From NCBI RefSeq assembly GCF_014863355.1, contig NZ_JACZEP010000007.1, forward strand, positions 124,001-188,000: 64,000 bases of DNA, in the 5' to 3' direction. The position numbers and the translations under genes were made by a program. Positions 1 through 64,000 of the stretch are shown piece after piece. Every line of letters starts with the position of its first letter. The stretch's first letter is position 1. The notes under the pieces were generated by a model. That model saw only the letters and a list, made by a program, of their open reading frames with translations. It did no database searches and was not told the DNA's origin. Source of the stretch: Aminobacter carboxidus (GTDB taxonomy: Bacteria; Pseudomonadota; Alphaproteobacteria; Rhizobiales; Rhizobiaceae).

Positions 1-1017
1 TCCAACTACCTGTTGCCGCAGAACACGCGCTTCTACGAACACTCGATGAAGATGTGGGAGAACCTCTCCCATGACCTCAACTACAACGTCATGTTCTCGC
101 AGCGCGGCGTGCTGAACCTCGCCCACACGCCCGGCCAGCTCGACGATCTCGCCCGCAAGGGCAATGCCATGCGCCACCTTGGCGTCGATGCCGAACTGAT
201 GACACCAGTCGAGATCGGCCGCCGTGTTCCCGGGCTCGATATGTCGCAACAGGCGCGATTCCCGATCTATGGCGGGCTGATGCAGGAACGCGCCGGCACC
301 GCCCGCCACGACGCGGTCGCCTGGGGCTATGCCCGTGGTGCTGACCGCCGCGGTGTCGACATCATCGAAAATTGCGAAGTCACCGGTTTCCTGCGCGACG
401 GCGACCGGGTCACCGGCGTCTCGACCAGTCGCGGCGATATCCGCGCCAAGAAGGTTGCCGTCGCCGTCGCCGGCAGCACCGGGCGGGTGATGCAGCTTGC
501 CGGCATCGACCGCATGCCGATCGAGAGCCATGTCCTGCAGGCTTTCGTGTCGGAATCGCTGAAGCCGTTCCTCGACACCGTGCTGACCTTCGGCATGGGC
601 CACTTCTATGTCGGCCAGTCCGACAAGGGCGGTCTCGTCTATGGCGGCGACCTCGACGGCTACAATTCCTACGCCCAACGCGGCAGCCTGCCCATCGTCG
701 AGGAAGTGATGAGCGAGATGCTGGCGCTGTTCCCTTCGCTGGCACCCGTGCGCGTGCTGCGCTCATGGGGCGGGGTCTGCGACATGTCGATGGATGGCTC
801 GCCGATTATCACCACCGGCCCCTTGCCCGGCATGTATCTCAATTGCGGCTGGTGCTACGGCGGCTTCAAGGCAACGCCTGCCTCCGGCTTCTGCTTTGCC
901 CACACCATCGCCAAGGACGCACCGCATGAGTTCAACGCGCCCTTCACGCTCGACCGTTTCAGCCGTGGCACCGTCATCGACGACAAGGGCCAGGGTCCGA
1001 CGCCACGGATGCATTAG
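1..1017 (+). CDS. soxB: Sarcosine oxidase subunit beta, 5' end outside window
   Basis: This is the FAD-binding catalytic subunit of heterotetrameric sarcosine oxidase, which demethylates sarcosine to glycine and passes the methyl group to tetrahydrofolate or releases formaldehyde. The reading frame is open from base 1; the first codons read SNYLLPQNTRFYEHS. The TTG at 13 is therefore not the real start, and the usual N-terminal Rossmann GxGxxG segment (roughly 80 residues by comparison with the usual length near 415) lies upstream of the window. The visible 338 residues contain the DAO-family core and the C-terminal GGVCDMSMDGSPIIT and GGFKATPASG stretches typical of SoxB. soxD follows 12 bases later. 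Identification rests on sequence pattern plus the soxBDAG order and is firm. Confidence 0.95.
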   Translation, partial: SNYLLPQNTRFYEHSMKMWENLSHDLNYNVMFSQRGVLNLAHTPGQLDDLARKGNAMRHLGVDAELMTPVEIGRRVPGLDMSQQARFPIYGGLMQERAGTARHDAVAWGYARGADRRGVDIIENCEVTGFLRDGDRVTGVSTSRGDIRAKKVAVAVAGSTGRVMQLAGIDRMPIESHVLQAFVSESLKPFLDTVLTFGMGHFYVGQSDKGGLVYGGDLDGYNSYAQRGSLPIVEEVMSEMLALFPSLAPVRVLRSWGGVCDMSMDGSPIITTGPLPGMYLNCGWCYGGFKATPASGFCFAHTIAKDAPHEFNAPFTLDRFSRGTVIDDKGQGPTPRMH

Positions 1018-1029
1018 GGGCCTGATGTC

Positions 1030-1329
1030 ATGTTGATCACCTGCCCCTATTGCGGCCCGCGCGACGTCTCCGAATTCGCCTACCAGGGCGACGGCAACCG
1101 CACCCGCCCCGATCCGGCTTCGACCGATTCCGAGGCGTGGAACGCCTATGTCTATGATCGGCTGAACCCGGCTGGCATTCACAACGAGATCTGGCAGCAC
1201 GCCGGCGGCTGCCGCGTCCATCTCGCTGTCGTCCGCGACACGCTCACCCATGAAATCTCAAGCGTGCGCTTTGCACGCGAACATGGGACACCGACGCACA
1301 GCCGACGCAACCATGGAGCCAAGGCATGA
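1030..1329 (+). CDS. soxD: Sarcosine oxidase subunit delta
   Basis: This is the small zinc-binding subunit of heterotetrameric sarcosine oxidase, 99 residues, close to the family length. The expected zinc ligands are visible: CPYCG at residues 5-9 and the HAGGC segment near residues 57-61. The N-terminal MLITCPYCGPRDVSEF is characteristic. The gene sits between soxB and soxA. Its TGA stop overlaps the soxA ATG (ATGA), which implies translational coupling. No alternative identity is likely. Confidence 0.95.
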   Translation: MLITCPYCGPRDVSEFAYQGDGNRTRPDPASTDSEAWNAYVYDRLNPAGIHNEIWQHAGGCRVHLAVVRDTLTHEISSVRFAREHGTPTHSRRNHGAKA

Positions 1330-4322
1330 GCCCGCGCCGCACACCATCGGGCGGCCGCGTCAACAGGCTGCGCACCATCCGCTTCACCTTCGACGGCACG
1401 GCCTATACCGGCCACCAGGGCGACACGCTGGCTTCGGCGCTGCTTGCCAACGGGGTTTCGTTGTTCGGCCGCTCGTTCAAGTACCACCGTCCGCGCGGGG
1501 TGCTGACATCAGGCGTCGATGAGCCAAACGCCCTGGTGACGGTTTTGCGTGGCGAGGTGCGCGAGCCGAACATTCCCGCCACGATGGTCGAGATCCATGA
1601 CGGCCTCACCGCCGTCAGCCAGAACCGCTTTCCCTCGCTCGCCTACGACGTCAGCGCCGTCAACCAGCTCGGCGGCAAGTTCATCTCCGCCGGCTTCTAC
1701 TACAAGACCTTCATGGGTCCGGTGATCGGCCCGCTCAAGGGCACCCGCTTCTGGATGCTCTGCGAAAAGATCATCCGCCGCGCCGCCGGCCTCGGCCGCG
1801 CCGGCCACGCGCCCGATCCGTCGCGTTATGAGCGCATGAACGCCTTCTGCGACGTGCTTGTCGTCGGCTCCGGGCCCGCCGGCCTTGCCGCCGCCCACGA
1901 GGCTGCCCAATCGGGCGCTCAGGTCATCCTGGCCGAGCTCGATCCATGCTTCGGCGGCTCGGCCAACTGGTCGGGCGAGACGATCGACGGCGAGCCCGCC
2001 GCAACCTGGGCATCCGACGTCGTCGGCGAACTCAAGACCCATGACAATGTCCGCCTGCTCAAGCGCACCACCGTCTGGGGCTATTATGACGGCAACACGC
2101 TGGCCGCCGTCGAACGTGTCAGCGACCACAAGGACACGCCCGCCAAGGGTGCGCCGCGCCACCGCCACTGGACCATCCGGGCAAGGAAGGTCGTGCTCGC
2201 CACCGGTGCCTTCGAACGGCCGCTGGTTTTCCCCGGCAACGACCGACCGGGCGTGATGATGGCCAGTGCCGCGATGCGCTATGCCAACCAGTATGGCGTG
2301 CTGCCGGGCGAAAAGATCGCCGTTTTGGCCAACAATGACAGCGCCTATCGCGCCATGGCGGCTTTGGCCAAGGCCGGTGCGAGGATCATCGCCATCGCCG
2401 ACCTGCGCCAGGATGTTTCCGCTGCCTGCCGCAAGCTTGCCAATGATGCCGGCGCGGAACTTTTGACCGGCCATGCGGTGATCAGCACCGAAGGCGGCAA
2501 GAAGCTGTCCGGCGTCAAGCTGGCCCCGTTCTCCGCCACGTCAGGTGTGTCGACGGGCAACGCCCGCGATATCGGCGCAGACTGCCTGATCGTTTCGGGC
2601 GGCTGGTCACCGACAATCCACCTCGCCAGCCAGGCGGGCGCGCGGCCGGTCTGGAGCGACGACCTGCAGGCCTTCCTGCCGCCCGAGACCGGCAAGGGCT
2701 GGATCGGCGCCGGCGCCTTCAACGGCAACTTCTCGACGGCCGAAGCAATCTCCGAGGGTTTCGCCGCCGGGCGCAACGCCGCAGGCCAGCCGGCGCTCGA
2801 AACCACCGCCTTGCCCGACATCGAGCCCGCGCCGCTTGATCCCAATCCCGCGCCGGTCTTCGAGATCAAGGCCAAGGGCAAGGCCTTTGTCGACTTCCAG
2901 CATGACGTGACAGCGGACGATGTCCGCCTCGCTCACCTCGAAGGCTTCGTCTCGGTCGAGCACCTCAAGCGCTACACCACACTCGGCATGGCTACCGACC
3001 AGGGCAAGGGCTCCAACGTACCCGGCCTCGCCATCATGGCAGAGGCCCTGGGCAAGCCGATCCCCGAGGTCGGCACGACACGCTTCCGCCCACCCTACGC
3101 ACCTGTCTCCGTCGGTGCGCTGGCCGCCGAACGTTTCGGCGACCTCAAGCCGGAGCGTCTCACGCCGATGCACGACTGGCACCTGGAAAACGGCGCGACG
3201 ATGTATTCGGCCGGCCTGTGGTTCCGCCCAATGATCTATGGCGGCCCGGGCGAGACGATCGAGCAGGCCTATGTCAGGGAAGCGCAGGCAACCCGCGAGA
3301 CCGCCGGCATTGTCGACGTCTCGACGCTCGGCAAGATCGCCGTCCAGGGGCCGGACGCCGCCGAGTTCCTCGACCGCGTCTATTCCAACGTCTTTTCGAC
3401 CTTGCCGGTCGGCAAGGCGCGCTACGGCCTGATGCTGCGCGAGGATGGCCTGGTGTTCGACGACGGCACCACCTGGCGGCTCGGCGAACACGATTTCCTG
3501 ATGACCACGACCACGGCTAATGCCGGCAAGGTCATGCAACATCTCGAATATTTCCTCGATGTCGTCTGGCCGGACCTCAAGGTGCACCTGACCTCGGTCA
3601 CCGACCAGTGGGCGGGCGCTGCGATCGGCGGTCCCAAGGCGCGGGAAATCCTGGCGTCATGTGTCACCGGCACCAAGGTCGACAACGAGGCGCTGCCTTT
3701 CATGGGCATTGTCCATGGCGAGATTTCGGGTGCGCCCGTCATGATCTGCCGCCTGTCCTTCTCCGGCGAGATGGCCTTCGAGGTCTATTCCGGCGCCGGC
3801 CACGGCACCCATGTCTGGGAAGCGCTGATCGAGGCCGGCAGGCCTTTCGACATGGTGTCCTACGGGCTCGAGGCGCTCGGCACGATGCGCATCGAGAAGG
3901 GCCACGTCACCGGCGCCGAGATCGACGGCCGCACCTCGGCGCGCGACCTGCATCTCGGCTGGATGCTGTCGAAGAAAAAGCCTTTCATCGGCTCGGCCAT
4001 GATGGACCGCGAAGGACTTTCCGCCTCGGGCAGGCTCGAACTCGTCGGCCTGATCTCACTCGACAACCGACCGCTCAGCGGTGGCGCTCACATCGTCGAG
4101 GAGGTTGACGCCGCCAATCCGCACGGATCGCTCGGCCACATCACCGCCGCCTGCTTCTCGCCGGCGCTCGGCAAGTACATAGCACTGGCGTTGGTATCAG
4201 GCGGCAAGGCGCGCTATGGCAAGCGCGCCCACATCTCCGACCCGTTGCGCAACCGCTTCGGCCCGGTCGAGATCGTCAGCCACCACTTCTTCGATCCCGA
4301 AGGGAAACGCATGCATGGGTGA
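1326..4322 (+). CDS. soxA: Sarcosine oxidase subunit alpha
   Basis: This is the large subunit of heterotetrameric sarcosine oxidase (998 residues). An N-terminal ferredoxin-like fold domain covers about residues 15-100 (RTIRFTFDGTAYTGHQGD). A pyridine-nucleotide-disulfide-type Rossmann domain follows, with VLVVGSGPAGLAAAHEA near residues 177-193. A GcvT-type aminomethyltransferase domain from about residue 610 onward binds folate and accepts the methyl-derived one-carbon unit. The start overlaps the soxD stop and the 3' end overlaps soxG by 8 bases, so all four genes probably share one transcript. Its length and domain order are normal for the family. Confidence 0.96.
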   Translation: MSPRRTPSGGRVNRLRTIRFTFDGTAYTGHQGDTLASALLANGVSLFGRSFKYHRPRGVLTSGVDEPNALVTVLRGEVREPNIPATMVEIHDGLTAVSQNRFPSLAYDVSAVNQLGGKFISAGFYYKTFMGPVIGPLKGTRFWMLCEKIIRRAAGLGRAGHAPDPSRYERMNAFCDVLVVGSGPAGLAAAHEAAQSGAQVILAELDPCFGGSANWSGETIDGEPAATWASDVVGELKTHDNVRLLKRTTVWGYYDGNTLAAVERVSDHKDTPAKGAPRHRHWTIRARKVVLATGAFERPLVFPGNDRPGVMMASAAMRYANQYGVLPGEKIAVLANNDSAYRAMAALAKAGARIIAIADLRQDVSAACRKLANDAGAELLTGHAVISTEGGKKLSGVKLAPFSATSGVSTGNARDIGADCLIVSGGWSPTIHLASQAGARPVWSDDLQAFLPPETGKGWIGAGAFNGNFSTAEAISEGFAAGRNAAGQPALETTALPDIEPAPLDPNPAPVFEIKAKGKAFVDFQHDVTADDVRLAHLEGFVSVEHLKRYTTLGMATDQGKGSNVPGLAIMAEALGKPIPEVGTTRFRPPYAPVSVGALAAERFGDLKPERLTPMHDWHLENGATMYSAGLWFRPMIYGGPGETIEQAYVREAQATRETAGIVDVSTLGKIAVQGPDAAEFLDRVYSNVFSTLPVGKARYGLMLREDGLVFDDGTTWRLGEHDFLMTTTTANAGKVMQHLEYFLDVVWPDLKVHLTSVTDQWAGAAIGGPKAREILASCVTGTKVDNEALPFMGIVHGEISGAPVMICRLSFSGEMAFEVYSGAGHGTHVWEALIEAGRPFDMVSYGLEALGTMRIEKGHVTGAEIDGRTSARDLHLGWMLSKKKPFIGSAMMDREGLSASGRLELVGLISLDNRPLSGGAHIVEEVDAANPHGSLGHITAACFSPALGKYIALALVSGGKARYGKRAHISDPLRNRFGPVEIVSHHFFDPEGKRMHG

Positions 4323-4902
4323 GCAGCTTTCACCGCTCGAACCGATCTTCCGGCCCGGCTCGCACGGCAATTTCGTCGACGGCGTCGGTGTGACTCTGTC
4401 CGAGATCGCACCCGGCTCGATCGTCCAGTTGGCCGCCTGGCCGGGCGAGGAAAAGAAGCTGATGGCTGCCATCGGCTCCGTCACCGGCCTCAAGCTGGCC
4501 GATGGCGCAGGCGCCGGCGCCTCGTCCGACCGCTACGCCGCCTTCGGCTTCGCTCCCGGAAAATTCCTGGTATCAGACGCTTCAGAGGGTCTTGCCACAA
4601 CCTTTGCCGGCAAGGTCGCCGCGGCAACCGGCACGGTCACTGACCTGTCGCATGGACGCACGGCGATCCGAATTGCCGGTCCAAGGTCCGAATGGGTCCT
4701 GGCAAAGCTTTTTGCCGTCGACTTCTCGTTGCCTGCCTTTTCAGTCGGCTCCGGCATTTCGACCACACATCACGACGTCTTCACCCAGATCCAGCGCAGC
4801 GGCCCCGACAGCTTCGACCTCTACGTCTTCCGCTCCTTCGCCCGTTCGTTCTGGAAGATGCTGTGCCATGCTTCAGACGAAGTCGGCTACGAGGTCAGGT
4901 AA
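4315..4902 (+). CDS. soxG: Sarcosine oxidase subunit gamma
   Basis: This is the fourth subunit of heterotetrameric sarcosine oxidase. The frame is open further upstream, but the ATG at 4315 gives MGEQLSPLEPIF, the usual SoxG beginning, and overlaps the end of soxA by 8 bases, as expected for coupling. The product is 195 residues, typical for the family, with the conserved C-terminal SFDLYVFRSFARSFWKML segment. It ends tail-to-tail with the VOC gene on the other strand, and the two stop regions share 8 bases (4895-4902), so no separate terminator fits between them. Confidence 0.93.
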   Translation: MGEQLSPLEPIFRPGSHGNFVDGVGVTLSEIAPGSIVQLAAWPGEEKKLMAAIGSVTGLKLADGAGAGASSDRYAAFGFAPGKFLVSDASEGLATTFAGKVAAATGTVTDLSHGRTAIRIAGPRSEWVLAKLFAVDFSLPAFSVGSGISTTHHDVFTQIQRSGPDSFDLYVFRSFARSFWKMLCHASDEVGYEVR

Positions 4903-5308
4903 CCTCGGCAGACTGCACGCCCCAGGCGGCATTCTGCAGCACGATGCGATAGCCGTCCTCATCCTCAAAGGTCACGCCCCGCCTGTCCCAGTAGGGATTG
5001 AAGGACAGCACTGGCTGATAGCCATGTGCCTTCATGCGCGCGATCGCAGCCTGCCAGTCGTCGGTGTCGGGCAAGTAGAACACGACGAGATTGTCTTGCG
5101 TCGGCGCCCTGCCAGCATCGTGGCCATCGGCGCGGGTGAACTCGAAATGGTGCGCCTCATCAGGCTTGCCGAGCATCACGCCATCGAAACCGTCATGGTT
5201 CTCGAAGCGGGCGAGTTCGTCGAGCCCGAGCCCGTCGCGGTAGAAGCGAAGGATTGCCTCGAGGTCGTTGGTGGGCCGCGCCACGCGCAGGACGACGTTC
5301 TGTTTCAT
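4895..5308 (-). CDS. VOC (glyoxalase/bleomycin-resistance) family protein
   Basis: A 137-residue protein of the vicinal oxygen chelate fold. It has the paired beta-alpha-beta-beta modules with RPTNDLEAILRFYRDGLGL at the N-terminus and DEDGYRIVLQNAAWG at the C-terminus. The ATG at 5308 was chosen because GGAGAG lies about 5 bases upstream; the longer reading adds an unlikely arginine-rich leader. Substrate cannot be assigned; glyoxalase-like enzymes, dioxygenases and antibiotic-binding proteins share the fold. It is co-oriented with the downstream half of the DMT transporter gene (22 bases away), so the two may be co-transcribed. Its stop overlaps the soxG stop on the opposite strand. Confidence 0.85.
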   Translation of the reverse strand: MKQNVVLRVARPTNDLEAILRFYRDGLGLDELARFENHDGFDGVMLGKPDEAHHFEFTRADGHDAGRAPTQDNLVVFYLPDTDDWQAAIARMKAHGYQPVLSFNPYWDRRGVTFEDEDGYRIVLQNAAWGVQSAEVT

Positions 5309-5330
5309 GGTCTCTCTCCCTGGGTCGAGC

Positions 5331-5804
5331 CTAGCCTGCCTTCGCAGCACTTGCCCACTGGGTGACGACGAGCCCGGCGACGATCAGCACGAGACCGGCA
5401 ACCCTGGCCATGCTGGCCGGGCGCTGGACAAAGCCCATCAGCCCGAAATGGTCGATGACGAGCGAGGCCATCATCTGCCCGCCTATGACGGCGACTATGA
5501 AGCTCGCTGCCCCCATCTTCGGCGCCAGCAACAGCGCCGCCGTGACATAGACCACGCCCGCGGCGCCGCCGATCCAGACCCACCAGGGACCTGTCGCGGC
5601 TGCGGCCGCGAAGGCAGGCATGGGCACCTTGAACGCCAGCATGACAGGAACTGCCAAGGCAACGCTGACGGCCAGCGAGACCATCGTGGCCCAGAGCGGA
5701 TGGCCGAGCAGCCGCCCGAGCATGGCATTCGCGCCGGCCTGAAACGGGATGGCCGCACCTGCAACCAGTGCCGCGGCGAGCAGGGATGAACCGAAATTCG
5801 GCAT
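5331..5804 (-). CDS. DMT-superfamily membrane protein, YdcZ/DUF606 type
   Basis: A 157-residue integral membrane protein with about five hydrophobic helices and the N-terminal pattern PFQAGANAMLGRLLGHPLWA typical of the DUF606/YdcZ half-size drug/metabolite transporter family. The ATG at 5804 follows AAGGAG with good spacing; the longer frame adds a basic leader with no ribosome site. Such proteins are thought to work as dimers or homologous pairs, and the substrate is unknown. It is transcribed divergently from the adjacent LysR gene across a 74-83 base gap, which suggests LysR control. Confidence 0.85.
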   Translation of the reverse strand: MPNFGSSLLAAALVAGAAIPFQAGANAMLGRLLGHPLWATMVSLAVSVALAVPVMLAFKVPMPAFAAAAATGPWWVWIGGAAGVVYVTAALLLAPKMGAASFIVAVIGGQMMASLVIDHFGLMGFVQRPASMARVAGLVLIVAGLVVTQWASAAKAG

Positions 5805-5838
5805 GGAGTGTCTCCTTGTTTGCCGAGGCAGTAGGGTA

Positions 5839-5855
5839 TCCAAAACTCATATGGA
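5839..5855. promoter_or_regulatory. Candidate LysR operator in divergent promoter
   Basis: The gap between the DMT transporter and the LysR gene contains TCCA-N9-TGGA, a short inverted repeat in an AT-rich stretch. LysR regulators commonly bind interrupted dyads of T-N11-A type placed between divergent genes. The dyad is short, so this is only a candidate. Confidence 0.3.
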
Positions 5856-5887
5856 AATTCACAATTCACACCTGCACTATGCACCAC

Positions 5888-6790
5888 ATGAATAAACTAG
5901 CTGGCATCGACCTCAACCTGCTCGTCGTGCTCGACGCGCTTCTGGCGGAACGCCATGTCTCGCGCGCTGCCGTCCGGCTGAACAAGAGCCAGCCGGCGGT
6001 CAGCCATGCGCTTGGCCGTCTCCGCCAACTTCTGGACGATCCGCTGCTGGTCCGGCACGGTGGCGCGCTACAGCCGACCGTACGCGCGCTGGAGATTGCG
6101 CCGCAGCTCGCCGAGGCGCTGGAACGCATGCACGATCTGCTCGCCCCGAGCGGCTTCGATCCGGCTACGGCACGCCGCAGCTTCCGCCTCGCAATGTCCG
6201 ACTATGGCGCCACCGTCGTTTTGCCGCGCCTGCTGCCGCTTTTGCGCCAGCGCGCGCCAGGCGTCGATCTCCAGGTCAGCCAGGCCGGCCGCGAAGCCAT
6301 GGCGGCACAGGTCATGGACGGCGAGGTCGACATAGCGATCGGCGTTTTCCATGCGCTCGACAAAGCCGTCCGGCGGCAGCGGCTGTTCGAGGAGGACTAT
6401 GCCTGCCTGGCCGACGCCACTTTGCTGGGCAAAGCGGCTGGAATGGACATTGCCGCCTATCTCCAACGGCCCCATGCGCTCGTTGCGCTGCGCGCCGACC
6501 TCGAAAGCGAGATCGACGTGGCATTGGCCGCCGCCGGGCACAAACGGCGCATCGCACTGGTGCTGCCGCATTGGGGCGTCGCCCCCGGGCTGATCGCCGG
6601 AACCGATCTGGTGCTCACCATCGCGCGCCGCCTGCACCCGGCAGTGCCAGCAGCAAGCGGCCTCGCCGCCTTCGATCCGCCCTTCGCAATCCCGTCCTTC
6701 GCGTTCGAGCAGATCTGGCATAATCGGCGCGACGGCGACGCGGCGCATCAATGGCTGCGCGAGACGATTTCAGGCCTGTTCGAAAGCTGA
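5888..6790 (+). CDS. LysR family transcriptional regulator
   Basis: A DNA-binding regulator of 300 residues. The N-terminal winged helix is plain (GIDLNLLVVLDALLAERHVS followed by RAAVRLNKSQPAVSHALGRL), and an effector-binding domain follows from about residue 90. The ATG at 5888 gives MNKLAGIDLNLL, the standard family start; an ATG 9 bases upstream (MHHMNK) is possible. Longer upstream reading is rejected because it runs through the intergenic region. The divergent DMT transporter is the likely target. The ligand is unknown. Confidence 0.92.
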   Translation: MNKLAGIDLNLLVVLDALLAERHVSRAAVRLNKSQPAVSHALGRLRQLLDDPLLVRHGGALQPTVRALEIAPQLAEALERMHDLLAPSGFDPATARRSFRLAMSDYGATVVLPRLLPLLRQRAPGVDLQVSQAGREAMAAQVMDGEVDIAIGVFHALDKAVRRQRLFEEDYACLADATLLGKAAGMDIAAYLQRPHALVALRADLESEIDVALAAAGHKRRIALVLPHWGVAPGLIAGTDLVLTIARRLHPAVPAASGLAAFDPPFAIPSFAFEQIWHNRRDGDAAHQWLRETISGLFES

Positions 6791-6844
6791 CCGTGCTTGC
6801 CGTAACCGAAGATGAGCCGATGAATTAAAGTCATTGCTGCCTGA

Positions 6845-7252
6845 ATGGCAGGCGCATATCGGCATGTGAAGCTACCGCGTCATGGCAACTATCGTGGCCG
6901 CATCAGGCTTTCGGCAACATTGAGGGCGGGGGATGCCGACGCCGGGTCGATCTGGATGCGTGTCGACAAGTCCGAAGGCGAGGTCCTGCAGTTCGACAAC
7001 ATGATGACGCGGGAAGAGACCGGCGCGCTCAGGGGCTCGACCGATTGGCTGGAGCGCAGCATCGTACTCGATGTGCCGGCTGAAGCCGCGAGCATCCATT
7101 ATGGACTGCTCCTGCAGGGGTATGGCCGCGTCGCGGCGCGATCACTGCGCATGGAAAGCGTCGACAAGACCGTCAGACCAACCCCGCAGCGCCGAAGCCA
7201 CTTGGCTCGCCCCACCAATCTCGACTTCGGGGTCAGCGGACCGACGGCCTGA
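6845..7252 (+). pseudogene. Small ORF with AraC/sigma-associated beta-sandwich domain, probable truncated remnant
   Basis: The 135-residue frame contains DADAGSIWMRVDKSEGEVLQ and later LLLQGYGRVAARSLRMESVD. This resembles the C-terminal beta-sandwich module that follows larger proteins (regulators, esterases) with the pattern GLWMRVDG..FDNM..GTTDW..VVLDVP. Here the module begins almost at the first residue. The ATG at 6845 directly follows an in-frame TGA (6842-6844) and has no recognisable ribosome site. It may be a surviving 3' fragment of a longer gene or a free-standing short protein; the missing N-terminal strands favour a remnant. The last 30 residues are basic and do not resemble the family. 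Confidence 0.5.
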
Positions 7253-7295
7253 CCGATCCCTGCCGGCGCTGTTGGCGGCGCCGGCATTGTCGGGC

Positions 7296-8006
7296 CTATT
7301 TCAGGAACTGCACCCACTCGTCGAGCGGTGCGCGATCGGTGCGAAACGTGCTCTCCGGCTTCGACGTGTCTTCGTGGCCGAGCGCCATGCCGCAGACCAC
7401 GACCTCTTCTTCCGGAATGCCAAGCACCGGCCTGATCTGGCGGTGGTAAGGTGCGAACGCCGCCTGCGGGCAGGTGTGCAATCCCCTTGCCCGTGCCGCG
7501 ATCATGATGTTCTGCAAGAACATGCCGTAATCGATCCAGGAGCCCTGGTTGAGCCTGCGGTCGATGGTGAAGATCATGCCGACGGGTGCGTCGAAGAACA
7601 CGAAGTTGCGGTCGTGCTGGGCGCGCATGCGGTCGACGTCGCGACGGCCAATGCCAAGCACGCCGTAGAGGCCGAATCCGTTGGCGCGCCGGCGTCCCAG
7701 ATAGGGCTCGAAGAACTGGTCCGGGTAATATTTGTACTCGTCCCAGACCGCCTTTTCGGCGCGCACGCCGGAATTCAGGATGGCGTCGCCGATGCCGCGC
7801 AGCGTCTCGCCCGAGGTCACATAGACCTTCCATGGCTGCATGTTGGTGCCCGAAGGCGCGCGCGCGGCAACGTCGAGGATGTCGCGGATAACACTGTCCT
7901 CGACGGGCGTCGGCAAGAAAGCACGCACCGAGCGGCGCGAGATGATTGCCTCGTCAACGATATCGGTCTCATCGTAGTGCTGCGGTTTTTGGTCCGGTGC
8001 CAGCAT
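7296..8006 (-). CDS. Nitroreductase family protein
   Basis: An FMN-dependent NAD(P)H oxidoreductase of 236 residues. The FMN-binding start SRRSVRAFLPTPV is near residues 23-35, AARAPSGTNMQPW follows about 30 residues later, and IMIAARARGLHTCPQAAF and the C-terminal GMALGHED motif complete the family pattern. Natural substrates (quinones, nitroaromatics, flavins) cannot be chosen from sequence. It is divergent from the XRE-cupin regulator with a 180-base gap, so it may respond to that regulator or simply be its neighbour. Confidence 0.92.
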   Translation of the reverse strand: MLAPDQKPQHYDETDIVDEAIISRRSVRAFLPTPVEDSVIRDILDVAARAPSGTNMQPWKVYVTSGETLRGIGDAILNSGVRAEKAVWDEYKYYPDQFFEPYLGRRRANGFGLYGVLGIGRRDVDRMRAQHDRNFVFFDAPVGMIFTIDRRLNQGSWIDYGMFLQNIMIAARARGLHTCPQAAFAPYHRQIRPVLGIPEEEVVVCGMALGHEDTSKPESTFRTDRAPLDEWVQFLK

Positions 8007-8125
8007 CAGCTGTCCCTATGGCATCGCTATTATCGGATCGCCCCTCACCGCCCGTCCGAAACCGAGCCTTTGCACTCTCTCCCGGAGTCTCGCAAGAGAA
8101 ACTTGCTCGACCATGAAAATGGGCT

Positions 8126-8136
8126 TGAATTTTTCA
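8126..8136. promoter_or_regulatory. Short palindrome upstream of XRE-cupin gene
   Basis: TGAA-TTT-TTCA is a short dyad 17 bases upstream of the larger TGAAATT-N9-AATTTCA repeat and shares its TGAA/TTCA ends. It could be a second half-site for the XRE-cupin regulator. Support is weak on its own. Confidence 0.3.
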
Positions 8137-8152
8137 CCGCGATACCATCTCA

Positions 8153-8175
8153 TGAAATTCTACGGTAAAATTTCA
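8153..8175. promoter_or_regulatory. Candidate autoregulatory operator of the XRE-cupin regulator
   Basis: A perfect 7-bp inverted repeat, TGAAATT-N9-AATTTCA, ends 11 bases before the TTG start and directly upstream of the ribosome site. Protein bound here would block the promoter or translation initiation region. XRE-cupin repressors usually bind such short dyads next to their own gene. Position and symmetry are visible; binding is inferred. Confidence 0.5.
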
Positions 8176-8186
8176 CGAGGCCACAT

Positions 8187-8783
8187 TTGAGTCCCAATGC
8201 AACAGTCACGCTGCGCAATGAAGGCGACGTCGCCAGCGATGTGCTCGCCAATGATCTGCGCGCGCTACGCAAGTCGCGCAGGCTGACGCTGGCCGAGATC
8301 GCCCTCAAGCTTGGCCGCTCTGTCGGCTGGGTCAGCCAGGTCGAGCGCGGGCTGTCGACGCCGTCGATCGGCGACCTCAGGGCCTTTGCCGAACTGTTCG
8401 GCGTGCCGATCAGCCTGTTTTTCGCGCATGAAGCGACCAACGAGGTCGAACGCGGCGTCGTGGTCCGCTCGGGGCGCCGGCGCACGCTCGGCAGCAGCGA
8501 ATCCGGCCTGGTCGAAGAGCTTTTGTCGCCCGACCTTGGCGGCAGCTTCGAGATGCTGCGCTCGATCTTCGCGCCCGGCGCCGGCATGGCCAAGCCGGTG
8601 ACGCGCCCCACCGAAGAGGCCGGTTATGTCGTCTCCGGCGGCTTCGACATCGAGATCGACGGCACCTGGCACAGCCTGGGCGAAGGCGACAGTTTCCGCT
8701 TCGACCACAAGCCGTTCCGATGGCGCAACCCCGGCTCGGTGCCGGCGGTGGTCATCTGGGTCGTGGCGCCACCGGTCTACTGA
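8187..8783 (+). CDS. XRE family regulator with C-terminal cupin domain
   Basis: A 198-residue regulator. The helix-turn-helix is at about residues 22-78 (RKSRRLTLAEIALKLGRSVG, then QVERGLSTPSI) and a small-molecule-binding cupin at about residues 120-195 (GYVVSGGFDIEIDGTWHSLG). The start is TTG at 8187, preceded by ACGAGG at proper spacing; no ATG precedes the HTH in frame. It stands first in a same-strand run of oxidoreductase genes beginning 21 bases downstream, so it probably controls them. XRE-cupin proteins often regulate amine, amino-acid or polyamine catabolism, with the substrate as effector. Confidence 0.92.
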   Translation: MSPNATVTLRNEGDVASDVLANDLRALRKSRRLTLAEIALKLGRSVGWVSQVERGLSTPSIGDLRAFAELFGVPISLFFAHEATNEVERGVVVRSGRRRTLGSSESGLVEELLSPDLGGSFEMLRSIFAPGAGMAKPVTRPTEEAGYVVSGGFDIEIDGTWHSLGEGDSFRFDHKPFRWRNPGSVPAVVIWVVAPPVY

Positions 8784-8804
8784 TCGCGTTTTTGGGAGGA
8801 AAAC

Positions 8805-11258
8805 ATGGCTGAGTTGCCGAGCACGGCGCGCGTGGTGATCATCGGCGGAGGCGCGGTCGGCGTCTCCTCGCTCTATCACCTTGCTAAAGCGGGCTGGACC
8901 GACTGCGTGCTGCTCGAAAAGAACGAGCTGACCTCCGGCTCGACCTGGCATGCAGCCGGCAACGTGCCGACTTTCTCGTCGTCATGGTCGCTGATGAACA
9001 TGCAGCGCTATTCGACAGAGCTTTATCGCGGGCTGGCGGCCGAGGTCGACTACCCGATGAACTATCACGTCACCGGTTCGATCCGCCTCGCTCATACCAG
9101 CGAGCGCATGCAGGAGTTCCAGCGCGCCAAGGGCATGGGCCGCTACCAAGGCATGGACATCGACGTCATCGGCCTCGACGAGATCAAACGCCGCTATCCC
9201 TTCATCGAGACACACGACTTGAAGGGCGCGCTCTACGATCCCAGTGACGGCGACATCGACCCGGCGCAGCTGACCCAGGCGCTGGCCAAGGGCGCGCGCG
9301 ACATGGGCGCGAAGATCATCCGCTTCTGCCCTGTCATTTCCGTCCGCCGCGACAAGGACGAATGGGTCGTTTCGACCGAAAAGGGCGAGATCCGCTGCGA
9401 AAAGGTGGTGAATGCGGCCGGCTATCGCGCCGCCGAAGTGGGAAAGATGTTCGGCCGCGACGTGCCGATGATGGTGATGAGCCACCAGTACATCCTGTTC
9501 GACGAAATCCCCGAACTCGCCGCATGGTCGCGGGAAGCAGGCCAAAAGCTGCCGCTGCTGCGCGACGTCGACACCTCCTACTATCTCCGCCAGGAGAAGA
9601 ACGGCATGAATCTCGGCCCCTATGAGCGCAACTGCCGCGCCCATTGGGCAACGCCCGACGACCAGATGCCTGATGATTTCTCCTTCCAGCTCTACCCCGA
9701 CGATCTCGAGAGGCTGGAATGGTATCTCGACGACGCCGTCCGCCGCGTGCCGATCCTCGGCACCGCCGGCCTATCCAAGGTCATCAACGGACCGATCCCC
9801 TACGCCCCCGACGGCAACCCGCTGATCGGCCCGATGCCCGGCGTGCCCAACGCCTTCGAGGCCTGCGTCTTCACCTTCGGCATCGCCCAGGCCGGCGGCG
9901 CCGGCAAGGTGCTGGCCGAATGGGTCACCCGGGGCGAGACCGAATGGGACATGTGGTCCTGCGACCCGCGCCGTTTCACGTCGTTTGCCTCAGCGGCCGA
10001 CTATGCAGTCGCCAAGGGCATGGAGGTCTACGCCCATGAATACGCCATCCATTTCCCGCGCCACGCCTGGCCGGCGGCGCGTAACCGCAAGCTCTCGCCG
10101 GTCCACGACCGGATCGCCGCCCTCGGCGCGCAGTTCAACGCCTATAATGGCTGGGAGCGCGCCACCTGGTATGCAAACCCCGGCGACGACACCTCGGAAG
10201 CATCGACCCAGACCTTCGTCCGTTCCGGCCCCTGGGAGAAACGCATCCGCGAGGAATGCCTTGCCGTCCGCGATGCCGCCGGCATCCTCGACCTGCCCGG
10301 CTTCTCGCGTTTCAACCTCGACGGCCCGGGTGCCGCCGCATGGCTTGAGGCGCAGGTCACCGGCACGGTGCCCAAGGTCGGCCGCATCGGGCTGTGCTAT
10401 TTCGCCGACGATCACGGCCGCATCGTCACCGAGATGTCGGTTGTCCGCCATTCCGAAGACCTGATGACGCTGATAACCGCCGCCGTCGCCCAATGGCACG
10501 ACTTCGAATGGCTGAAGTCACACATGCCTGCCGACGCCACCTTCAAGCTCATCGACCGCACCGAGGAATATTCGACCCAGATCCTCGCCGGCCCCAATTC
10601 GCGAAAAATCCTGTTCGAGGTCTGCGAGGCGGACCTGTCCAAACCCTGGCTGACGCATCAGGAAACGACCATCGCCGGGCGCTGGGCCAAGCTGGTGCGC
10701 GTCTCCTTCGCCGGCGAGCTCGGCTGGGAAATCCACACCAGGGTTGCCGACACCGCCGCTGTCTTCGACGCCATCTGGGCCGCCGGCCAGAGGCACGGGC
10801 TAAAACCCTTCGGCATGTTCGCGCTCGACGCGCTACGGCTGGAAAAAGGCTACCGTGCCTGGAAGGGCGATCTGTCGACCGACTACACCATTCTTCAGGG
10901 CGGGCTCGAACGCTTCGTCAAATGGGACAAGGCCGACTTCCGCGGCAAGACGGCGCTGCTCAAAGAGAAGCAGCAGGGCACAAAGAAGCGTTTCGCCACG
11001 CTTGTCATCGACAATCCCGGCGCATGCGATGCGCCCTACATGTCGACGATCTGGCACAATGGCGCAATTGTCGGTGAGACCACGTCAGGAGGCTGGGGCC
11101 ACAGGGTGGACAAATCGATCGCGCTGGGCATGCTGCGTGCCGATCTGGCCGTGCCGGGCGTCACCATCGAAGTCGAGATTTTCGGGGAGCGCTTCAGCGC
11201 CACGGTCCAGCAGGATAGACCCTTATGGGATCCCGAAAACGAAAGGCTACGCTCCTAA
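8805..11258 (+). CDS. FAD-dependent oxidoreductase / GcvT fusion (dimethylglycine dehydrogenase type)
   Basis: An 817-residue two-part enzyme. The N-terminal DAO-type FAD domain has the Rossmann motif VVIIGGGAVGVSSLYHL near residues 10-26 and the covalent-flavin-family signature STWHAAGN. An FAO_M segment follows, then a C-terminal aminomethyltransferase (GcvT) domain from about residue 440, ending with a barrel in GETTSGGWGHRVDKSIALGM. Proteins of this layout oxidatively demethylate dimethylglycine, sarcosine or related N-methyl compounds and hand the carbon to tetrahydrofolate. A strong GGAGG ribosome site precedes the ATG. Substrate is unproven. Its stop overlaps the next gene (TAATG). Confidence 0.9.
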   Translation: MAELPSTARVVIIGGGAVGVSSLYHLAKAGWTDCVLLEKNELTSGSTWHAAGNVPTFSSSWSLMNMQRYSTELYRGLAAEVDYPMNYHVTGSIRLAHTSERMQEFQRAKGMGRYQGMDIDVIGLDEIKRRYPFIETHDLKGALYDPSDGDIDPAQLTQALAKGARDMGAKIIRFCPVISVRRDKDEWVVSTEKGEIRCEKVVNAAGYRAAEVGKMFGRDVPMMVMSHQYILFDEIPELAAWSREAGQKLPLLRDVDTSYYLRQEKNGMNLGPYERNCRAHWATPDDQMPDDFSFQLYPDDLERLEWYLDDAVRRVPILGTAGLSKVINGPIPYAPDGNPLIGPMPGVPNAFEACVFTFGIAQAGGAGKVLAEWVTRGETEWDMWSCDPRRFTSFASAADYAVAKGMEVYAHEYAIHFPRHAWPAARNRKLSPVHDRIAALGAQFNAYNGWERATWYANPGDDTSEASTQTFVRSGPWEKRIREECLAVRDAAGILDLPGFSRFNLDGPGAAAWLEAQVTGTVPKVGRIGLCYFADDHGRIVTEMSVVRHSEDLMTLITAAVAQWHDFEWLKSHMPADATFKLIDRTEEYSTQILAGPNSRKILFEVCEADLSKPWLTHQETTIAGRWAKLVRVSFAGELGWEIHTRVADTAAVFDAIWAAGQRHGLKPFGMFALDALRLEKGYRAWKGDLSTDYTILQGGLERFVKWDKADFRGKTALLKEKQQGTKKRFATLVIDNPGACDAPYMSTIWHNGAIVGETTSGGWGHRVDKSIALGMLRADLAVPGVTIEVEIFGERFSATVQQDRPLWDPENERLRS

Positions 11259-11944
11259 TGACACCTCCCTTTTCCGATCGAGGCTTTGGCGCCTTCATGT
11301 TCGACATGGACGGCACCATACTGAGCTCGATCGCGTCGACCGAACGCGTCTGGACAGCCTGGGCGATCAAGCATGGCCTCGACGTGGAAACTTTCCTGCC
11401 CACCATCCATGGCGTGCGGGCGTTCGAAACCATTTCCAGACTGAACCTTCCCGGCATCGACCTGATGACCGAGATCGAGGAGCTGACCCAGGCCGAATTC
11501 GACGACATCGAGGGAATTGAACCCATCCTCGGCGCAGCACACTTCCTCAACGCCCTGCCGGTCGAACGCTGGGCGATCGTCACCTCGGCGCCGCGCCGGC
11601 TGGCGCTGCGCAGGCTCGAGGCCGCCGGCTTGCCCGTGCCACCAATCATGGTCACCGGCGAGGATGTCGCCAACGGCAAGCCTGCCCCCGACTGCTTCCT
11701 GCTCGGTGCTCAGCGGCTCGGCCACAAGGCGGAGGATTGCCTGGTGTTCGAGGATGCGCCGGCAGGCATTCGCGCGGCGGAAGCCGCTGGCGCGCAGGTG
11801 CTGGTCATCACCGCCACCCACAACCATGCCAGCAGCACCCCGCATCCTTCGGTTCCCGGCTATGGCGCGCTGACACCCCGGCTCGACGGCACGAGCAGGC
11901 TGACGCTCGCCCGTCTGGCGGCCTTGCAGGATGCAGGAGCCTGA
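11258..11944 (+). CDS. HAD family phosphatase
   Basis: A haloacid-dehalogenase-fold phosphatase of 228 residues. Motif I is FDMDGTI, motif II is VTSAP, the motif III lysine lies in GKPAPDCF, and motif IV is VFEDAPAGI. The alpha-helical cap between motifs I and II places it with sugar-phosphate or glycerol-phosphate phosphatases. The ATG at 11258 shares a base with the stop of the previous gene (TAATG), so it is translationally coupled; the 33-base-longer reading from 11225 overlaps more and is less likely. Its role in an N-methyl amine cluster is not obvious; detoxification of a phosphorylated side product is a guess. Confidence 0.88.
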   Translation: MTPPFSDRGFGAFMFDMDGTILSSIASTERVWTAWAIKHGLDVETFLPTIHGVRAFETISRLNLPGIDLMTEIEELTQAEFDDIEGIEPILGAAHFLNALPVERWAIVTSAPRRLALRRLEAAGLPVPPIMVTGEDVANGKPAPDCFLLGAQRLGHKAEDCLVFEDAPAGIRAAEAAGAQVLVITATHNHASSTPHPSVPGYGALTPRLDGTSRLTLARLAALQDAGA

Positions 11945-11945
11945 G

Positions 11946-13127
11946 ATGCCGAAACCATCCGCCCGCATCTCCGGCATCGTCCCATCAGGCAAGGACGGCT
12001 GGGAAGTGCATTTCGCCGCCATGACACGCAAGCAGGCCGGGGAAGACATCATCATGCTGTCGGTCGGCGACCACGATTTCGATACGCCGTCGGAGACGGT
12101 CGAGGCCTGCGTCGACGCTGTGCGCGCCGGCTACCACCACTACACGCAACTGCCCGGCCTGCCGCGCCTGCGTGCCGCCATGGCCAGGATCTCCACGCGC
12201 TGCACCGGCGTCGACACCGCACTTTCCGAAATCATCGCCACGCCGGGGGGCCAGGCGGCGCTCTACGCCGCGGTCCAGGCAACGCATGATCCGGGCGACC
12301 ACGCCGTGGTCGTGGCGCCCTATTACGCCACCTACCCCGGCACCTTCCGTGCCGCCGGCGCCGGCTACACCGTCGTCGAGGCCCACGCATCGGATGGCTT
12401 CCAGCCGCGTGCCGAAGAAATCGAGAAGGCGCTGAAGCCCAACACGCGCTCGATACTCATCAACACGCCGAACAACCCGACCGGTGCCGTCTATTCCAGG
12501 AAATGCCTGGAGGGCATCGCCGAGCTTTGCATTCGTCGCGACCTCTGGCTCCTCTCCGACGAGGTCTACTGGACACTCGGCGGCGGCGAGCATGTGTCGC
12601 CGCGGGCCCTGCCCGGCATGGCCGAGCGCACCCTCATCATCAACTCGATGTCCAAGAGCCACGGCATGACCGGCTGGCGCATCGGCTGGCTCACTGCTCC
12701 CGCCGATCTCGTCTCGCTGGTCATCAATCTCAACCTCGTCACCACCTACGGCCTGACCGATTTCGTCAGCCGCGCGGCGATCGAGGCGCTGGAGAACGAC
12801 TTCGGCGTCGCGCAGATCGCCGCTATCTACGCCGGCCGCCGCTCCCTGTTCGTCGATCAGATGCGCGGGCTGAACAACGTCACCGTGCGCGGCTCGGAAG
12901 GCGGCATGTATGTCATGCTCGACGTCAGCGCCATCGAGCCCGACTGCGAGAAATTCGCCTGGGACCTGCTCGAGGCGGAAAAGGTCGCCGTTATGCCGGG
13001 CAAGAGCTTCGGCGATGCCGCCACCGGTCACATCCGCATCAGCCTGTGCCAGCCCGACGACGTGCTGAGGGAGGCAGCCGGCCGCCTGAGGCGTTTCGCC
13101 AACAGCTATGAGAGGTCTGCCGCATGA
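11946..13127 (+). CDS. Class I/II pyridoxal-phosphate aminotransferase
   Basis: A 393-residue PLP enzyme of the aspartate aminotransferase fold. NNPTGAVY carries the conserved Asn, WLLSDEVYW the PLP-contacting Asp, SMSKSHGMTGWRIGW the Schiff-base Lys, and GHIRISL the carboxylate-binding Arg. The ATG at 11946 follows an AGGAG element at good distance; the ATG 15 bases upstream overlaps that element. It ends with ATGA over the start of the next gene. The amino donor and acceptor are unknown. Transfer from glycine, sarcosine-derived or guanidino-derived amino acids would fit the context but is inference. Confidence 0.9.
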   Translation: MPKPSARISGIVPSGKDGWEVHFAAMTRKQAGEDIIMLSVGDHDFDTPSETVEACVDAVRAGYHHYTQLPGLPRLRAAMARISTRCTGVDTALSEIIATPGGQAALYAAVQATHDPGDHAVVVAPYYATYPGTFRAAGAGYTVVEAHASDGFQPRAEEIEKALKPNTRSILINTPNNPTGAVYSRKCLEGIAELCIRRDLWLLSDEVYWTLGGGEHVSPRALPGMAERTLIINSMSKSHGMTGWRIGWLTAPADLVSLVINLNLVTTYGLTDFVSRAAIEALENDFGVAQIAAIYAGRRSLFVDQMRGLNNVTVRGSEGGMYVMLDVSAIEPDCEKFAWDLLEAEKVAVMPGKSFGDAATGHIRISLCQPDDVLREAAGRLRRFANSYERSAA

Positions 13128-15568
13128 CCGAAATCCCCGCCCGTGCCCGCGCCGTCATCATTGGTGGCGGTGTGTCCGGCTGCTCCGTCGCCTATCACCT
13201 AGCGAAGCTCGGTTGGACCGACATCGTGCTTCTGGAGCGCAAGCAGCTCACATCAGGCACGACATGGCACGCGGCGGGGTTGATCGGGCAGTTGCGCGCC
13301 TCGCAGAACATGACCCGGCTGGCGAAATATTCGGCCGACCTCTACGTCAAGCTCGAGGAAGAGACCGGCGTCGCCACCGGCATGCGCCAGGTCGGCTCGA
13401 TCACCGTCGCGCTGACCGAGGAGCGCAAGCACGAGATCTACCGCCAGGCGTCGCTCGCGCGCGCCTTCAATGTCAACGTGCGTGAGATTTCCCCTGACGA
13501 AGTCAAGCAGATGTACCCGCATCTCAATGTCGCCGACGTGGTCGGGGCCGTGCATCTGCCGCTCGACGGACAGTGCGATCCGGCCAACATCGCCATGGCG
13601 CTGGCCAAGGGCGCCAGGCAGCGCGGCGCCAGGATCGTCGAGAACGTCAAGGTGTCGAAGGTCCATACAAGGAATGGCCGCGTCTCCGGCGTGTCATGGG
13701 CACAAGGCGGCGAACAGGGAACCATCGAGACTGACATCGTCGTCAACTGCGCCGGCATGTGGGCGCGCGAGCTTGGCGCCCGGAACGGCGTCACCGTCCC
13801 ACTTCACGCCTGCGAGCACTTCTACCTCGTCACCGAAGCCATCCCCGGCCTTGGCCGCCTGCCGGTGCTGCGCGTTCCCGACGAGTGCGCCTACTACAAG
13901 GAAGACGCCGGCAAGATGATGCTCGGCGCCTTTGAGCCGGTGGCCAAGCCTTGGGGCATGGACGGCATCCCGGAGGATTTCTGCTTCGACCAGTTGCCCG
14001 AGGACATGGATCATTTCGCGCCGATCCTCGAAATGGGCGTCAACCGCATGCCGATGCTGGAAACCGCCGGCATCCACACCTTCTTCAACGGCCCCGAAAG
14101 CTTCACCCCCGACGACCGCTATTATCTCGGCGAAGCGCATGAAGTCGGTGGCTACTGGGTCGCGGCCGGCTACAACTCCATCGGCATCGTTTCCTCAGGC
14201 GGTGCCGGCATGGCGCTGGCGCAATGGATCCATGATGGCGAGGCGCCGTTCGACCTCTGGGAGGTCGACATCCGCCGCGCCCAGCCATTCCAGAAGAACC
14301 GGCGCTACCTCAAGGAGCGCGTCTCCGAAACGCTCGGCCTGCTTTATGCCGACCATTTCCCCTACCGCCAGATGGCGACGTCGCGGAACATCAGGCGTTC
14401 GCCCCTGCACGAGCATCTGAAGGCGCGCGGTGCGGTCTTCGGCGAAGTTGCCGGCTGGGAGCGCGCCAACTGGTTTGCGAAAGAGGACCAGGAGCGCGAA
14501 TACAAATATTCCTGGAAGCGCCAGAACTGGTTCGACAACCAGTGCGAAGAACATCTCGCCGTTCGCAACGGCGTCGGCCTGTTCGACATGACGTCGTTCG
14601 GCAAGATCCGCATCGAGGGTCGCGACGCGCTGGCCTATCTCCAACGCCTCTGCGCCAACGACATCGACGTCGAGCCTGGAAAAATCGTCTACACCCAGAT
14701 GCTCAACGCGCGAGGCGGCATCGAGAGCGACCTGACGGTCACGCGCCTTTCGCCAACGGCCTTCCTCGCAGTCGTCCCCGGCGCCACGCTGCAGCGCGAC
14801 CTCGCCTGGTTCCGCAAGCATCTGGCGGACGAGTTCGTCGTCATCACCGATGTGACGGCTTCCGAAAGCGTGCTCTGCCTGATGGGACCGCAGTCGCGCG
14901 AGCTGATCCAGAAGATCAGCCCCAACGATTTCTCCAATGAAAACAATCCATTCGGCAGCTGGCAGGAGATAGAGATCGGGATGGGCCTCGCCCGCGCCCA
15001 TCGCGTCACCTATGTCGGCGAACTCGGCTGGGAGCTCTATGTGTCGACCGACCAGGCGGCGCATGTATTCGAGGCAATCGAAGAAGCCGGAGCCGATCTG
15101 GGCCTGAAACTCTGTGGCCTTCACACGCTCGATTCCTGCCGCATCGAAAAGGCTTTTCGGCATTTCGGCCACGACATCACCGACGAGGATCATGTGTTGG
15201 AAGCCGGGCTCGGCTTTGCGGTGAAATCAGGCAAGGGCGACTTCATCGGCCGCGACGCGGTGCTGCGCAAGCGCGAGACGGGTCTTGCCCGCCGGCTGTT
15301 CCAGTTCCAGCTGATCGATCCCGAGCCGCTGCTGTTCCACAACGAGGCCATCGTCCGTGATGGCAGGATCGTCGGCACGATCACATCGGGCAATTACGGC
15401 CACCATCTCGGTGGCGCCATCGGGCTCGGTTATGTGCCTTGCGCCAACGAGACCGAGGCAGACGTGCTCGGCTCCCGCTACGAGATCGAGATCGCCGGCG
15501 AACGATTTGCCACCGAAGCCTCGCTGAAGCCGATGTACGATCCCAAGGCCCAACGCGTGCGCATGTAG
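13124..15568 (+). CDS. Second FAD-dependent oxidoreductase / GcvT fusion
   Basis: An 814-residue enzyme with the same architecture as the product at 8805-11258. The FAD Rossmann motif AVIIGGGVSGCSVAYHL is near residues 10-26, followed by TTWHAAGLIGQLR, an FAO_M region (GFNSIGI-like, here AGYNSIGIVSSGGAG) and a GcvT domain with VGELGWELYV from about residue 430 onward. It resembles mitochondrial dimethylglycine dehydrogenase and sarcosine dehydrogenase more than monomeric sarcosine oxidases. Two different fusion enzymes in one operon suggest stepwise demethylation of one substrate or two related substrates. It starts inside the aminotransferase stop (ATGA). Confidence 0.9.
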   Translation: MTEIPARARAVIIGGGVSGCSVAYHLAKLGWTDIVLLERKQLTSGTTWHAAGLIGQLRASQNMTRLAKYSADLYVKLEEETGVATGMRQVGSITVALTEERKHEIYRQASLARAFNVNVREISPDEVKQMYPHLNVADVVGAVHLPLDGQCDPANIAMALAKGARQRGARIVENVKVSKVHTRNGRVSGVSWAQGGEQGTIETDIVVNCAGMWARELGARNGVTVPLHACEHFYLVTEAIPGLGRLPVLRVPDECAYYKEDAGKMMLGAFEPVAKPWGMDGIPEDFCFDQLPEDMDHFAPILEMGVNRMPMLETAGIHTFFNGPESFTPDDRYYLGEAHEVGGYWVAAGYNSIGIVSSGGAGMALAQWIHDGEAPFDLWEVDIRRAQPFQKNRRYLKERVSETLGLLYADHFPYRQMATSRNIRRSPLHEHLKARGAVFGEVAGWERANWFAKEDQEREYKYSWKRQNWFDNQCEEHLAVRNGVGLFDMTSFGKIRIEGRDALAYLQRLCANDIDVEPGKIVYTQMLNARGGIESDLTVTRLSPTAFLAVVPGATLQRDLAWFRKHLADEFVVITDVTASESVLCLMGPQSRELIQKISPNDFSNENNPFGSWQEIEIGMGLARAHRVTYVGELGWELYVSTDQAAHVFEAIEEAGADLGLKLCGLHTLDSCRIEKAFRHFGHDITDEDHVLEAGLGFAVKSGKGDFIGRDAVLRKRETGLARRLFQFQLIDPEPLLFHNEAIVRDGRIVGTITSGNYGHHLGGAIGLGYVPCANETEADVLGSRYEIEIAGERFATEASLKPMYDPKAQRVRM

Positions 15569-15620
15569 CCGCCCCTTACAAAATCGCCCGCGCTGACATA
15601 TTCAGTCGGAGGCGAATTTC

Positions 15621-16442
15621 ATGCGGCGAGGCCGGGCAGTGACGAAAAAGCAGCGACGTGTCTGGTGGGGCGACTTCAAGGCCGCCGATTTCACCGGTCT
15701 CGATCCGGAAGCGACGATTGCCGTGATCCCCGTCGCGGCCGTCGAACAGCACGGCCCGCATTTGCCTGTGTCGACAGACCTGACCATCATGGAAGGCATG
15801 CTGGCCGAGGTCTTTCCCCGCCTGCCTGCCGATCTCGACGCCCGCGTCCTGCCGATCCAGGCGGTCGGCAAGTCCGACGAGCACGTCCATGCACTCGGCA
15901 CGCTCAGCCTGCCGGCCAACATGCTGATCGACGCCTGGACCGAGCTAGGCTCGTCGATTGCCCGGACCGGCATCCGCAAGTTCGTGTTCGTCACTTCGCA
16001 TGGCGGCAATGAGGAGGTGATGGGCATCGTCTCGCGCGAACTGCGGGTGCGCTTCGACGCGCTGTCGGTGCGCTCGAGTTGGGGCCGCTTCGGCACGCCC
16101 GACGGCCTCTACCTTCCCCGCGAGATCCAGCTCGGCATCCATGGCGGCGATGTCGAGACCTCACTGATGCTGCATTTCCGCCCTGAACTGGTCGAGATGG
16201 CCAGGGCCCAGGACTTTGCCTCCAGCTTCGAGCGCAGCGAGGCCGAATTCGACCTGCTTCGCTCACATGGCCCACATGGCTTTTCGTGGATCGCGAGCGA
16301 TCTCAACCCGCATGGCGTGGTCGGCAATGCGCTCGCCGCCACCGCCGAGAAAGGGCGACTGACGGCTACGCATCAAGCCAAGGGGTTGGTTCGCCTGCTG
16401 CAGGACATCCGCAAGGCGAAGTTGGCGGAATGGCTGGCATAG
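15621..16442 (+). CDS. Creatininase family amidohydrolase
   Basis: A 273-residue metal-dependent hydrolase. The family metal-binding motifs are present: EQHGPHLPVSTD near residues 48-59, SHGGNEE, and GGDVETS, which supply Glu, His and Asp ligands. Family members hydrolyse cyclic amides (creatinine to creatine, N-methylhydantoin) or formamides such as FAPy. GGAGG lies about 12 bases before the ATG; the second in-frame start, GTG, begins VTKKQRRVWW and is possible. It lies 52 bases after the second oxidoreductase on the same strand, so it is probably the last gene of the cluster. Creatininase identity itself is not proven; many family members have other substrates. Confidence 0.85.
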   Translation: MRRGRAVTKKQRRVWWGDFKAADFTGLDPEATIAVIPVAAVEQHGPHLPVSTDLTIMEGMLAEVFPRLPADLDARVLPIQAVGKSDEHVHALGTLSLPANMLIDAWTELGSSIARTGIRKFVFVTSHGGNEEVMGIVSRELRVRFDALSVRSSWGRFGTPDGLYLPREIQLGIHGGDVETSLMLHFRPELVEMARAQDFASSFERSEAEFDLLRSHGPHGFSWIASDLNPHGVVGNALAATAEKGRLTATHQAKGLVRLLQDIRKAKLAEWLA

Positions 16443-16448
16443 AGATGG

Positions 16449-16589
16449 TGCGTCCTTCGAGGCGCCCATCGAGAACAGCGGCTCAACGGGGGAGAAGGGC
16501 ACCGCACGACCGGCCTCATCCTGAGATGCGAGCGCGCACAACCTGCACCGTTGCGTTCAACCACCAGCGGGCGAGCCTCGAAGGACGCA
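16449..16589. repeat. Palindromic intergenic repeat between convergent genes
   Basis: A 15-base sequence TGCGTCCTTCGAGGC (16449-16463) returns as its exact reverse complement at 16575-16589, with CCTCATCCTGAG between. Elements of this look (TGCGTCCTTCGAGGC with CCTCAGGATGAG) are recalled as dispersed intergenic repeats in Mesorhizobium genomes. It sits between the convergent creatininase and phosphatase genes and may act as a bidirectional terminator or be a MITE-like element. Confidence 0.65.
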
Positions 16590-16617
16590 TGACCGGCCAG
16601 GCTGAATCCGCGTCGAT

Positions 16618-17121
16618 CTAAACCTCCAACCCGAACGGCACGCCCTCGAAACAGTCGGCACCGCGGCCGATGGCCGCGATCGCCGTCACCATGCGCCCGT
16701 TGCGTCCTAGAATCTGGTCTGCCACCGTAATCAGCCGTGAATTGGGCGTCGCCGTTGGTGAAAGCCTCCGCAACAGCAGGGCAAGCTCCGTCTCGTCGCG
16801 CGACGGATCGAGTGCCGCGGCGATAATGTAGGCCGTGGCAGTAGAGCGGCTGACGCCGGCCCAGCAATTGATCGCCAGCGGCCGCGACCGGTGCCAGGCA
16901 CGGGCGAAATCCAGTAGTTGCCGTACATGCGCCTCGCCCGGCAACATCATGCCGTCCTGCGCGGTTGATATGTCGTGCATGTTCATCAGCAGGTGGTTTT
17001 CGGCGTGGATGGCCACGGGCCGTGTCATCTCGGTGCCAACTGACAGCAGCGAGATCAGCCGCTCGGCACCGACGCTGACAACCGTCTCTTCAATCCTGGA
17101 AAGCGGGCTGACGTAGATCAA
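16618..17121 (-). CDS. Tyrosine/dual-specificity phosphatase family protein
   Basis: A 167-residue cysteine phosphatase. The P-loop CX5R is seen as NCWAGVSRSTATAY near residue 90, with an upstream ENHLLMNMHDI segment. The start chosen is TTG at 17121 (MIYVSPLSRIEE), because the cobC stop overlaps it as TTGA; the longer frame adds an arginine-rich leader inside cobC. It follows cobC on the same strand and may be translationally coupled to it. Its target is unknown; a link to cobalamin metabolism is inferred only from position. A known rhizobial family of this type has no assigned substrate as far as I recall. Confidence 0.85.
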   Translation of the reverse strand: MIYVSPLSRIEETVVSVGAERLISLLSVGTEMTRPVAIHAENHLLMNMHDISTAQDGMMLPGEAHVRQLLDFARAWHRSRPLAINCWAGVSRSTATAYIIAAALDPSRDETELALLLRRLSPTATPNSRLITVADQILGRNGRMVTAIAAIGRGADCFEGVPFGLEV

Positions 17122-18176
17122 GACACGGCTCCCTCGCCGACGGGTTGGCGTTCCTGCGCCCAGTCGCCCAGCGCCACGTCCAGACGGCGCCATTCGACCT
17201 CGTGCCCTGGCAAGCCGCAACGCAACTGCGTCGGCCGGTCGGCGAAGCTGCGTACAAGGATACCCTCACGCCCCAGCGCCTTGAACAAGCCGGCGGCATC
17301 AGGAATGTCGACATGGCGAAACAGCGACGTTCCACCGGTGACGATCACGCCGGCGCGGGCAAAGGCCTGGTCGAGACGATGGGCGGCATGCGCCAGCGTC
17401 GTTCGCATCTCACGCTGCCAGTCAGCATCCGACAGCGCCTTGATGCCATATTCGAGCGATGGCACGGCCACCGACCAGGGCCCCAGCTCCTCTTCCAGTC
17501 GACCGGCGATATCTGGGTGGGCCAGGGCGAAGCCGAGACGGATTCCGGCCAGCCCGTAGAACTTGCCGAAAGAGCGCAGCACCACAAGGCCACCCTGCTC
17601 GACGTCGCCGGCAAGGCTCTGCGCCTGCGGGCCGACATCCATGAACGCCTCGTCGACGACCAGAAGCCCGCCGCGGGCGCGCAGGCCGGCGGCCAGTTCA
17701 AGCAGGTCCTTGCGCTGCACGACACGGCCGTCAGGGTTGTTCGGATTGACCACGACGGCAAGGTCGGCGTCGAAAAGCTGCCCGAAATCGCGCGTCTCGG
17801 CCACCTGATGACCGGCGATCGCAGCGGCGCGGGCATGTTCTTGATAGGTCGGCCCGAGCACGAAGGCGTGGCCGGGCCGCACCAGCGAGGCAATACGTGG
17901 CAGCAGAATCTGCGTGCCCGGCGCCGGCACCACATGGGCGGCCGAAAGCGCGCCATAAGCAGTGGCGGCAACCGCTGCGAGGTCGCGCGCCCGGCTCGGC
18001 TCCGGCAGGCGTGACAAGGCGGTGGCAGGCAGCTCGAAAAGCGGATAGGAGTTTGGATTAATCCCGGTCGACAGGTCGACGAATGGCTCGGGCGCTCCCG
18101 GAAACAGCGCCCTCGCCCGATCCAGGCTGCCGCCGTGGTCCACGGTCCCTGTCCTCCGTCCTGCAAGAAGCGTCAT
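17118..18176 (-). CDS. cobC: Threonine-phosphate decarboxylase
   Basis: A PLP enzyme of 352 residues from the histidinol-phosphate aminotransferase-like group. It makes (R)-1-amino-2-propanol O-2-phosphate, the linker that joins the corrin ring to the lower nucleotide loop. Visible motifs are VDLSTGINP near the N-terminus, VVNPNNPDGR, VVDEAFMDV and SFGKFYGLAGIRLGF with the PLP lysine. The name cobC follows the Pseudomonas denitrificans scheme (cobD in Salmonella). Its ATG overlaps the ATG of the divergent cobD by two bases (CATG), so the promoter of each gene must lie within the other's coding sequence. Confidence 0.92.
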   Translation of the reverse strand: MTLLAGRRTGTVDHGGSLDRARALFPGAPEPFVDLSTGINPNSYPLFELPATALSRLPEPSRARDLAAVAATAYGALSAAHVVPAPGTQILLPRIASLVRPGHAFVLGPTYQEHARAAAIAGHQVAETRDFGQLFDADLAVVVNPNNPDGRVVQRKDLLELAAGLRARGGLLVVDEAFMDVGPQAQSLAGDVEQGGLVVLRSFGKFYGLAGIRLGFALAHPDIAGRLEEELGPWSVAVPSLEYGIKALSDADWQREMRTTLAHAAHRLDQAFARAGVIVTGGTSLFRHVDIPDAAGLFKALGREGILVRSFADRPTQLRCGLPGHEVEWRRLDVALGDWAQERQPVGEGAVS

Positions 18177-19140
18177 GTTTTTTCCGCTCGCCTTCCTGTC
18201 GCTTCTGTTCGAACTCGGTCTCGGTTACCCGGACCGGCTGGTGCGTGCCATCGGCCACCCGGTGATCTGGATCGGCAAGCTGATATCCTTTCTCGACACC
18301 AGCCTCAACCGCGCCACCGATACCGACGCCAGGCGCCGCTTTCTGGGCGTGATCGCGCTTGCCGTCATCGTCGCCGTGCCGGCAGCGATCGCCTTTACCG
18401 TCGAGCGCCTGTTCGGGCTTGTCCCCTTCGGCATGCTTCTCACGGCAATCGCCGCTTCCAGCCTCGTCGCCCAGCGCAGCCTCGGCAGCCATGTCAAGGC
18501 GGTCGCCGATGCACTCGACAGCGGCGGCATCGTTGCCGGCCGCAAGACAGTATCCCAGATCGTCGGCCGCGACCCTGAAAGTCTCGATGAGGCAGGCGTC
18601 AGCCGCGCCGCCATCGAAAGCCTGGCCGAGAATTTCTCCGACGGCATCACTGCGCTAGCTTTCTGGCTCGCCGTCCTCGGCTTCGCCGGCGGTGCCGCCT
18701 ACAAGGCCGCCAATACCGCCGATTCGATGATCGGTCACCGTACCAGGCGACATGAAGCATTCGGCTGGGCAGCCGCGCGTTTCGACGACCTGATCAACCT
18801 GCCAGCATCGCGGCTGACGGCACTCGCTATCGTGCTCGCCGCCTTCCTTGTCCCTGGTACCGATCCACAGCGCGCCTGGCAGGCAGTCTGGCGCGATGCG
18901 AAAAAACACCGATCACCCAATGCCGGCTGGCCTGAAGCAGCGATGGCCGGCGCCCTGGGCCTCGCTTTGGCCGGCCCACGCGCCTATGGCGGCGTCATGG
19001 TCGACGACGCCTTCATGGGCGATGGCGGCCGCCGTGAAGCCACTGCGGCCGACATCCGCGCAGCACTCCGACTCTACTGGACCGCCGATGCGCTGATGGT
19101 CGGCACTCTCGGGCTGATCGCTGTCGTCTGCTGGTTCTGA
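18175..19140 (+). CDS. cobD: Adenosylcobinamide-phosphate synthase (CbiB/CobD)
   Basis: An inner-membrane enzyme of 321 residues that attaches aminopropanol (phosphate) to adenosylcobyric acid. It has several hydrophobic helices, an N-terminal YPDRLVRAIGHPVIWIGKLI, the conserved AIESLAENFSDGITALAFW segment and NTADSMIGHRTRRHEAFGW, all typical of CbiB. The start cannot be far from 18175 because MFFPLAFLSLLFELGLGYPD matches the family N-terminus; the ribosome site is weak (AAGAAG). It is convergent with cobO, whose stop is 13 bases away. Confidence 0.93.
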   Translation: MFFPLAFLSLLFELGLGYPDRLVRAIGHPVIWIGKLISFLDTSLNRATDTDARRRFLGVIALAVIVAVPAAIAFTVERLFGLVPFGMLLTAIAASSLVAQRSLGSHVKAVADALDSGGIVAGRKTVSQIVGRDPESLDEAGVSRAAIESLAENFSDGITALAFWLAVLGFAGGAAYKAANTADSMIGHRTRRHEAFGWAAARFDDLINLPASRLTALAIVLAAFLVPGTDPQRAWQAVWRDAKKHRSPNAGWPEAAMAGALGLALAGPRAYGGVMVDDAFMGDGGRREATAADIRAALRLYWTADALMVGTLGLIAVVCWF

Positions 19141-19153
19141 CCGCCACGGGCGC

Positions 19154-19771
19154 TCAGAACTCGATGCCCTTCTGCGCCTTCACCCCAGAAGCAAAATGGT
19201 GCTTGGTCGCGCCCATCTCGGTCACGAGATCGGCTGCCTCGACCAGCGCTGCCTTGGCGTTGCGGCCTGTGACCACGACATGCAGCCCCTCGCGCCGGCC
19301 TTTGAGCGCGGCAACCACCGCATCAAGGTTGAGGTAATCGTAGCGCAGCGCAATGTTGAGTTCGTCGAGCACGACCAGCGAGATGCTCGGGTCGGCCAGC
19401 AGCTCCTGCGCCTTCGCCCACGCGGCTTCGGCCGCTGCGATATCGCGCTTGATGTCCTGCGTTTCCCAGGTGAAGCCCTCGCCCATCGTGTGCCAGACAA
19501 CGCGGTCGCCAAAGGTCGCGAACGCGTCCTGCTCGCCCGAATGCCAGGCGCCCTTGATGAATTGCACAACGCCTACCTTGTGACCGTAGCCGAGCATGCG
19601 CAGCGCCAGCCCAAAGGCCGCCGTCGACTTGCCCTTGCCGGGGCCGGTATTGACGATCAGCAGGCCCTTCTCGACGATGGTCTTGCCCGCCACCTCGGCA
19701 TCCTGCACTGCCTTGCGCTTGGCCATCTTGGCGCGGTGGCGCTCGGCTTCCTGCTCGTCGATCGTCTTCAT
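19154..19771 (-). CDS. cobO: Cob(I)yrinic acid a,c-diamide adenosyltransferase
   Basis: A CobA/CobO-type adenosyltransferase of 205 residues that forms the Co-C bond with the adenosyl group from ATP. Its P-loop variant NTGPGKGKSTAAFGLALR is near residues 38-55, and VVLDELNIALRYDYL and VVTGRNA follow as expected. The ATG at 19771 overlaps the cobU stop (ATGA). The longer reading into cobU is only an open frame. It is the last gene of the riboswitch-led cbtB-cbtA-cobU-cobO unit. Confidence 0.95.
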   Translation of the reverse strand: MKTIDEQEAERHRAKMAKRKAVQDAEVAGKTIVEKGLLIVNTGPGKGKSTAAFGLALRMLGYGHKVGVVQFIKGAWHSGEQDAFATFGDRVVWHTMGEGFTWETQDIKRDIAAAEAAWAKAQELLADPSISLVVLDELNIALRYDYLNLDAVVAALKGRREGLHVVVTGRNAKAALVEAADLVTEMGATKHHFASGVKAQKGIEF

Positions 19772-20280
19772 CACTTCACCTTCATCGGCAGGCCGGCGAC
19801 CAAAAACAGCACCTCGCCGGCCACCGCTGCCACCTTCTGATTGAGCCTGCCCGCATCGTCGCGGAAGCGGCGGGCCAGCGCATTGTCGGGTACTATGCCG
19901 AGCCCAACCTCGTTGGAAACCACGAACCACGGCCCCCGCGGCCGCGCCAGAAGCGTAACGAGCGCGGAACCTTCCGCCTCGACGTCGTGATCGGCCAGCA
20001 TATGGTTGGTGAGCCAGAGCGTCAGGCAGTCGACCAGCACCGGTTCGCCATCGGGCACGCTGCCAAGCGCGCCGACCAGATCCAGCGGCGCATCGAGTGT
20101 CCGCCAGCCTTCGCCGCGGCGGCCGCGATGGATCGCGATGCGCTCGCGCATCTCGTCGTCATAGGCCTGCGCCGTGGCGATGTAGGTCCACGGCGCGGGA
20201 AATTGGGTGATGAGCCGCTCGGCATGTGCGCTCTTACCAGAGCGCGCACCACCGAGCAGGAAGGTCAGCGTCTCAGGCAA
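19771..20280 (-). CDS. cobU: Adenosylcobinamide kinase / phosphate guanylyltransferase
   Basis: A bifunctional 169-residue enzyme (CobU, or CobP in P. denitrificans) that phosphorylates adenosylcobinamide and then transfers GMP to it. The P-loop GGARSGKSAHAE is at residues 10-21. VDCLTLWLTNH and VSNEVGLGIVPDN, the latter carrying the family signature, are visible downstream. The start overlaps the end of cbtA by 8 bases and the stop overlaps cobO by four, which indicates one operon. Confidence 0.95.
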   Translation of the reverse strand: MPETLTFLLGGARSGKSAHAERLITQFPAPWTYIATAQAYDDEMRERIAIHRGRRGEGWRTLDAPLDLVGALGSVPDGEPVLVDCLTLWLTNHMLADHDVEAEGSALVTLLARPRGPWFVVSNEVGLGIVPDNALARRFRDDAGRLNQKVAAVAGEVLFLVAGLPMKVK

Positions 20281-21052
20281 GGCGGCCGTTCAGCGACGGT
20301 GCGGGCTCGCTCATGAAGCGATTGCGCACGAAGCCTGCCACCGCGCCCAGCACCACCCAAAACACCAAGTTGGTGATGGTGACCGCGACGACGAAGCTGT
20401 GGTGCAGGTCGGCCGGGATCGGCGACTCATGGCTTTCTGGCTGCGGTGCACCGACGATATGCGGCGCAACGATCAGGGCCACACCGAGGATCGCCAGCGG
20501 TAGCGACTGCTTGAAGGCGATCAGCGCAAGCCCAGCCGCAGTGGCGACGACGGTCAGTGTCCACCAGATCTGGCGTGCGCCAAGGTCGGCTGCCGGCATC
20601 GCCGGCAGTTCCGGTGGAAGGCCAAGCCCGGGAGCAAGGGTGAAGACGGCGAAGCCAGCAAACCCCCAGAACACGCCTTGGCGCCAGTTGGCGATACCGC
20701 CTGCGAATTCGGAGACGGCAACCAGGATCAGTGCGAACGCAACGCCACTGACGATGTTGGCGAGAGCCGAATAGGCAAAACGCTCGGCGCCGTCGGCCGG
20801 AGCCCAGGCCTCGGCTTCTTCTTCGACTGGCGCCGCGGCCTGTGCCGCGGGTGCCTCGGTGCCGGCCGCAGGCGCGGTTGCCTCGGTCCCGGCAGTCGGT
20901 GCTGCAACATGCTCGTGGCCGCCGGCATTTTCATAGGTTTCCGCCTTGAGGATCAGCGGAACGGTTGCATAGGTTTGAAGGGCGGCAAGGACCACGCCGG
21001 CCAATAGGCCGCTGATCGCCGCGATGAACACGACGTTTCTGAAGATCGACAT
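20273..21052 (-). CDS. cbtA: CbtA cobalt transporter subunit
   Basis: A 259-residue membrane protein of the CbtA family, a predicted cobalt uptake component found beside cbtB and under cobalamin riboswitches. It has five predicted hydrophobic helices. A soluble loop of about 45 residues, rich in Ala, Pro and Glu and starting GGHEHVAAP, follows the first helix. The ATG at 21052 (MSIFRNVVFIAAIS) is chosen because 16 bases separate it from the cbtB stop; a weak AAGG precedes it. Longer reading runs into cbtB. Confidence 0.9.
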   Translation of the reverse strand: MSIFRNVVFIAAISGLLAGVVLAALQTYATVPLILKAETYENAGGHEHVAAPTAGTEATAPAAGTEAPAAQAAAPVEEEAEAWAPADGAERFAYSALANIVSGVAFALILVAVSEFAGGIANWRQGVFWGFAGFAVFTLAPGLGLPPELPAMPAADLGARQIWWTLTVVATAAGLALIAFKQSLPLAILGVALIVAPHIVGAPQPESHESPIPADLHHSFVVAVTITNLVFWVVLGAVAGFVRNRFMSEPAPSLNGRLA

Positions 21053-21068
21053 GATTGGATCGCCTTGG

Positions 21069-21245
21069 TTAGTGGCAGGGGAAAGCCATCGAGTGGCGAT
21101 AGTCGTGGGCAGCATTGTGCACCACTTCCATGTGCGAGAACCCGAGGAAGCCAACAACGAAAAGGCCGAGCAGCCCGGCAAGCGCCAGCTGCATGGTACG
21201 CGACTGCGAAGAGACGTCGGTGCCGAGAGCAGAAACAGTGTTCAT
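21069..21245 (-). CDS. cbtB: CbtB small cobalt transporter subunit
   Basis: A 58-residue protein with one transmembrane helix (LALAGLLGLFVVGFLGFSHM) and the conserved histidine-rich tail HNAAHDYRHSMAFPCH, thought to capture cobalt for CbtA. The ATG at 21245 gives MNTVSALGTDVSSQ and follows AAAGGAC at about 7 bases. It is the first gene after the minus-strand cobalamin riboswitch, so it is expected to be shut off when cobalamin is abundant. Confidence 0.92.
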   Translation of the reverse strand: MNTVSALGTDVSSQSRTMQLALAGLLGLFVVGFLGFSHMEVVHNAAHDYRHSMAFPCH

Positions 21246-21258
21246 CGTAAGTCCTTTC

Positions 21259-21275
21259 GCCCTCCACCCGAGGGC
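21259..21275 (-). promoter_or_regulatory. Hairpin next to cbtB ribosome site (expression platform)
   Basis: On the minus strand GCCCTC-GGGTG-GAGGGC forms a 6-bp hairpin ending 5 bases before AAAGGAC. There is no U-run, so translational rather than transcriptional control is more likely. Confidence 0.5.
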
Positions 21276-21291
21276 ACAGAGATAAGTGCCT

Positions 21292-21463
21292 GTCGCCGGC
21301 AGGTCTCCTGGCTTGCGGATCGGCACCCTTCCCCGCCTTCCCGAAGCAAGCTTCAGTGGCATTTGGGGAGAGCTAACCGCACACAGTTGCGGGGGCAGCC
21401 ACGGCTTCGGACCTCTAGGGCCCTTACCGCATTCCCTCTTGATTCCGTAACGGAACCGACGAC
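21292..21463 (-). promoter_or_regulatory. Cobalamin riboswitch upstream of cbtB
   Basis: Read on the minus strand, the segment has the conserved cobalamin core: GAGGGAATGCGGT, CCCCCGCAACTGTG, GCCACTG, GGGAAGGC and the B12 box GCCAGGAGACC. The closing P1 stem pairs GTCGTCGG at the 5' end with CCGGCGAC at the 3' end, and this sets the boundaries. It should reduce expression of cbtB-cbtA-cobU-cobO when adenosylcobalamin is bound. Confidence 0.95.
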
Positions 21464-21541
21464 GCCGCAACTATAGAAACAAATGCACTGGGCGGCAAAC
21501 CAAATTCCGACGCCAGACGGCGCGAATGCGGCGTTTGGCGA

Positions 21542-22231
21542 TCAGCCGCGGGCGACGATTCGCTCGGCCACAAGATGCTGAAGCCGCCACAGATGCCGGT
21601 CGTGGATGGCCCGCTCTTCAAGGTTCTTGACCACATTGTAGAGGTAATCAGCCGCCGAGCCCCAATGGCCGCAGGTTGTCGCCAGCCGCTCCGCCACCTC
21701 GTCCTCGCCGAGCCCGCCGGCATAGGCGCGGCCTTCGCGGTTGATGACGAAGGCCAGCGCGGTCAGCGGACCTTCGTCGGTGGCGAGATTCAGCCAGCGC
21801 GGCTTGTAGGTGGAGGGTTTCAGCGTCATCTCGCGGCGAAACAGCTTGTCCAACTGCTCGCGGCGATCCCCGTCCATCAGCCGGAGCGCCAGGCCCTTGC
21901 ACTGGCCGCCACGATCCATGCCCATCATCAGCCCCGGCTGCTCTTTCGTTGCGCGCCAGCGGTTCATGCTGATGCAGAACGACCGGTGCCAGCCGCGCGC
22001 CAGTGCCACCCTTTCATCGGTGTGTTCGACCTCGGGCTTCCAGATCAGTGAGCCATAGGCGAACAGCCAAAGTGGTCCATTGCCAGGACGCGCGGCAAGC
22101 GTTTCGTCGATCATCGCCGCATAGTCGGCGTCGTCGAGATGCATCGCGTCGGGGTCGGGGCCGGTATCGGCAACCTCGCGATGGCAGCGCGCGACCAGCT
22201 CTTCGGTCAGCGACATCTTTCGTCCGATCAT
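21542..22231 (-). CDS. Gamma-glutamylcyclotransferase (ChaC-like)
   Basis: A 229-residue ChaC family protein, which releases 5-oxoproline from glutathione. The glycine-rich substrate loop LWLFAYGSLIWKPEV is near residues 53-67 and the catalytic glutamate lies in LFRREMTLKPSTYKPRW. MIGRKMSLTEE offers two starts: the ATG at 22231, or the second Met, which is preceded by GGACGAAAG. Its stop is about 80 bases from the 5' end of the cobalamin riboswitch, and the gene is transcribed in the same direction. Glutathione specificity is inferred. Confidence 0.88.
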   Translation of the reverse strand: MIGRKMSLTEELVARCHREVADTGPDPDAMHLDDADYAAMIDETLAARPGNGPLWLFAYGSLIWKPEVEHTDERVALARGWHRSFCISMNRWRATKEQPGLMMGMDRGGQCKGLALRLMDGDRREQLDKLFRREMTLKPSTYKPRWLNLATDEGPLTALAFVINREGRAYAGGLGEDEVAERLATTCGHWGSAADYLYNVVKNLEERAIHDRHLWRLQHLVAERIVARG

Positions 22232-22313
22232 GCCCGCCCCATCAATTGCTTAACCCTGTGCACGACAGACAGTTCTGCTCTCTTCCGCCCCGCTTCAACC
22301 ATGATAGTGCTGC

Positions 22314-23351
22314 ATGGGCGCTGCAACACCCGAAAACGCAGAAGCGAACAACATGACGATGCAACCGAGCCCTGAACACGTTCAAGCCCCATCGCGGCGC
22401 GTATCGGTCATCGACATCGCCCGCGGCGTGGCCCTGATCGCCATGGCGATCTACCACTTCGCCTGGGACCTCGAGTTCTTCGGTTATGCCGACCCAGGCA
22501 TGACCGCCTATGGCAACTGGAAGCTGTTCGCCCGCTGCATCGCTTCAAGCTTCCTGTTTCTGGTCGGCGTCAGCCTGGTGCTGGCGCATGCCAAGGGCAT
22601 CCGCTGGCCGGGATATTTCAGGCGCCTCGCCATGGTGGCGGCAGCAGCATTCGCGATCACCGCCGCAACCTGGTTCGCCACGCCCGATACCTTCATCTTC
22701 TTCGGCATCCTGCACCACATCGCCCTCGCCAGCGTGCTTGGCCTCGCTTTCCTGCGCGTCCCGCCGGTTTTGACGCTGGTCGCCGCCGCCCTTGTCGTTA
22801 CAGCCCCCAGCTATTTGCGCTCGGAAGCCTTCAATCACCCGGCACTGTTCTGGATCGGCCTTTCCACCGCCAACCCGCGTTCCAACGATTTCGTGCCGCT
22901 GTTTCCGTTCTTCGGCGCCGTACTGACCGGCATCGGTGTCGCCGGACTTGCGCTCAAGGCAGGCCTGTTCGAAAAAATGGCGCGGCTGCAGCCCGGCGCC
23001 TGGTCGCGGCCGCTGTCCTTCTTCGGTCGCCACAGCCTTGCATTCTATCTCATCCACCAGCCGGTGATGATCTCGTTGGTCTGGCTGTTCGCCCAGGTCT
23101 TTCCAGCTCCCGTCGAAACCCGCGAGGTCACCTTCCTCAAATCCTGCCAGGTTTCCTGCGAGCAGAGCCGCGACACCGATTTCTGCTCGCGCTACTGTGT
23201 CTGCATGCTCGACGAACTGCAGAAAGATGATTCGTTCGACCGGCTCTATGCCGCCGACCAGAGCCCCGAGCTCAGGGCGCATGTCGCCCAGACCGCTGCG
23301 ATGTGCACGGCCAACACGGACAGCCAGACTACGCCAGGAGGAGCGCAATGA
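22314..23351 (+). CDS. DUF1624 / heparan-alpha-glucosaminide N-acetyltransferase-like membrane protein with Cys-rich tail
   Basis: A 345-residue multi-pass membrane protein. VIDIARGVALIAMAIYHF near residue 35 is the signature of the DUF1624/HGSNAT catalytic domain family, and FFGRHSLAFYLIHQPVMI closes the membrane domain near residue 250. The remaining tail of about 90 residues is soluble and carries five cysteines spaced C-X3-C-X8-C-X3-C-X-C (23146-23205). MTMQPSP at 22353 is an alternative start. The stop overlaps the next gene (ATGA). The substrate is unknown; acyltransfer to an extracytoplasmic acceptor is family-level inference. Confidence 0.85.
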   Translation: MGAATPENAEANNMTMQPSPEHVQAPSRRVSVIDIARGVALIAMAIYHFAWDLEFFGYADPGMTAYGNWKLFARCIASSFLFLVGVSLVLAHAKGIRWPGYFRRLAMVAAAAFAITAATWFATPDTFIFFGILHHIALASVLGLAFLRVPPVLTLVAAALVVTAPSYLRSEAFNHPALFWIGLSTANPRSNDFVPLFPFFGAVLTGIGVAGLALKAGLFEKMARLQPGAWSRPLSFFGRHSLAFYLIHQPVMISLVWLFAQVFPAPVETREVTFLKSCQVSCEQSRDTDFCSRYCVCMLDELQKDDSFDRLYAADQSPELRAHVAQTAAMCTANTDSQTTPGGAQ

Positions 23352-23824
23352 CCGACCTCAACGCCGCCCCCAACAGGGTGCCATGGCCGCCGATCCTCTA
23401 CCTCTTGGCGATCGTGGTGGCAGCGGTTCTCGGCCTGCTCTTTCCTTTGCCGTGGATCACCGAGCCGCTGTCGGACCTGCTCTACGCCGCCGGCTGGCTG
23501 GCGGTCGCAGGCGTCGCTGCGATCTATTACTCAGCCATGCGTACGTTGAAGCGTGCCAAGACCACTATCCGCCCCGACAGGCCGTCCGAACATCTGGTCA
23601 CCTCGGGCGCCTTCTCCTTCACCCGCAACCCGATCTATTTCGCCAACACGCTGCTGATGATCGCCATCGGCTTGATCACTGCCAACATCTGGTTCATTGC
23701 GCTTGCGGTCGTTGCCGCTTTCGCCACGCAAAAGCTCGCCATTGTTCCCGAGGAAAAGCACCTGCAGGCCCGCTTCGGCAAGAAATACATCGATTATTCA
23801 AAGAGGGTCCGGCGCTGGATCTGA
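23348..23824 (+). CDS. Isoprenylcysteine carboxyl methyltransferase (ICMT)-like membrane protein
   Basis: A 158-residue protein with four predicted membrane helices and the SAM-binding C-terminal motif of the ICMT/PEMT group: HLVTSGAFSFTRNPIYFANT and PEEKHLQARFGKKYIDY. The ATG at 23348 overlaps the stop of the DUF1624 gene (ATGA), so the pair is probably coupled. The bacterial substrate is unknown; lipids or small isoprenoid acceptors are possibilities from the family. Confidence 0.85.
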   Translation: MTDLNAAPNRVPWPPILYLLAIVVAAVLGLLFPLPWITEPLSDLLYAAGWLAVAGVAAIYYSAMRTLKRAKTTIRPDRPSEHLVTSGAFSFTRNPIYFANTLLMIAIGLITANIWFIALAVVAAFATQKLAIVPEEKHLQARFGKKYIDYSKRVRRWI

Positions 23825-23842
23825 GTGACCGCAGCCTGCGGC

Positions 23843-24229
23843 TCAGGTGTTGACGCCGAGTTCGACCAGGCGCTCGACACAGGACTCTTCGGCCTGGTCC
23901 AGTTCGGCCAGGGTCTCTTCGAGGTCGCGCCGCTTCTGGCGCAAATCCTCGCGCTTTTCCTCGATGCGCTTGATCATCAACTTGAGTTGACCGACCTCGC
24001 CCGGCGGCTCGCGATACATCTGGATGATCTCGCGGATCTCGTTGATCGAGAAGCCGAGCCGCTTGCCGCGCATGATCTGGCGAATGAGATGCCGGTCGGA
24101 CGGCCGGAACAGACGGGTACGGCCACGGCGCACGGGCTGAACCAGTCCCTCGTCCTCGTAGAAGCGCAGCGTCCGCGTCGAAATGTCGAATTCGCGGGTC
24201 AGTTCGGTAATCGAGTAATATTCCCGCAT
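23843..24229 (-). CDS. MerR family regulator (LiuR-like)
   Basis: A 128-residue MerR protein. The winged HTH is at residues 5-75 (REYYSITELTREFDISTRTL, then RFYEDEGL) and a long dimerisation coiled coil follows to the C-terminus. The conserved regions GKRLGFSINEIREIIQMY and EVGQLKLMIKRIEEKR match regulators near branched-chain amino-acid or acyl-CoA genes, with no metal-binding cysteines. The ATG at 24229 is preceded by GGAGAG; the longer frame is rejected. Its target genes are not evident here. A TTTACGTAAA dyad upstream may be its own operator. Confidence 0.88.
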   Translation of the reverse strand: MREYYSITELTREFDISTRTLRFYEDEGLVQPVRRGRTRLFRPSDRHLIRQIMRGKRLGFSINEIREIIQMYREPPGEVGQLKLMIKRIEEKREDLRQKRRDLEETLAELDQAEESCVERLVELGVNT

Positions 24230-24363
24230 CGTCTCTCCACCCGGCGGACGCTCTCGCCCCGCCTCAAATTCATGCCGGGCACTAGCCGAGGCGATCATGC
24301 CGCGCGACTGGATCCGCGCAGCCAAGGGACCGTCGCCGATCCCTCGCGGAGTCTGGCACGCGA

Positions 24364-24380
24364 TTTACGTAAAAGTCAAT
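24364..24380 (-). promoter_or_regulatory. Candidate MerR-type operator/promoter upstream of LiuR-like gene
   Basis: On the minus strand TTGACT is followed directly by TTTACGTAAA, a perfect 10-bp palindrome. MerR regulators bind dyads between -35 and -10. It lies about 135 bases before the start codon and close to the end of mgtE. The combination of a -35-like hexamer and a dyad is visible; the identity of the bound regulator is inference. Confidence 0.35.
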
Positions 24381-24389
24381 CGAGCACAA

Positions 24390-25820
24390 CTATCCCGGGG
24401 CGCCGCCGAGATGCAGCCACCAGGTGGCGAGGCTGAGGAAAGCAAGGAAACCGATGACGTCGGTGATCATCGTCGTGAAGATCGATGACGAGATCGCCGG
24501 GTCGGCGCCGAACTTGTCGAGCAGCAGCGGGATCAGGATTCCGCCGAGTGCGGCGGCCAGCATGTTGAGAACCATCGCCGCGGCAATGACGAAGCCGAGA
24601 TCCGGATTGTGGAACCACAGGCCAGCGACAAGTCCCAGTATGGTCGCAATGACCGCGCCATTAAGCAGGCCCACCATCACCTCGCGGCGAATGACGCGGC
24701 CGGCATTGTAGATGTCGAGATCGCGGGTGGCGAGCGCGCGCACCGTCACCGTCATCGTCTGCGTGCCGGCGTTGCCGCCGAGCGAGGCGACGATCGGCAT
24801 CAGTGCTGCCAGCGCCACCATCTCCTCGATCGTCGCGCCGAACTGGCTGATGACGGATGCCGAGATGAAGGCGGTACCTAGATTGACCAGCAGCCAGGGC
24901 ACGCGCGAGCGCGACGTTGCTGCGACCGTGTCGGACAGCTCTTCGTCGCCGACGCCGCCCATGCGCAGCAGATCTTCCTCGGCTTCCTGCTGGATGACGT
25001 CGACGACATCGTCGATGGTCAGCACGCCGACGAGGCGCTCGTTCTCGTCGACGACGGCAGCGGACAAAAGATCGTATTGCTCGAACTCGCGCGCCGCCTC
25101 TTCCTGGTCCATCGTTGCCGGAATGGCGTGGCGCGTCTCGTGCATCACCTCTTCGATCTTGACCGCCCGCTTGGTGCGCAGGATCTGGTCGAGGTCGACA
25201 GCGCCGAGCAGCTTGAAGGTCGGGTCGATGACGAAGACCTGACTGAAGCGGTCCGGCAGGTCCTTGTCATCGCGCAGGTAATCGATTGTCTGACCGATGG
25301 TCCAGAACGGCGGCACCGCGACGAACTCGGTCTGCATGCGCCGGCCGGCCGATTCCTCGGGATAGTCGAGCGAACGGCGTAGCCTGATGCGCTCGGTGAA
25401 CGGCAGTTGCGCCAGGATCTCGTCCTGGTCCTCGGTATCGAGATCCTCCAGAATGTAGACCGCGTCGTCGGAATCGAGCTCCTGGACGGCCTGGGCAATC
25501 TGCTCGTTGGGCAGATTGTCGACGATGTCGAGGCGGATCGCCTCGTCGACCTCGGTCAGCGCCGAAAAGTCGAAGTCCGAGCCCATCAGTTCGACAAGCG
25601 CCAGCCGCTGCTCCGGCAGCAGCGCTTCCAGCAGGTCGCCGAGTTCGGACTGGTGCAGCACCGAGACGTCGCGCTTCAGTGTCAGCGTATCGCGGTCGGC
25701 GATAGCCGCCCCGATATGGGCCAGGAACGGCGCAAGGATCACCCCGTCATCGCCGTAGATTTCGGCGCGGACAGCGTCAGCGGCGTCGGCGCCGTGGCTA
25801 TGGTCGTGTCGGGCTTCCAT
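24390..25820 (-). CDS. mgtE: Magnesium transporter MgtE
   Basis: A 476-residue MgtE-type channel/transporter for Mg2+. An N-terminal superhelical domain lies at about residues 30-140 (LLPEQRLALVELMGSDF, then VYILEDLDTEDQDEILAQLP). Two CBS domains occupy about residues 145-270, and five membrane helices follow from about residue 305, including ALMPIVASLGGNAGTQTMTV with the conserved Gly-Gly-Asn. The N-terminus begins with a short histidine-bearing stretch (MEARHDHSHGAD). Gating by the N and CBS domains in response to Mg2+ is known for the family. The next gene on the same strand (the MerR metal regulator) lies 126 bases upstream. Confidence 0.95.
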   Translation of the reverse strand: MEARHDHSHGADAADAVRAEIYGDDGVILAPFLAHIGAAIADRDTLTLKRDVSVLHQSELGDLLEALLPEQRLALVELMGSDFDFSALTEVDEAIRLDIVDNLPNEQIAQAVQELDSDDAVYILEDLDTEDQDEILAQLPFTERIRLRRSLDYPEESAGRRMQTEFVAVPPFWTIGQTIDYLRDDKDLPDRFSQVFVIDPTFKLLGAVDLDQILRTKRAVKIEEVMHETRHAIPATMDQEEAAREFEQYDLLSAAVVDENERLVGVLTIDDVVDVIQQEAEEDLLRMGGVGDEELSDTVAATSRSRVPWLLVNLGTAFISASVISQFGATIEEMVALAALMPIVASLGGNAGTQTMTVTVRALATRDLDIYNAGRVIRREVMVGLLNGAVIATILGLVAGLWFHNPDLGFVIAAAMVLNMLAAALGGILIPLLLDKFGADPAISSSIFTTMITDVIGFLAFLSLATWWLHLGGAPG

Positions 25821-25946
25821 CGGCGCTTCCCGGTTGCGGATTTCGGGATTCGAGGTGGGTTATCCCTAGCCCGCAAAGGGCCGGAGTATCAAATGAAATA
25901 CGGCCCGGCGCGCAGGCTTCGATCAGGCGGTTCGAGCCTGTTTCAA

Positions 25947-26369
25947 TCAGGCCACATGCTCGCTCGCGCATTGGCGGTGATCGGCCAGCACTTCGATGAT
26001 GCGGCAGTCGCAGATACGGCCATGGCCGCATTCGTCGATCATGCGCGAAAGCTCGCCGCGCAGCGCCTGGAGCCGCTCGATGCGCCGGTCGACCTCGCGC
26101 AAATGCGACTTGGCGATGCTATCAGCCTGGTGGCAGGAAGCCTGCGGCTCCTGCGACATGACAAGCAATTCCCTGATGTGGTCGACCTCGAAGCCAAGTT
26201 CACGGGCATGGCGGATGAAATTCAGCCGGTCGATCTCGGCCTTGCCATAGCGGCGCTGGTTGCCCTCAGTGCGCGGCGGCGCGGCAATCAGGCCGATCTG
26301 TTCGTAGAAGCGGATCGTCGGCACTTTCACGCCCGTGCGCCGCGCCAGTTCACCAATCGGCAGATTCAT
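25947..26369 (-). CDS. MerR family heavy-metal regulator (ZntR/CadR/PbrR-like)
   Basis: A 140-residue metal-sensing MerR protein. The HTH starts MNLPIGELARRTGVKVPTIRFYEQIGL. Possible metal-ligand cysteines occur in SQEPQASCHQAD and in the C-terminal ECGHGRICDCRIIEVLADHRQC. This is the cysteine pattern of Zn/Cd/Pb-responsive members, though the exact metal cannot be read. The gene is divergent from the P-type ATPase zntA, and the operator/promoter between them is of MerR type. Its likely role is activation of zntA on excess metal. Confidence 0.92.
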   Translation of the reverse strand: MNLPIGELARRTGVKVPTIRFYEQIGLIAAPPRTEGNQRRYGKAEIDRLNFIRHARELGFEVDHIRELLVMSQEPQASCHQADSIAKSHLREVDRRIERLQALRGELSRMIDECGHGRICDCRIIEVLADHRQCASEHVA

Positions 26370-26381
26370 CGAAAAATCCTC

Positions 26382-26412
26382 TTGATCCTCTAGTGGCTAG
26401 AGATTCTAGCAT
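26382..26412 (+). promoter_or_regulatory. MerR-type promoter of zntA with 19-bp spacer
   Basis: TTGATC (-35, 26382-26387), then the perfect dyad CTCTAG-TGG-CTAGAG (26388-26402), then TAGCAT (-10, 26407-26412). The 19-bp spacer is longer than the usual 17 bp. This is the hallmark of promoters that a metal-loaded MerR protein untwists to activate. The start codon of zntA follows 30 bases later. Confidence 0.88.
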
Positions 26413-26441
26413 TGCTTCATAGTGGATTGAAAGGACCTGAA

Positions 26442-28757
26442 ATGAACGATGCCAGCCACGGCAAGACACGTTTCCGCGTTGGCGGCATGGACTGCGCATC
26501 TTGCGCGACCAAGATCGAAAACGCGGTCAGCCGCCTGCCCGGCATCACCGAGGTCGGCATTTCGGTGTCGGCCGGCACGATGATCGTCACCCACCAGGGT
26601 CCCGCCCCCTCCGCCGCCATCTCGAAGCAGGTGAAGGCGCTTGGTTATTCGGTTGCCGAACTGGGCGCCGCACGGACCGCGGAGCCGAAGGCGCATGCCC
26701 ACGAACACGGTCCGAACTGCAGCCACGATCACGCCGGCCGCAACCACAGCCGTGGCGACCACGCCGGTCACGACCATGCAGATCACGATCATTCCGGCCA
26801 CGATCATGGCGACCATGCCGGACACGACCATGGCGCACCGGCAGCGAATGCCGCAGGCGCCGGCCACGACCACGACCACTTCGATCTCGACGACGGCCCG
26901 TGGTGGCGATCGCGCAAGGCTAAGCTGACCATCGCCTGCGGCGCAGCACTTGTCGCCGCCTACGCCATCGGCCAATTGATCCCCCAGGTCGGTCATTGGG
27001 CGTTTCTAGCAGCGCTTGCGGTCGGGCTGGTGCCCGTCGCCCGCCGCGCTTATGCCGGTGCCATATCAGGCACGCCGTTCTCCATCGAGACTTTGATGAC
27101 CATCGCTGCCGTTGGAGCCGTGTTCATCGGCGCGACTGAAGAAGCAACGATGGTCGTGCTGCTGTTTCTCATCGGCGAACTGCTCGAAGGCGTCGCCGCC
27201 CGCCGTGCGCGCGCCAGCATTCGCGGCCTTGCCGACCTCGTCCCCAAGACAGCACTGGTCGAGGAAAGCGGTGCGACCCGCGAAATTGCAGCCGACGCGC
27301 TACAAGTCGGCGCGATCATGCTGGTCCGTCCCGGCGACCGCGTCGCCGCCGACGGTGTCATCATCGACGGCTCCAGCACGCTCGACGAAGCCCCTGTGAC
27401 CGGGGAGAGCGTGCCCAAGTCGAAGACTACAGGCGACGATGTCTTTGCCGGCACCATCAATACCGACGCGGTGCTCAGGGTCCGTGTCACCGCAGCCGCC
27501 GCCGACAACACCATTGCCCGCGTCATCAAGCTGGTCGAGGAGGCGCAGGAGAGCAAGGCGCCGACCGAACGCTTCATCGACCGTTTCTCGCGCTACTACA
27601 CCCCGGCCGTCCTTGTCGTCGGCGCGGTCGTCGCCATGCTGCCGCCGCTCGTTGCCGGCGGTTCGTGGGAAGAATGGATCTACAAGGGCCTCGCCATCCT
27701 GTTGATCGGCTGCCCGTGCGCGCTAGTCATCTCGACGCCCGCAGCGATTGCCGCAGGCCTGTCCGCCGGCGCCCGCCGCGGCCTGCTGCTCAAGGGCGGT
27801 GCCGTGCTCGAAGGCATGCGCCGCGTCACCATGGTCGCGCTCGACAAGACCGGCACGCTGACCGAGGGCAAGCCCAAGGTCACCGACATCATCGGTGTCG
27901 GCCGTCCCGAAGCCAAAGTCTTATCGCTGGCCGCGGCCTTGGAGACGGGCTCCAGCCACCCGCTGGCGCTCGCCATCCTCGGACGCGCCAAAACGGACGG
28001 TGTGCCGATCCCTCCGGCCAATGTCGCCAAGGCCATTGCCGGCAAGGGCGTCACCGCAAAGGTCGGCGGCGAAGACGTGTTCCTCGCCTCGCCCGGCGCT
28101 GCCGACGAAATGGCCGGGCTGTCAGCCGAATTGAAGGGCCAGATCGCCGCCTTCAACGCCGACGGCAAGACAGTCTCGGTGCTGCTGGTCGACAACAAGG
28201 TCGCCGGCATCCTTGCCATGCGCGACGAACCGCGCGCCGATGCCATCGCGGCATTGGCCACCCTCAAGGCCGATGGCATCGCCACCGTCATGCTGACCGG
28301 CGACAACGAGGCCACCGCAAGGGCTATCGGCAAGGGCCTCGGCATCAACGTCCGCGCCGGCCTGATGCCCGACGACAAGCAGCGCATCGTCCGCGAACTG
28401 CAAAAGCAAGGCCAGATCGTCGCCAAGGTCGGTGACGGCATCAACGACGCCCCTGCCCTGGCCGCGGCCGATTTCGGCATCGCCATGGGCGGCGGCACCG
28501 ATGTTGCGCTCGAAACCGCCGACGCCGCGATCCTGCACGGCCGTGTCAGCGACATTCCAGACATGATCGCCTTGTCCAAGTCGGTGATGGGCAACATCGC
28601 CCTGAACATCACCATCGCGCTCGGCCTCAAGGCTGTGTTCCTTGTAACGACCATCATGGGCATCACCGGTCTGTGGCCGGCGATCCTCGCCGACACCGGC
28701 GCGACGGTGCTGGTCACCGCCAACGCCATGCGCCTGCTCGCCTGGCGTGGGCGCTAA
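26442..28757 (+). CDS. zntA: Zn2+/Cd2+/Pb2+-exporting P1B-type ATPase
   Basis: A 771-residue efflux ATPase. An N-terminal HMA domain carries GGMDCASC at about residues 14-21. A His/Asp-rich linker of roughly 60 residues built of HDHAGH-like repeats (26695-26890) follows before the membrane domain. Hallmarks are TGES, the membrane motif GCPCALVIS, the phosphorylation loop DKTGTLTEGK, SSHPLA and GDGINDAPAL. The CPC motif and divergent MerR regulator support export of divalent soft metals. The ATG at 26442 follows AAAGGA. The cadA alternative cannot be excluded by sequence. Confidence 0.94.
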   Translation: MNDASHGKTRFRVGGMDCASCATKIENAVSRLPGITEVGISVSAGTMIVTHQGPAPSAAISKQVKALGYSVAELGAARTAEPKAHAHEHGPNCSHDHAGRNHSRGDHAGHDHADHDHSGHDHGDHAGHDHGAPAANAAGAGHDHDHFDLDDGPWWRSRKAKLTIACGAALVAAYAIGQLIPQVGHWAFLAALAVGLVPVARRAYAGAISGTPFSIETLMTIAAVGAVFIGATEEATMVVLLFLIGELLEGVAARRARASIRGLADLVPKTALVEESGATREIAADALQVGAIMLVRPGDRVAADGVIIDGSSTLDEAPVTGESVPKSKTTGDDVFAGTINTDAVLRVRVTAAAADNTIARVIKLVEEAQESKAPTERFIDRFSRYYTPAVLVVGAVVAMLPPLVAGGSWEEWIYKGLAILLIGCPCALVISTPAAIAAGLSAGARRGLLLKGGAVLEGMRRVTMVALDKTGTLTEGKPKVTDIIGVGRPEAKVLSLAAALETGSSHPLALAILGRAKTDGVPIPPANVAKAIAGKGVTAKVGGEDVFLASPGAADEMAGLSAELKGQIAAFNADGKTVSVLLVDNKVAGILAMRDEPRADAIAALATLKADGIATVMLTGDNEATARAIGKGLGINVRAGLMPDDKQRIVRELQKQGQIVAKVGDGINDAPALAAADFGIAMGGGTDVALETADAAILHGRVSDIPDMIALSKSVMGNIALNITIALGLKAVFLVTTIMGITGLWPAILADTGATVLVTANAMRLLAWRGR

Positions 28758-29097
28758 AAAGAACGTCCTCCCAGGACCTGCCCGGGGCCCCATTCGATGG
28801 CTCCGGGCCACCGCGTCAAAGCGGCAAAACCATCGCCGCTCCAACCTGAATTCGACACTTGAACGCCGGAACCGCTTTTGGGGAAGGCAACACCACAAAG
28901 TGCCAGTGTCCCTTACGCGCGCTTCAGAATGCGCAGCGCCGCAAGCATTCCGGTCGCAGGCATGGCGATCAACTGCAGCAAAGCTGCACAATCTTCTGTA
29001 AAGTCTAGGAAAATACCGCCTGCTCCGGCGAGGCTCAAGCTGTCCAGCCCTGCTGACACAACTTCCTCAGATGCTTGGTAGTCATCTGAAAAGTGAC
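28758..29097. other. Intergenic region downstream of zntA
   Basis: No convincing gene on either strand. It contains a hairpin just after zntA (28780-28809) and otherwise unremarkable sequence up to the tRNA. Short frames here lack ribosome sites. Confidence 0.6.
28780..28809 (+). terminator. Possible factor-independent hairpin after zntA
   Basis: GCCCGGGGC pairs with GCTCCGGGC around an inner CCAT/ATGG step, giving a strong stem 23 bases after the zntA stop. No U-run follows, so it may serve as an RNA end stabiliser rather than an intrinsic terminator. Confidence 0.4.
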
Positions 29098-29182
29098 TGG
29101 TGCGGTCGAGAAGACTCGAACTTCCACGGGTTGCCCCACAGCGACCTCAACGCTGCGCGTCTACCAATTCCGCCACGACCGC
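29098..29182 (-). tRNA. tRNA-Leu (GAG)
   Basis: On the minus strand the sequence folds as a class II tRNA of 85 bases. The acceptor GCGGTCG pairs with CGACCGC, the anticodon stem-loop is CAGCG-TTGAGGT-CGCTG with anticodon GAG, there is a long variable arm, the T-loop is GTTCGAGTC, and CCA is encoded. The anticodon decodes CUC/CUU leucine codons. Confidence 0.96.
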
Positions 29183-29390
29183 ACTGTCACGAAGGGCCGG
29201 TCCGAACCGGCTCGCGGCATGTAGCAAATCGTTTCCGGGGAAACAAGCGCCCTGTGCGATATTCGTCCATCATTCTTGCATACCCCAGGGGAAGTCGCCT
29301 GCGGCAGGCACCAATCGCCGGCTTTGCGGGCACTGCCTCTGGACGTTTCATCGCCAAGCCGCCATATCAGGTCGACGAACGGACCCCAGA

Positions 29391-30131
29391 ATGACCGAAC
29401 GCAGCCTGATCGCCACGTCGTTTCTCGCCCTTCCCGGCTCAGCACCGGTCGAATGGCGAATCGAACCCGGTCTCACCCCCTATGACCAGGCGCTGGCCTT
29501 CATGGAAGAGCGCGCCGACGCGATTCGCCAAGGCACGTCAGGCGAGATGGTCTGGCTCGTCGAGCACCCACCAATCTACACCGCCGGCACCAGCGCCCAG
29601 GAACAGGATCTCGTCGAGCCTGACCGCTTTCCCGTCTTCAAGACCGGCCGTGGCGGCGAATACACCTATCACGGCCCCGGCCAACGCGTGGCTTATGTCA
29701 TGCTCGACCTCAAGCGTCGGCGCGAAGACGTGCGCGCCTTCGTTGCCGCTCTCGAGGCCTGGATCATTTCGGCACTCGCCGCCTTCAACGTGAAAGGCGA
29801 ACGCCGCGAGGACCGCGTCGGCGTCTGGGTGGTGCGGCCGGACCGTCCGGCCCTGCCCGACGGCTCGCCTGCCGAAGACAAGATCGCTGCCATCGGCATC
29901 CGCCTGCGCCGTTGGGTCAGCTTCCATGGCATCGCCATCAACGTCGAGCCGGAACTCGGCCACTTCTCCGGCATCGTGCCTTGCGGCGTCACCGACCACG
30001 GCGTCACCAGCCTCGTCGACCTCGGCTTGCCGATAACGATGGACGACCTCGACGTCGCGCTCAAGGGGGCCTTCGAGGAGATCTTCGGGCCGGCGGACAT
30101 CGCCCTAGTCCCGGTTCGGAAAACGGCCTGA
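29391..30131 (+). CDS. lipB: Lipoyl(octanoyl) transferase
   Basis: A 246-residue LipB enzyme that moves octanoate from acyl carrier protein to lipoyl domains. It has the [12 protein letters not shown] motif near residues 84-95, the conserved lysine in DKIAAIG and the catalytic cysteine in [15 protein letters not shown]. The ATG at 29391 ([11 protein letters not shown]) is chosen; upstream reading crosses the tRNA. The C-terminus is typical in length. It is the last gene before the rearranged 30.1-31.0 kb interval. Confidence 0.95.
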
Positions 30132-30296
30132 GGCCATCTTCCTGGCGCACCCAAAGGCACGCCCTTCTTCCAGTTAATCGCGCCAATCACCGCGCGCATT
30201 ACGGCGCACTGTCTTCCGCCTCACGCCGGCATCGGGAAAACCCGGTGCCTCACTGTTTCATGGTTGGGAATGCCATCGGCTAGAATGTCCCAACAG

Positions 30297-30314
30297 GCGC
30301 TCAAATCAGAGCGC
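30297..30314. terminator. Stem-loop overlapping the stop codon of the 28-codon ORF
   Basis: GCGCTC-AAATCA-GAGCGC is a perfect 6-bp inverted repeat with the minus-strand TGA stop (30306-30308) in its loop. There is no U-run. It may help end or protect the short minus-strand transcript. Confidence 0.35.
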
Positions 30315-30392
30315 GCCGATCCACATCGCCATGGTGACGAGGAAGGTGCTCATGCAGACCATCGAAATGACATCCTGTACCAGCTCGGTCAT
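30306..30392 (-). CDS. SOS-controlled single-pass membrane micropeptide (28 aa), SidA-like by context
   Basis: The frame encodes 28 residues: a short charged start MTELVQDV, then about 20 almost wholly hydrophobic residues (ISMVCMSTFLVTMAMWIGAL) that could span the membrane, then stop. AGGAG stands 6 bases before the ATG, a very good ribosome site. Three GTTC repeats 11 bp apart (LexA-type boxes) and TTGACA lie just upstream. The short length kept it out of ordinary ORF calls. Caulobacter SidA, a 29-residue SOS-induced membrane protein that inhibits cell division, is a known parallel in size, topology and control; homology is not claimed. Function here is inferred, not shown. Confidence 0.7.
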   Translation of the reverse strand: MTELVQDVISMVCMSTFLVTMAMWIGAL

Positions 30393-30414
30393 CTGTCGCT
30401 CCTGTTTTTAATAT

Positions 30415-30440
30415 GTTCTCCATTTGTTCTATTTCTGTTC
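30415..30440 (-). promoter_or_regulatory. Two overlapping LexA-type SOS boxes (GTTC-N7-GTTC-N7-GTTC)
   Basis: GTTC occurs at 30415, 30426 and 30437, exactly 11 bp apart, read on the minus strand as GAAC-N7-GAAC-N7-GAAC. GTTC-N7-GTTC is the established SOS operator of alphaproteobacteria. The downstream box reads GAACAAATGGAGAAC and the upstream box GAACAGAAATAGAAC, both AT-rich between the repeats as in real sites. They end 23 bases before the micropeptide start. Confidence 0.85.
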
Positions 30441-30443
30441 AGA

Positions 30444-30449
30444 TGTCAA
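30444..30449 (-). promoter_or_regulatory. TTGACA -35 element of micropeptide promoter
   Basis: A perfect minus-strand TTGACA sits 3 bases upstream of the outer SOS box. The spacer and -10 region then fall inside the two boxes, so bound LexA would cover the promoter. The -10 is weak (around ACAAAT). Confidence 0.5.
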
Positions 30450-30646
30450 CGCGCACCATTGCATTCGAGCACAGCCACTCGCCGCAACCGATTCGACAGT
30501 AAATGAAGGGTTTATGCAGGCGAGCGCAGGCCTTCGCCCGTTAACGAAGAGGCGACAGCACCCGACCAGGCAATATGGATAGCGACCAAGCGTAGATTTG
30601 GCCAACTCAAGGCCGAACCTCCCTCCCCACCTGAATTAGCGCAGCG

Positions 30647-30813
30647 GGACGATCTTGCCCTCGGCGAGCGTGACGGGACGGTCCATGCGTCACGCCAGCT
30701 CGTAGTTGTGGGTGCGATCAGCGCCGGTAAGCTCGGCTGCCGCACCAGTGTTGAAAGCGCGTCGAAGACGTAACTCGCGGTCACCGGATCGAGATTGCCG
30801 GTCGGCTCGTCGG
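30647..30813 (-). pseudogene. Decayed copy of the lolD 3' end
   Basis: About 165 bases closely match the last 55 codons of lolD (30955-31120): both have GATCTTGCCCTCGGCGAGCG and, later, GCGTCGAAGAC and ACCGG(A/G)TCGAGATTGCCGGT. Translated fragments read [15 protein letters not shown], as in LolD ([15 protein letters not shown]). Several single-base indels break the frame. No start or Walker A region is present, so it cannot make an ATPase. It lies 139 bases downstream of the intact gene in the same direction. Confidence 0.8.
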
Positions 30814-30951
30814 CTTGCTCGAGCCCTGCTCATTGTGGCGTTCGACGTGCCTTACGAGATGGGCAGCAAACCGCGACCTGCAATGACCGCAGGAGATGTG
30901 ATGCGGACAGAAGCCCACCTCAAAACGCCGTTGATGGAAGAAAGGCAGCCC

Positions 30952-31638
30952 TTACATGGGCACGATCTTGCCCTCGGCGAGCGTGACGCGGCGGTCCATG
31001 CGTCCGGCAAGCTCGTGGTTGTGGGTGGCAATCAGTGCAGCCAGGCCCGATTGGCGCACCAGTGCCGAGAGCGCGTCGAAGACATAACTCGCCGTCACCG
31101 GGTCGAGATTGCCGGTAGGCTCGTCAGCCAGCAGTACCAGCGGCGCATTGGCCACGGCGCGGGCGATCGCCACGCGCTGCTGTTCGCCGCCCGACAGCTC
31201 TGAGGGGCGGTGCTGGGCGCGTTTGCCGATCTTCATGTAGTCGAGCAGCTGTTCTGCCCGCTCGCTCGCCTGGGCCGGCGTAAGTCCCTTCACCAACTGC
31301 GGCATCATCACATTCTCCAAGGCGGAGAATTCGGGCAGCAGGTGATGGAACTGGTAGACGAATCCGACGTCGTTGCGCCGGATGGCAGTGCGCTCATCGT
31401 CCGACAGCCGCCCGCAGGCGCGCCCGTTCAGGAACACGTCTCCAGCATCGGGGCGCTCGAGCAGCCCAGCAGTGTGCAGCAGTGTCGACTTGCCGGCGCC
31501 TGACGGAGCCACCAGCGCCACCATCTCGCCGGCCTTGAGCGAGAAGTTGGCGTTGTTGAGGATCGTCAGCTTGCGCGAGCCCTGCTCATAGTGACGCTCG
31601 ACGCCCTTGAGCTCGATAACGTGCTCGATGCCCATCAT
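30952..31638 (-). CDS. lolD: Lipoprotein-releasing ABC transporter ATP-binding protein
   Basis: A 228-residue ABC ATPase that powers release of lipoproteins from the inner membrane. The Walker A region is [11 protein letters not shown] near residues 44-54, the signature is [14 protein letters not shown], Walker B is LVLLADEP, followed by TGNLD and the switch histidine in IATHNHELA. Two ATGs are adjacent (31638 and 31635); the first overlaps the lolC stop. It is paired with the LolC/E permease directly upstream. Confidence 0.93.
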
Positions 31639-32921
31639 TCATACCTCAGGGCTTCGACCGGATCGAGCGCAGCCGCCCGCCATGCCGGAAACAACGTCGC
31701 CAAAAATGACAGCACCAATGCCATCAGCACGACAGAGACAGTCTCGCTGACGTCCATCTTGGCCGGCAATTGGGACAGGAAATAGAGTTCGGGGTTGAAC
31801 AGCACGGTACCCGACAGCCAGGAGAAGAACTGCCTGATGCGCTCGACATTGAGGCAGATGACCACGCCGAGCAGCACACCCGCAATGGTACCGGTCATGC
31901 CGATGGCAGCACCGGTCATCAGGAAGATGCGCATGACAGCGCCTCGTGTCGCCCCCATCGTGCGCAGGATCGCGATGTCGTGGCCTTTGTCCTTCACCAG
32001 CATGATCAGGCCGGAGATGATGTTGAGCGCGGCCACCAGCACGATCAGCGTCAGGATCATGAACATGACGTTACGCTCGACCTGCAAGGCCGAGAAGAAG
32101 GTCTGGTTGCGCTGGCGCCAGTCGGTCAGGAAGATCGGCCGCTGTGCCGCTTCCTCGACCTTGGTCTTCAGCGCATCGACATCGTCGGGATTGTCGACAT
32201 AGATCTCGATCGAGCCGACCTTGCCTTCCGAATTGAAATAGAGCTGCGACTCGGCGAGCGGCATGAAGATGATCGAACTGTCGTATTCCGACATGCCGAC
32301 CTCAAAGATGCCGGTGACCGGATAGGCCTTGGCGCGCGGTGTCGTGCCCATCGGGGTCACATCGCCGTCGGGCGAAATCAACCGGATGGAATCGCCCAGC
32401 ACCAGGCCCATGTTTTCGGCCATGCGCTTGCCGATGACGACGCCGTCACCAGTGTCGAAGCCGACGATCGAGCCCTGCTTGATGTTGTTGGCGACCAGCG
32501 TCACCTTGCCGAGGTCGCTGCCCCTGATGCCGCGCACCAACGCGCCGGCGCCCGCGCCGACATTGCCCTGGGCCAGCACCTGACCCTCGACCAGCGGGAT
32601 CGCGTATTTGACGCCAGAGACACCGTTGATGCGATCGGCGACGGCGGCATAGTCCTCAAGCGGCGTATCGGTTGCAGTTACGACGAGATGGCCGTTGACG
32701 CCGAGAATGCGGGTCAGGAGCTCGGCGCGAAAGCCGTTCATGACGGCCATCACCACGATCAGCGTGGCGACGCCCAGCATGATGCCGAGGAAAGAGATCG
32801 AAGCGATGACGGAAATCACCGTCTCCTTGCGCTTCGAACGCAGGTAGCGCCACGCCACCATGCGCTCGAACACCGAAAAAGGGCCAGCGCCCGCCGGTTT
32901 CGCCGTCACCGCCTGGTTCAT
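31635..32921 (-). CDS. lolC: Lipoprotein-releasing system permease LolC/LolE
   Basis: A 428-residue permease of the LolC/E family. The N-terminal [20 protein letters not shown] leads to the first membrane helix near residues 38-60, a large periplasmic domain follows to about residue 280, and three C-terminal helices end in [18 protein letters not shown] single LolC/E-type gene with lolD suggests a LolF-like homodimer, as in many alphaproteobacteria. Its start overlaps the proS stop by four bases. Confidence 0.92.
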
Positions 32922-34246
32922 GCCTTGGCGCCCAGCTTGGCCAGAGCTTCAGCCACCGGCAGCGTCAGGCGTTCGCCGGACTTGCGGTTCTTGATCTCGA
33001 CCTCGCCTGCGGCAGCGCCGCGCGGGCCGACGATCACCTGCCAGGGCAGGCCGATCAGGTCGGCGGTGGCGAACTTGCCGCCGGCGCGCTGGTCGGTGTC
33101 GTCATAGAGCACGTCCTTGCCGGCTGCCTCGAACGCCTTGTAAAGCTCGTCGCAGACGCGGTCGCACTCGGCGTCGCCGACCTTCATGTTGATCAGGCCG
33201 ATGTCGAACGGCGCCACCGCTTCCGGCCAGATGATGCCGTTCTCGTCATGGCTGGCCTCGATGATCGCAGCAATCAGGCGGCTCGGGCCGATGCCATAGG
33301 AGCCCATCGACACGAAATGCTCCTTGCCATCGGGGCCCATGACCTTGGCACCCATCGGCTTGGAGTACTTCTCGCCGAAGTGGAAGATGTGCCCGACCTC
33401 GATGCCGCGCGCCGAAACCTTGTCGGCTTCGGGCACTGCGGCCCAGGCGGCCTCGTCATGCATCTCTTCGGTCGCCGCATAAGGCGTCGTCCACTGCTTG
33501 ACGATCCCGTCCATCTCGCCGTCATTGGCGAAGTCGGTCGCTGCACCCGGCACCGGCAAAGCGAGATAGTTGCGGTGGCAGAACACCTGGCTTTCGCCGG
33601 TTTCAGCCAGGATGATGAATTCGTGGCTGAGGTCGCCGCCGATCGGGCCGGTATCGGCGCGCATCGGGATCGCCTGCAGCCCCATCCGTGTGAAGGTGCG
33701 CAGGTAGGAAACGAACATCCTGTTGTAGGCGGCCTTGGCGCCCTCGAAGTCGAGGTCGAAAGAGTAGGCGTCCTTCATCAGGAACTCGCGCGAACGCATC
33801 ACGCCGAAGCGCGGGCGTACCTCGTCGCGGAACTTCCACTGGATGTGATAGAGGTTGAGCGGCAGGTCCTTGTACGACTTGACGTAGGAGCGGAAGATTT
33901 CCGTCACCATCTCTTCATTGGTCGGGCCGAACAGCATGTCGCGCTCGTGCCGGTCCTTGATGCGCAGCATCTCCTTGCCGTAGTCGTCATAGCGGCCGCT
34001 TTCGCGCCACAGGTCGGCTGACTGGATGGTCGGCATCAGGATTTCGAGCGCCCCTGCCCGGTCCTGTTCCTCGCGCACGATGCGGCAGATCTTGTCGAGT
34101 ACACGCTTGCCCAGCGGCAGCCACGAGAAGCTGCCGGCCGCCTGCTGCCTGATCATGCCCGCGCGCAGCATCAGCCGGTGGGAAATGATGTCCGCCTCGC
34201 GGGGATTTTCTTTCAGGATAGGAAGGAAATAGCGCGACAGAAGCAT
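32918..34246 (-). CDS. proS: Prolyl-tRNA synthetase
   Basis: A class II synthetase of 442 residues, the short alphaproteobacterial form without the editing insertion. The N-terminus is [20 protein letters not shown], motif 2 is in [19 protein letters not shown] and motif 3 in [19 protein letters not shown], and the anticodon-binding domain is C-terminal. The ATG at 34246 is preferred because GGAA lies 7 bases upstream and homologues start at this point; an ATG at 34258 (MEHSMLL) is the alternative. It leads the proS-lolC-lolD unit, each pair overlapping by 4 bases. Confidence 0.95.
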
Positions 34247-34268
34247 CGAATGTTCCATGAAAACGGTG

Positions 34269-34284
34269 ATGCCGGAATCGGCAT
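34269..34284 (-). promoter_or_regulatory. Inverted repeat in the proS leader
   Basis: ATGCCG-GAAT-CGGCAT is a perfect 6-bp dyad 11-23 bases upstream of the proS start. It may be a leader hairpin or a protein site. Nothing more can be said. Confidence 0.3.
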
Positions 34285-34453
34285 GACAAGGAGGCTTGCT
34301 TGAACGGGCTTCATAGCCATTTCAAGGCGGAATGAAAACCCGCGCATGCCGTTTCGACGCAGCGTCAGAATGACCTTTGTGGCGGATCGACGGCGCCTGC
34401 CAATCAATTGTGCAATGCAGCACAGGATTGCCCGCCTGGAAGCAAAATTCCGC

Positions 34454-34481
34454 GTGACAATTCATTTCCGCTTGGTCTAAT
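34454..34481 (+). promoter_or_regulatory. Promoter of the candidate small RNA
   Basis: GTGACA (34454-34459) and TCTAAT (34476-34481) each match the sigma-70 consensus at five of six bases and are separated by 16 bp. Transcription would start near 34488. Confidence 0.55.
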
Positions 34482-34487
34482 GTGCCC

Positions 34488-34638
34488 CGATAACCGAGAG
34501 GGCGGAGAAAAATTCGCTCTCCTGCGCGGTCAAAGTCTTGGGAGGATGCGATCTAGGCGCGATAACTCGCTGCCGCCGGCAACGGAAAGCAGATCGGACG
34601 CGTTTAAATTGCAAGGCTTCGTGCCTTGCATTTTTTTT
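34488..34638 (+). ncRNA. Candidate small RNA of about 150 nt
   Basis: The interval runs from the predicted start after the GTGACA/TCTAAT promoter to an intrinsic terminator. The 5' part can form a hairpin (GAGAGGGCG with CGCTCTC). No coding frame with a ribosome site exists. The locus between proS and the DUF1467/mce/rnj block is where I loosely recall an alphaproteobacterial trans-acting RNA (alpha-r45 type) in Sinorhizobium; that link is from memory and unverified. Promoter and terminator on the same strand, with nothing to translate, are the main evidence. Confidence 0.6.
34611..34638 (+). terminator. Strong Rho-independent terminator
   Basis: GCAAGGC-TTCGT-GCCTTGC forms a perfect 7-bp stem followed by A and eight Ts. 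It is the best intrinsic terminator in the window and points on the plus strand, away from both flanking minus-strand genes. Confidence 0.9.
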
Positions 34639-34721
34639 GGGCAATCATCGGCTTATGCCGCTTCGCTAAGAAGCAACACTAACCGCATTTCTTACTCGCT
34701 GGCCCTACCCCGTGGAATGCG

Positions 34722-34991
34722 TCAATTGATCTCGGGAATGAACTGCGGGAAGTCGTCGAAGCTGTAGCCCAGCCCCTTGGTGACGAAATAGAACGCCCCG
34801 ATCACCACTGCTGTAACCACCGTCGTCCACAGCATCGCACGCAGCATGTGCGGCCCTCGCGGCGCGCTCGCCTCGGTGCCGAGCGTCACGTCACGGTCTT
34901 CATCCTGGGTCTTCAGCCCAAAGGGCAGGATGGCAAACAAAGTCAGCCACCAGAAGACGAAATACATCGCAGCGAGTGATACCCAGGTCAT
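34722..34991 (-). CDS. DUF1467 family membrane protein
   Basis: An 89-residue protein with two membrane helices (LAAMYFVFWWLTLFAILPFG and MLRAMLWTTVVTAVVIGAFY) joined by a charged loop with KTQDEDRDVTLGTEASAPRG. This is the DUF1467 pattern seen next to mce in Rhizobiales. Function is unknown. Its start overlaps the mce stop (ATGA), so it is co-translated with methylmalonyl-CoA epimerase. Confidence 0.88.
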   Translation of the reverse strand: MTWVSLAAMYFVFWWLTLFAILPFGLKTQDEDRDVTLGTEASAPRGPHMLRAMLWTTVVTAVVIGAFYFVTKGLGYSFDDFPQFIPEIN

Positions 34992-35392
34992 ACCTGCTCC
35001 AGTTCTACCAGCGTGCCCTGGAAATCCTTGGGGTGTAGAAACAGCACCGGCTTGCCATGTGCCCCGATCTTCGGGTTGCCGTCACCGAGCACGCGCGCGC
35101 CATTAGCCTTGAGATGGTCGCGCGCCGCCAGGATGTCGTCAACCTCATAGCAGACATGGTGCATACCGCCCGACGGGCTCTTCGCCAGGAACGCCGCAAT
35201 CGGCGAGCCCTCGCCCAAGGGCTCGAGCAACTCGATCTTGGTGTTGCCGACGTCGATGAACACCACCGTCACGCCATGCTCGGGCAGCGCCTGCGGCGCA
35301 CCAACCTTGGCGCCGAGCGTGTCGCGATAGACAGCGCTCGCCGCTGCCAGATCCGGCACGGCGATCGCAACATGGTTGAGACGTCCGAGCAT
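34988..35392 (-). CDS. mce: Methylmalonyl-CoA epimerase
   Basis: A 134-residue VOC-fold enzyme that interconverts the 2R and 2S forms of methylmalonyl-CoA in propionate breakdown. MLGRLNHVAIAVPDL carries the first metal histidine, and GMHHVCYEVDDI and TLVELEQV supply further ligands. The ATG at 35392 follows AGGACT at good distance; the longer frame enters rnj. It sits in the rnj-mce-DUF1467 unit. Confidence 0.92.
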   Translation of the reverse strand: MLGRLNHVAIAVPDLAAASAVYRDTLGAKVGAPQALPEHGVTVVFIDVGNTKIELLEPLGEGSPIAAFLAKSPSGGMHHVCYEVDDILAARDHLKANGARVLGDGNPKIGAHGKPVLFLHPKDFQGTLVELEQV

Positions 35393-35406
35393 CGTCAGTC
35401 CTGTCT

Positions 35407-37077
35407 TCAGCGGGTGACGAACACCGTCACCAGCGGTTTCTTGCCCCAGGCTTCGTTGGCGGCACCGCGCACTGCGCGACGCACGGCTTCCTGCACCAGG
35501 TCGAGGTCTTTTCGGCGCGCACGGGGTATCGAGTCCACGGCGCCGATTGCCGCATCGAGCATAAGCTCTTCGAGATCCTCGCCGCCGGCGTCGGTTTCGG
35601 CCACGCCGATCGCCACCAGATCCGGGTCGCCGGCAAGCTCGTACTTGTCGTCGAGCACGACATTGACGGCAACATGGCCGGCAAACGACAGCTTGCGCCG
35701 GTCGCGGATGCCCATCGCCTCGTCGGAGCCGATCAGCTTGCCATCCTTGTAGACGCGGCCGAACGGCACCTGGTCGATGATCTCGGCGGCTCCCGGCCAC
35801 AGCCTGAGCATGTCGCCGTCGCGGATCTGCGCCACTTCGGGAATGCCCGATAGCGACATCAGCGAGCCCTGGCCGACGAGATGGGCCGCCTCGCCATGCA
35901 CCGGCACGCCAATGCGCGGGCGAACCCACTCATACATGCGCTTGAGTTCCGAGCGGCGCGGATGACCAGAAACATGGACCAGCGCGTCGCCGTCCTCGAT
36001 GATCTTGATACCCTGGTCGATGAGCAGGTTCTTGATCTCGAGGATCGCCTTTTCGTTGCCGGGAATGGTGCGCGAGGAAAACACGACGGTGTCGCCAGGC
36101 GACAGCGCCACCGACTTCATCTCGTCGCGCGCCAGCTTCGCCAGTGCCGCACGCGGCTCGCCCTGGCTGCCGGTGCAGATGACGACAAGGTTTTCGCGCG
36201 GAATGTAGCCGTAGTCCTCTTCGGAGACGAATTCCGGCAGCCCGTCCATGTAGCCGAGCTCGCTCGACACATCGATGACGCGCTTGAGCGAGCGGCCCAT
36301 CACCAGAACCTGGCGGCCGGCGTCGCGCGCGGCTTCCGCGATCGAGCGGATACGGCCGACATTGGACGAGAAGGTGGTGACCGCAACGCGGCCCTTGGCT
36401 TCCTCGATGACCTTGCGCAGTCCCTGCCCAACCTGCTGCTCGGACGGCGAGTCGCCTTCGCGCAGCGCATTGGTGGAATCGCAGACAAGTGCCAGCACGC
36501 CCTTGTCGCCATAGGCGCGGAAGCGTGCCTCGTCGGTCATCGGGCCGATCTCGGGCGCCGGGTCGATCTTCCAGTCGCCCGTGTGGATCACCGTGCCGGC
36601 GGGCGAGGTGATCGCCAGTGACACCGGCTCGGGGATCGAATGGCTGACCGCGATCGCTTCGATCTCGAACGGCCCGACAGTGAATTTCTCGCCGGCGCGA
36701 TAGACGGTCACCGGAATCTTCGGCGCGCCCTGCTCCGACTGGCGCTTGGCTTCCAGAAGACCTGCGGCGAACGGCGTCATCCACACCGGTGCCTTGAGCT
36801 TCGGCCAGGTGTCATGCAGCGCACCATAGTGATCTTCATGCGCGTGCGTGATGATGATGCCGCGGAGGTTTTGCAGTTCCTCCTCAATGAAGCGCGTGTC
36901 GGGCAGCACAAGGTCGACACCGGGCAGCGTCGCATCGGGGAACGTCACGCCGACATCGATGATGATCCACTCGCGCTTGTTCGCCGGGCCGAAGCCGTAG
37001 AGAGCGAAGTTCATGCCGATCTCGCCGACACCGCCTAGCGGGACGAATACGAGCTCGGCGTTTTCCGCTTTCGCCAT
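35407..37077 (-). CDS. rnj: Ribonuclease J
   Basis: A 556-residue metallo-beta-lactamase/beta-CASP ribonuclease with 5'-3' exo- and endonuclease activity in RNA turnover. The metal site THAHEDHYGAL is near residues 76-86. HTGDWKID, the beta-CASP segment and HVSGHPRRSELKRMYEWVRP near residue 375 follow. The ATG at 37077 (MAKAENAELVFVPLGGVGEIG) is preceded by AAAGGA; the 18-residue upstream extension is unlikely. It is 22 bases from the birA stop. Confidence 0.94.
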   Translation of the reverse strand: MAKAENAELVFVPLGGVGEIGMNFALYGFGPANKREWIIIDVGVTFPDATLPGVDLVLPDTRFIEEELQNLRGIIITHAHEDHYGALHDTWPKLKAPVWMTPFAAGLLEAKRQSEQGAPKIPVTVYRAGEKFTVGPFEIEAIAVSHSIPEPVSLAITSPAGTVIHTGDWKIDPAPEIGPMTDEARFRAYGDKGVLALVCDSTNALREGDSPSEQQVGQGLRKVIEEAKGRVAVTTFSSNVGRIRSIAEAARDAGRQVLVMGRSLKRVIDVSSELGYMDGLPEFVSEEDYGYIPRENLVVICTGSQGEPRAALAKLARDEMKSVALSPGDTVVFSSRTIPGNEKAILEIKNLLIDQGIKIIEDGDALVHVSGHPRRSELKRMYEWVRPRIGVPVHGEAAHLVGQGSLMSLSGIPEVAQIRDGDMLRLWPGAAEIIDQVPFGRVYKDGKLIGSDEAMGIRDRRKLSFAGHVAVNVVLDDKYELAGDPDLVAIGVAETDAGGEDLEELMLDAAIGAVDSIPRARRKDLDLVQEAVRRAVRGAANEAWGKKPLVTVFVTR

Positions 37078-37099
37078 ACCAGAAATCCTTTCAGGCCAA

Positions 37100-37927
37100 T
37101 CAGGCCGCGCCGGCCGAGGCGACCGCGCCAAAATGCACGTCGCCAGCGGCGATCTTTACCGTTTCACCTTTTGCGTCACGGATCACGAAGCGGCAATCCT
37201 CGTCGATGGTCTCGAAGACGCCGCGTACCACATTTCCCTCAATCCGCACGGCGACTTCGCTGCCGAGGCCGGCCGCGCGTGCAAGCCAGCGTTTGCGGAT
37301 CGATGCCAGTCCCCTACCGCCGGCCCAGACGCGTTCGTTTTCGCTCCACGCATCGGAGAGCGCCAGAAACAACGTCTCGGCATCGACACCAGCCCCCAGG
37401 CTAGCAAGCGAGGTCGCGGGATAAGGCACGTCGGTCGGATGCGCAACGACGTTGACGCCGATGCCGATGGCAATCGCCAGCCGCCCTTGGCCAAGCAACG
37501 TCGATTCAAGCAGGATGCCGGCAAGCTTGGCGCCGGAAGCCAAAACGTCGTTCGGCCACTTCAGCTCGAAACGCTTGACGCCCTGCCCGCTGCCACCGTC
37601 GACGCCGACCGAAAACCGCGCATTCGGCGCGACTGCATCGAGCGCATCGGCCAGCGCAAGCCCGGCAACGAAGCCAAGCGTCGCCGCATGTTGCAGGTCG
37701 TGGTCGAGAACCTTGAGCAGGGTCGCGGCGAGATTGCCTTCCGGCGTCACCCAGGCGCGGCCACGTCGGCCACGCCCGCTCTCCTGTTTCTTCGAAACGA
37801 CCCAGAGCTTGCCCGGGTCGCCGGCGATGCCCCGTTCCAGCGCCAGCGCATTGGTCGAACCTACCGCGTCATGGGCTTCGAGGCGGAAACCGTCGGCAGT
37901 TGCTGTCGGTGCGAGCTGGAATCCCAT
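37100..37927 (-). CDS. birA: Biotin-[acetyl-CoA-carboxylase] ligase
   Basis: A 275-residue biotin protein ligase. The biotinyl-AMP loop GRGRRGRAW is near residues 51-59, with LKWPNDVLASGAKLAGILLE and GIGVNV downstream. There is no N-terminal HTH, so it is the enzyme-only class and not a repressor. The ATG at 37927 (MGFQLAPTATADGF) follows the nuoN stop within 5 bases. Its place after nuoN is typical of Rhizobiales. Confidence 0.93.
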   Translation of the reverse strand: MGFQLAPTATADGFRLEAHDAVGSTNALALERGIAGDPGKLWVVSKKQESGRGRRGRAWVTPEGNLAATLLKVLDHDLQHAATLGFVAGLALADALDAVAPNARFSVGVDGGSGQGVKRFELKWPNDVLASGAKLAGILLESTLLGQGRLAIAIGIGVNVVAHPTDVPYPATSLASLGAGVDAETLFLALSDAWSENERVWAGGRGLASIRKRWLARAAGLGSEVAVRIEGNVVRGVFETIDEDCRFVIRDAKGETVKIAAGDVHFGAVASAGAA

Positions 37928-37931
37928 ACCG

Positions 37932-39368
37932 TCAGAAGAAGGTCTTGGCAGCAGCTTCCGCCATCTGCCCGATCGGGCCGCCAATCAGCACGTAAAACAG
38001 CACGAACGCACCGGACAGGCCGAGAACCAGGCGAAGCTCGCCGGCCATCGGCTGGAAACCGCCGACCGGTTCATCGAACCACATGATCTTGATGATGCGC
38101 AGGTAGTAGAAGGCACCCACCACCGAAGCCAGCACGCCAATGATCGCGAGTGCGTAGAGATTGGCGTTGATCGCAGCGAGGAAGACGTACCACTTCCCCC
38201 AGAAGCCCGCGAGCGGCGGGATACCGGCCAACGAGAACATCAGGATGGTCAGGATCGTCGCCATGACAGGATTGGTCGAAGACAGGCCGGCGAGATCGGA
38301 GATCTGCTCGACATTGCCGTCCTTGCGGCGCATCGCCAGGATGAAGGCGAAGGTGCCGAGCGTCATCACCAGGTAGATCAGCATGTAGATGACCACGCCG
38401 CGGACGCCGGCCTCGCTGTTGGCGGCGAGGCCGACAAGCGCGTAGCCCATGTGGCCGATCGACGAATATGCCATCAGGCGTTTGATGTTTTTCTGGCCGA
38501 TCGCGGCGAAGGCGCCGAGCGCCATCGAAGCGATGGAGACGAAGACGATGATCTGCTGCCAGTCGGTGCCGATCGGCTCGAATGCACCCATGGTAACGCG
38601 CACGATCAACGCCATCGCAGCCATCTTGGGAGCTGCGGCGAAGAACGCCGTCACCGGCGTCGGCGCACCTTCATAGACGTCGGGCGTCCACATGTGGAAC
38701 GGCACCGCCGAAATCTTGAAGCACAGGCCGGCCAGCACGAACACCAGGCCGAACACCAGGCCGAGCTGACGCTCACCACCGGCCAGCGCCGTGGCAATCG
38801 CGTCGAACGAGGTGTGACCGGTGTAACCGTAAACGAGGCTGATACCATAGAGCAGCATTCCCGACGACAGCGCGCCGAGAACGAAATACTTCAGGCCCGC
38901 TTCGGTCGAGCGCACATTGTCGCGGTTGATCGCGGCAATGACGTAAAGCGCCAGCGACTGCAGCTCGAGGCCGAGATAGAGCGCCAGCATGTCATTGGCC
39001 GAGATCATCAGCAGCATGCCGAGCGTTGCCAGCAGCACCAGCACCGGAAACTCGAACTTGTCGAACTTCTCGGCCTTGGCGAAGCCAACCGACATGATCA
39101 GCGTCACCGCCGCGCCAAGCAGCGTCAGGAACTTCATGAAGCGTGCGAAGGGATCGGACACGAAGGCCGTACCGTAGCCCGCACCGTCATGGCCGAACAC
39201 CAGCATCCAGGCACCGGCCGCCACCAGCAGCGCGACGGCCAGACCGGTCACGGTCGAGTTGGCGCGCTCGCCGGAGAACACGCCGATCATCAGCAGCGCC
39301 AGCGCGCCGACGGCGATGATCAGCTCCGGCATGGAGAGCGAGAGGCTCGAAAGGAGTTCGGGCGTCAT
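37932..39368 (-). CDS. nuoN: NADH-quinone oxidoreductase subunit N
   Basis: An antiporter-like membrane subunit of complex I, 478 residues with about 14 helices. [16 protein letters not shown] and [15 protein letters not shown] are the conserved proton-channel segments. The ATG at 39368 gives [19 protein letters not shown]; a TTG 9 bases upstream is less likely. It is the last nuo gene, 17 bases after nuoM. Confidence 0.95.
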
Positions 39369-39385
39369 GGTTCGCAAAACCCCTG

Positions 39386-40891
39386 TCAGTTCGCCGCCGC
39401 GGTCTGCGCGGCGTCGATCGATACGGTTACGTTGTTGATCAGCGCCTTGACCGAAGCAGTCGTGGCGTCGAACACCGGCGCCGGATAGACGCCGTAGAAG
39501 ATGACCAGGATGACCAGCGGATAGAGCACCACCTTCTCACGGCCCGACAGGTCGAACAGACCCTTCAGGCTTTCCTTGGTCAGCGCGCCAAACACCACGC
39601 GGCGGTACAGCCACAGCGCATAGGCCGCCGACAGGATCACGCCGCTCGCCGCGATCAGCGCCACCCAGGTGTTGACCTGGAAGATGCCGAACAGCGTCAG
39701 GAACTCGCCGACGAAGCCCGATGTGCCGGGAAGACCGACATTGGCCATTGTGAAGATCAGGAAGGCCACGGCGTATTTCGGCATGTTGTTGACGAGGCCG
39801 CCATAGGCCGCGATCTCGCGGGTGTGCATGCGATCATAGACGACGCCGACGCACAGGAACAGCGCGCCCGAGACGAGGCCGTGGCTGAGCATCTGGAAGA
39901 TAGCGCCCTGCACGCCCGCCTCGTTCATCGCAAAGATGCCCATGGTGACGTAGCCCATGTGGGCGACCGACGAGTAGGCGATCAGCTTCTTGATGTCTTC
40001 CTGCATCAGCGCCACCAGCGAGGTGTAGACGATGGCGATGACCGACATGGCGAACACCAGCGGCGCAAAGAACTCGGACGCCAGCGGGAACATCGGCAGC
40101 GAAAAGCGCAGGAAGCCGTAACCACCCATCTTCAGCAGGATGCCGGCCAGGATGACCGAGCCCGCAGTCGGCGCTTCGACGTGCGCATCCGGAAGCCAGG
40201 TGTGCACCGGCCACATCGGCATCTTCACCGCAAACGAGGCGAAGAAGGCGAGCCATAGCCATGTCTGCATGTTGGCCGGGAAGTCGTGCGCCAGAAGCGT
40301 CGGAATGTCGGTCGTGCCGGCCTGCCAGAACATCGCCATGATGGCCAGCAGCATCAGCACCGAGCCGAGCAGCGTGAACAGGAAGAACTTGAAGCTGGCA
40401 TAGACGCGGCGCTTGCCACCCCACACACCGATGATGATGAACATCGGGATCAGGCCAGCTTCGAAGAATACGTAGAACAGCACGATATCAAGTGCGCAGA
40501 ACACGCCGATCATCAGCGTTTCCAGGATCAGGAACGCGATCATGTATTCCTTGACGCGCTTTTCCACCGACTCCCAGCTCGCCAGGATGCACAGCGGCAT
40601 CAGGAAGGTCGTCAGGATGACGAACAGCATCGAAATGCCGTCCACGCCCATGTGATAGGAAATGCCGGAGTCGAGCCAGGCCGCCTTCTCGACGAACTGG
40701 AAGCCGGCTTCCGCATTGTCGAAATAGATCCAGATCAGCAGCGACACCGCGAAGGTGAACACCGTCGTCAGCAGCGCAACATTGCGGATATTGCGGCGCG
40801 CAGCGTCACCATCGTCCCTGATCAGAAGGATCAGGAGCGCGCCGACCAGCGGCAGAAAGGTGACCAGCGATAGAATGGGAACGCCAGACAT
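39386..40891 (-). CDS. nuoM: NADH-quinone oxidoreductase subunit M
   Basis: A 501-residue antiporter-like subunit of the complex I membrane arm. [32 protein letters not shown] and [13 protein letters not shown] carry the conserved lysine and histidine residues of the proton path. The start overlaps the nuoL stop by one base. Confidence 0.96.
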
Positions 40892-42882
40892 CAGAAGGAG
40901 CTCCCGAGCATCATCCAGGTAACGAGGGCCGCCACGCCGATCAGCATGGCGAATGCGTAATGGTAGAGGTAACCGGTCTGCAGCTTGACAACGCGGTTGG
41001 TGACGTCAACGACGCGTGCCGAGATGCCGTCGGCACCAAAGCCGTCGATCAGCCAGCCGTCGCCCTTCTTCCACAGGAAGCGGCCGAGCCACTTGGCCGG
41101 GCGCACGAACAGGAAGTCGTACAACTCGTCGAAGTACCACTTGTTGAGCAGGAAGGCGTAGAGGCCGCGGTGGCGCTCGGCCAGGACCTTCGGCATCTCC
41201 GGCGAGCGGATGTAGAACAGGTAGGCCATAGCGAACCCGCCGATCATCGCTGCGAACGGAGCCAGCTTCACCCACATCGGCACGCTGTGGAAATCATGCA
41301 GGATGTGGTTGGTGTCGAGCGTGAACAGCGCGCCCTTCCAGAACTCGTTGTAGGCCTCGCCGATGAACTGGTCGTGGAAGATCACGCCGGCAAACAGCGC
41401 GCCGACAGCCAGGATGAACAGCGGCACCAGCATCACCGGCGGCGATTCATGCACATGATGCATGACGTCGGCGGTGGCGCGCGGCTTGCCGTGGAAGGTC
41501 ATGAAGATCAGGCGCCACGAGTAGAAGCTGGTGAAGCAGGCGGCTATGACCAGCATCGCGAAGGCAAAGCCGGCGACCGCATTGTGGCCGACGAACGCGC
41601 CTTCGATGATGGCGTCCTTGGAGAAGAAGCCGGCCGTGCCGATGATCGTCGCCGGGATACCGACGCCGGTCAGCGCCAGCGTGCCGATGACCATCATCCA
41701 GTAGGTGGTCGGGATCAGCTTCCTGAGTCCGCCCATCTTGCGCATGTCCTGCTCGTCGGAGACGGCATGGATCACCGAACCCGAGCCCAGGAACAGCAAC
41801 GCCTTGAAGAAGGCATGCGTGAACAGGTGGAAGATCGCGGCTGAATAGAAGCCCATGCCGAGTGCCACGAACATGTAGCCGAGCTGCGAGCAGGTCGAAT
41901 AGGCGATGACGCGCTTGATGTCGTTCTGCACCAGGCCGACGGTCGCGGCGAAAAAGGCGGTGAACGCACCGACGAAGGTAACCACGGTGAGTGCCGTGTG
42001 TGACAACTCGAACACCGGCGACAGGCGCGCCAGCATGAACACGCCGGCGGTGACCATTGTCGCCGCGTGGATCAGCGCCGAGACGGGCGTCGGGCCTTCC
42101 ATGGCGTCCGGCAACCAGGTGTGCAGCGGCACTTGCGCCGACTTGCCCATGGCGCCCATGAACAGCAGCAGGCACACGATGGTCAGCGCATTGTGCTTGT
42201 CGAGAGCGTAGCCGAGGAAGTTCAGCACGGTATCGCTATGTTCAGCGGGACCCTCAGCCGGCAGGTAGGAAGCAGCAGTTGCGAAGATGGTGCTGAATTC
42301 GACCGAGCCGAACAGGACGTACAGGCCGAAGATGCCGAGCAGGAAGCCGAAGTCGCCGACGCGGTTGACGACGAAGGCCTTGATCGCGGCAGCATTCGCC
42401 GACGGCTTCTTGTACCAGAAGCCGATCAGCAGGTAGGACGCGAGGCCCACCCCTTCCCAGCCGAAGAACATCTGCACGAGGTTGTCCGACGTCACCAGCA
42501 TCAGCATGGCGAATGTGAACAGCGACAGGTAGCCAAAGAAGCGCGGCCGATGCGGATCGTGGTGCATGTAGCCGATCGAGTAGATGTGAACCAGCGCCGA
42601 AACCGTGTTGACCACGACCAGCATGACGGTGGTCAGCGTGTCGATGCGCAGCGCCCAGTCGGCCTGGATTCCGCCGACGTCGAGGAAGCGCAGCACCGGT
42701 ACGGTGAAGACCTCGACATCGCCGAGCGCCACGGTCGCGAAGGCGACCCAGGACAGCACGGCCGACACCACCAGCAGGCCGGAGGTGATGTATTCGGATG
42801 CTTTCGCTCCGATCGAACGGCCAAACAGGCCGGCGATCAGGAAGCCGACAAGCGGAAGAAAGACGATGAAGTGGTACATCAT
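40891..42882 (-). CDS. nuoL: NADH-quinone oxidoreductase subunit L
   Basis: The largest membrane subunit of complex I, 663 residues with about 16 helices and the long C-terminal lateral helix. [33 protein letters not shown] and [20 protein letters not shown] are conserved landmarks. It begins [21 protein letters not shown]; the second Met is a possible alternative start. Confidence 0.96.
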
Positions 42883-42889
42883 TGGCCGA

Positions 42890-43198
42890 TCAGCCCTTCA
42901 TCATGTTCACGTCTTCGACCGCGATCGAGCCACGGTTGCGGAAGAAGACGACGAGGATTGCAAGTCCGATCGCCGCTTCGGCGGCGGCAACGGTGAGTAC
43001 GAACAGCGCGAAAACCTGGCCGACGAGATCGCCGAGCTCAGCCGAGAACGCCACGAAGTTGATGTTGACCGCGAGCAGGATCAGCTCGACCGACATCAGG
43101 ATGACGATGACGTTCTTGCGGTTCAGGAAGATGCCGAACACGCCGAGCGTGAACAGGACCGCCGAAAGCGTCAGATAGTGCGCGATGCCGACAACCAT
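42890..43198 (-). CDS. nuoK: NADH-quinone oxidoreductase subunit K
   Basis: A 102-residue membrane subunit with three helices. [20 protein letters not shown] and [16 protein letters not shown] carry the two membrane glutamates needed for proton pumping. It lies 2 bases after nuoJ and 7 bases before nuoL. Confidence 0.96.
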
Positions 43199-43200
43199 GG

Positions 43201-43821
43201 TCAGATTCCCTTGCCCGTCTCGACCTTCTTGACCTCGATCGCGGTGGCCGGCGTGCGGGCAACCTGGGCAGAGATGTCCTGGCGCTTGACGTTCGGCTTG
43301 TGGCGCAGCGTCAAGACGATGGCGCCGATCATGGCGACCAGAAGCACGAGGCCGGCGATCTGGAAGAAGTAGATGTAGTCTGTGTAGAGGATGTCACCGA
43401 GTGCAGCCGTGTTGTGGCGCGTGGCGATATCGGGCGTCGGCTGCGCGACCGCTGTCGCGAGCTTCGGCGCGAAGGCGTAGCCGCCGGTCACGACAATCAG
43501 CTCGGCGGCGAGGATCAGGCCGACAAGCGCGCCGATCGGCGCATATTGCAGCGCGCCCGACTTCAGTTCGGCGAAGTCGACGTCGAGCATCATGACGACG
43601 AACAGGAATAGCACCGCCACCGCGCCGACATAAACGACGAGCAGGATCATCGCCAGGAACTCGGCGCCGGTCAAAAGGAACAGGCCCGCCGCGTTGAAAA
43701 ACGTCAGGATCAGGTAGAGCACCGAGTGAACCGGGTTGCGCGCCGAAATGACCATGAAGGCCGACGCCACCGCGATGAAGGCGAAGAGGTAGAAAAATAC
43801 CGCTTCAAGTCCGTTGAGCAT
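43201..43821 (-). CDS. nuoJ: NADH-quinone oxidoreductase subunit J
   Basis: A 206-residue membrane subunit with five helices. [20 protein letters not shown] and [20 protein letters not shown] are the NuoJ signature, the latter with the conserved Tyr-Val-Gly turn that becomes a pi-bulge. The 128-base gap between nuoI and nuoJ is the largest inside the nuo operon and has no gene. Confidence 0.95.
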
Positions 43822-43949
43822 GGGTTCCCCCGGGTTTCCTTTCGGACAGCGCGCCTGTGCGCCCTGCCCTGTTCACGTCCTCGCTCCGCCTCCGAAGCAG
43901 GACGCGCGTTCCTTAGACGAGCCGACTTGGCCCGTCCATTGTTCAAGCC

Positions 43950-44441
43950 TTAGCGATACGGCGAATCCATAGCGATGTTGCGCGCGATCTCGCGCTCCCA
44001 CCGGTCGCCGTTCGCAAGCAGCTTGTCCTTGTCGTAGTACAGCTCCTCGCGCGTTTCCGTCGCGAATTCGAAGTTCGGCCCCTCGACGATGGCGTCGACC
44101 GGGCAGGCCTCCTGGCAGAAGCCGCAATAGATGCACTTCACCATGTCGATGTCGTAGCGCACCGTGCGGCGGGTGCCGTCGTTGCGACGCGGGCCGGCCT
44201 CGATGGTGATGGCCTGCGCCGGGCAGATCGCCTCGCACAGTTTGCAGGCGATGCAGCGCTCTTCGCCGTTGGGATAACGGCGGAGCGCATGCTCGCCGCG
44301 GAAGCGCGGGCTGACCGGACCTTTTTCGTGCGGATAGTTCAGCGTCGCCTTGGGCGCGAAGAACTGGCGCATCGACAGGAAGAAGGCGCCGACGAAGTCC
44401 TGCAACAGCAGCGATTTGGCGGCTTGTGCGAGAGCGGACAT
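43950..44441 (-). CDS. nuoI: NADH-quinone oxidoreductase subunit I
   Basis: A peripheral-arm subunit of 163 residues with two 4Fe-4S clusters, [12 protein letters not shown] and [12 protein letters not shown] (N6a and N6b), which pass electrons toward NuoB. The ATG at 44441 or the preceding ATG at 44444 overlaps the nuoH stop. The longer open frame enters nuoH and is not used. Confidence 0.95.
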
Positions 44442-45484
44442 CATGCGGCTCCGGTGAGCTTGAGGACGGCGGCGGTGATCACGACCATCGCCAGCGAGAT
44501 CGGCAGGAACACTTTCCAGCCCAGGCGCATCAACTGGTCGTAGCGGTAACGCGGCACGAAAGACTTCACCATGGCGAACATGAAGAACACCATGCAAACC
44601 TTGAGCACGAACCAGATCACGCCGGGAACCCAGGTGAAGGGTGCGAAGTCGAATGGTGGCAGCCATCCGCCGAGGAACAGGATCGTCGTCAGCGCGCACA
44701 TCAAAACGATGGCGACATACTCACCGAGGAAGAACAGCAGGAACGGCGTCGACGAATATTCGATCATGTGACCAGCGACGAGTTCCGACTCGGCCTCGAC
44801 GAGGTCGAAGGGTGGACGGTTGGTCTCGGCCAGTGCCGAAATGAAGAAGATCACGAACATCGGAAACAGGACGAGCCAGTTCCAGTCGAGGAAGGTGTTC
44901 GGCAGGCCAAGGCGCGTACCGATGCCGTCGCCCTGCGAAAGCACGATGTCGGTGAGGTTCAGCGAACCGACGGTGAGCAGCACACAGACGATGACGAAGC
45001 CGATCGAGACTTCATAAGACACCATCTGGGCCGCCGAACGCAGCGCGCCGAGGAACGGATACTTCGAGTTCGAGGCCCAGCCGCCCATGATCACGCCATA
45101 GACCTCGAGCGAGGAGATGGCGAAGACATAGAGGATGCCGACATTGACGTTGGCGATCGCCCAGCCTTCGCTGACCGGGATCACCGCCCATGCCGAGATC
45201 GCCAGCACCGCTGAGACGACGGGGGCGAGCAGGAACACGCCCTTGTTGGAGCCCGACGGGATGATCGGCTCCTTGAAGACGAACTTCAAAAGATCGGCGA
45301 AGGCCTGCAGCAGGCCCCAGGGGCCGACGACGTTCGGGCCGCGGCGCAGCTGCACAGCCGCCCAGATCTTGCGGTCGGCGTAGAGAATGTAGGCGACGAA
45401 GATCAGCAGAACGACGATCAGGACGACCGACTTCAGCAGGATGATCAACGCCGGCAGGACGTAGAAGGAGAAAAAGGTATCCAT
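44441..45484 (-). CDS. nuoH: NADH-quinone oxidoreductase subunit H
   Basis: A 347-residue membrane subunit at the quinone site, with eight helices. [20 protein letters not shown] and [20 protein letters not shown] are the family signatures. The ATG at 45484 gives [13 protein letters not shown], and the longer frame starts within nuoG. The gene is 8 bases after the nuoG stop. Confidence 0.95.
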
Positions 45485-45492
45485 GACAGCCC

Positions 45493-47574
45493 TTACTCCG
45501 CCGCCTGCTTGAAGCCGTTCTTGGCCAATGCCGAACATTCGGCCATCACCGCCGACGCGCGTGCGATCGGGTTGGTGAGATAGAAATCCTTCACGACAGA
45601 GGTGAAGGCACCCTTGTTCAGCCGGCCGCCGAGCTTGGCGACCTTGGCGATGTCATCGTGGTCGCCGGCGTCGATCTCGTCGATGCGGCGGAGATGCGGG
45701 AAATCCGCATAGAGCTTAGAACGCAGCTGCTGCAGCGAATCGAACGGCAGTTTGTGGCCGAGCACGTCGGACAGCGCCCTGAGGATCGCCCAGTCTTCCT
45801 TGGCCTCGCCCGGTGCGAAGCCGGCACGGCTGGTCTGCTGCACGCGGCCCTCGGTGTTGACGTAGGTGCCCGACTTTTCAGTGTAGGCGGCAGCCGGCAG
45901 GATGACGTCGGCGCGGTGCGCACCAGTGTCGCCATGCGTGCCGAAGTAGACAACGAATGCGTTCGCGGCCTTGGTCAGGTCGAGTTCGTCAGCGCCGAGC
46001 AGGAACAGCAGGTCGCTGTCAGCGAGCATGCCGGCAACGTTCTTGCCGCCCTTGCCCGGCACGAAGCCGACATCGAGGCCGCCAACGCGGGCAGCGGCAG
46101 TGTGCAGCACGGCAAAGCCGTTCCAGTCCGGGCGGCTTGCCTTGACCGATGTCGCGAGCTTCGCGGCCTGGCCGAGCACGGCGGCACCATCGGAGCGCGC
46201 GATCGCACCCTGGCCGACGATGATCAACGGGTGCGAAGCCTTCTTGAGCACCTGGAAGAACTTGCCATTGCCATCGGCCAGATCCTTGAGCGTATCCGGG
46301 CCCGAGCCGAGCTGTTCGTAGTCGTAACGCGTGTCGCCGATCTCGCCGATGACGGCAACCGGCACATTGGCGGCGCGCCAGTGCTTGCGGATGCGGGCGT
46401 TGAGCACCGAAGCCTCGAAGCGCGGGTTGGCGCCGATGATCAGGATGGCGTCGGCCTGTTCGATGCCTTCGATGGTCGGGTTGAAGATGTAGCTGGCGCG
46501 GCCGAGCGACGGATCGAGTGCAGCACCATCCTGGCGGCAGTCGATATTGTTCGAGCCGAGCGAGGCGATCAGTTGCTTGAGCGCGTACATCTCCTCGACG
46601 GTGGCGAGATCGCCGGCGATCGCGCCGATGCGCTCGGCCGAGGACTTGGCGATAGCGTCCTTGATCGCCGAGAACGCCTCTGGCCAGCTCGCGGGCAACA
46701 GCTTGCCGCCCTTGCGGACATAAGGCCGGTCGAGGCGCTGCGTGCGCAGGCCGTCCCAGATGAAGCGGGTCTTGTCGGAAATCCACTCCTCATTCACCTG
46801 CTCGTTGATGCGCGGCATGATGCGCATCACTTCGCGGCCACGCGTATCGACGCGGATGGCCGAACCGACTGCATCCATCACGTCGATGGATTCAGTCTTG
46901 GTCAGCTCCCACGGACGTGCCTGGAAGGCGTAGGGCTTTGAGGTCAGCGCGCCGACCGGGCACAGGTCGATGACGTTGCCCTGCAGCTCGGAGGTCATTG
47001 CCTGCTCGAGATAGGTGGTGATCTCGGCGTCCTCGCCACGGCCGATCAGGCCGAGCTCGGAAATGCCGGCCACTTCAGTGGTGAAGCGGACGCAGCGCGT
47101 GCAGTGAATGCAGCGCGTCATGATCGTCTTGACCAGCGGGCCGATGTTCTTGTCTTCGACCGCGCGCTTGTTTTCATTGTAGCGCGAACCGTCGAGGCCA
47201 AAGGCCATCGCCTGGTCCTGCAGGTCGCATTCGCCGCCCTGGTCGCAGATCGGGCAGTCGAGCGGATGGTTGATGAGCAGGAATTCCATCACGCCTTCGC
47301 GGGCCTTCTTGACCATCGGCGTGTTGGTGAAGATTTCGGGCGTCTCGCCGTTCGGGCCGGGACGCAGGTCGCGTACGCCCATGGCACAGGATGCCGCCGG
47401 CTTGGGCGGTCCGCCCTTTACCTCGACAAGGCACATGCGGCAGTTGCCGGCGATCGACAGCCGCTCATGGAAGCAGAAGCGCGGCACTTCCGCGCCTGCC
47501 TCTTCCGCAGCCTGCAGCAGCGTATAGTGGTCGGGTACCGAAATCTCTTTCCCGTCGACCTTAAGCTTTGCCAT
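45493..47574 (-). CDS. nuoG: NADH-quinone oxidoreductase subunit G
   Basis: A 693-residue iron-sulfur subunit. An N-terminal 2Fe-2S ferredoxin domain ([20 protein letters not shown]) is followed by [20 protein letters not shown] and [11 protein letters not shown] molybdopterin oxidoreductase-like domain without molybdenum function continues to the C-terminus. The gene is separated from nuoF by the helix-hairpin-helix gene at 47654, which is unusual for the operon outside Rhizobiales. Confidence 0.96.
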
Positions 47575-47617
47575 AGCGCCTCAAATCCCGCGGATGATCC
47601 GCATTCCGTCCTGCAAG

Positions 47618-47641
47618 GGGGCGCGGCCTGCGCTGCGCCCC
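47618..47641. promoter_or_regulatory. Hairpin between the HhH gene and nuoG
   Basis: GGGGCGC pairs exactly with GCGCCCC around a 10-base loop in the 79-base gap. There is no U-run, so it is more likely an RNA processing or stability element than a terminator inside the nuo operon. Confidence 0.35.
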
Positions 47642-47653
47642 GAAATCCACAAT

Positions 47654-48361
47654 TCAAGCGGCAGTCGTGCCGCCAGCAAGCATTGCTGCCTGCCCTATCC
47701 AGTCATCACGGCCGATCCGACCCTTGAAGCCGAGATAGTCGTCCGCCCAGGCCACCTCTTCGGCCGTCCAGCCGGCGATCTGGCCATAAGTCCAGATGCC
47801 AAGACCGTTCAGCACCTGCTCCAGCTTCGGGCCGATGCCCGAAATGGCCTTGAGATCGTCAGGCGTCTCAGGCCTTTCAATCGATGCAGGCTGCCTGAAA
47901 TCCTCAGGCTGAAGCCCCACCGGCGCTTCTTCAACGACAGCAGCCTCTACAACCATCGGATCGGTCGCATCGGCGACCACCGGCTTCACCTCGGCCTTCT
48001 CCAGCTTGCGCGCCAGGGTTTTCACCTCGGCGATCAGCGAGGCGGTCTCCGCCTCCCCACGCTTGGCCGTCGCACCGGCCACCTTGATGTGCGTCGCGCC
48101 GGTGAAATCGCCGAAGTCGGGCGAAAACAGGCGCTGCGCGGCTTCGGATGCGCCTGACACGGCACCGATCCAGACGCCAAGCGCGTGACTGGCGAGACCG
48201 ACACCAAGCGCTGAAGCAGCAGCGAAGCCTGCGGCAGGATGCACCATGAGGTTCGCCCTACCGGCAAACTCCTTGGGCAGCATTGCCACGAAGTCCCTGT
48301 TCATCTGCTCCAAACGTTCCATCTCAGGCACTGCACTTTCGGGAATGGGAAATGTCGACAT
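47654..48361 (-). CDS. Helix-hairpin-helix protein encoded between nuoF and nuoG
   Basis: A 235-residue protein of unknown function. The N-terminal half (residues 1-95) resembles a phasin-like helical region (MERLEQMNRDFVAMLPKEF) with a short hydrophobic stretch. A charged linker follows. The C-terminal residues 167-235 form a helix-hairpin-helix domain (LKAISGIGPKLEQVLNGLGI, then FKGRIGRDDWI) that is about 60% identical by eye to the C-terminal extension of the neighbouring NuoE. The intact frame and place in the operon argue for a real protein tied to complex I. Role unproven. Confidence 0.85.
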   Translation of the reverse strand: MSTFPIPESAVPEMERLEQMNRDFVAMLPKEFAGRANLMVHPAAGFAAASALGVGLASHALGVWIGAVSGASEAAQRLFSPDFGDFTGATHIKVAGATAKRGEAETASLIAEVKTLARKLEKAEVKPVVADATDPMVVEAAVVEEAPVGLQPEDFRQPASIERPETPDDLKAISGIGPKLEQVLNGLGIWTYGQIAGWTAEEVAWADDYLGFKGRIGRDDWIGQAAMLAGGTTAA

Positions 48362-48448
48362 TGGTAGCTCCTTGTCGCCTTCGCCGTTCGCCTCTGCCTC
48401 GTCGTTTCCTATTTCGGACCTTTGGCCCGCACTTTCTGACTTAAACCC

Positions 48449-49756
48449 TTATTCAGCCGCCACCAGCACCGGCTCGGCGCGGTGCGAATTGCGCGAGAAC
48501 TCGTCGATCCGCCGCTCGATTTCGGGGCGGAAGTTGCGGATCAGGCCCTGGATCGGCCATGCGGCCGCATCGCCCAGCGCGCAGATCGTGTGGCCTTCCA
48601 CCTGCTTGGTGACGTCGAGCAGCATGTCGATCTCGCGCTTGTGCGCTTCGCCGCGCACCAGGCGTTCCATGACGCGCCACATCCAGCCGGTGCCTTCGCG
48701 GCACGGCGTGCACTGGCCGCAGCTCTCGTGCTTGAAGAAGTAGCTGAGGCGCGCGATCGCCTTCACGATGTCGGTCGACTTGTCCATGACGATCACGGCA
48801 GCCGTGCCGAAGGACGACTTGCGCTCGCGCAGGCCATCGAAGTCCATCGGGCAGTCGATGATGTCCTCGGCCTTGACGACCGGGCAGGACGCGCCGCCGG
48901 GAATGACAGCCAAGAGGTTGTCCCAGCCGCCGCGGATACCGCCGCCGTGCTTTTCGACCAGCTCGCGGAAGGTGATGCCCATGGCCTCTTCGACCGTGCA
49001 AGGCGTATTCACATGGCCAACCAGCATGAACAGCTTGGTGCCGACATTGTTCGGGCGGCCGATGCCGGAGAACCAGGCGGCCCCACGACGCAAGATGGTC
49101 GGCGCGACAGCGATCGACTCGACGTTGTTGACCGTCGTCGGGCAGCCATAGAGGCCGACATTGGCCGGGAACGGCGGCTTGAGGCGCGGCTGGCCCTTCT
49201 TGCCTTCCAGGCTTTCGAGCAGCGCGGTTTCTTCGCCGCAGATATAGGCGCCGGCACCGTGATGGACGTAGATCTCGAAGTCGTAGCCGTTCTTGTTGTT
49301 CTTGCCGATCAGCTTGGCATCATAAGCCTCGTCGATGGCGCGCTGCAGCGCTTCGCGCTCACGGATGAACTCGCCGCGCACATAAATGTAGGCGGCAACG
49401 GCACCCATGGCGAAACCGGCGAGCAGGCAGCCCTCGACCAGCGTGTGCGGGTCATGGCGCAGGATATCACGATCCTTGCAGGTGCCCGGTTCGGACTCAT
49501 CGGCATTGACGACGAGATAGGACGGACGGCCATCCGGGTTGCTCTTGGGCATGAACGACCACTTGAGACCCGTCGGGAAGCCGGCGCCGCCGCGGCCGCG
49601 CAGGCCCGACGCCTTCATCTCGTTGATGATCCACTCGCGACCCTTCTCGATGATGCCGGCAGTGCCGTCCCAGGCGCCACGCGACATCGCACCGGCCAGC
49701 GACTGGTCGAAGCGGCCATAGATGTTGGTGAAGATGCGGTCCTTGTCTTCAAGCAT
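48449..49756 (-). CDS. nuoF: NADH-quinone oxidoreductase subunit F
   Basis: A 435-residue NADH- and FMN-binding subunit. [20 protein letters not shown] binds [21 protein letters not shown] contacts FMN and NADH, and [15 protein letters not shown] with a later cysteine holds cluster N3. It starts [14 protein letters not shown], 11 bases after the nuoE stop. Confidence 0.96.
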
Positions 49757-49767
49757 GTTCTTGCTCC

Positions 49768-50892
49768 TCAGACCGGCTTCTTGCCGAAGACGCGGATGTA
49801 TTCAGCCACGCCACCCTTGGCGAGCGCCTTGGCCTGCTTGACCCAGTCGTCGCGCTCGATGCGGCCCTTGAAATTCAGGTAACCGTCGACCCACTCGCGC
49901 TCGGCCTTCTTCCAGGAAGCGACCTGGCCGAAGGTGAAGATGCCGAGTTCGTGCAGCGTGCCCTCGATCTTCGGGCCGACGCCCGAGATCAGCTTGAGGT
50001 CGTCGACGGCAGCCGGCTTGGCGATGCCGGCCGGACGATTCTTGTCTTCGAGCGACGGCTTGGCCACTGCTGCAGCCTTGGGAGCAGCGACGCTCGCTGC
50101 TTTTTCGGCGGCGGGCGCTGCCTTGACCTTCGACGGCGTATTCACGGCCGGGCTGGTCTCTATCGCGTCGGTCTTGGGCTTGGCGGCGTTGGACGGCGGC
50201 ACGACTGCCTCGACGACAGCTGCCTTGGCAGCCTTGGAGGCGGCCTTGGCTTCCTTGTCGCGGGTCGTCTTGAGCACGCCCTTCTCTTCCTTGAGCGAAG
50301 TGAAGCCGGTCAGCGGCGCAGCGAACACGCGGCCAGTCTGCGGGCCGGTCTTGACCTTGTCGCCCTTGCCGGCATCGAACTGATCGATGATCTCGGCCAG
50401 ACGCTCCGGCGTCAGGTCCTCGTAGGTGTCCTTGAAGATCATGACCATCGGTGCATTGACGCAGGCGCCAAGGCACTCGACCTCTTCCCACGACAGCGTG
50501 CCCGCCTCGTTGGTGTGGAACTGGTCGTGATGGATCTTCGAGCGGCACACGTCCATCAGCTCTTCCGAGCCGCGCAGCATGCAGGGCGTGGTGCCGCACA
50601 CCTGAACATGGGCGCGCGTGCCGACCGGCTTGAGCTGGAACTGGGTGTAGAAAGTCGCGACTTCGAGCGCGCGGATGTAAGGCATATCAAGCATGTCGGC
50701 GACATGTTCGATTGCCGCCTTCGTCACCCAGCCGTCCTGTTCCTGCGCCAGCATCAGCAGCGGGATGACGGCCGACTGTTCGCGGCCCTTGGGGTACTTC
50801 TTGATCCAGGTTTTCGCCTGCGCGGTCATCGCCTTGTTGAAGGCGAATGACGCTGGCTGGACGCTGGCTTCTGCGAGACGGCGGACTGACAT
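49768..50892 (-). CDS. nuoE: NADH-quinone oxidoreductase subunit E with C-terminal HhH extension
   Basis: A 374-residue protein, about twice the length of many bacterial NuoE. The first 190 residues are a normal thioredoxin-fold 2Fe-2S subunit with [11 protein letters not shown] and [10 protein letters not shown] supplying the four cysteines of cluster N1a. Residues 195-290 are a low-complexity Ala/Lys/Pro linker. Residues 296-374 form a helix-hairpin-helix-type domain ([20 protein letters not shown], then [11 protein letters not shown]) closely like that of the gene at 47654. The extension is also seen in other Rhizobiales, so it is not a sequencing artefact. Its start follows the nuoD stop directly. 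Confidence 0.95.
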
Positions 50893-52083
50893 TTAGCGGT
50901 CGACCTCACCAAACACGATGTCGAGGGAGCCGAGAACGGCTGAGATATCCGCCAGCATGTGGCCGCGGCACAGGAAATCCATCGCTTGGAGATGGGCGAA
51001 ACCTGGCGCGCGCAGCTTGCAGCGGTATGGCTTGTTGGTGCCGTCGGAGACGAGGAAGACGCCGAATTCGCCCTTGGGCGCTTCGACGGCCGCATAAACC
51101 TCGCCGGCCGGCACACGGTAGCCTTCGGTGTAGAGCTTGAAGTGATGGATCAAGGATTCCATCGAACGCTTCATCGCCTGGCGCTTCGGCGGAACCACCT
51201 TGCCGTCCATGTTCGAGACAGGACCGACACTTTCCTTGCCGAGCAGCAGGTCGACGCACTGGCGCATGATGCTCGCCGACTGGCGCATCTCTTCCATGCG
51301 GATCAGGTAGCGGTCGTAGCAGTCGCCGTTCTTGCCGATCGGAATGTCGAATTCCATTTCGGAATAGCACTCGTAGGGCTGGCTCTTGCGCAGGTCCCAG
51401 GCAGCGCCCGAACCGCGCACCATCACGCCCGAGAAACCCCAGGCCCAGGCGTCGTCGAGCGAGACCACGCCGATGTCGACGTTACGCTGCTTGAAGATGC
51501 GGTTGGGGGTGAGCAGGTCGTCGAGGTTCTTCACCGTCTGCAGGAACGGATCGATCCACTTGCCAATGTCTTCGACCAGCTTCTGCGGCAGGTCCTGGTG
51601 GACGCCGCCCGGCCGGAAATAGGCGGCGTGCATGCGCGCACCGCAGGCACGCTCATAAAACACCATCAGCTTTTCGCGCTCTTCGAAGCCCCACAGCGGC
51701 GGGGTCAGCGCGCCAACGTCCATCGCCTGCGTCGTGACGTTGAGCAGATGCGACAGGATGCGGCCGATCTCGGAGAACAGCACGCGGATGATCTGACCGC
51801 GCTTCGGCACTTCGAGGCCGAGCAGACGCTCGACGGCAAGCGCAAACGCATGTTCCTGGTTCATCGGCGCGACATAGTCGAGCCGGTCGAAATAGGGCAC
51901 GGCTTGCAGATAGGTCTTCTGCTCGATCAGCTTTTCGGTGCCGCGGTGCAGCAGACCGATATGCGGATCGACGCGGTCGACGACTTCGCCGTCGAGCTCG
52001 AGCACCAGGCGCAAAACGCCGTGCGCCGCCGGATGTTGCGGGCCGAAGTTGATGTTGAAGTTGCGGACGGAGGTTTCAGCCAT
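50893..52083 (-). CDS. nuoD: NADH-quinone oxidoreductase subunit D
   Basis: The 49-kDa subunit at the quinone pocket, 396 residues. [34 protein letters not shown] and the final [15 protein letters not shown] (hydrogenase-derived end) are diagnostic. It begins [15 protein letters not shown], 9 bases after the nuoC stop. Confidence 0.96.
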
Positions 52084-52092
52084 TTCGGCGCC

Positions 52093-52698
52093 TCAATTCG
52101 TCTTGGCTTTTTCGTCGCCCGGCAGCACGTAATCGGTGCCTTCCCAGGGAGACAAAAAGTCGAAATTGCGGAATTCCTGCTTGAGCTCGACCGGCTCGTA
52201 GACGACGCGCTTCTGCTCGTCGTCGTAGCGAACTTCGACGAAGCCGGTGAGCGGGAAGTCCTTGCGCAGCGGATGCCCTTCGAAGCCGTAATCCGTCAGA
52301 AGGCGGCGCAGGTCGGGATGGCCCGAAAACAGGATGCCATACATGTCATAGGCCTCGCGCTCGAACCAGTCGGCACCGGGATAGACCGAGGTGATCGACG
52401 GAACCGGCGTGTCCTCGTCAGTGCTGACCTTGACGCGAATCCGCAGGTTCTGGCGCGGCGACATCAGGTGATAGACGACGTCGAAGCGCTTGCGGCGCTG
52501 CGGATAGTCGACGCCGGCGGCATCGATGAACGAGATGAACTGGCACTGCACGTCGCTGCGCAGGAAGGTCATCACATCGACGATATCGGCAGCCTTCACC
52601 GTCAGCGTCAGTTCGCCATAGGCGACGACGCTTTCTTCGATGTCCGCATCGAGCTTTTCCGCAATATACGCGGCGAGGTCGTTCAGGGCTTCACTCAT
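52093..52698 (-). CDS. nuoC: NADH-quinone oxidoreductase subunit C
   Basis: The 30-kDa subunit, 201 residues. [20 protein letters not shown] and [20 protein letters not shown] are the family signature. It is separate from nuoD, unlike the fused nuoCD of Escherichia coli. It lies 6 bases after the nuoB stop. Confidence 0.96.
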
Positions 52699-52704
52699 CT
52701 GGGA

Positions 52705-53286
52705 TCACCGCTCGATCGTGCCGGTGCGGCGGATCTTCTTCTGCAGAAGAAGGATGCCGTAGAGAAGTGCTTCGGCGGTCGGAGGACAGCCGGGCACGTA
52801 GATGTCGACAGGCACGACGCGATCGCAGCCGCGTACCACCGAATAGGAATAGTGGTAGTAGCCGCCACCATTGGCGCAAGAGCCCATCGAGATGACGTAG
52901 CGCGGCTCCGGCATCTGGTCGTAGACCTTGCGCAGCGCGGGCGCCATCTTGTTGGTCAGCGTGCCGGCGACGATCATCACGTCGGACTGGCGTGGTGAAG
53001 CGCGCGGCGCGATGCCGAAGCGTTCGGCGTCATAGCGCGGCATCGAGATGTGCATCATCTCGACGGCGCAGCAGGCCAGACCGAAGGTCATCCACATCAG
53101 CGAGCCGGTGCGCGCCCAGGTGATCAGCGCTTCCGACGAGGTGACGAGGAAACCCTTGTCGGACAACTCACTGTTCAGATCGCCGAAGAAGGCGTCGTCG
53201 GAACCGATGAGCTTGCCGGTGTTCGGATCGATGATGCCTTTCGGCTTCGGTGCGACCAGGGTGCCGGAGGCGTCGTTCAATCCCAT
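52705..53286 (-). CDS. nuoB: NADH-quinone oxidoreductase subunit B
   Basis: A 193-residue subunit carrying cluster N2, the last cluster before quinone. [20 protein letters not shown] and [11 protein letters not shown] provide the cysteine ligands. The ATG at 53286 ([14 protein letters not shown]) overlaps the end of nuoA by 10 bases; the longer frame adds 7 residues within nuoA and is less likely. Confidence 0.95.
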
Positions 53287-53642
53287 TCCAGCGCTCCCTT
53301 TTTCCACTCATAGACAAAGCCGATGGTCAGCACGGCCAGGAAGATCATCATCGACCAGAAGCCGAGCATGCCGATCTCGCCGAAGGACACCGCCCAGGGG
53401 AACAGGAACGCCACTTCGAGATCAAAGATGATGAACAGGATGGAGACCAGATAGAAGCGGATGTCGAACTTCATGCGGGCGTCGTCAAACGAGTTGAAGC
53501 CGCACTCATAGGCTGAAAGCTTTTCCGGATCCGGATTGCGGTAGGCGACAAGGAAAGGCGCCACGATAAGCGCAATGCCGACAATAAGCGCCACACCGAT
53601 AAAAATGACGATGGGCAGATACGAACTCAGGAGAGCGTTCAT
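53277..53642 (-). CDS. nuoA: NADH-quinone oxidoreductase subunit A
   Basis: A 121-residue membrane subunit with three helices. [20 protein letters not shown] and [20 protein letters not shown] are diagnostic. It is the first gene of the nuo operon, and the promoter must lie in the 343-base gap upstream (53643-53985), where no clear sigma-70 box was identified. Confidence 0.96.
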
Positions 53643-53985
53643 GCTGCGAATTCCGTTGGTGGCCTATCCACCCAGATTTACAGCACGGGGTCCGTTTCCG
53701 GAAGCGCGACAGATTCTCGCCGAGCCGGACGAAACGGTCGTGCTGCAATGCGGCGACGGTTAGCGCAGCCGGTCGGTCGAAGCAAGTCCAACCTTGGCCA
53801 AAACGTGGCAAAGCCCACTGCTGGACCAAAATCCTGCGCGTGTGGCTCGTGTTTGATTTCCTTCGCCTTTTACTCAACTTTACACTCCTGACAAGACCGG
53901 AACCGCGGTTCTGCTAGCATTTGCAGCAAAGACCGATTCTCGTGCCCTTGCGTCACACCTGGAGGGACTGCGATAGCTTGCCGCA
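53643..53985. other. Divergent intergenic region between nuoA and the YcaQ-family gene
   Basis: No gene is seen on either strand. On the plus strand CTGACA at 53888-53893 with a TGCTAGCAT-like region about 17 bases downstream is a weak candidate promoter for the YcaQ gene. No clear promoter could be picked for nuoA. Confidence 0.5.
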
Positions 53986-55212
53986 ATGAAGGAAAAACTC
54001 TCACTCGCCACCGCCCGCCGCATCGCATTGGCGGCCCAGGGATTTGCCGACGCGCGCCCCACGGGCGCGATCACGCGACGTCACTTGCAGCGCGTGCTCG
54101 GCCGCATCGGCCTGCTCCAGATCGACTCGGTCAGCGCCGTCGTGCGCGCTCACTACATGCCACTCTATTCGCGGCTCGGCCCCTACCCCATGGCGCTGCT
54201 CGACGATGCCATGCAGCCGAAGAAACGGATGCTGTTCGAATACTGGGCGCACGAGGCTTCGCTGCTGCCGCTCGAAACCTACCCGCTGATGCGCTGGCGC
54301 ATGGCGCGGGCCGAGGACGGGATGTATGGCGGGCTTGCCAAGTTCGGACGTGCCAACAGGCCCTATATTGAAGAGATATTCCGCCATGTGGTCGACCGCG
54401 GACCGATCGCCGCTTCCGACATCGAGGGCGCCAAGGGTTCCGGCGGCTGGTGGGGCTGGAGCCAGGAGAAGCATGCCTTCGAATGGCTGTTCTGGGCGGG
54501 CCGCATTACCACCCATTCGCGCCGCGGCTTCGAACGCCTCTATGATCTGCCCGAACGCGTCCTGCCTTCCGACATCCACGCCCTTCCCGTCCCGGCTCCG
54601 GCCGATGCGCATCGCGAATTGCTACGCATTTCCGCCCGCGCCCATGGCGTGGCCACCGCCAACTGCCTGCGCGACTACTTCCGCCTGTCGCCTGCCGACA
54701 TCAAGGGCCGCCTCGAAGAGCTGGTCGAGACGGGAGAACTGATTCCGGTCCGCGTCGAAGGTTGGAACCGGCAGGCCTATCTTCACGCCGAGGCGCGAAT
54801 CCCGCGCAAGGTGCACGCACGCGCCCTGCTCGCGCCTTTCGACCCGCTGGTGTTCGAGCGCACCCGCGCCGAGCAACTGTTCGACTTCCGCTATCGCATC
54901 GAGATCTACACCCCGGCGGAGAAGCGCCAGTATGGCTACTATGTCCTGCCTTTCCTGCTCGGCGAGCGCATCGTCGCCCGCATCGACCTGAAAGCCGACC
55001 GGCCAGCGGGTGTATTGCGTGTCCACGCCGCCTATGCCGAGCCTTGCGCGCCGCCTGAAACCGCAGCCGAACTCTATGAAGAGTTGAAGCAGATGCGCGA
55101 CTGGCTCGGCCTCGAACGCATAGAGGTGACGCCTGCCGGCGACCTCGGGCCTGATCTGAGCGACATTGCGGGTCGCTCCATCACGTTGACTCCACCCCTC
55201 GCGAAAGCCTAA
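53986..55212 (+). CDS. YcaQ/AlkX-family winged-helix DNA glycosylase-like protein
   Basis: A 408-residue protein of the HTH_42 family, which includes E. coli YcaQ (AlkX), a DNA glycosylase that unhooks interstrand crosslinks. The proposed active-site motif QxD is seen as LLQIDSVSAVVRAHYMPLYS near residues 45-64, followed by FEYWAHEASLLPLETYPLMRW and the C-terminal APFDPLVFERTRAEQLFDF. The N-terminal MKEKLSLATARRIALAAQGF matches the family. Activity in this organism is inferred. It is followed 10 bases later by the riboswitch leader of the cobW unit, so transcripts may read through. Confidence 0.85.
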   Translation: MKEKLSLATARRIALAAQGFADARPTGAITRRHLQRVLGRIGLLQIDSVSAVVRAHYMPLYSRLGPYPMALLDDAMQPKKRMLFEYWAHEASLLPLETYPLMRWRMARAEDGMYGGLAKFGRANRPYIEEIFRHVVDRGPIAASDIEGAKGSGGWWGWSQEKHAFEWLFWAGRITTHSRRGFERLYDLPERVLPSDIHALPVPAPADAHRELLRISARAHGVATANCLRDYFRLSPADIKGRLEELVETGELIPVRVEGWNRQAYLHAEARIPRKVHARALLAPFDPLVFERTRAEQLFDFRYRIEIYTPAEKRQYGYYVLPFLLGERIVARIDLKADRPAGVLRVHAAYAEPCAPPETAAELYEELKQMRDWLGLERIEVTPAGDLGPDLSDIAGRSITLTPPLAKA

Positions 55213-55222
55213 ATCGCCCACA

Positions 55223-55397
55223 GACGGTCCTCCGCCCGCAATGGCGGAGGCTAAGAGGGAATGCGGTGCGCGCCGTTGGCGTCAAATCCGCGGCTGTCCC
55301 CGCAACTGTGAGCGAAGAGCCAAGCCCGAAGACCACTGGGGATTTCCCCGGGAAGGCGGGCGAAGGCGACGATCCGCAAGCCAGGAGACCTACCGTC
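55223..55397 (+). promoter_or_regulatory. Cobalamin riboswitch upstream of DUF1636-cobW-cobN unit
   Basis: The core elements are GAGGGAATGCGGT, TCCCCGCAACTGTGAGCG, ACCACTGG, GGGAAGGCG and GCCAGGAGACC. P1 pairs GACGGT (55223-55228) with ACCGTC (55392-55397); the P2 hairpin is CCTCCGC with GCGGAGG. It should repress the whole cobW-cobN-cobG-cobH-cobI-cobJ run when cobalamin is plentiful. Confidence 0.95.
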
Positions 55398-55415
55398 GCA
55401 GACATTGATCCGATC

Positions 55416-55435
55416 GCCTGGCGGGTGCCCCGGGC
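55416..55435 (+). promoter_or_regulatory. Hairpin directly before the DUF1636 ribosome site
   Basis: GCCTGG pairs with CCGGGC and touches AAGGAG (55436-55441). No U-run is present. It mirrors the hairpin upstream of cbtB, so both riboswitches probably work by hiding the ribosome site. Confidence 0.5.
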
Positions 55436-55448
55436 AAGGAGCCTGGAT

Positions 55449-55879
55449 TTGGACTTCGACGACAACCTTACGGTCGCATCATCCGACGCATCCTGCGATG
55501 CCTCGGGCGTGCTTGCCTGCGACGTGACAATCCTCGTTTGCTCTTCCTGCCGCGACGAAACCGGTTCGGACGCCCATCCGCGCGCCGGCGCCCAGCTTGC
55601 CGAGAACACCCGCCTCGCCGCCAACGGCGATATCGCCGTGCACAGCGTCGAGTGCCTCGGCAACTGCAAGCGCCGCCTGAGTGCCGCGCTGATCCGCGAC
55701 GGTTCGTGGAGTTATGTATTCGGCGATCTCAACACGTCGTCGGGCGAAGACCTCGTCACCGGCGCCAGGCTCTTCGCCACCTCGACTGACGGCCTCGTCC
55801 CCTGGCGAGGCCGCCCCGACAGTCTCAAGCGCGGCCTCGTCGCGCGCATCCCACCACTTGCACTCATCAAGGAAGACAA

Positions 55880-55883
<4 letters not shown>
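55449..55883 (+). CDS. DUF1636 family metal-binding protein
   Basis: A 144-residue protein with paired cysteines LVCSSCRD and VECLGNCKRRL, the spacing of a thioredoxin-like 2Fe-2S or metal site. The TTG at 55449 was chosen because AAGGAG lies 7 bases upstream and no ATG occurs before the conserved domain; earlier frames run back into the riboswitch. DUF1636 genes commonly sit next to cobW, and the product may help deliver cobalt for the CobN chelatase. Function unproven. The stop overlaps cobW (ATGA). Confidence 0.82.
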
Positions 55884-56917
<1,034 letters not shown>

Positions 56918-56931
56918 ACCGGACAGCCTGG

Positions 56932-59900
56932 ATGCACATCCTCACCACCACATCCGCCTCGCTCGATGACCTGATCGAGCCCGTCGACCTCAGGCAGAAG
57001 CCTGCGGATGTGGTGGCGCTGTCCTTCACCGACAGCGACCTTGCCGGCCTTGCCAACGCCTGGAAGGCGGACGCGGAAAACCTGCCATCGATGCGGCTAG
57101 CCAGCCTGCGCGACCTCCGCCATCCGATGTCGGTCGATCTGTGGATCGACAGCGTCGCGACCCACGCCAAGGTCATTCTCGTTCGCATCCTCGGCGGCTA
57201 CGACTGGTGGCGCTATGGCTGCGACCAACTGGCGTCGGCGGCGCGCGAAAAGGGTATCGCTCTGGCGTTGCTGCCGGGCGAAAGCCATGATGAGGATTTG
57301 CGGCTGATCGAAGCCTCGACGCTGCCCCGCGTTGAACTCGACGCCCTGCTCGGCTACTTCCGCGAGGGCGGCCCCGAGAACATGAAGGCGCTGGTCGCCC
57401 GGCTGGCTGGACTAGCCGGTGCCAATGCGGCGGCCATCGCGCCGGTGGTGGTGCCGAAGGCGGGGTTTTATGATCCTGAGCGGGGCATTCTCAGCGACGT
57501 AAGGGCCTTTTGTGAGCAGTCAGGGGACTGCGATCCTTCACACCCCCCTGAAAATATCCCGCTGGTCCCCATCCTCTTCTACCGCTCGATGCTTCTCGCC
57601 GCCGACGTCGCGCCCATCGACGCGCTGGTCGAAGCGCTGAAGGCACAAGGCCTGTGCCCTGCCCCCATCTTCGTCTCCAGCCTCAAGGACAAGGACTCGC
57701 TTGCCCTCGTTGAGGCAGCCCTGGCCCAGATGAATCCCGCAGCCATCGTCACCGCCACCGCCTTCGCCGCAGGCGCCGAACCGGGCGCGGAAACGCTGTT
57801 CGACCGCGCTGGCGTTCCCGTCTTCCAGGTCATCGTCGCCACCACCCGCCGCGAAGCCTGGGAAGGCAGCCCGCGTGGCCTGGCACCCGCCGACCTCGCC
57901 ATGCACGTGGTGATGCCAGAGCTCGACGGCCGCATCCTCGCCGGCGCCATCTCCTTCAAGGCCGAAAGCGAGGTCGATCCGGCCCTCGGTTTCCGCGCCT
58001 TTGCCAACCGGCCCGAGCCCGATCGCGTCGAGCAGGTCGCCCGTCGCATCGCCGCCCATCTCAGGCTGCGCCAGACGCCGCCCAAAGCCCGCAAGCTCGT
58101 TATCCTCATTCCCGACTACCCCAGCGCGCCCGGCCGCACCGGCTACGCCGTCGGCCTCGACGTGCCCAACAGCGTGCTCGCCATGCTGCACGACCTCAAG
58201 GGCGCCGGCTACGGCGTTGAATCGATTCCCGAATCGCCGCGCGCGCTGCTCGACCTGATCGAGACAGGCGGGCACGGGCTGGCGCTTGAGGACTATGTCG
58301 CGCTTGCCACAACCCTACCGACGGAGGCAAGGAACGCGGTCCAGGCAGCGTGGGGAGCGCCCGATGCTGCTCGCGGCACGCAATCCTTCCCTTTCCGCGC
58401 CGCAACCTTCGGCAACATCACCGTCGCCCTTGCTCCCGACCGAGGCCGATCTGCCGATCGCCGCGCCGACTATCACGACCCGACGCTGCCGCCGCGCCAC
58501 GCGCTGCTGGCCTTCGGCCTGTGGCTGCAGAAATCGCTCGGCGTCCATGCCATCGTCCATGTCGGGGCGCATGGCACGCTCGAATGGCTGCCGGGCAAGA
58601 CGGTTGCGCTGAGCCAGACCTGCTTCCCCGAAATCGTCACCGGTTCGCTGCCGGTGGTCTATCCCTTCATCGTCTCCAATCCCGGCGAGGCGGCCCAGGC
58701 CAAACGCCGGATCTCCGCTGTCACGCTCGGCCATCTGCCGCCGCCGCTCGCCGCCGCAGGCCTGGACGAGAACCATCACAAGCTCGAGCGGCTGGTCGAC
58801 GAGTACGCCCAGGCCGACGGGCTCGACCGCCGTCGTCGTGACCGGCTGGCAAAGCTCATCGTCGAGACCGCTGCCCAGACCGGCCTTGCCACCGAGGCCG
58901 GCGTTGCCAAAACTGACGCTCCAGACGAGGCTCTTCGCCGCATCGACGCCTGGCTCTGCGACCTCAAGGATTTCGCCATCAAGGACGGCCTGCATGTCTA
59001 TGGCCGCGCCGAGGCCGATGAGCCTGACGATGCCCGCCGCGCCAGCGCCGAGGCCGAGCGTAAAAACCTGATCGCCGCCCTCGACGGCCGCCACGTCAAG
59101 GCCGGCCCTTCGGGCGCCCCTGCGCGTGGCCGCACCGATGTCCTGCCAACCGGGCGCAACCTGTTCACCTCAGATCCCCGCACCATGCCGACGCCGACGG
59201 CGTTCGACCTCGGCAAGGCAGCATCCGACGAAATCATGCGCACCTATCTGCAAGGCCATGGCGACTGGCCACGTGCGCTGGTCATCGACCTCTGGGGCAG
59301 CGCCTCGCTACGTACCGGCGGCGAGGAGATCGCGCAGGGGCTGGCGCTGATGGGCTGCCGGCCGCAATGGGATGCCGCTACTGGCCGCGTCACCGGCATC
59401 GAAGTTCTGCCGCCAGCGGCACTCGGCCGTCCGCGCGTCGACGTTACCTGGCGCATTTCGGGCCTGTTCCGCGACATGTTCCCGACCCAGATCGCGCTGA
59501 TCGACGCCGCAGCGCGTGCCGTCGCCACCCGCGACGAGGACGATCACGAAAATCCCCTCGCCGCGACCACCCGTGCTTCCGGCAAGGTCGAGCCACGCAT
59601 CTTCGGTTCCTCGCCCGGCACCTATGGTGCCGGCCTCGAGGACCTGCTTTCCACTGGCGACTGGCAGGCCCGCGAGGAACTGGGCCGCGCCTATATCGAC
59701 GCCGCCTCCCACGCCTATGGCGGCGCGGAAGGCGAAGGCGTCTCCGCGCCCGGTGCCTTTGCCGACCGCATCGCCGAGGCCGACCTGCTGGTCCACACCG
59801 GCGACGACCCCGGCCGCGACATCCTCGAAGGCTCCGCCGACGTCGCCTTCATCGGCGGTTTCACGGCCGCACTCGCGACACTGGGCAAGAATGCCGACGT

Positions 59901-60312
59901 CATCGTCCTCGACACGTCGGACCCGCACAAGCCGCGCCCGCGCTCGGTCACCGAGGCTGTCGGCCGCGTCGTCCGGGCGCGCGCCACCAACGCCCGCTTC
60001 ATCGCCGGCCAGATGCGCCACGGCCCGCGCGGCGCATCCGAGTTCGCCGAGACTGTCGACCGCCTGATCGGCTTCGCCGAAACCACCAACGCCATTCCGG
60101 GCGCCCTCATCGAGGCCGTTCACGACGCCTATGTCGGCAATGACGACGTACGCGCCTTCATGCTGCGCGAGAACCCTGCGGCGGCAAGATTCATCGCCGA
60201 GCGCTTTGCCACCGCGCGCCGGCGTGGGCTGTGGCATCCCCTGCGCAACTCCATCGACGACGATCTCGCCGCCCTCATCGACGAGGCATCGGCGAAGGAG
60301 GTCCCGGCATGA
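56932..60312 (+). CDS. cobN: Cobaltochelatase subunit CobN
   Basis: The large subunit of the ATP-dependent aerobic cobaltochelatase (1126 residues) that inserts cobalt into hydrogenobyrinic a,c-diamide with CobS and CobT, which are not in this window. The conserved regions GYDWWRYGCDQL, VHVGAHGTLEWLPGKTVALS and WGSASLRTGGEEIAQGLALM are present. The ATG at 56932 (MHILTTTSASLDDL) is used; the longer frame runs into cobW. It is somewhat shorter than the P. denitrificans protein as I recall. It ends by overlapping cobG (ATGA). Confidence 0.95.
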   Translation: MHILTTTSASLDDLIEPVDLRQKPADVVALSFTDSDLAGLANAWKADAENLPSMRLASLRDLRHPMSVDLWIDSVATHAKVILVRILGGYDWWRYGCDQLASAAREKGIALALLPGESHDEDLRLIEASTLPRVELDALLGYFREGGPENMKALVARLAGLAGANAAAIAPVVVPKAGFYDPERGILSDVRAFCEQSGDCDPSHPPENIPLVPILFYRSMLLAADVAPIDALVEALKAQGLCPAPIFVSSLKDKDSLALVEAALAQMNPAAIVTATAFAAGAEPGAETLFDRAGVPVFQVIVATTRREAWEGSPRGLAPADLAMHVVMPELDGRILAGAISFKAESEVDPALGFRAFANRPEPDRVEQVARRIAAHLRLRQTPPKARKLVILIPDYPSAPGRTGYAVGLDVPNSVLAMLHDLKGAGYGVESIPESPRALLDLIETGGHGLALEDYVALATTLPTEARNAVQAAWGAPDAARGTQSFPFRAATFGNITVALAPDRGRSADRRADYHDPTLPPRHALLAFGLWLQKSLGVHAIVHVGAHGTLEWLPGKTVALSQTCFPEIVTGSLPVVYPFIVSNPGEAAQAKRRISAVTLGHLPPPLAAAGLDENHHKLERLVDEYAQADGLDRRRRDRLAKLIVETAAQTGLATEAGVAKTDAPDEALRRIDAWLCDLKDFAIKDGLHVYGRAEADEPDDARRASAEAERKNLIAALDGRHVKAGPSGAPARGRTDVLPTGRNLFTSDPRTMPTPTAFDLGKAASDEIMRTYLQGHGDWPRALVIDLWGSASLRTGGEEIAQGLALMGCRPQWDAATGRVTGIEVLPPAALGRPRVDVTWRISGLFRDMFPTQIALIDAAARAVATRDEDDHENPLAATTRASGKVEPRIFGSSPGTYGAGLEDLLSTGDWQAREELGRAYIDAASHAYGGAEGEGVSAPGAFADRIAEADLLVHTGDDPGRDILEGSADVAFIGGFTAALATLGKNADVIVLDTSDPHKPRPRSVTEAVGRVVRARATNARFIAGQMRHGPRGASEFAETVDRLIGFAETTNAIPGALIEAVHDAYVGNDDVRAFMLRENPAAARFIAERFATARRRGLWHPLRNSIDDDLAALIDEASAKEVPA

Positions 60313-61850
60313 GCGGCTTCTCCCGCCGCGGCGCCTGCCCGGCGCTGTCGGCACCCATGCAAACCGGCGACGGCCTGTTGGTGCGGCTCAATCCGCTCGC
60401 TGGAGAAATCGCGCCCAACACCTTGATCGGACTCTGCGAATCCGCAGCTAGACACGGCAACGGCATTGTCGAGGTCACCGCACGCGGCAGCATCCAGATC
60501 AGAGGCCTGACGGCGGAAAGCGCCTGCCTGCTGGCCGAGGAAATCGACGCGCTCGGCATCGCGGCGCGTACGGGCGTACCCGTCGACACGAGCCCGCTCG
60601 CCGGCATCGACCCGACGGAGATTGCCGACCCCTCGCCACTGGCCGCAGCGATCCGGACAGCGATCGAGCGGGCTGGGCTCGCGCCTCGGTTGGGGCCGAA
60701 GGTGTCCGTTGTCGTCGATGGGCGTGGCCAGATCGGACTCGGCGCGATCATCGGCGATGTCCGAATGGTGGCAAAGGATGCCGAGCGCTGGCGCTTGTCG
60801 GTGGCCGGAGACGAGAGCTCGGCGCGTTTGGTCGGTGAATTCGATACCGACGCCGCATGCGCGGTCACGCTTGACATTCTCCAGGCAATTGCGGCACTCG
60901 GCCGGCAAGGTCGCGCGCGTGACCTTGGCCCGCAGGTCACAAGAGCTGTCGTTGAAGCATATGAAACGTCTCGCTCCGGCACGCCCCCCTCTGTCCTGCC
61001 GGACATCTCCCCCACAGGTAGCGAGATTGGCAGCTCCGGCGGTAGCGCTGATCATGCAGCGTCTCCTATGGGCGGAGGCAGCGATGACAGCCTGATCTCC
61101 CCCCTTGCGGCAGAGATGTCCGGCAGGACAGAGTGGGGCGCGAAGGATCGCGAATTAGCCGTTGAAAGTCCCGGCAATGCAGATGAATCGACGTCTGAGC
61201 ACTCCACCCCAACCGATTCATCCCTCGTCGGAATCCTCCCGCTCACCGATTCCCGAATCGCACTCGGCATCGCTCTTCCCTTCGGCAGCCTCGACGCCGT
61301 AACCCTGATCGCCTTCTGCCAGGCAGCGACAGCCGCCGGCGCCACCGGTATCCGCCCTGCGCCCGTCCGCAGCCTTCTTGTCATTGGGCTCGACCGCGCC
61401 TCCGCCGCCACGCTCACCGCCACCGCCAAGTCCCTCAGCCTGATCACCTCGCCCGCCGATCCCCGCATCCGCATCGCCGCCTGCCCCGGCGCGCCGGCCT
61501 GCTCTTCGGGGATGATCGCTGCGCGGGACGTCGCCACCGACATCGCGACAGACCTCGGCGAAAGCCTCGACCCGGAGCTCACGCTCCACGTCTCCGGCTG
61601 CGCCAAGGGCTGCGCCCATCCCGGCCCGTCGACGCTGACCATCGTCGGTGACGAAAAGGGTGCTGTATTTGTCGTCGGCGGAACGGCGAAGGGCCTTCCG
61701 GCCGCCTACACCGCAGGATATGAAGCCGCGCGCGGCATGGGCCGCCTGACGAAATTGCTCGCCCAAGAGCGCAAGCCGGACGAAAATGCCGCCGCTTGCC
61801 TCGCAAGGCTGGGTACAAAACGCCTCGCGCAAGCTCTGGCACAGGAATGA
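60309..61850 (+). CDS. cobG: Precorrin-3B synthase, with in-frame palindromic repeat insertion
   Basis: A sulfite-reductase-like iron-sulfur monooxygenase of 513 residues that converts precorrin-3A to precorrin-3B in the oxygen-dependent pathway. The N-terminal half starts RRGACPALSAPMQTGDGLLV; the C-terminal half carries the 4Fe-4S/siroheme-type cysteines in CPGAPACSSG and SGCAKGCAHPG. Between them, about residues 220-306 are unusual Ser/Gly-rich sequence encoded by a palindromic repeat (60981-61140) plus low-complexity tail. Without it the length would be near the family norm. The ATG at 60309 overlaps the cobN stop. Confidence 0.92.
   Translation: MSGFSRRGACPALSAPMQTGDGLLVRLNPLAGEIAPNTLIGLCESAARHGNGIVEVTARGSIQIRGLTAESACLLAEEIDALGIAARTGVPVDTSPLAGIDPTEIADPSPLAAAIRTAIERAGLAPRLGPKVSVVVDGRGQIGLGAIIGDVRMVAKDAERWRLSVAGDESSARLVGEFDTDAACAVTLDILQAIAALGRQGRARDLGPQVTRAVVEAYETSRSGTPPSVLPDISPTGSEIGSSGGSADHAASPMGGGSDDSLISPLAAEMSGRTEWGAKDRELAVESPGNADESTSEHSTPTDSSLVGILPLTDSRIALGIALPFGSLDAVTLIAFCQAATAAGATGIRPAPVRSLLVIGLDRASAATLTATAKSLSLITSPADPRIRIAACPGAPACSSGMIAARDVATDIATDLGESLDPELTLHVSGCAKGCAHPGPSTLTIVGDEKGAVFVVGGTAKGLPAAYTAGYEAARGMGRLTKLLAQERKPDENAAACLARLGTKRLAQALAQE
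60981..61140. repeat. Dispersed-type palindromic element inserted in frame in cobG
   Basis: A 21-base arm at 60989-61009 (it begins CTCTGTCCTGCCGGAC) returns as its exact reverse complement at 61113-61133. Inner blocks also pair in part (GAGATT/GATCTC, GGCAGC/GCTGTC). Elements with this TCTGTCCTGCCGGACATCTC arm are recalled as widespread intergenic repeats in Mesorhizobium. Here the element is read through in cobG with no stop codon. Confidence 0.8.
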
Positions 61851-61852
61851 AC

Positions 61853-62485
61853 ATGGCCGCCTACGACTACATCCATGATGGCACGGCCATCTACGAGCGC
61901 TCCTTCGCCATCATCCGCTCGGAAGCGGACCTTTCGCGCTTTTCCGAGGATGAGGCCGATGTCGCCGTGCGCATGATCCACGCCTGCGGCCTGGTCGAGG
62001 CTGCACAGAATTTCGTCTTCTCCGAAGATTTCGTCTCCGCCGCGCGCACAGCACTGCAGGCCGGCGCGCCGATCTTCTGCGATGCGGAGATGGTGTCGCG
62101 CGGCGTCACCCGCGCCCGCCTGCCCGCTGACAACGAGGTAATCTGCACGCTGCGCGACCCGCGCACGGCAGAGATCGCCAGGGAGATCGGCAACACCCGC
62201 TCCGCCGCTGCGATCGACCTATGGGCCGACAAGCTCGCCGGCTCGGTCGTCGCCATCGGCAACGCCCCGACGGCATTGTTCTACCTGCTGGAAAAGCTGC
62301 GTGACGGCGCGCCAAAACCCGCCGCCATCATAGGCATGCCGGTCGGCTTCGTCGGTGCGGCCGAATCCAAGGATGCGCTGGCCGAAAACTCCTATGGCGT
62401 GCCCTATGCCATCGTGCGTGGCCGTCTCGGCGGTAGCGCCATGACGGCGGCAGCCCTCAATTCGCTGGCGAGGCCGGGCGTATGA
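61853..62485 (+). CDS. cobH: Precorrin-8X methylmutase
   Basis: A 210-residue mutase that moves a methyl group from C11 to C12 to form hydrogenobyrinate. SFAIIRSEADLSRFSEDEAD near the N-terminus and GMPVGFVGAAESKDAL near residue 160 are family signatures. The ATG at 61853 has AGGA 6 bases upstream and is preferred over the ATG at 61847, which overlaps the cobG stop. Its stop overlaps cobI (ATGA). Confidence 0.94.
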   Translation: MAAYDYIHDGTAIYERSFAIIRSEADLSRFSEDEADVAVRMIHACGLVEAAQNFVFSEDFVSAARTALQAGAPIFCDAEMVSRGVTRARLPADNEVICTLRDPRTAEIAREIGNTRSAAAIDLWADKLAGSVVAIGNAPTALFYLLEKLRDGAPKPAAIIGMPVGFVGAAESKDALAENSYGVPYAIVRGRLGGSAMTAAALNSLARPGV

Positions 62486-63231
62486 GCGCTGCTGCAAAGG
62501 GCCGCTTGATCGGTGTCGGCACTGGCCCGGGTGACCCCGAGCTGTTGACCGTCAAGGCCGTGCGCGCGCTGGCCGAGGCCGACGTGATCGCGCATTTCTC
62601 CAAGCGCGGCGCCAACGGCAACGCCCGCACCATCACCGACGCGCATTTCCACGACGGCGTCATCGAGCTGCCGCTCGTCTATCCCGTCACGATCGAAATC
62701 GACAAGGATCACGACGACTACCGAGCTGCCATCACAGGCTTCTACGAGGATTCAGCGCAAGCAGTGGCCGCCCATCTCGACCAGGGCCGTACGGTTGCGA
62801 TCCTGTCGGAGGGCGACCCGCTGTTCTACGGCTCCTACATGCATCTGCATGTGCGCCTGTCGCATCTTTACCCGACCGAGGTCATCCCCGGCGTTACCGC
62901 CATGTCAGGCTGCTGGTCGCAAACGGGCGTGCCGATCGTCCAGGGTGATGATGTGCTGTCGGTGCTGCCGGGCACGATGAGCGAATTCGAGCTCACCCGC
63001 CGCCTCGCTGACACCGATGCTGCGGTCATCATGAAGGTCGGCCGCAACCTGCCCAAGATCCGCAAGGCGCTGGAAGCTACCGGCAAGCTCGGCCGCGCCA
63101 TCTATGTCGAGCGCGGCACCATGCCGACGACGCGGCATATGCAGCTCGTCGACAAATCAGACGACATCGCCCCCTATTTCGCCATCGTGCTGGTGCCCGG
63201 CTGGGCCGGCAAGCCGGGAGCGGAAACGTGA
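62482..63231 (+). CDS. cobI: Precorrin-2 C20-methyltransferase
   Basis: A SAM-dependent tetrapyrrole methylase of 249 residues that adds the C20 methyl group. GVGTGPGDPELLTVKAVRAL at residues 12-31 is the first SAM loop, with ILSEGDPLFYGSYMHLHVRL and VIPGVTAMSGCW following. It starts in the overlap with cobH and ends in an overlap with cobJ (GTGA), so the run is fully coupled. Confidence 0.95.
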   Translation: MSAAAKGRLIGVGTGPGDPELLTVKAVRALAEADVIAHFSKRGANGNARTITDAHFHDGVIELPLVYPVTIEIDKDHDDYRAAITGFYEDSAQAVAAHLDQGRTVAILSEGDPLFYGSYMHLHVRLSHLYPTEVIPGVTAMSGCWSQTGVPIVQGDDVLSVLPGTMSEFELTRRLADTDAAVIMKVGRNLPKIRKALEATGKLGRAIYVERGTMPTTRHMQLVDKSDDIAPYFAIVLVPGWAGKPGAET

Positions 63232-63992
63232 GCGGCCGCCTCGTCGTCATCGGCCTTGGGCCCGGCAATCCTGACCAGGTCACGCCCGAGGCCAGCCGCG
63301 CTGTATCAGAGGCGAGCCACTTCTACGGCTACAAGCCTTATCTCGACAGGCTCGAGCTACGCCCCGACCAGACCCGCGTCGCTTCCGACAACCGCGAGGA
63401 AATCTCGCGCTCCAACGCGGCCCTTGAAATGGCGGCAAGCGGCCATCGCGTCGCCATGGTCTCCGGCGGCGATCCCGGCGTGTTCGCCATGGCTGCTGCC
63501 GTCTGCGAAGCCATCGAAGCCGGCCCGAAAGAATGGCGCGACATCGATCTTGCTGTCATTCCAGGCGTCACCGCCATGCTCGCCGTCGCGGCCCGCGTCG
63601 GCGCCCCGCTTGGCCACGATTTCTGCGCCATCAACCTGTCGGACAATCTGAAGCCGTGGGATCTTGTCGAGCGTCGGCTCTTGGCAGCCGCCCAGGCAGG
63701 CTTCGTCATCTCGCTCTATAACCCGATCAGCAAGGCGCGGCCCTGGCAGCTGGGCAGCGCTTTGGAGACACTGCGTGCCCAGCTGCCAGCGACAACGCCG
63801 GTCATCTTCGGCCGCGCCGCCGGCCGGCCCGACGAACGCATCGAAATCGTCTTGCTTGGTGATGCCGATGCGCAGAAAGCCGACATGGCGACCTGCGTCG
63901 TCATCGGCTCGCCGGAAACGCGCCTGATCGAGCGCGACGGCAAGCCGCCGCTGGTCTACACGCCGCGCTTTTCCAGCGGAGCGGCGAAATGA
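63228..63992 (+). CDS. cobJ: Precorrin-3B C17-methyltransferase
   Basis: A 254-residue SAM-dependent methylase that adds the C17 methyl and contracts the ring. GLGPGNPDQVTPEASRAVSE at residues 8-27, VSGGDPGVFAMAAAVCEAIE and SLYNPISKARPWQL are typical of the family. It starts with GTG at 63228, inside the cobI stop overlap. The stop overlaps the next ATG (ATGA). Confidence 0.95.
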   Translation: MSGRLVVIGLGPGNPDQVTPEASRAVSEASHFYGYKPYLDRLELRPDQTRVASDNREEISRSNAALEMAASGHRVAMVSGGDPGVFAMAAAVCEAIEAGPKEWRDIDLAVIPGVTAMLAVAARVGAPLGHDFCAINLSDNLKPWDLVERRLLAAAQAGFVISLYNPISKARPWQLGSALETLRAQLPATTPVIFGRAAGRPDERIEIVLLGDADAQKADMATCVVIGSPETRLIERDGKPPLVYTPRFSSGAAK

Positions 63993-64000
63993 TCGACCAT
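63989..64000 (+). CDS. Start of next coupled gene, probably cobK (3' end outside window)
   Basis: An ATG at 63989 overlaps the cobJ stop (ATGA) in the same manner as every previous cob junction. Only four codons (MIDH) are visible. By gene order in Rhizobiales precorrin-6A reductase (cobK) is the natural candidate; the sequence itself is too short to prove it. Confidence 0.4.

Follow-up and report, generated by a model that had tools for sequence, protein, structure and literature searches.

In Caulobacter, SidA has been described as a 29-residue inner-membrane protein, induced during the SOS response, which inhibits cell division by binding FtsW and whose action is suppressed by FtsW mutations at A31, F145 and A246 (excerpts of PMC4211646), and loss of lexA has been reported to cause filamentation via sidA (excerpts of PMC12700426). 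Other SOS-induced membrane peptides, TisB and DinQ, are found in E. coli (PMC8145889 and PMC3567139, both in part), and the Gram-positive inhibitor YneA acts on FtsW and carries an extracellular LysM domain (PMC13396833, in part). Regarding replication, dnaE of C. crescentus corresponds to CC1926 (PMC1839093, in part), and a study of multi-chromosome species, including Rhizobiaceae and Brucellaceae, places dnaE among the LexA-regulated genes of alphaproteobacteria (PMC3323433); sidA is not mentioned in its main text. Among the literature matches listed, present as excerpts and including PMC4211646, PMC12700426, PMC13384398, PMC4117421, PMC13396833, PMC9022086, PMC9578287, PMC3323433, PMC1839093 and PMC11514494, no SidA homolog outside Caulobacter is mentioned, the original description of SidA lying outside that scope.

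The DNA analyzed here, hereafter the window, is a stretch of 64,000 nucleotides of Aminobacter carboxidus (contig NZ_JACZEP010000007.1, positions 124,001 to 188,000), a genus that replaces the Mesorhizobium implied by an earlier sequence-only reading. That reading had singled out a 28-codon minus-strand ORF with a hydrophobic product, preceded by AGGAG, three GTTC repeats and TTGACA, and all these elements are found where it had placed them. The ORF of this predicted SidA-type membrane peptide, MTELVQDVISMVCMSTFLVTMAMWIGAL, is a conserved frame read directly from 30392 to 30306 (30306..30392, minus strand, TGA stop included), and its 28-residue product is hydrophobic from residue 8 onward, as a very short single hydrophobic helix would be. 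On the same strand, the Shine-Dalgarno-like AGGAG (30399..30403) stands 6 nt 5' of the ATG, a like motif preceding the homologs, and the GTTC repeats at 30415, 30426 and 30437 of the plus strand translate into two overlapping GAAC-N7-GAAC patterns: the predicted LexA box 1, GAACAGAAATAGAAC (30426..30440), whose first GAAC lies 48 nt 5' of the ATG, and the predicted LexA box 2, GAACAAATGGAGAAC (30415..30429). TTGACA occupies 30444..30449, immediately 5' of the LexA box, and is to be regarded as -35-like, with no -10 scored, since a consensus scan, which can miss sites, found no sigma-70 promoter on either strand of 30130-30600. By itself, the box pattern is not rare in 64 kb (three in the window for a shuffle mean of 1.88, with at least three in 28 of 100 shuffles), and its significance thus comes from conservation. 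The third copy, at 26703-26717, falls inside a large P-type ATPase ORF (26412-28757) and is probably due to chance. The window peptide has no match in NCBIfam and a single chance-level match in Pfam (E 0.31, 11.6 bits for a cut-off of 27), and a tblastn search of plasmids and phages returned nothing at E<=1, so that these sets do not point to a mobile origin.

The ORF is intact in all ten Aminobacter genomes, the window's own counted (E <= 1.2e-11), and at E<=10 the window peptide has matches in 100 of the 199 genomes of the family, those at the top of the list being strong and the weakest at chance level. From the genus and family searches, 37 Rhizobiaceae loci were read in detail. The sequence-only reading had proposed examining whether the frame and both boxes are kept in relatives: the frame is open in all 37 loci, 36 of them have at least one exact box no more than 80 nt from the ATG, and 20, including the ten of the genus, have the overlapping double box. 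The first base of the box lies 37-52 nt before the ATG, the first GAAC being exactly 48 nt 5' of it in 28 of the 36 boxed loci, and 34 of them have TTGA or TTGC no more than 12 nt 5' of the first box; the sole locus lacking an exact box (L016) has degenerate half sites only. Variable sites within the genus are distributed 5/0/16 over codon positions 1/2/3, pN/pS amounts to 0.146 within the genus (45 pairs) and to 0.241 across 36 loci (630 pairs), and all of the 31 distinct close homologs have Q6, D7, V8, S10, F17, W24, I25 and G26. Judged by these substitution patterns, the 28-codon ORF is a conserved coding gene selected at the amino-acid level. Although chance alone would produce the box pattern roughly two times in 64 kb, the fact that 36 of the 37 loci conserve frame, box and spacing, together with the association of box and peptide in 35 families (see below), leaves a chance ORF beside chance GTTC repeats with practically no probability.

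Weaker or second matches in Rhizobiaceae (20 loci) include 12 in which a box is followed by the peptide. L425, L427, L429, L431, L432 and L434 have none of the tested neighbours and were taken as chance matches rather than family members; neither L435, next to dnaE, nor L439, next to both lolD and dnaE, combines an exact box with an ORF of this type.

The minus strand of the window carries, in this order, proS, lolC/E, lolD and the peptide gene, with lipB convergent. What we take, from sequence and gene order, to be a proS-type gene (32918..34258), the first of the shared cluster, and a lolC/lolE-type permease gene (31635..32921) are followed by the upstream neighbour of the peptide gene, a lolD-type ABC ATPase gene (30952..31638), which matches the LolD profile better than any other gene in the genome (257.7 bits, below the curated cut-off of 307.75); the convergent gene on the plus strand (29388..30131, start codon approximate) is presumably of lipB type. 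Between lolD and the peptide gene, at 30646-30847, lies the remnant of a second lolD, of which 168 nt match the 3' part of the intact adjacent lolD at 85% and 44 nt its 5' part at 86%.

Outside the family, a profile built from the close homologs gave no convincing score in 397 genomes of the order or 385 of the class. Seven borderline matches, one within the family (L044) and L046, L047, L049, L050, L051 and L061, are nevertheless boxed, with the box 46-49 nt before an ORF of 28-32 aa, and all of them lie between lolD and dnaE, which indicates a shared address. The likeness of these first seven distant peptides to the Rhizobiaceae profile is biased, as they were found with it. The LolD family profile was dropped as an anchor for a wider survey because it yielded 150 ABC-type matches, and DnaE was taken instead.

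In the genome that we take to be that of C. vibrioides, recognized through its PopZ sequence (100% match), the FtsW residues at the published positions 31, 145 and 246 are A, F and A, supporting the identity of the genome. The LexA-box pattern occurs 97 times in it versus 82 for the reversed control, so that most of its matches are due to chance; among about 50 of the 97 that were read, one precedes a Shine-Dalgarno-led 29-codon membrane ORF starting with ATG. Two further boxed hydrophobic ORFs, L150 (several possible starts) and L176 (20 codons, TTG start), were dropped for length, start or context. The 29-residue peptide fits SidA, an identification made by features and not by the published sequence. 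Its gene stands in the order proS-lolC/E-lolD-(reverse-strand ORF)-peptide-dnaE, the reverse-strand ORF (L181, 6896-7996) being presumably nucleoside-hydrolase-like. The window peptide gene has the same address, after proS-lolC/E-lolD, with the dnaE side replaced by lipB.

With the N-terminus of Caulobacter DnaE as query, DnaE was matched in 359 of 372 genomes of the class and in 79 of 80 chosen handles of the order, and 160 dnaE-upstream regions were examined. The 90 regions of the class comprise the 30 best-scoring and 60 picked from the listed rows, about one per family. The 79 of the order derive from a consecutive run of 51 handles, roughly one for each family, to which 14 others, mostly with weak profile matches, and 15 Rhizobiaceae, mostly without an earlier peptide match, were added; nine were left out, namely G320 (the same as L050) and, for partial or low matches, G208, G221, G013, G048, G236, G244, G250 and G252, leaving 70. 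Three loci cut by contig ends (L227, L245 and L396) were counted as unboxed. An exact box stands upstream of dnaE in 65 of the 160 regions (21 of 90 in the class, 44 of 70 in the order), and 69 class and 26 order loci have none. Within the 500 nt preceding dnaE (79,202 bp), GAAC-N7-GAAC was counted 69 times, versus twice at 700-1300 nt (93,686 bp), while spacers of N6, N8 and N10 upstream of dnaE gave 2, 3 and 0 matches. Under a single rule for cases and controls (hydropathy 1.5, ATG or GTG start, Shine-Dalgarno required), as distinct from the hydropathy cut-offs of >1.5 and >1.1 under which the class and order sets had been read separately, a short membrane ORF follows in 59 of the 65 boxed regions versus 2 of 93 unboxed ones, control anchors giving 3 of 158 far upstream and 1 of 158 on the reverse strand.

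Some of these loci deserve a separate description. Two boxed class loci (L183 and L184) fall below the hydropathy cut-off and show by eye peptides of 31 and 29 residues; at the boxed order locus L392, where the script found none, MLIRDVLALGSLV... is visible by eye, and L360, L371 and L386, also boxed, have no clear peptide by script or eye. At L360 and L386, the exact LexA box before dnaE with no recognizable peptide possibly reflects loss of the peptide with the box kept. In L422 (1290-1620), a peptide-like ORF, MQRLLLDCGAFVSCSAFVVAVYLWIDGMHVPLV, lies ahead of dnaE behind degenerate half sites only and was counted as unboxed, from which it follows that the exact-box counts are low rather than high. 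In the opposite orientation, GTTC-N7-GTTC was found 12 times in the last 500 nt of the 160 regions (L183-L272, L354-L423) versus once at 700-1300 nt, an excess that perhaps corresponds to extra LexA sites.

Since the peptide precedes dnaE in the dnaE-linked loci surveyed, and dnaE is listed as LexA-regulated in alphaproteobacteria (excerpts of PMC3323433), the ORF could be a leader or cis-regulatory element of the downstream dnaE, with the LexA box serving dnaE. However, in the window and many Rhizobiaceae relatives the place that dnaE has in other lineages is occupied by the convergent lipB, with frame and box nevertheless kept, and selection acts at the amino-acid level, all of which makes such a leader very improbable. 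As the window lineage keeps frame and box without dnaE following, the LexA sites attributed to dnaE could be those of the unannotated peptide gene.

The 59 peptides of the class and order dnaE-upstream sets represent 35 families and share a core, [KRQ]-[DE]-x-x-[AS]-[LF]-x-[SA]-...-F. Counted over 63 rows of 24-47 aa, the window and C. vibrioides peptides included, K/R/Q is found at position 6 in 52, D/E at 7 in 59, A/S at 10 in 51, L/F at 11 in 52, S/A at 13 in 47, F at 17 in 44 and W at 24 in 35. Position 6 is K or R in 44 of the 63 rows and Q in the window lineage, the window peptide having no basic residue; families f174 and f93 fit weakly. Against a profile of 27 distinct Hyphomicrobiales peptides, all found by position and none of them from Rhizobiaceae, the scores are 23.9 bits for C. 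vibrioides and 26.1 bits for the window, and none of 5000 plain or 5000 class-preserving (polar/apolar) shuffles reaches either. The tests were repeated without G254, an earlier profile match (26 peptides; 24.1 bits for C. vibrioides, 23.9 for the window), and without the 14 further handles (22 peptides from the one-per-family handles; 26.2 and 24.2 bits), again with 0 and 0 shuffles for each peptide. When the Rhizobiaceae dnaE-linked peptides were added, C. vibrioides scored 25.2 bits (0 and 1 of 5000 shuffles), the window 28.6 (0 and 0) and three other Caulobacteraceae peptides 27.6 (0 and 0), 14.0 (4 and 20) and 16.6 (0 and 2). Moreover, the C. vibrioides peptide scores 21.9 bits (0 and 0) against 16 class peptides from outside both groups, and in a random-ORF control the best of 178 ORFs reached 9.3 bits versus 25.0 for the window peptide, 4 of the initial 182 having been set aside as family members passed by the filter.

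Other comparisons are less favourable. About half of 5000 shuffles reach the score of the window peptide against a profile of four Caulobacteraceae peptides, 1009 and 2039 of 5000 do so against 20 class peptides from outside its order, and the C. vibrioides peptide is marginal (0.6% / 2.0%) against a mixed profile of Rhizobiaceae and those four sequences. The window peptide being thus not recognized directly by Caulobacteraceae or other class peptides, homology rests on the intermediates, the synteny and the box, and we read the whole as one divergent family in which the Hyphomicrobiales peptides bridge the Caulobacter and window ends. The sequence-only reading had called the peptide analogous to SidA, its homology being yet to be established; this interpretation holds up, its functional half as a prediction, and homology is now well supported by the address, the box-then-ORF layout and the intermediates.

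The genome also encodes lexA with a box of its own, GAACACAACTGGAAC, 66 nt 5' of the lexA ATG, and ftsW, whose product is identical to that of Caulobacter at A31, F145 and A246. As 47% of FtsW positions are conserved anyway, these residues are a weak pointer. Taken together, the data make the ORF probably the SOS-induced Aminobacter ortholog of Caulobacter SidA, a peptide that would block septation, probably through FtsW. The conserved coding frame, the LexA box, the place next to lolD, the family relationship and the presence of lexA and ftsW are established at the sequence level; the induction, translation, membrane insertion, division block and FtsW contact of the window peptide are what we infer. 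In the proposed mechanism, DNA damage would activate RecA and lead to cleavage of LexA, and the two overlapping boxes at the -35 element would be vacated, allowing synthesis of a short mRNA. Its 28-residue product would cross the inner membrane with one helix and, for as long as repair is incomplete and the SOS state lasts, would block the synthesis of septal wall, FtsW being its most likely contact, as it is for SidA.

FtsW as target is the least certain step, which we favour only modestly. An ortholog by descent might have changed its target and stop division or growth not via FtsW but via another wall-synthesis factor (FtsN, FtsI, or the machinery by which Hyphomicrobiales grow at the pole): the C-terminal halves of the Rhizobiaceae and Caulobacteraceae peptides differ, the window lineage has no basic residue at position 6, and the second inhibitor of Caulobacter, DidA, acts on FtsN (excerpts of PMC4211646). 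However, positions 6-17, where the family is best conserved, are shared with the Caulobacter peptide, and the FtsW suppressor positions are conserved, and we deem such a change unlikely. Even less probable, in our opinion, is a toxin like TisB or DinQ, which would be induced by SOS and depolarise the membrane, leading to dormancy instead of a specific division block. Such toxins share with the window peptide the size class, the single hydrophobic helix and the LexA box, but the position and family relationship tie it to the SidA locus, and the class-preserving shuffles place the constraint on a specific core and not on hydrophobicity alone. Furthermore, the absence of any Rfam match in 29500-31700 and of any promoter-like site in 30130-30600 gives no sign of an antisense RNA, bearing in mind that both scans can miss one.

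Returning to the SidA reading, it is probable, albeit with less assurance than the orthology itself, that SidA is an old alphaproteobacterial checkpoint gene, common at least to Hyphomicrobiales and Caulobacteraceae and located in a proS-lolC/E-lolD-sidA-dnaE cluster with one LexA box, and that Rhizobiaceae with the arrangement of the window uncoupled this brake from dnaE. If so, a single SOS operator would release a division brake and possibly also, in genomes that keep the linkage, the replicative polymerase. What has been taken in several species for LexA control of dnaE would then be control of an unannotated sidA, which changes the reading of these sites. Similar tiny genes at the same place in many alphaproteobacteria seem to have gone unnoticed. 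The functional class of the window gene is known, but the gene is a real, widely conserved and apparently unrecognized member, of interest because the family is broad and can be tested. With about 24-47 codons and a predictable location, such a gene is directly testable in many genera, and its natural variants would form a series for mapping the FtsW contact.

Among known systems, TisB and DinQ of E. coli resemble the window peptide in size class and in LexA control, which is predicted in the window, and differ as toxins paired with antisense RNAs, none being seen at the window locus by the two scans, either of which can miss one. The Gram-positive YneA, SosA, ChiZ and DivS are likewise SOS-induced small membrane division inhibitors, a likeness of mode only across other phyla, and YneA continues after its helix into its extracellular LysM domain, whereas the window ORF ends with the helix. 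DidA is, like SidA, a small single-pass division inhibitor from the same organism group, but it is longer (71 aa), is induced by DriD instead of LexA, independently of SOS, and acts on FtsN (PMC4211646, in part). From SidA itself, the window peptide differs in having no basic residue, in its diverged C-terminal half and in not lying beside dnaE in its lineage, whereas it resembles it in length (28 versus 29 aa), in the LexA box close upstream, in the location of its gene after proS-lolC/E-lolD and in a shared core made of [DE]7, A/S10, L/M11, V12, S/C13 and F17.
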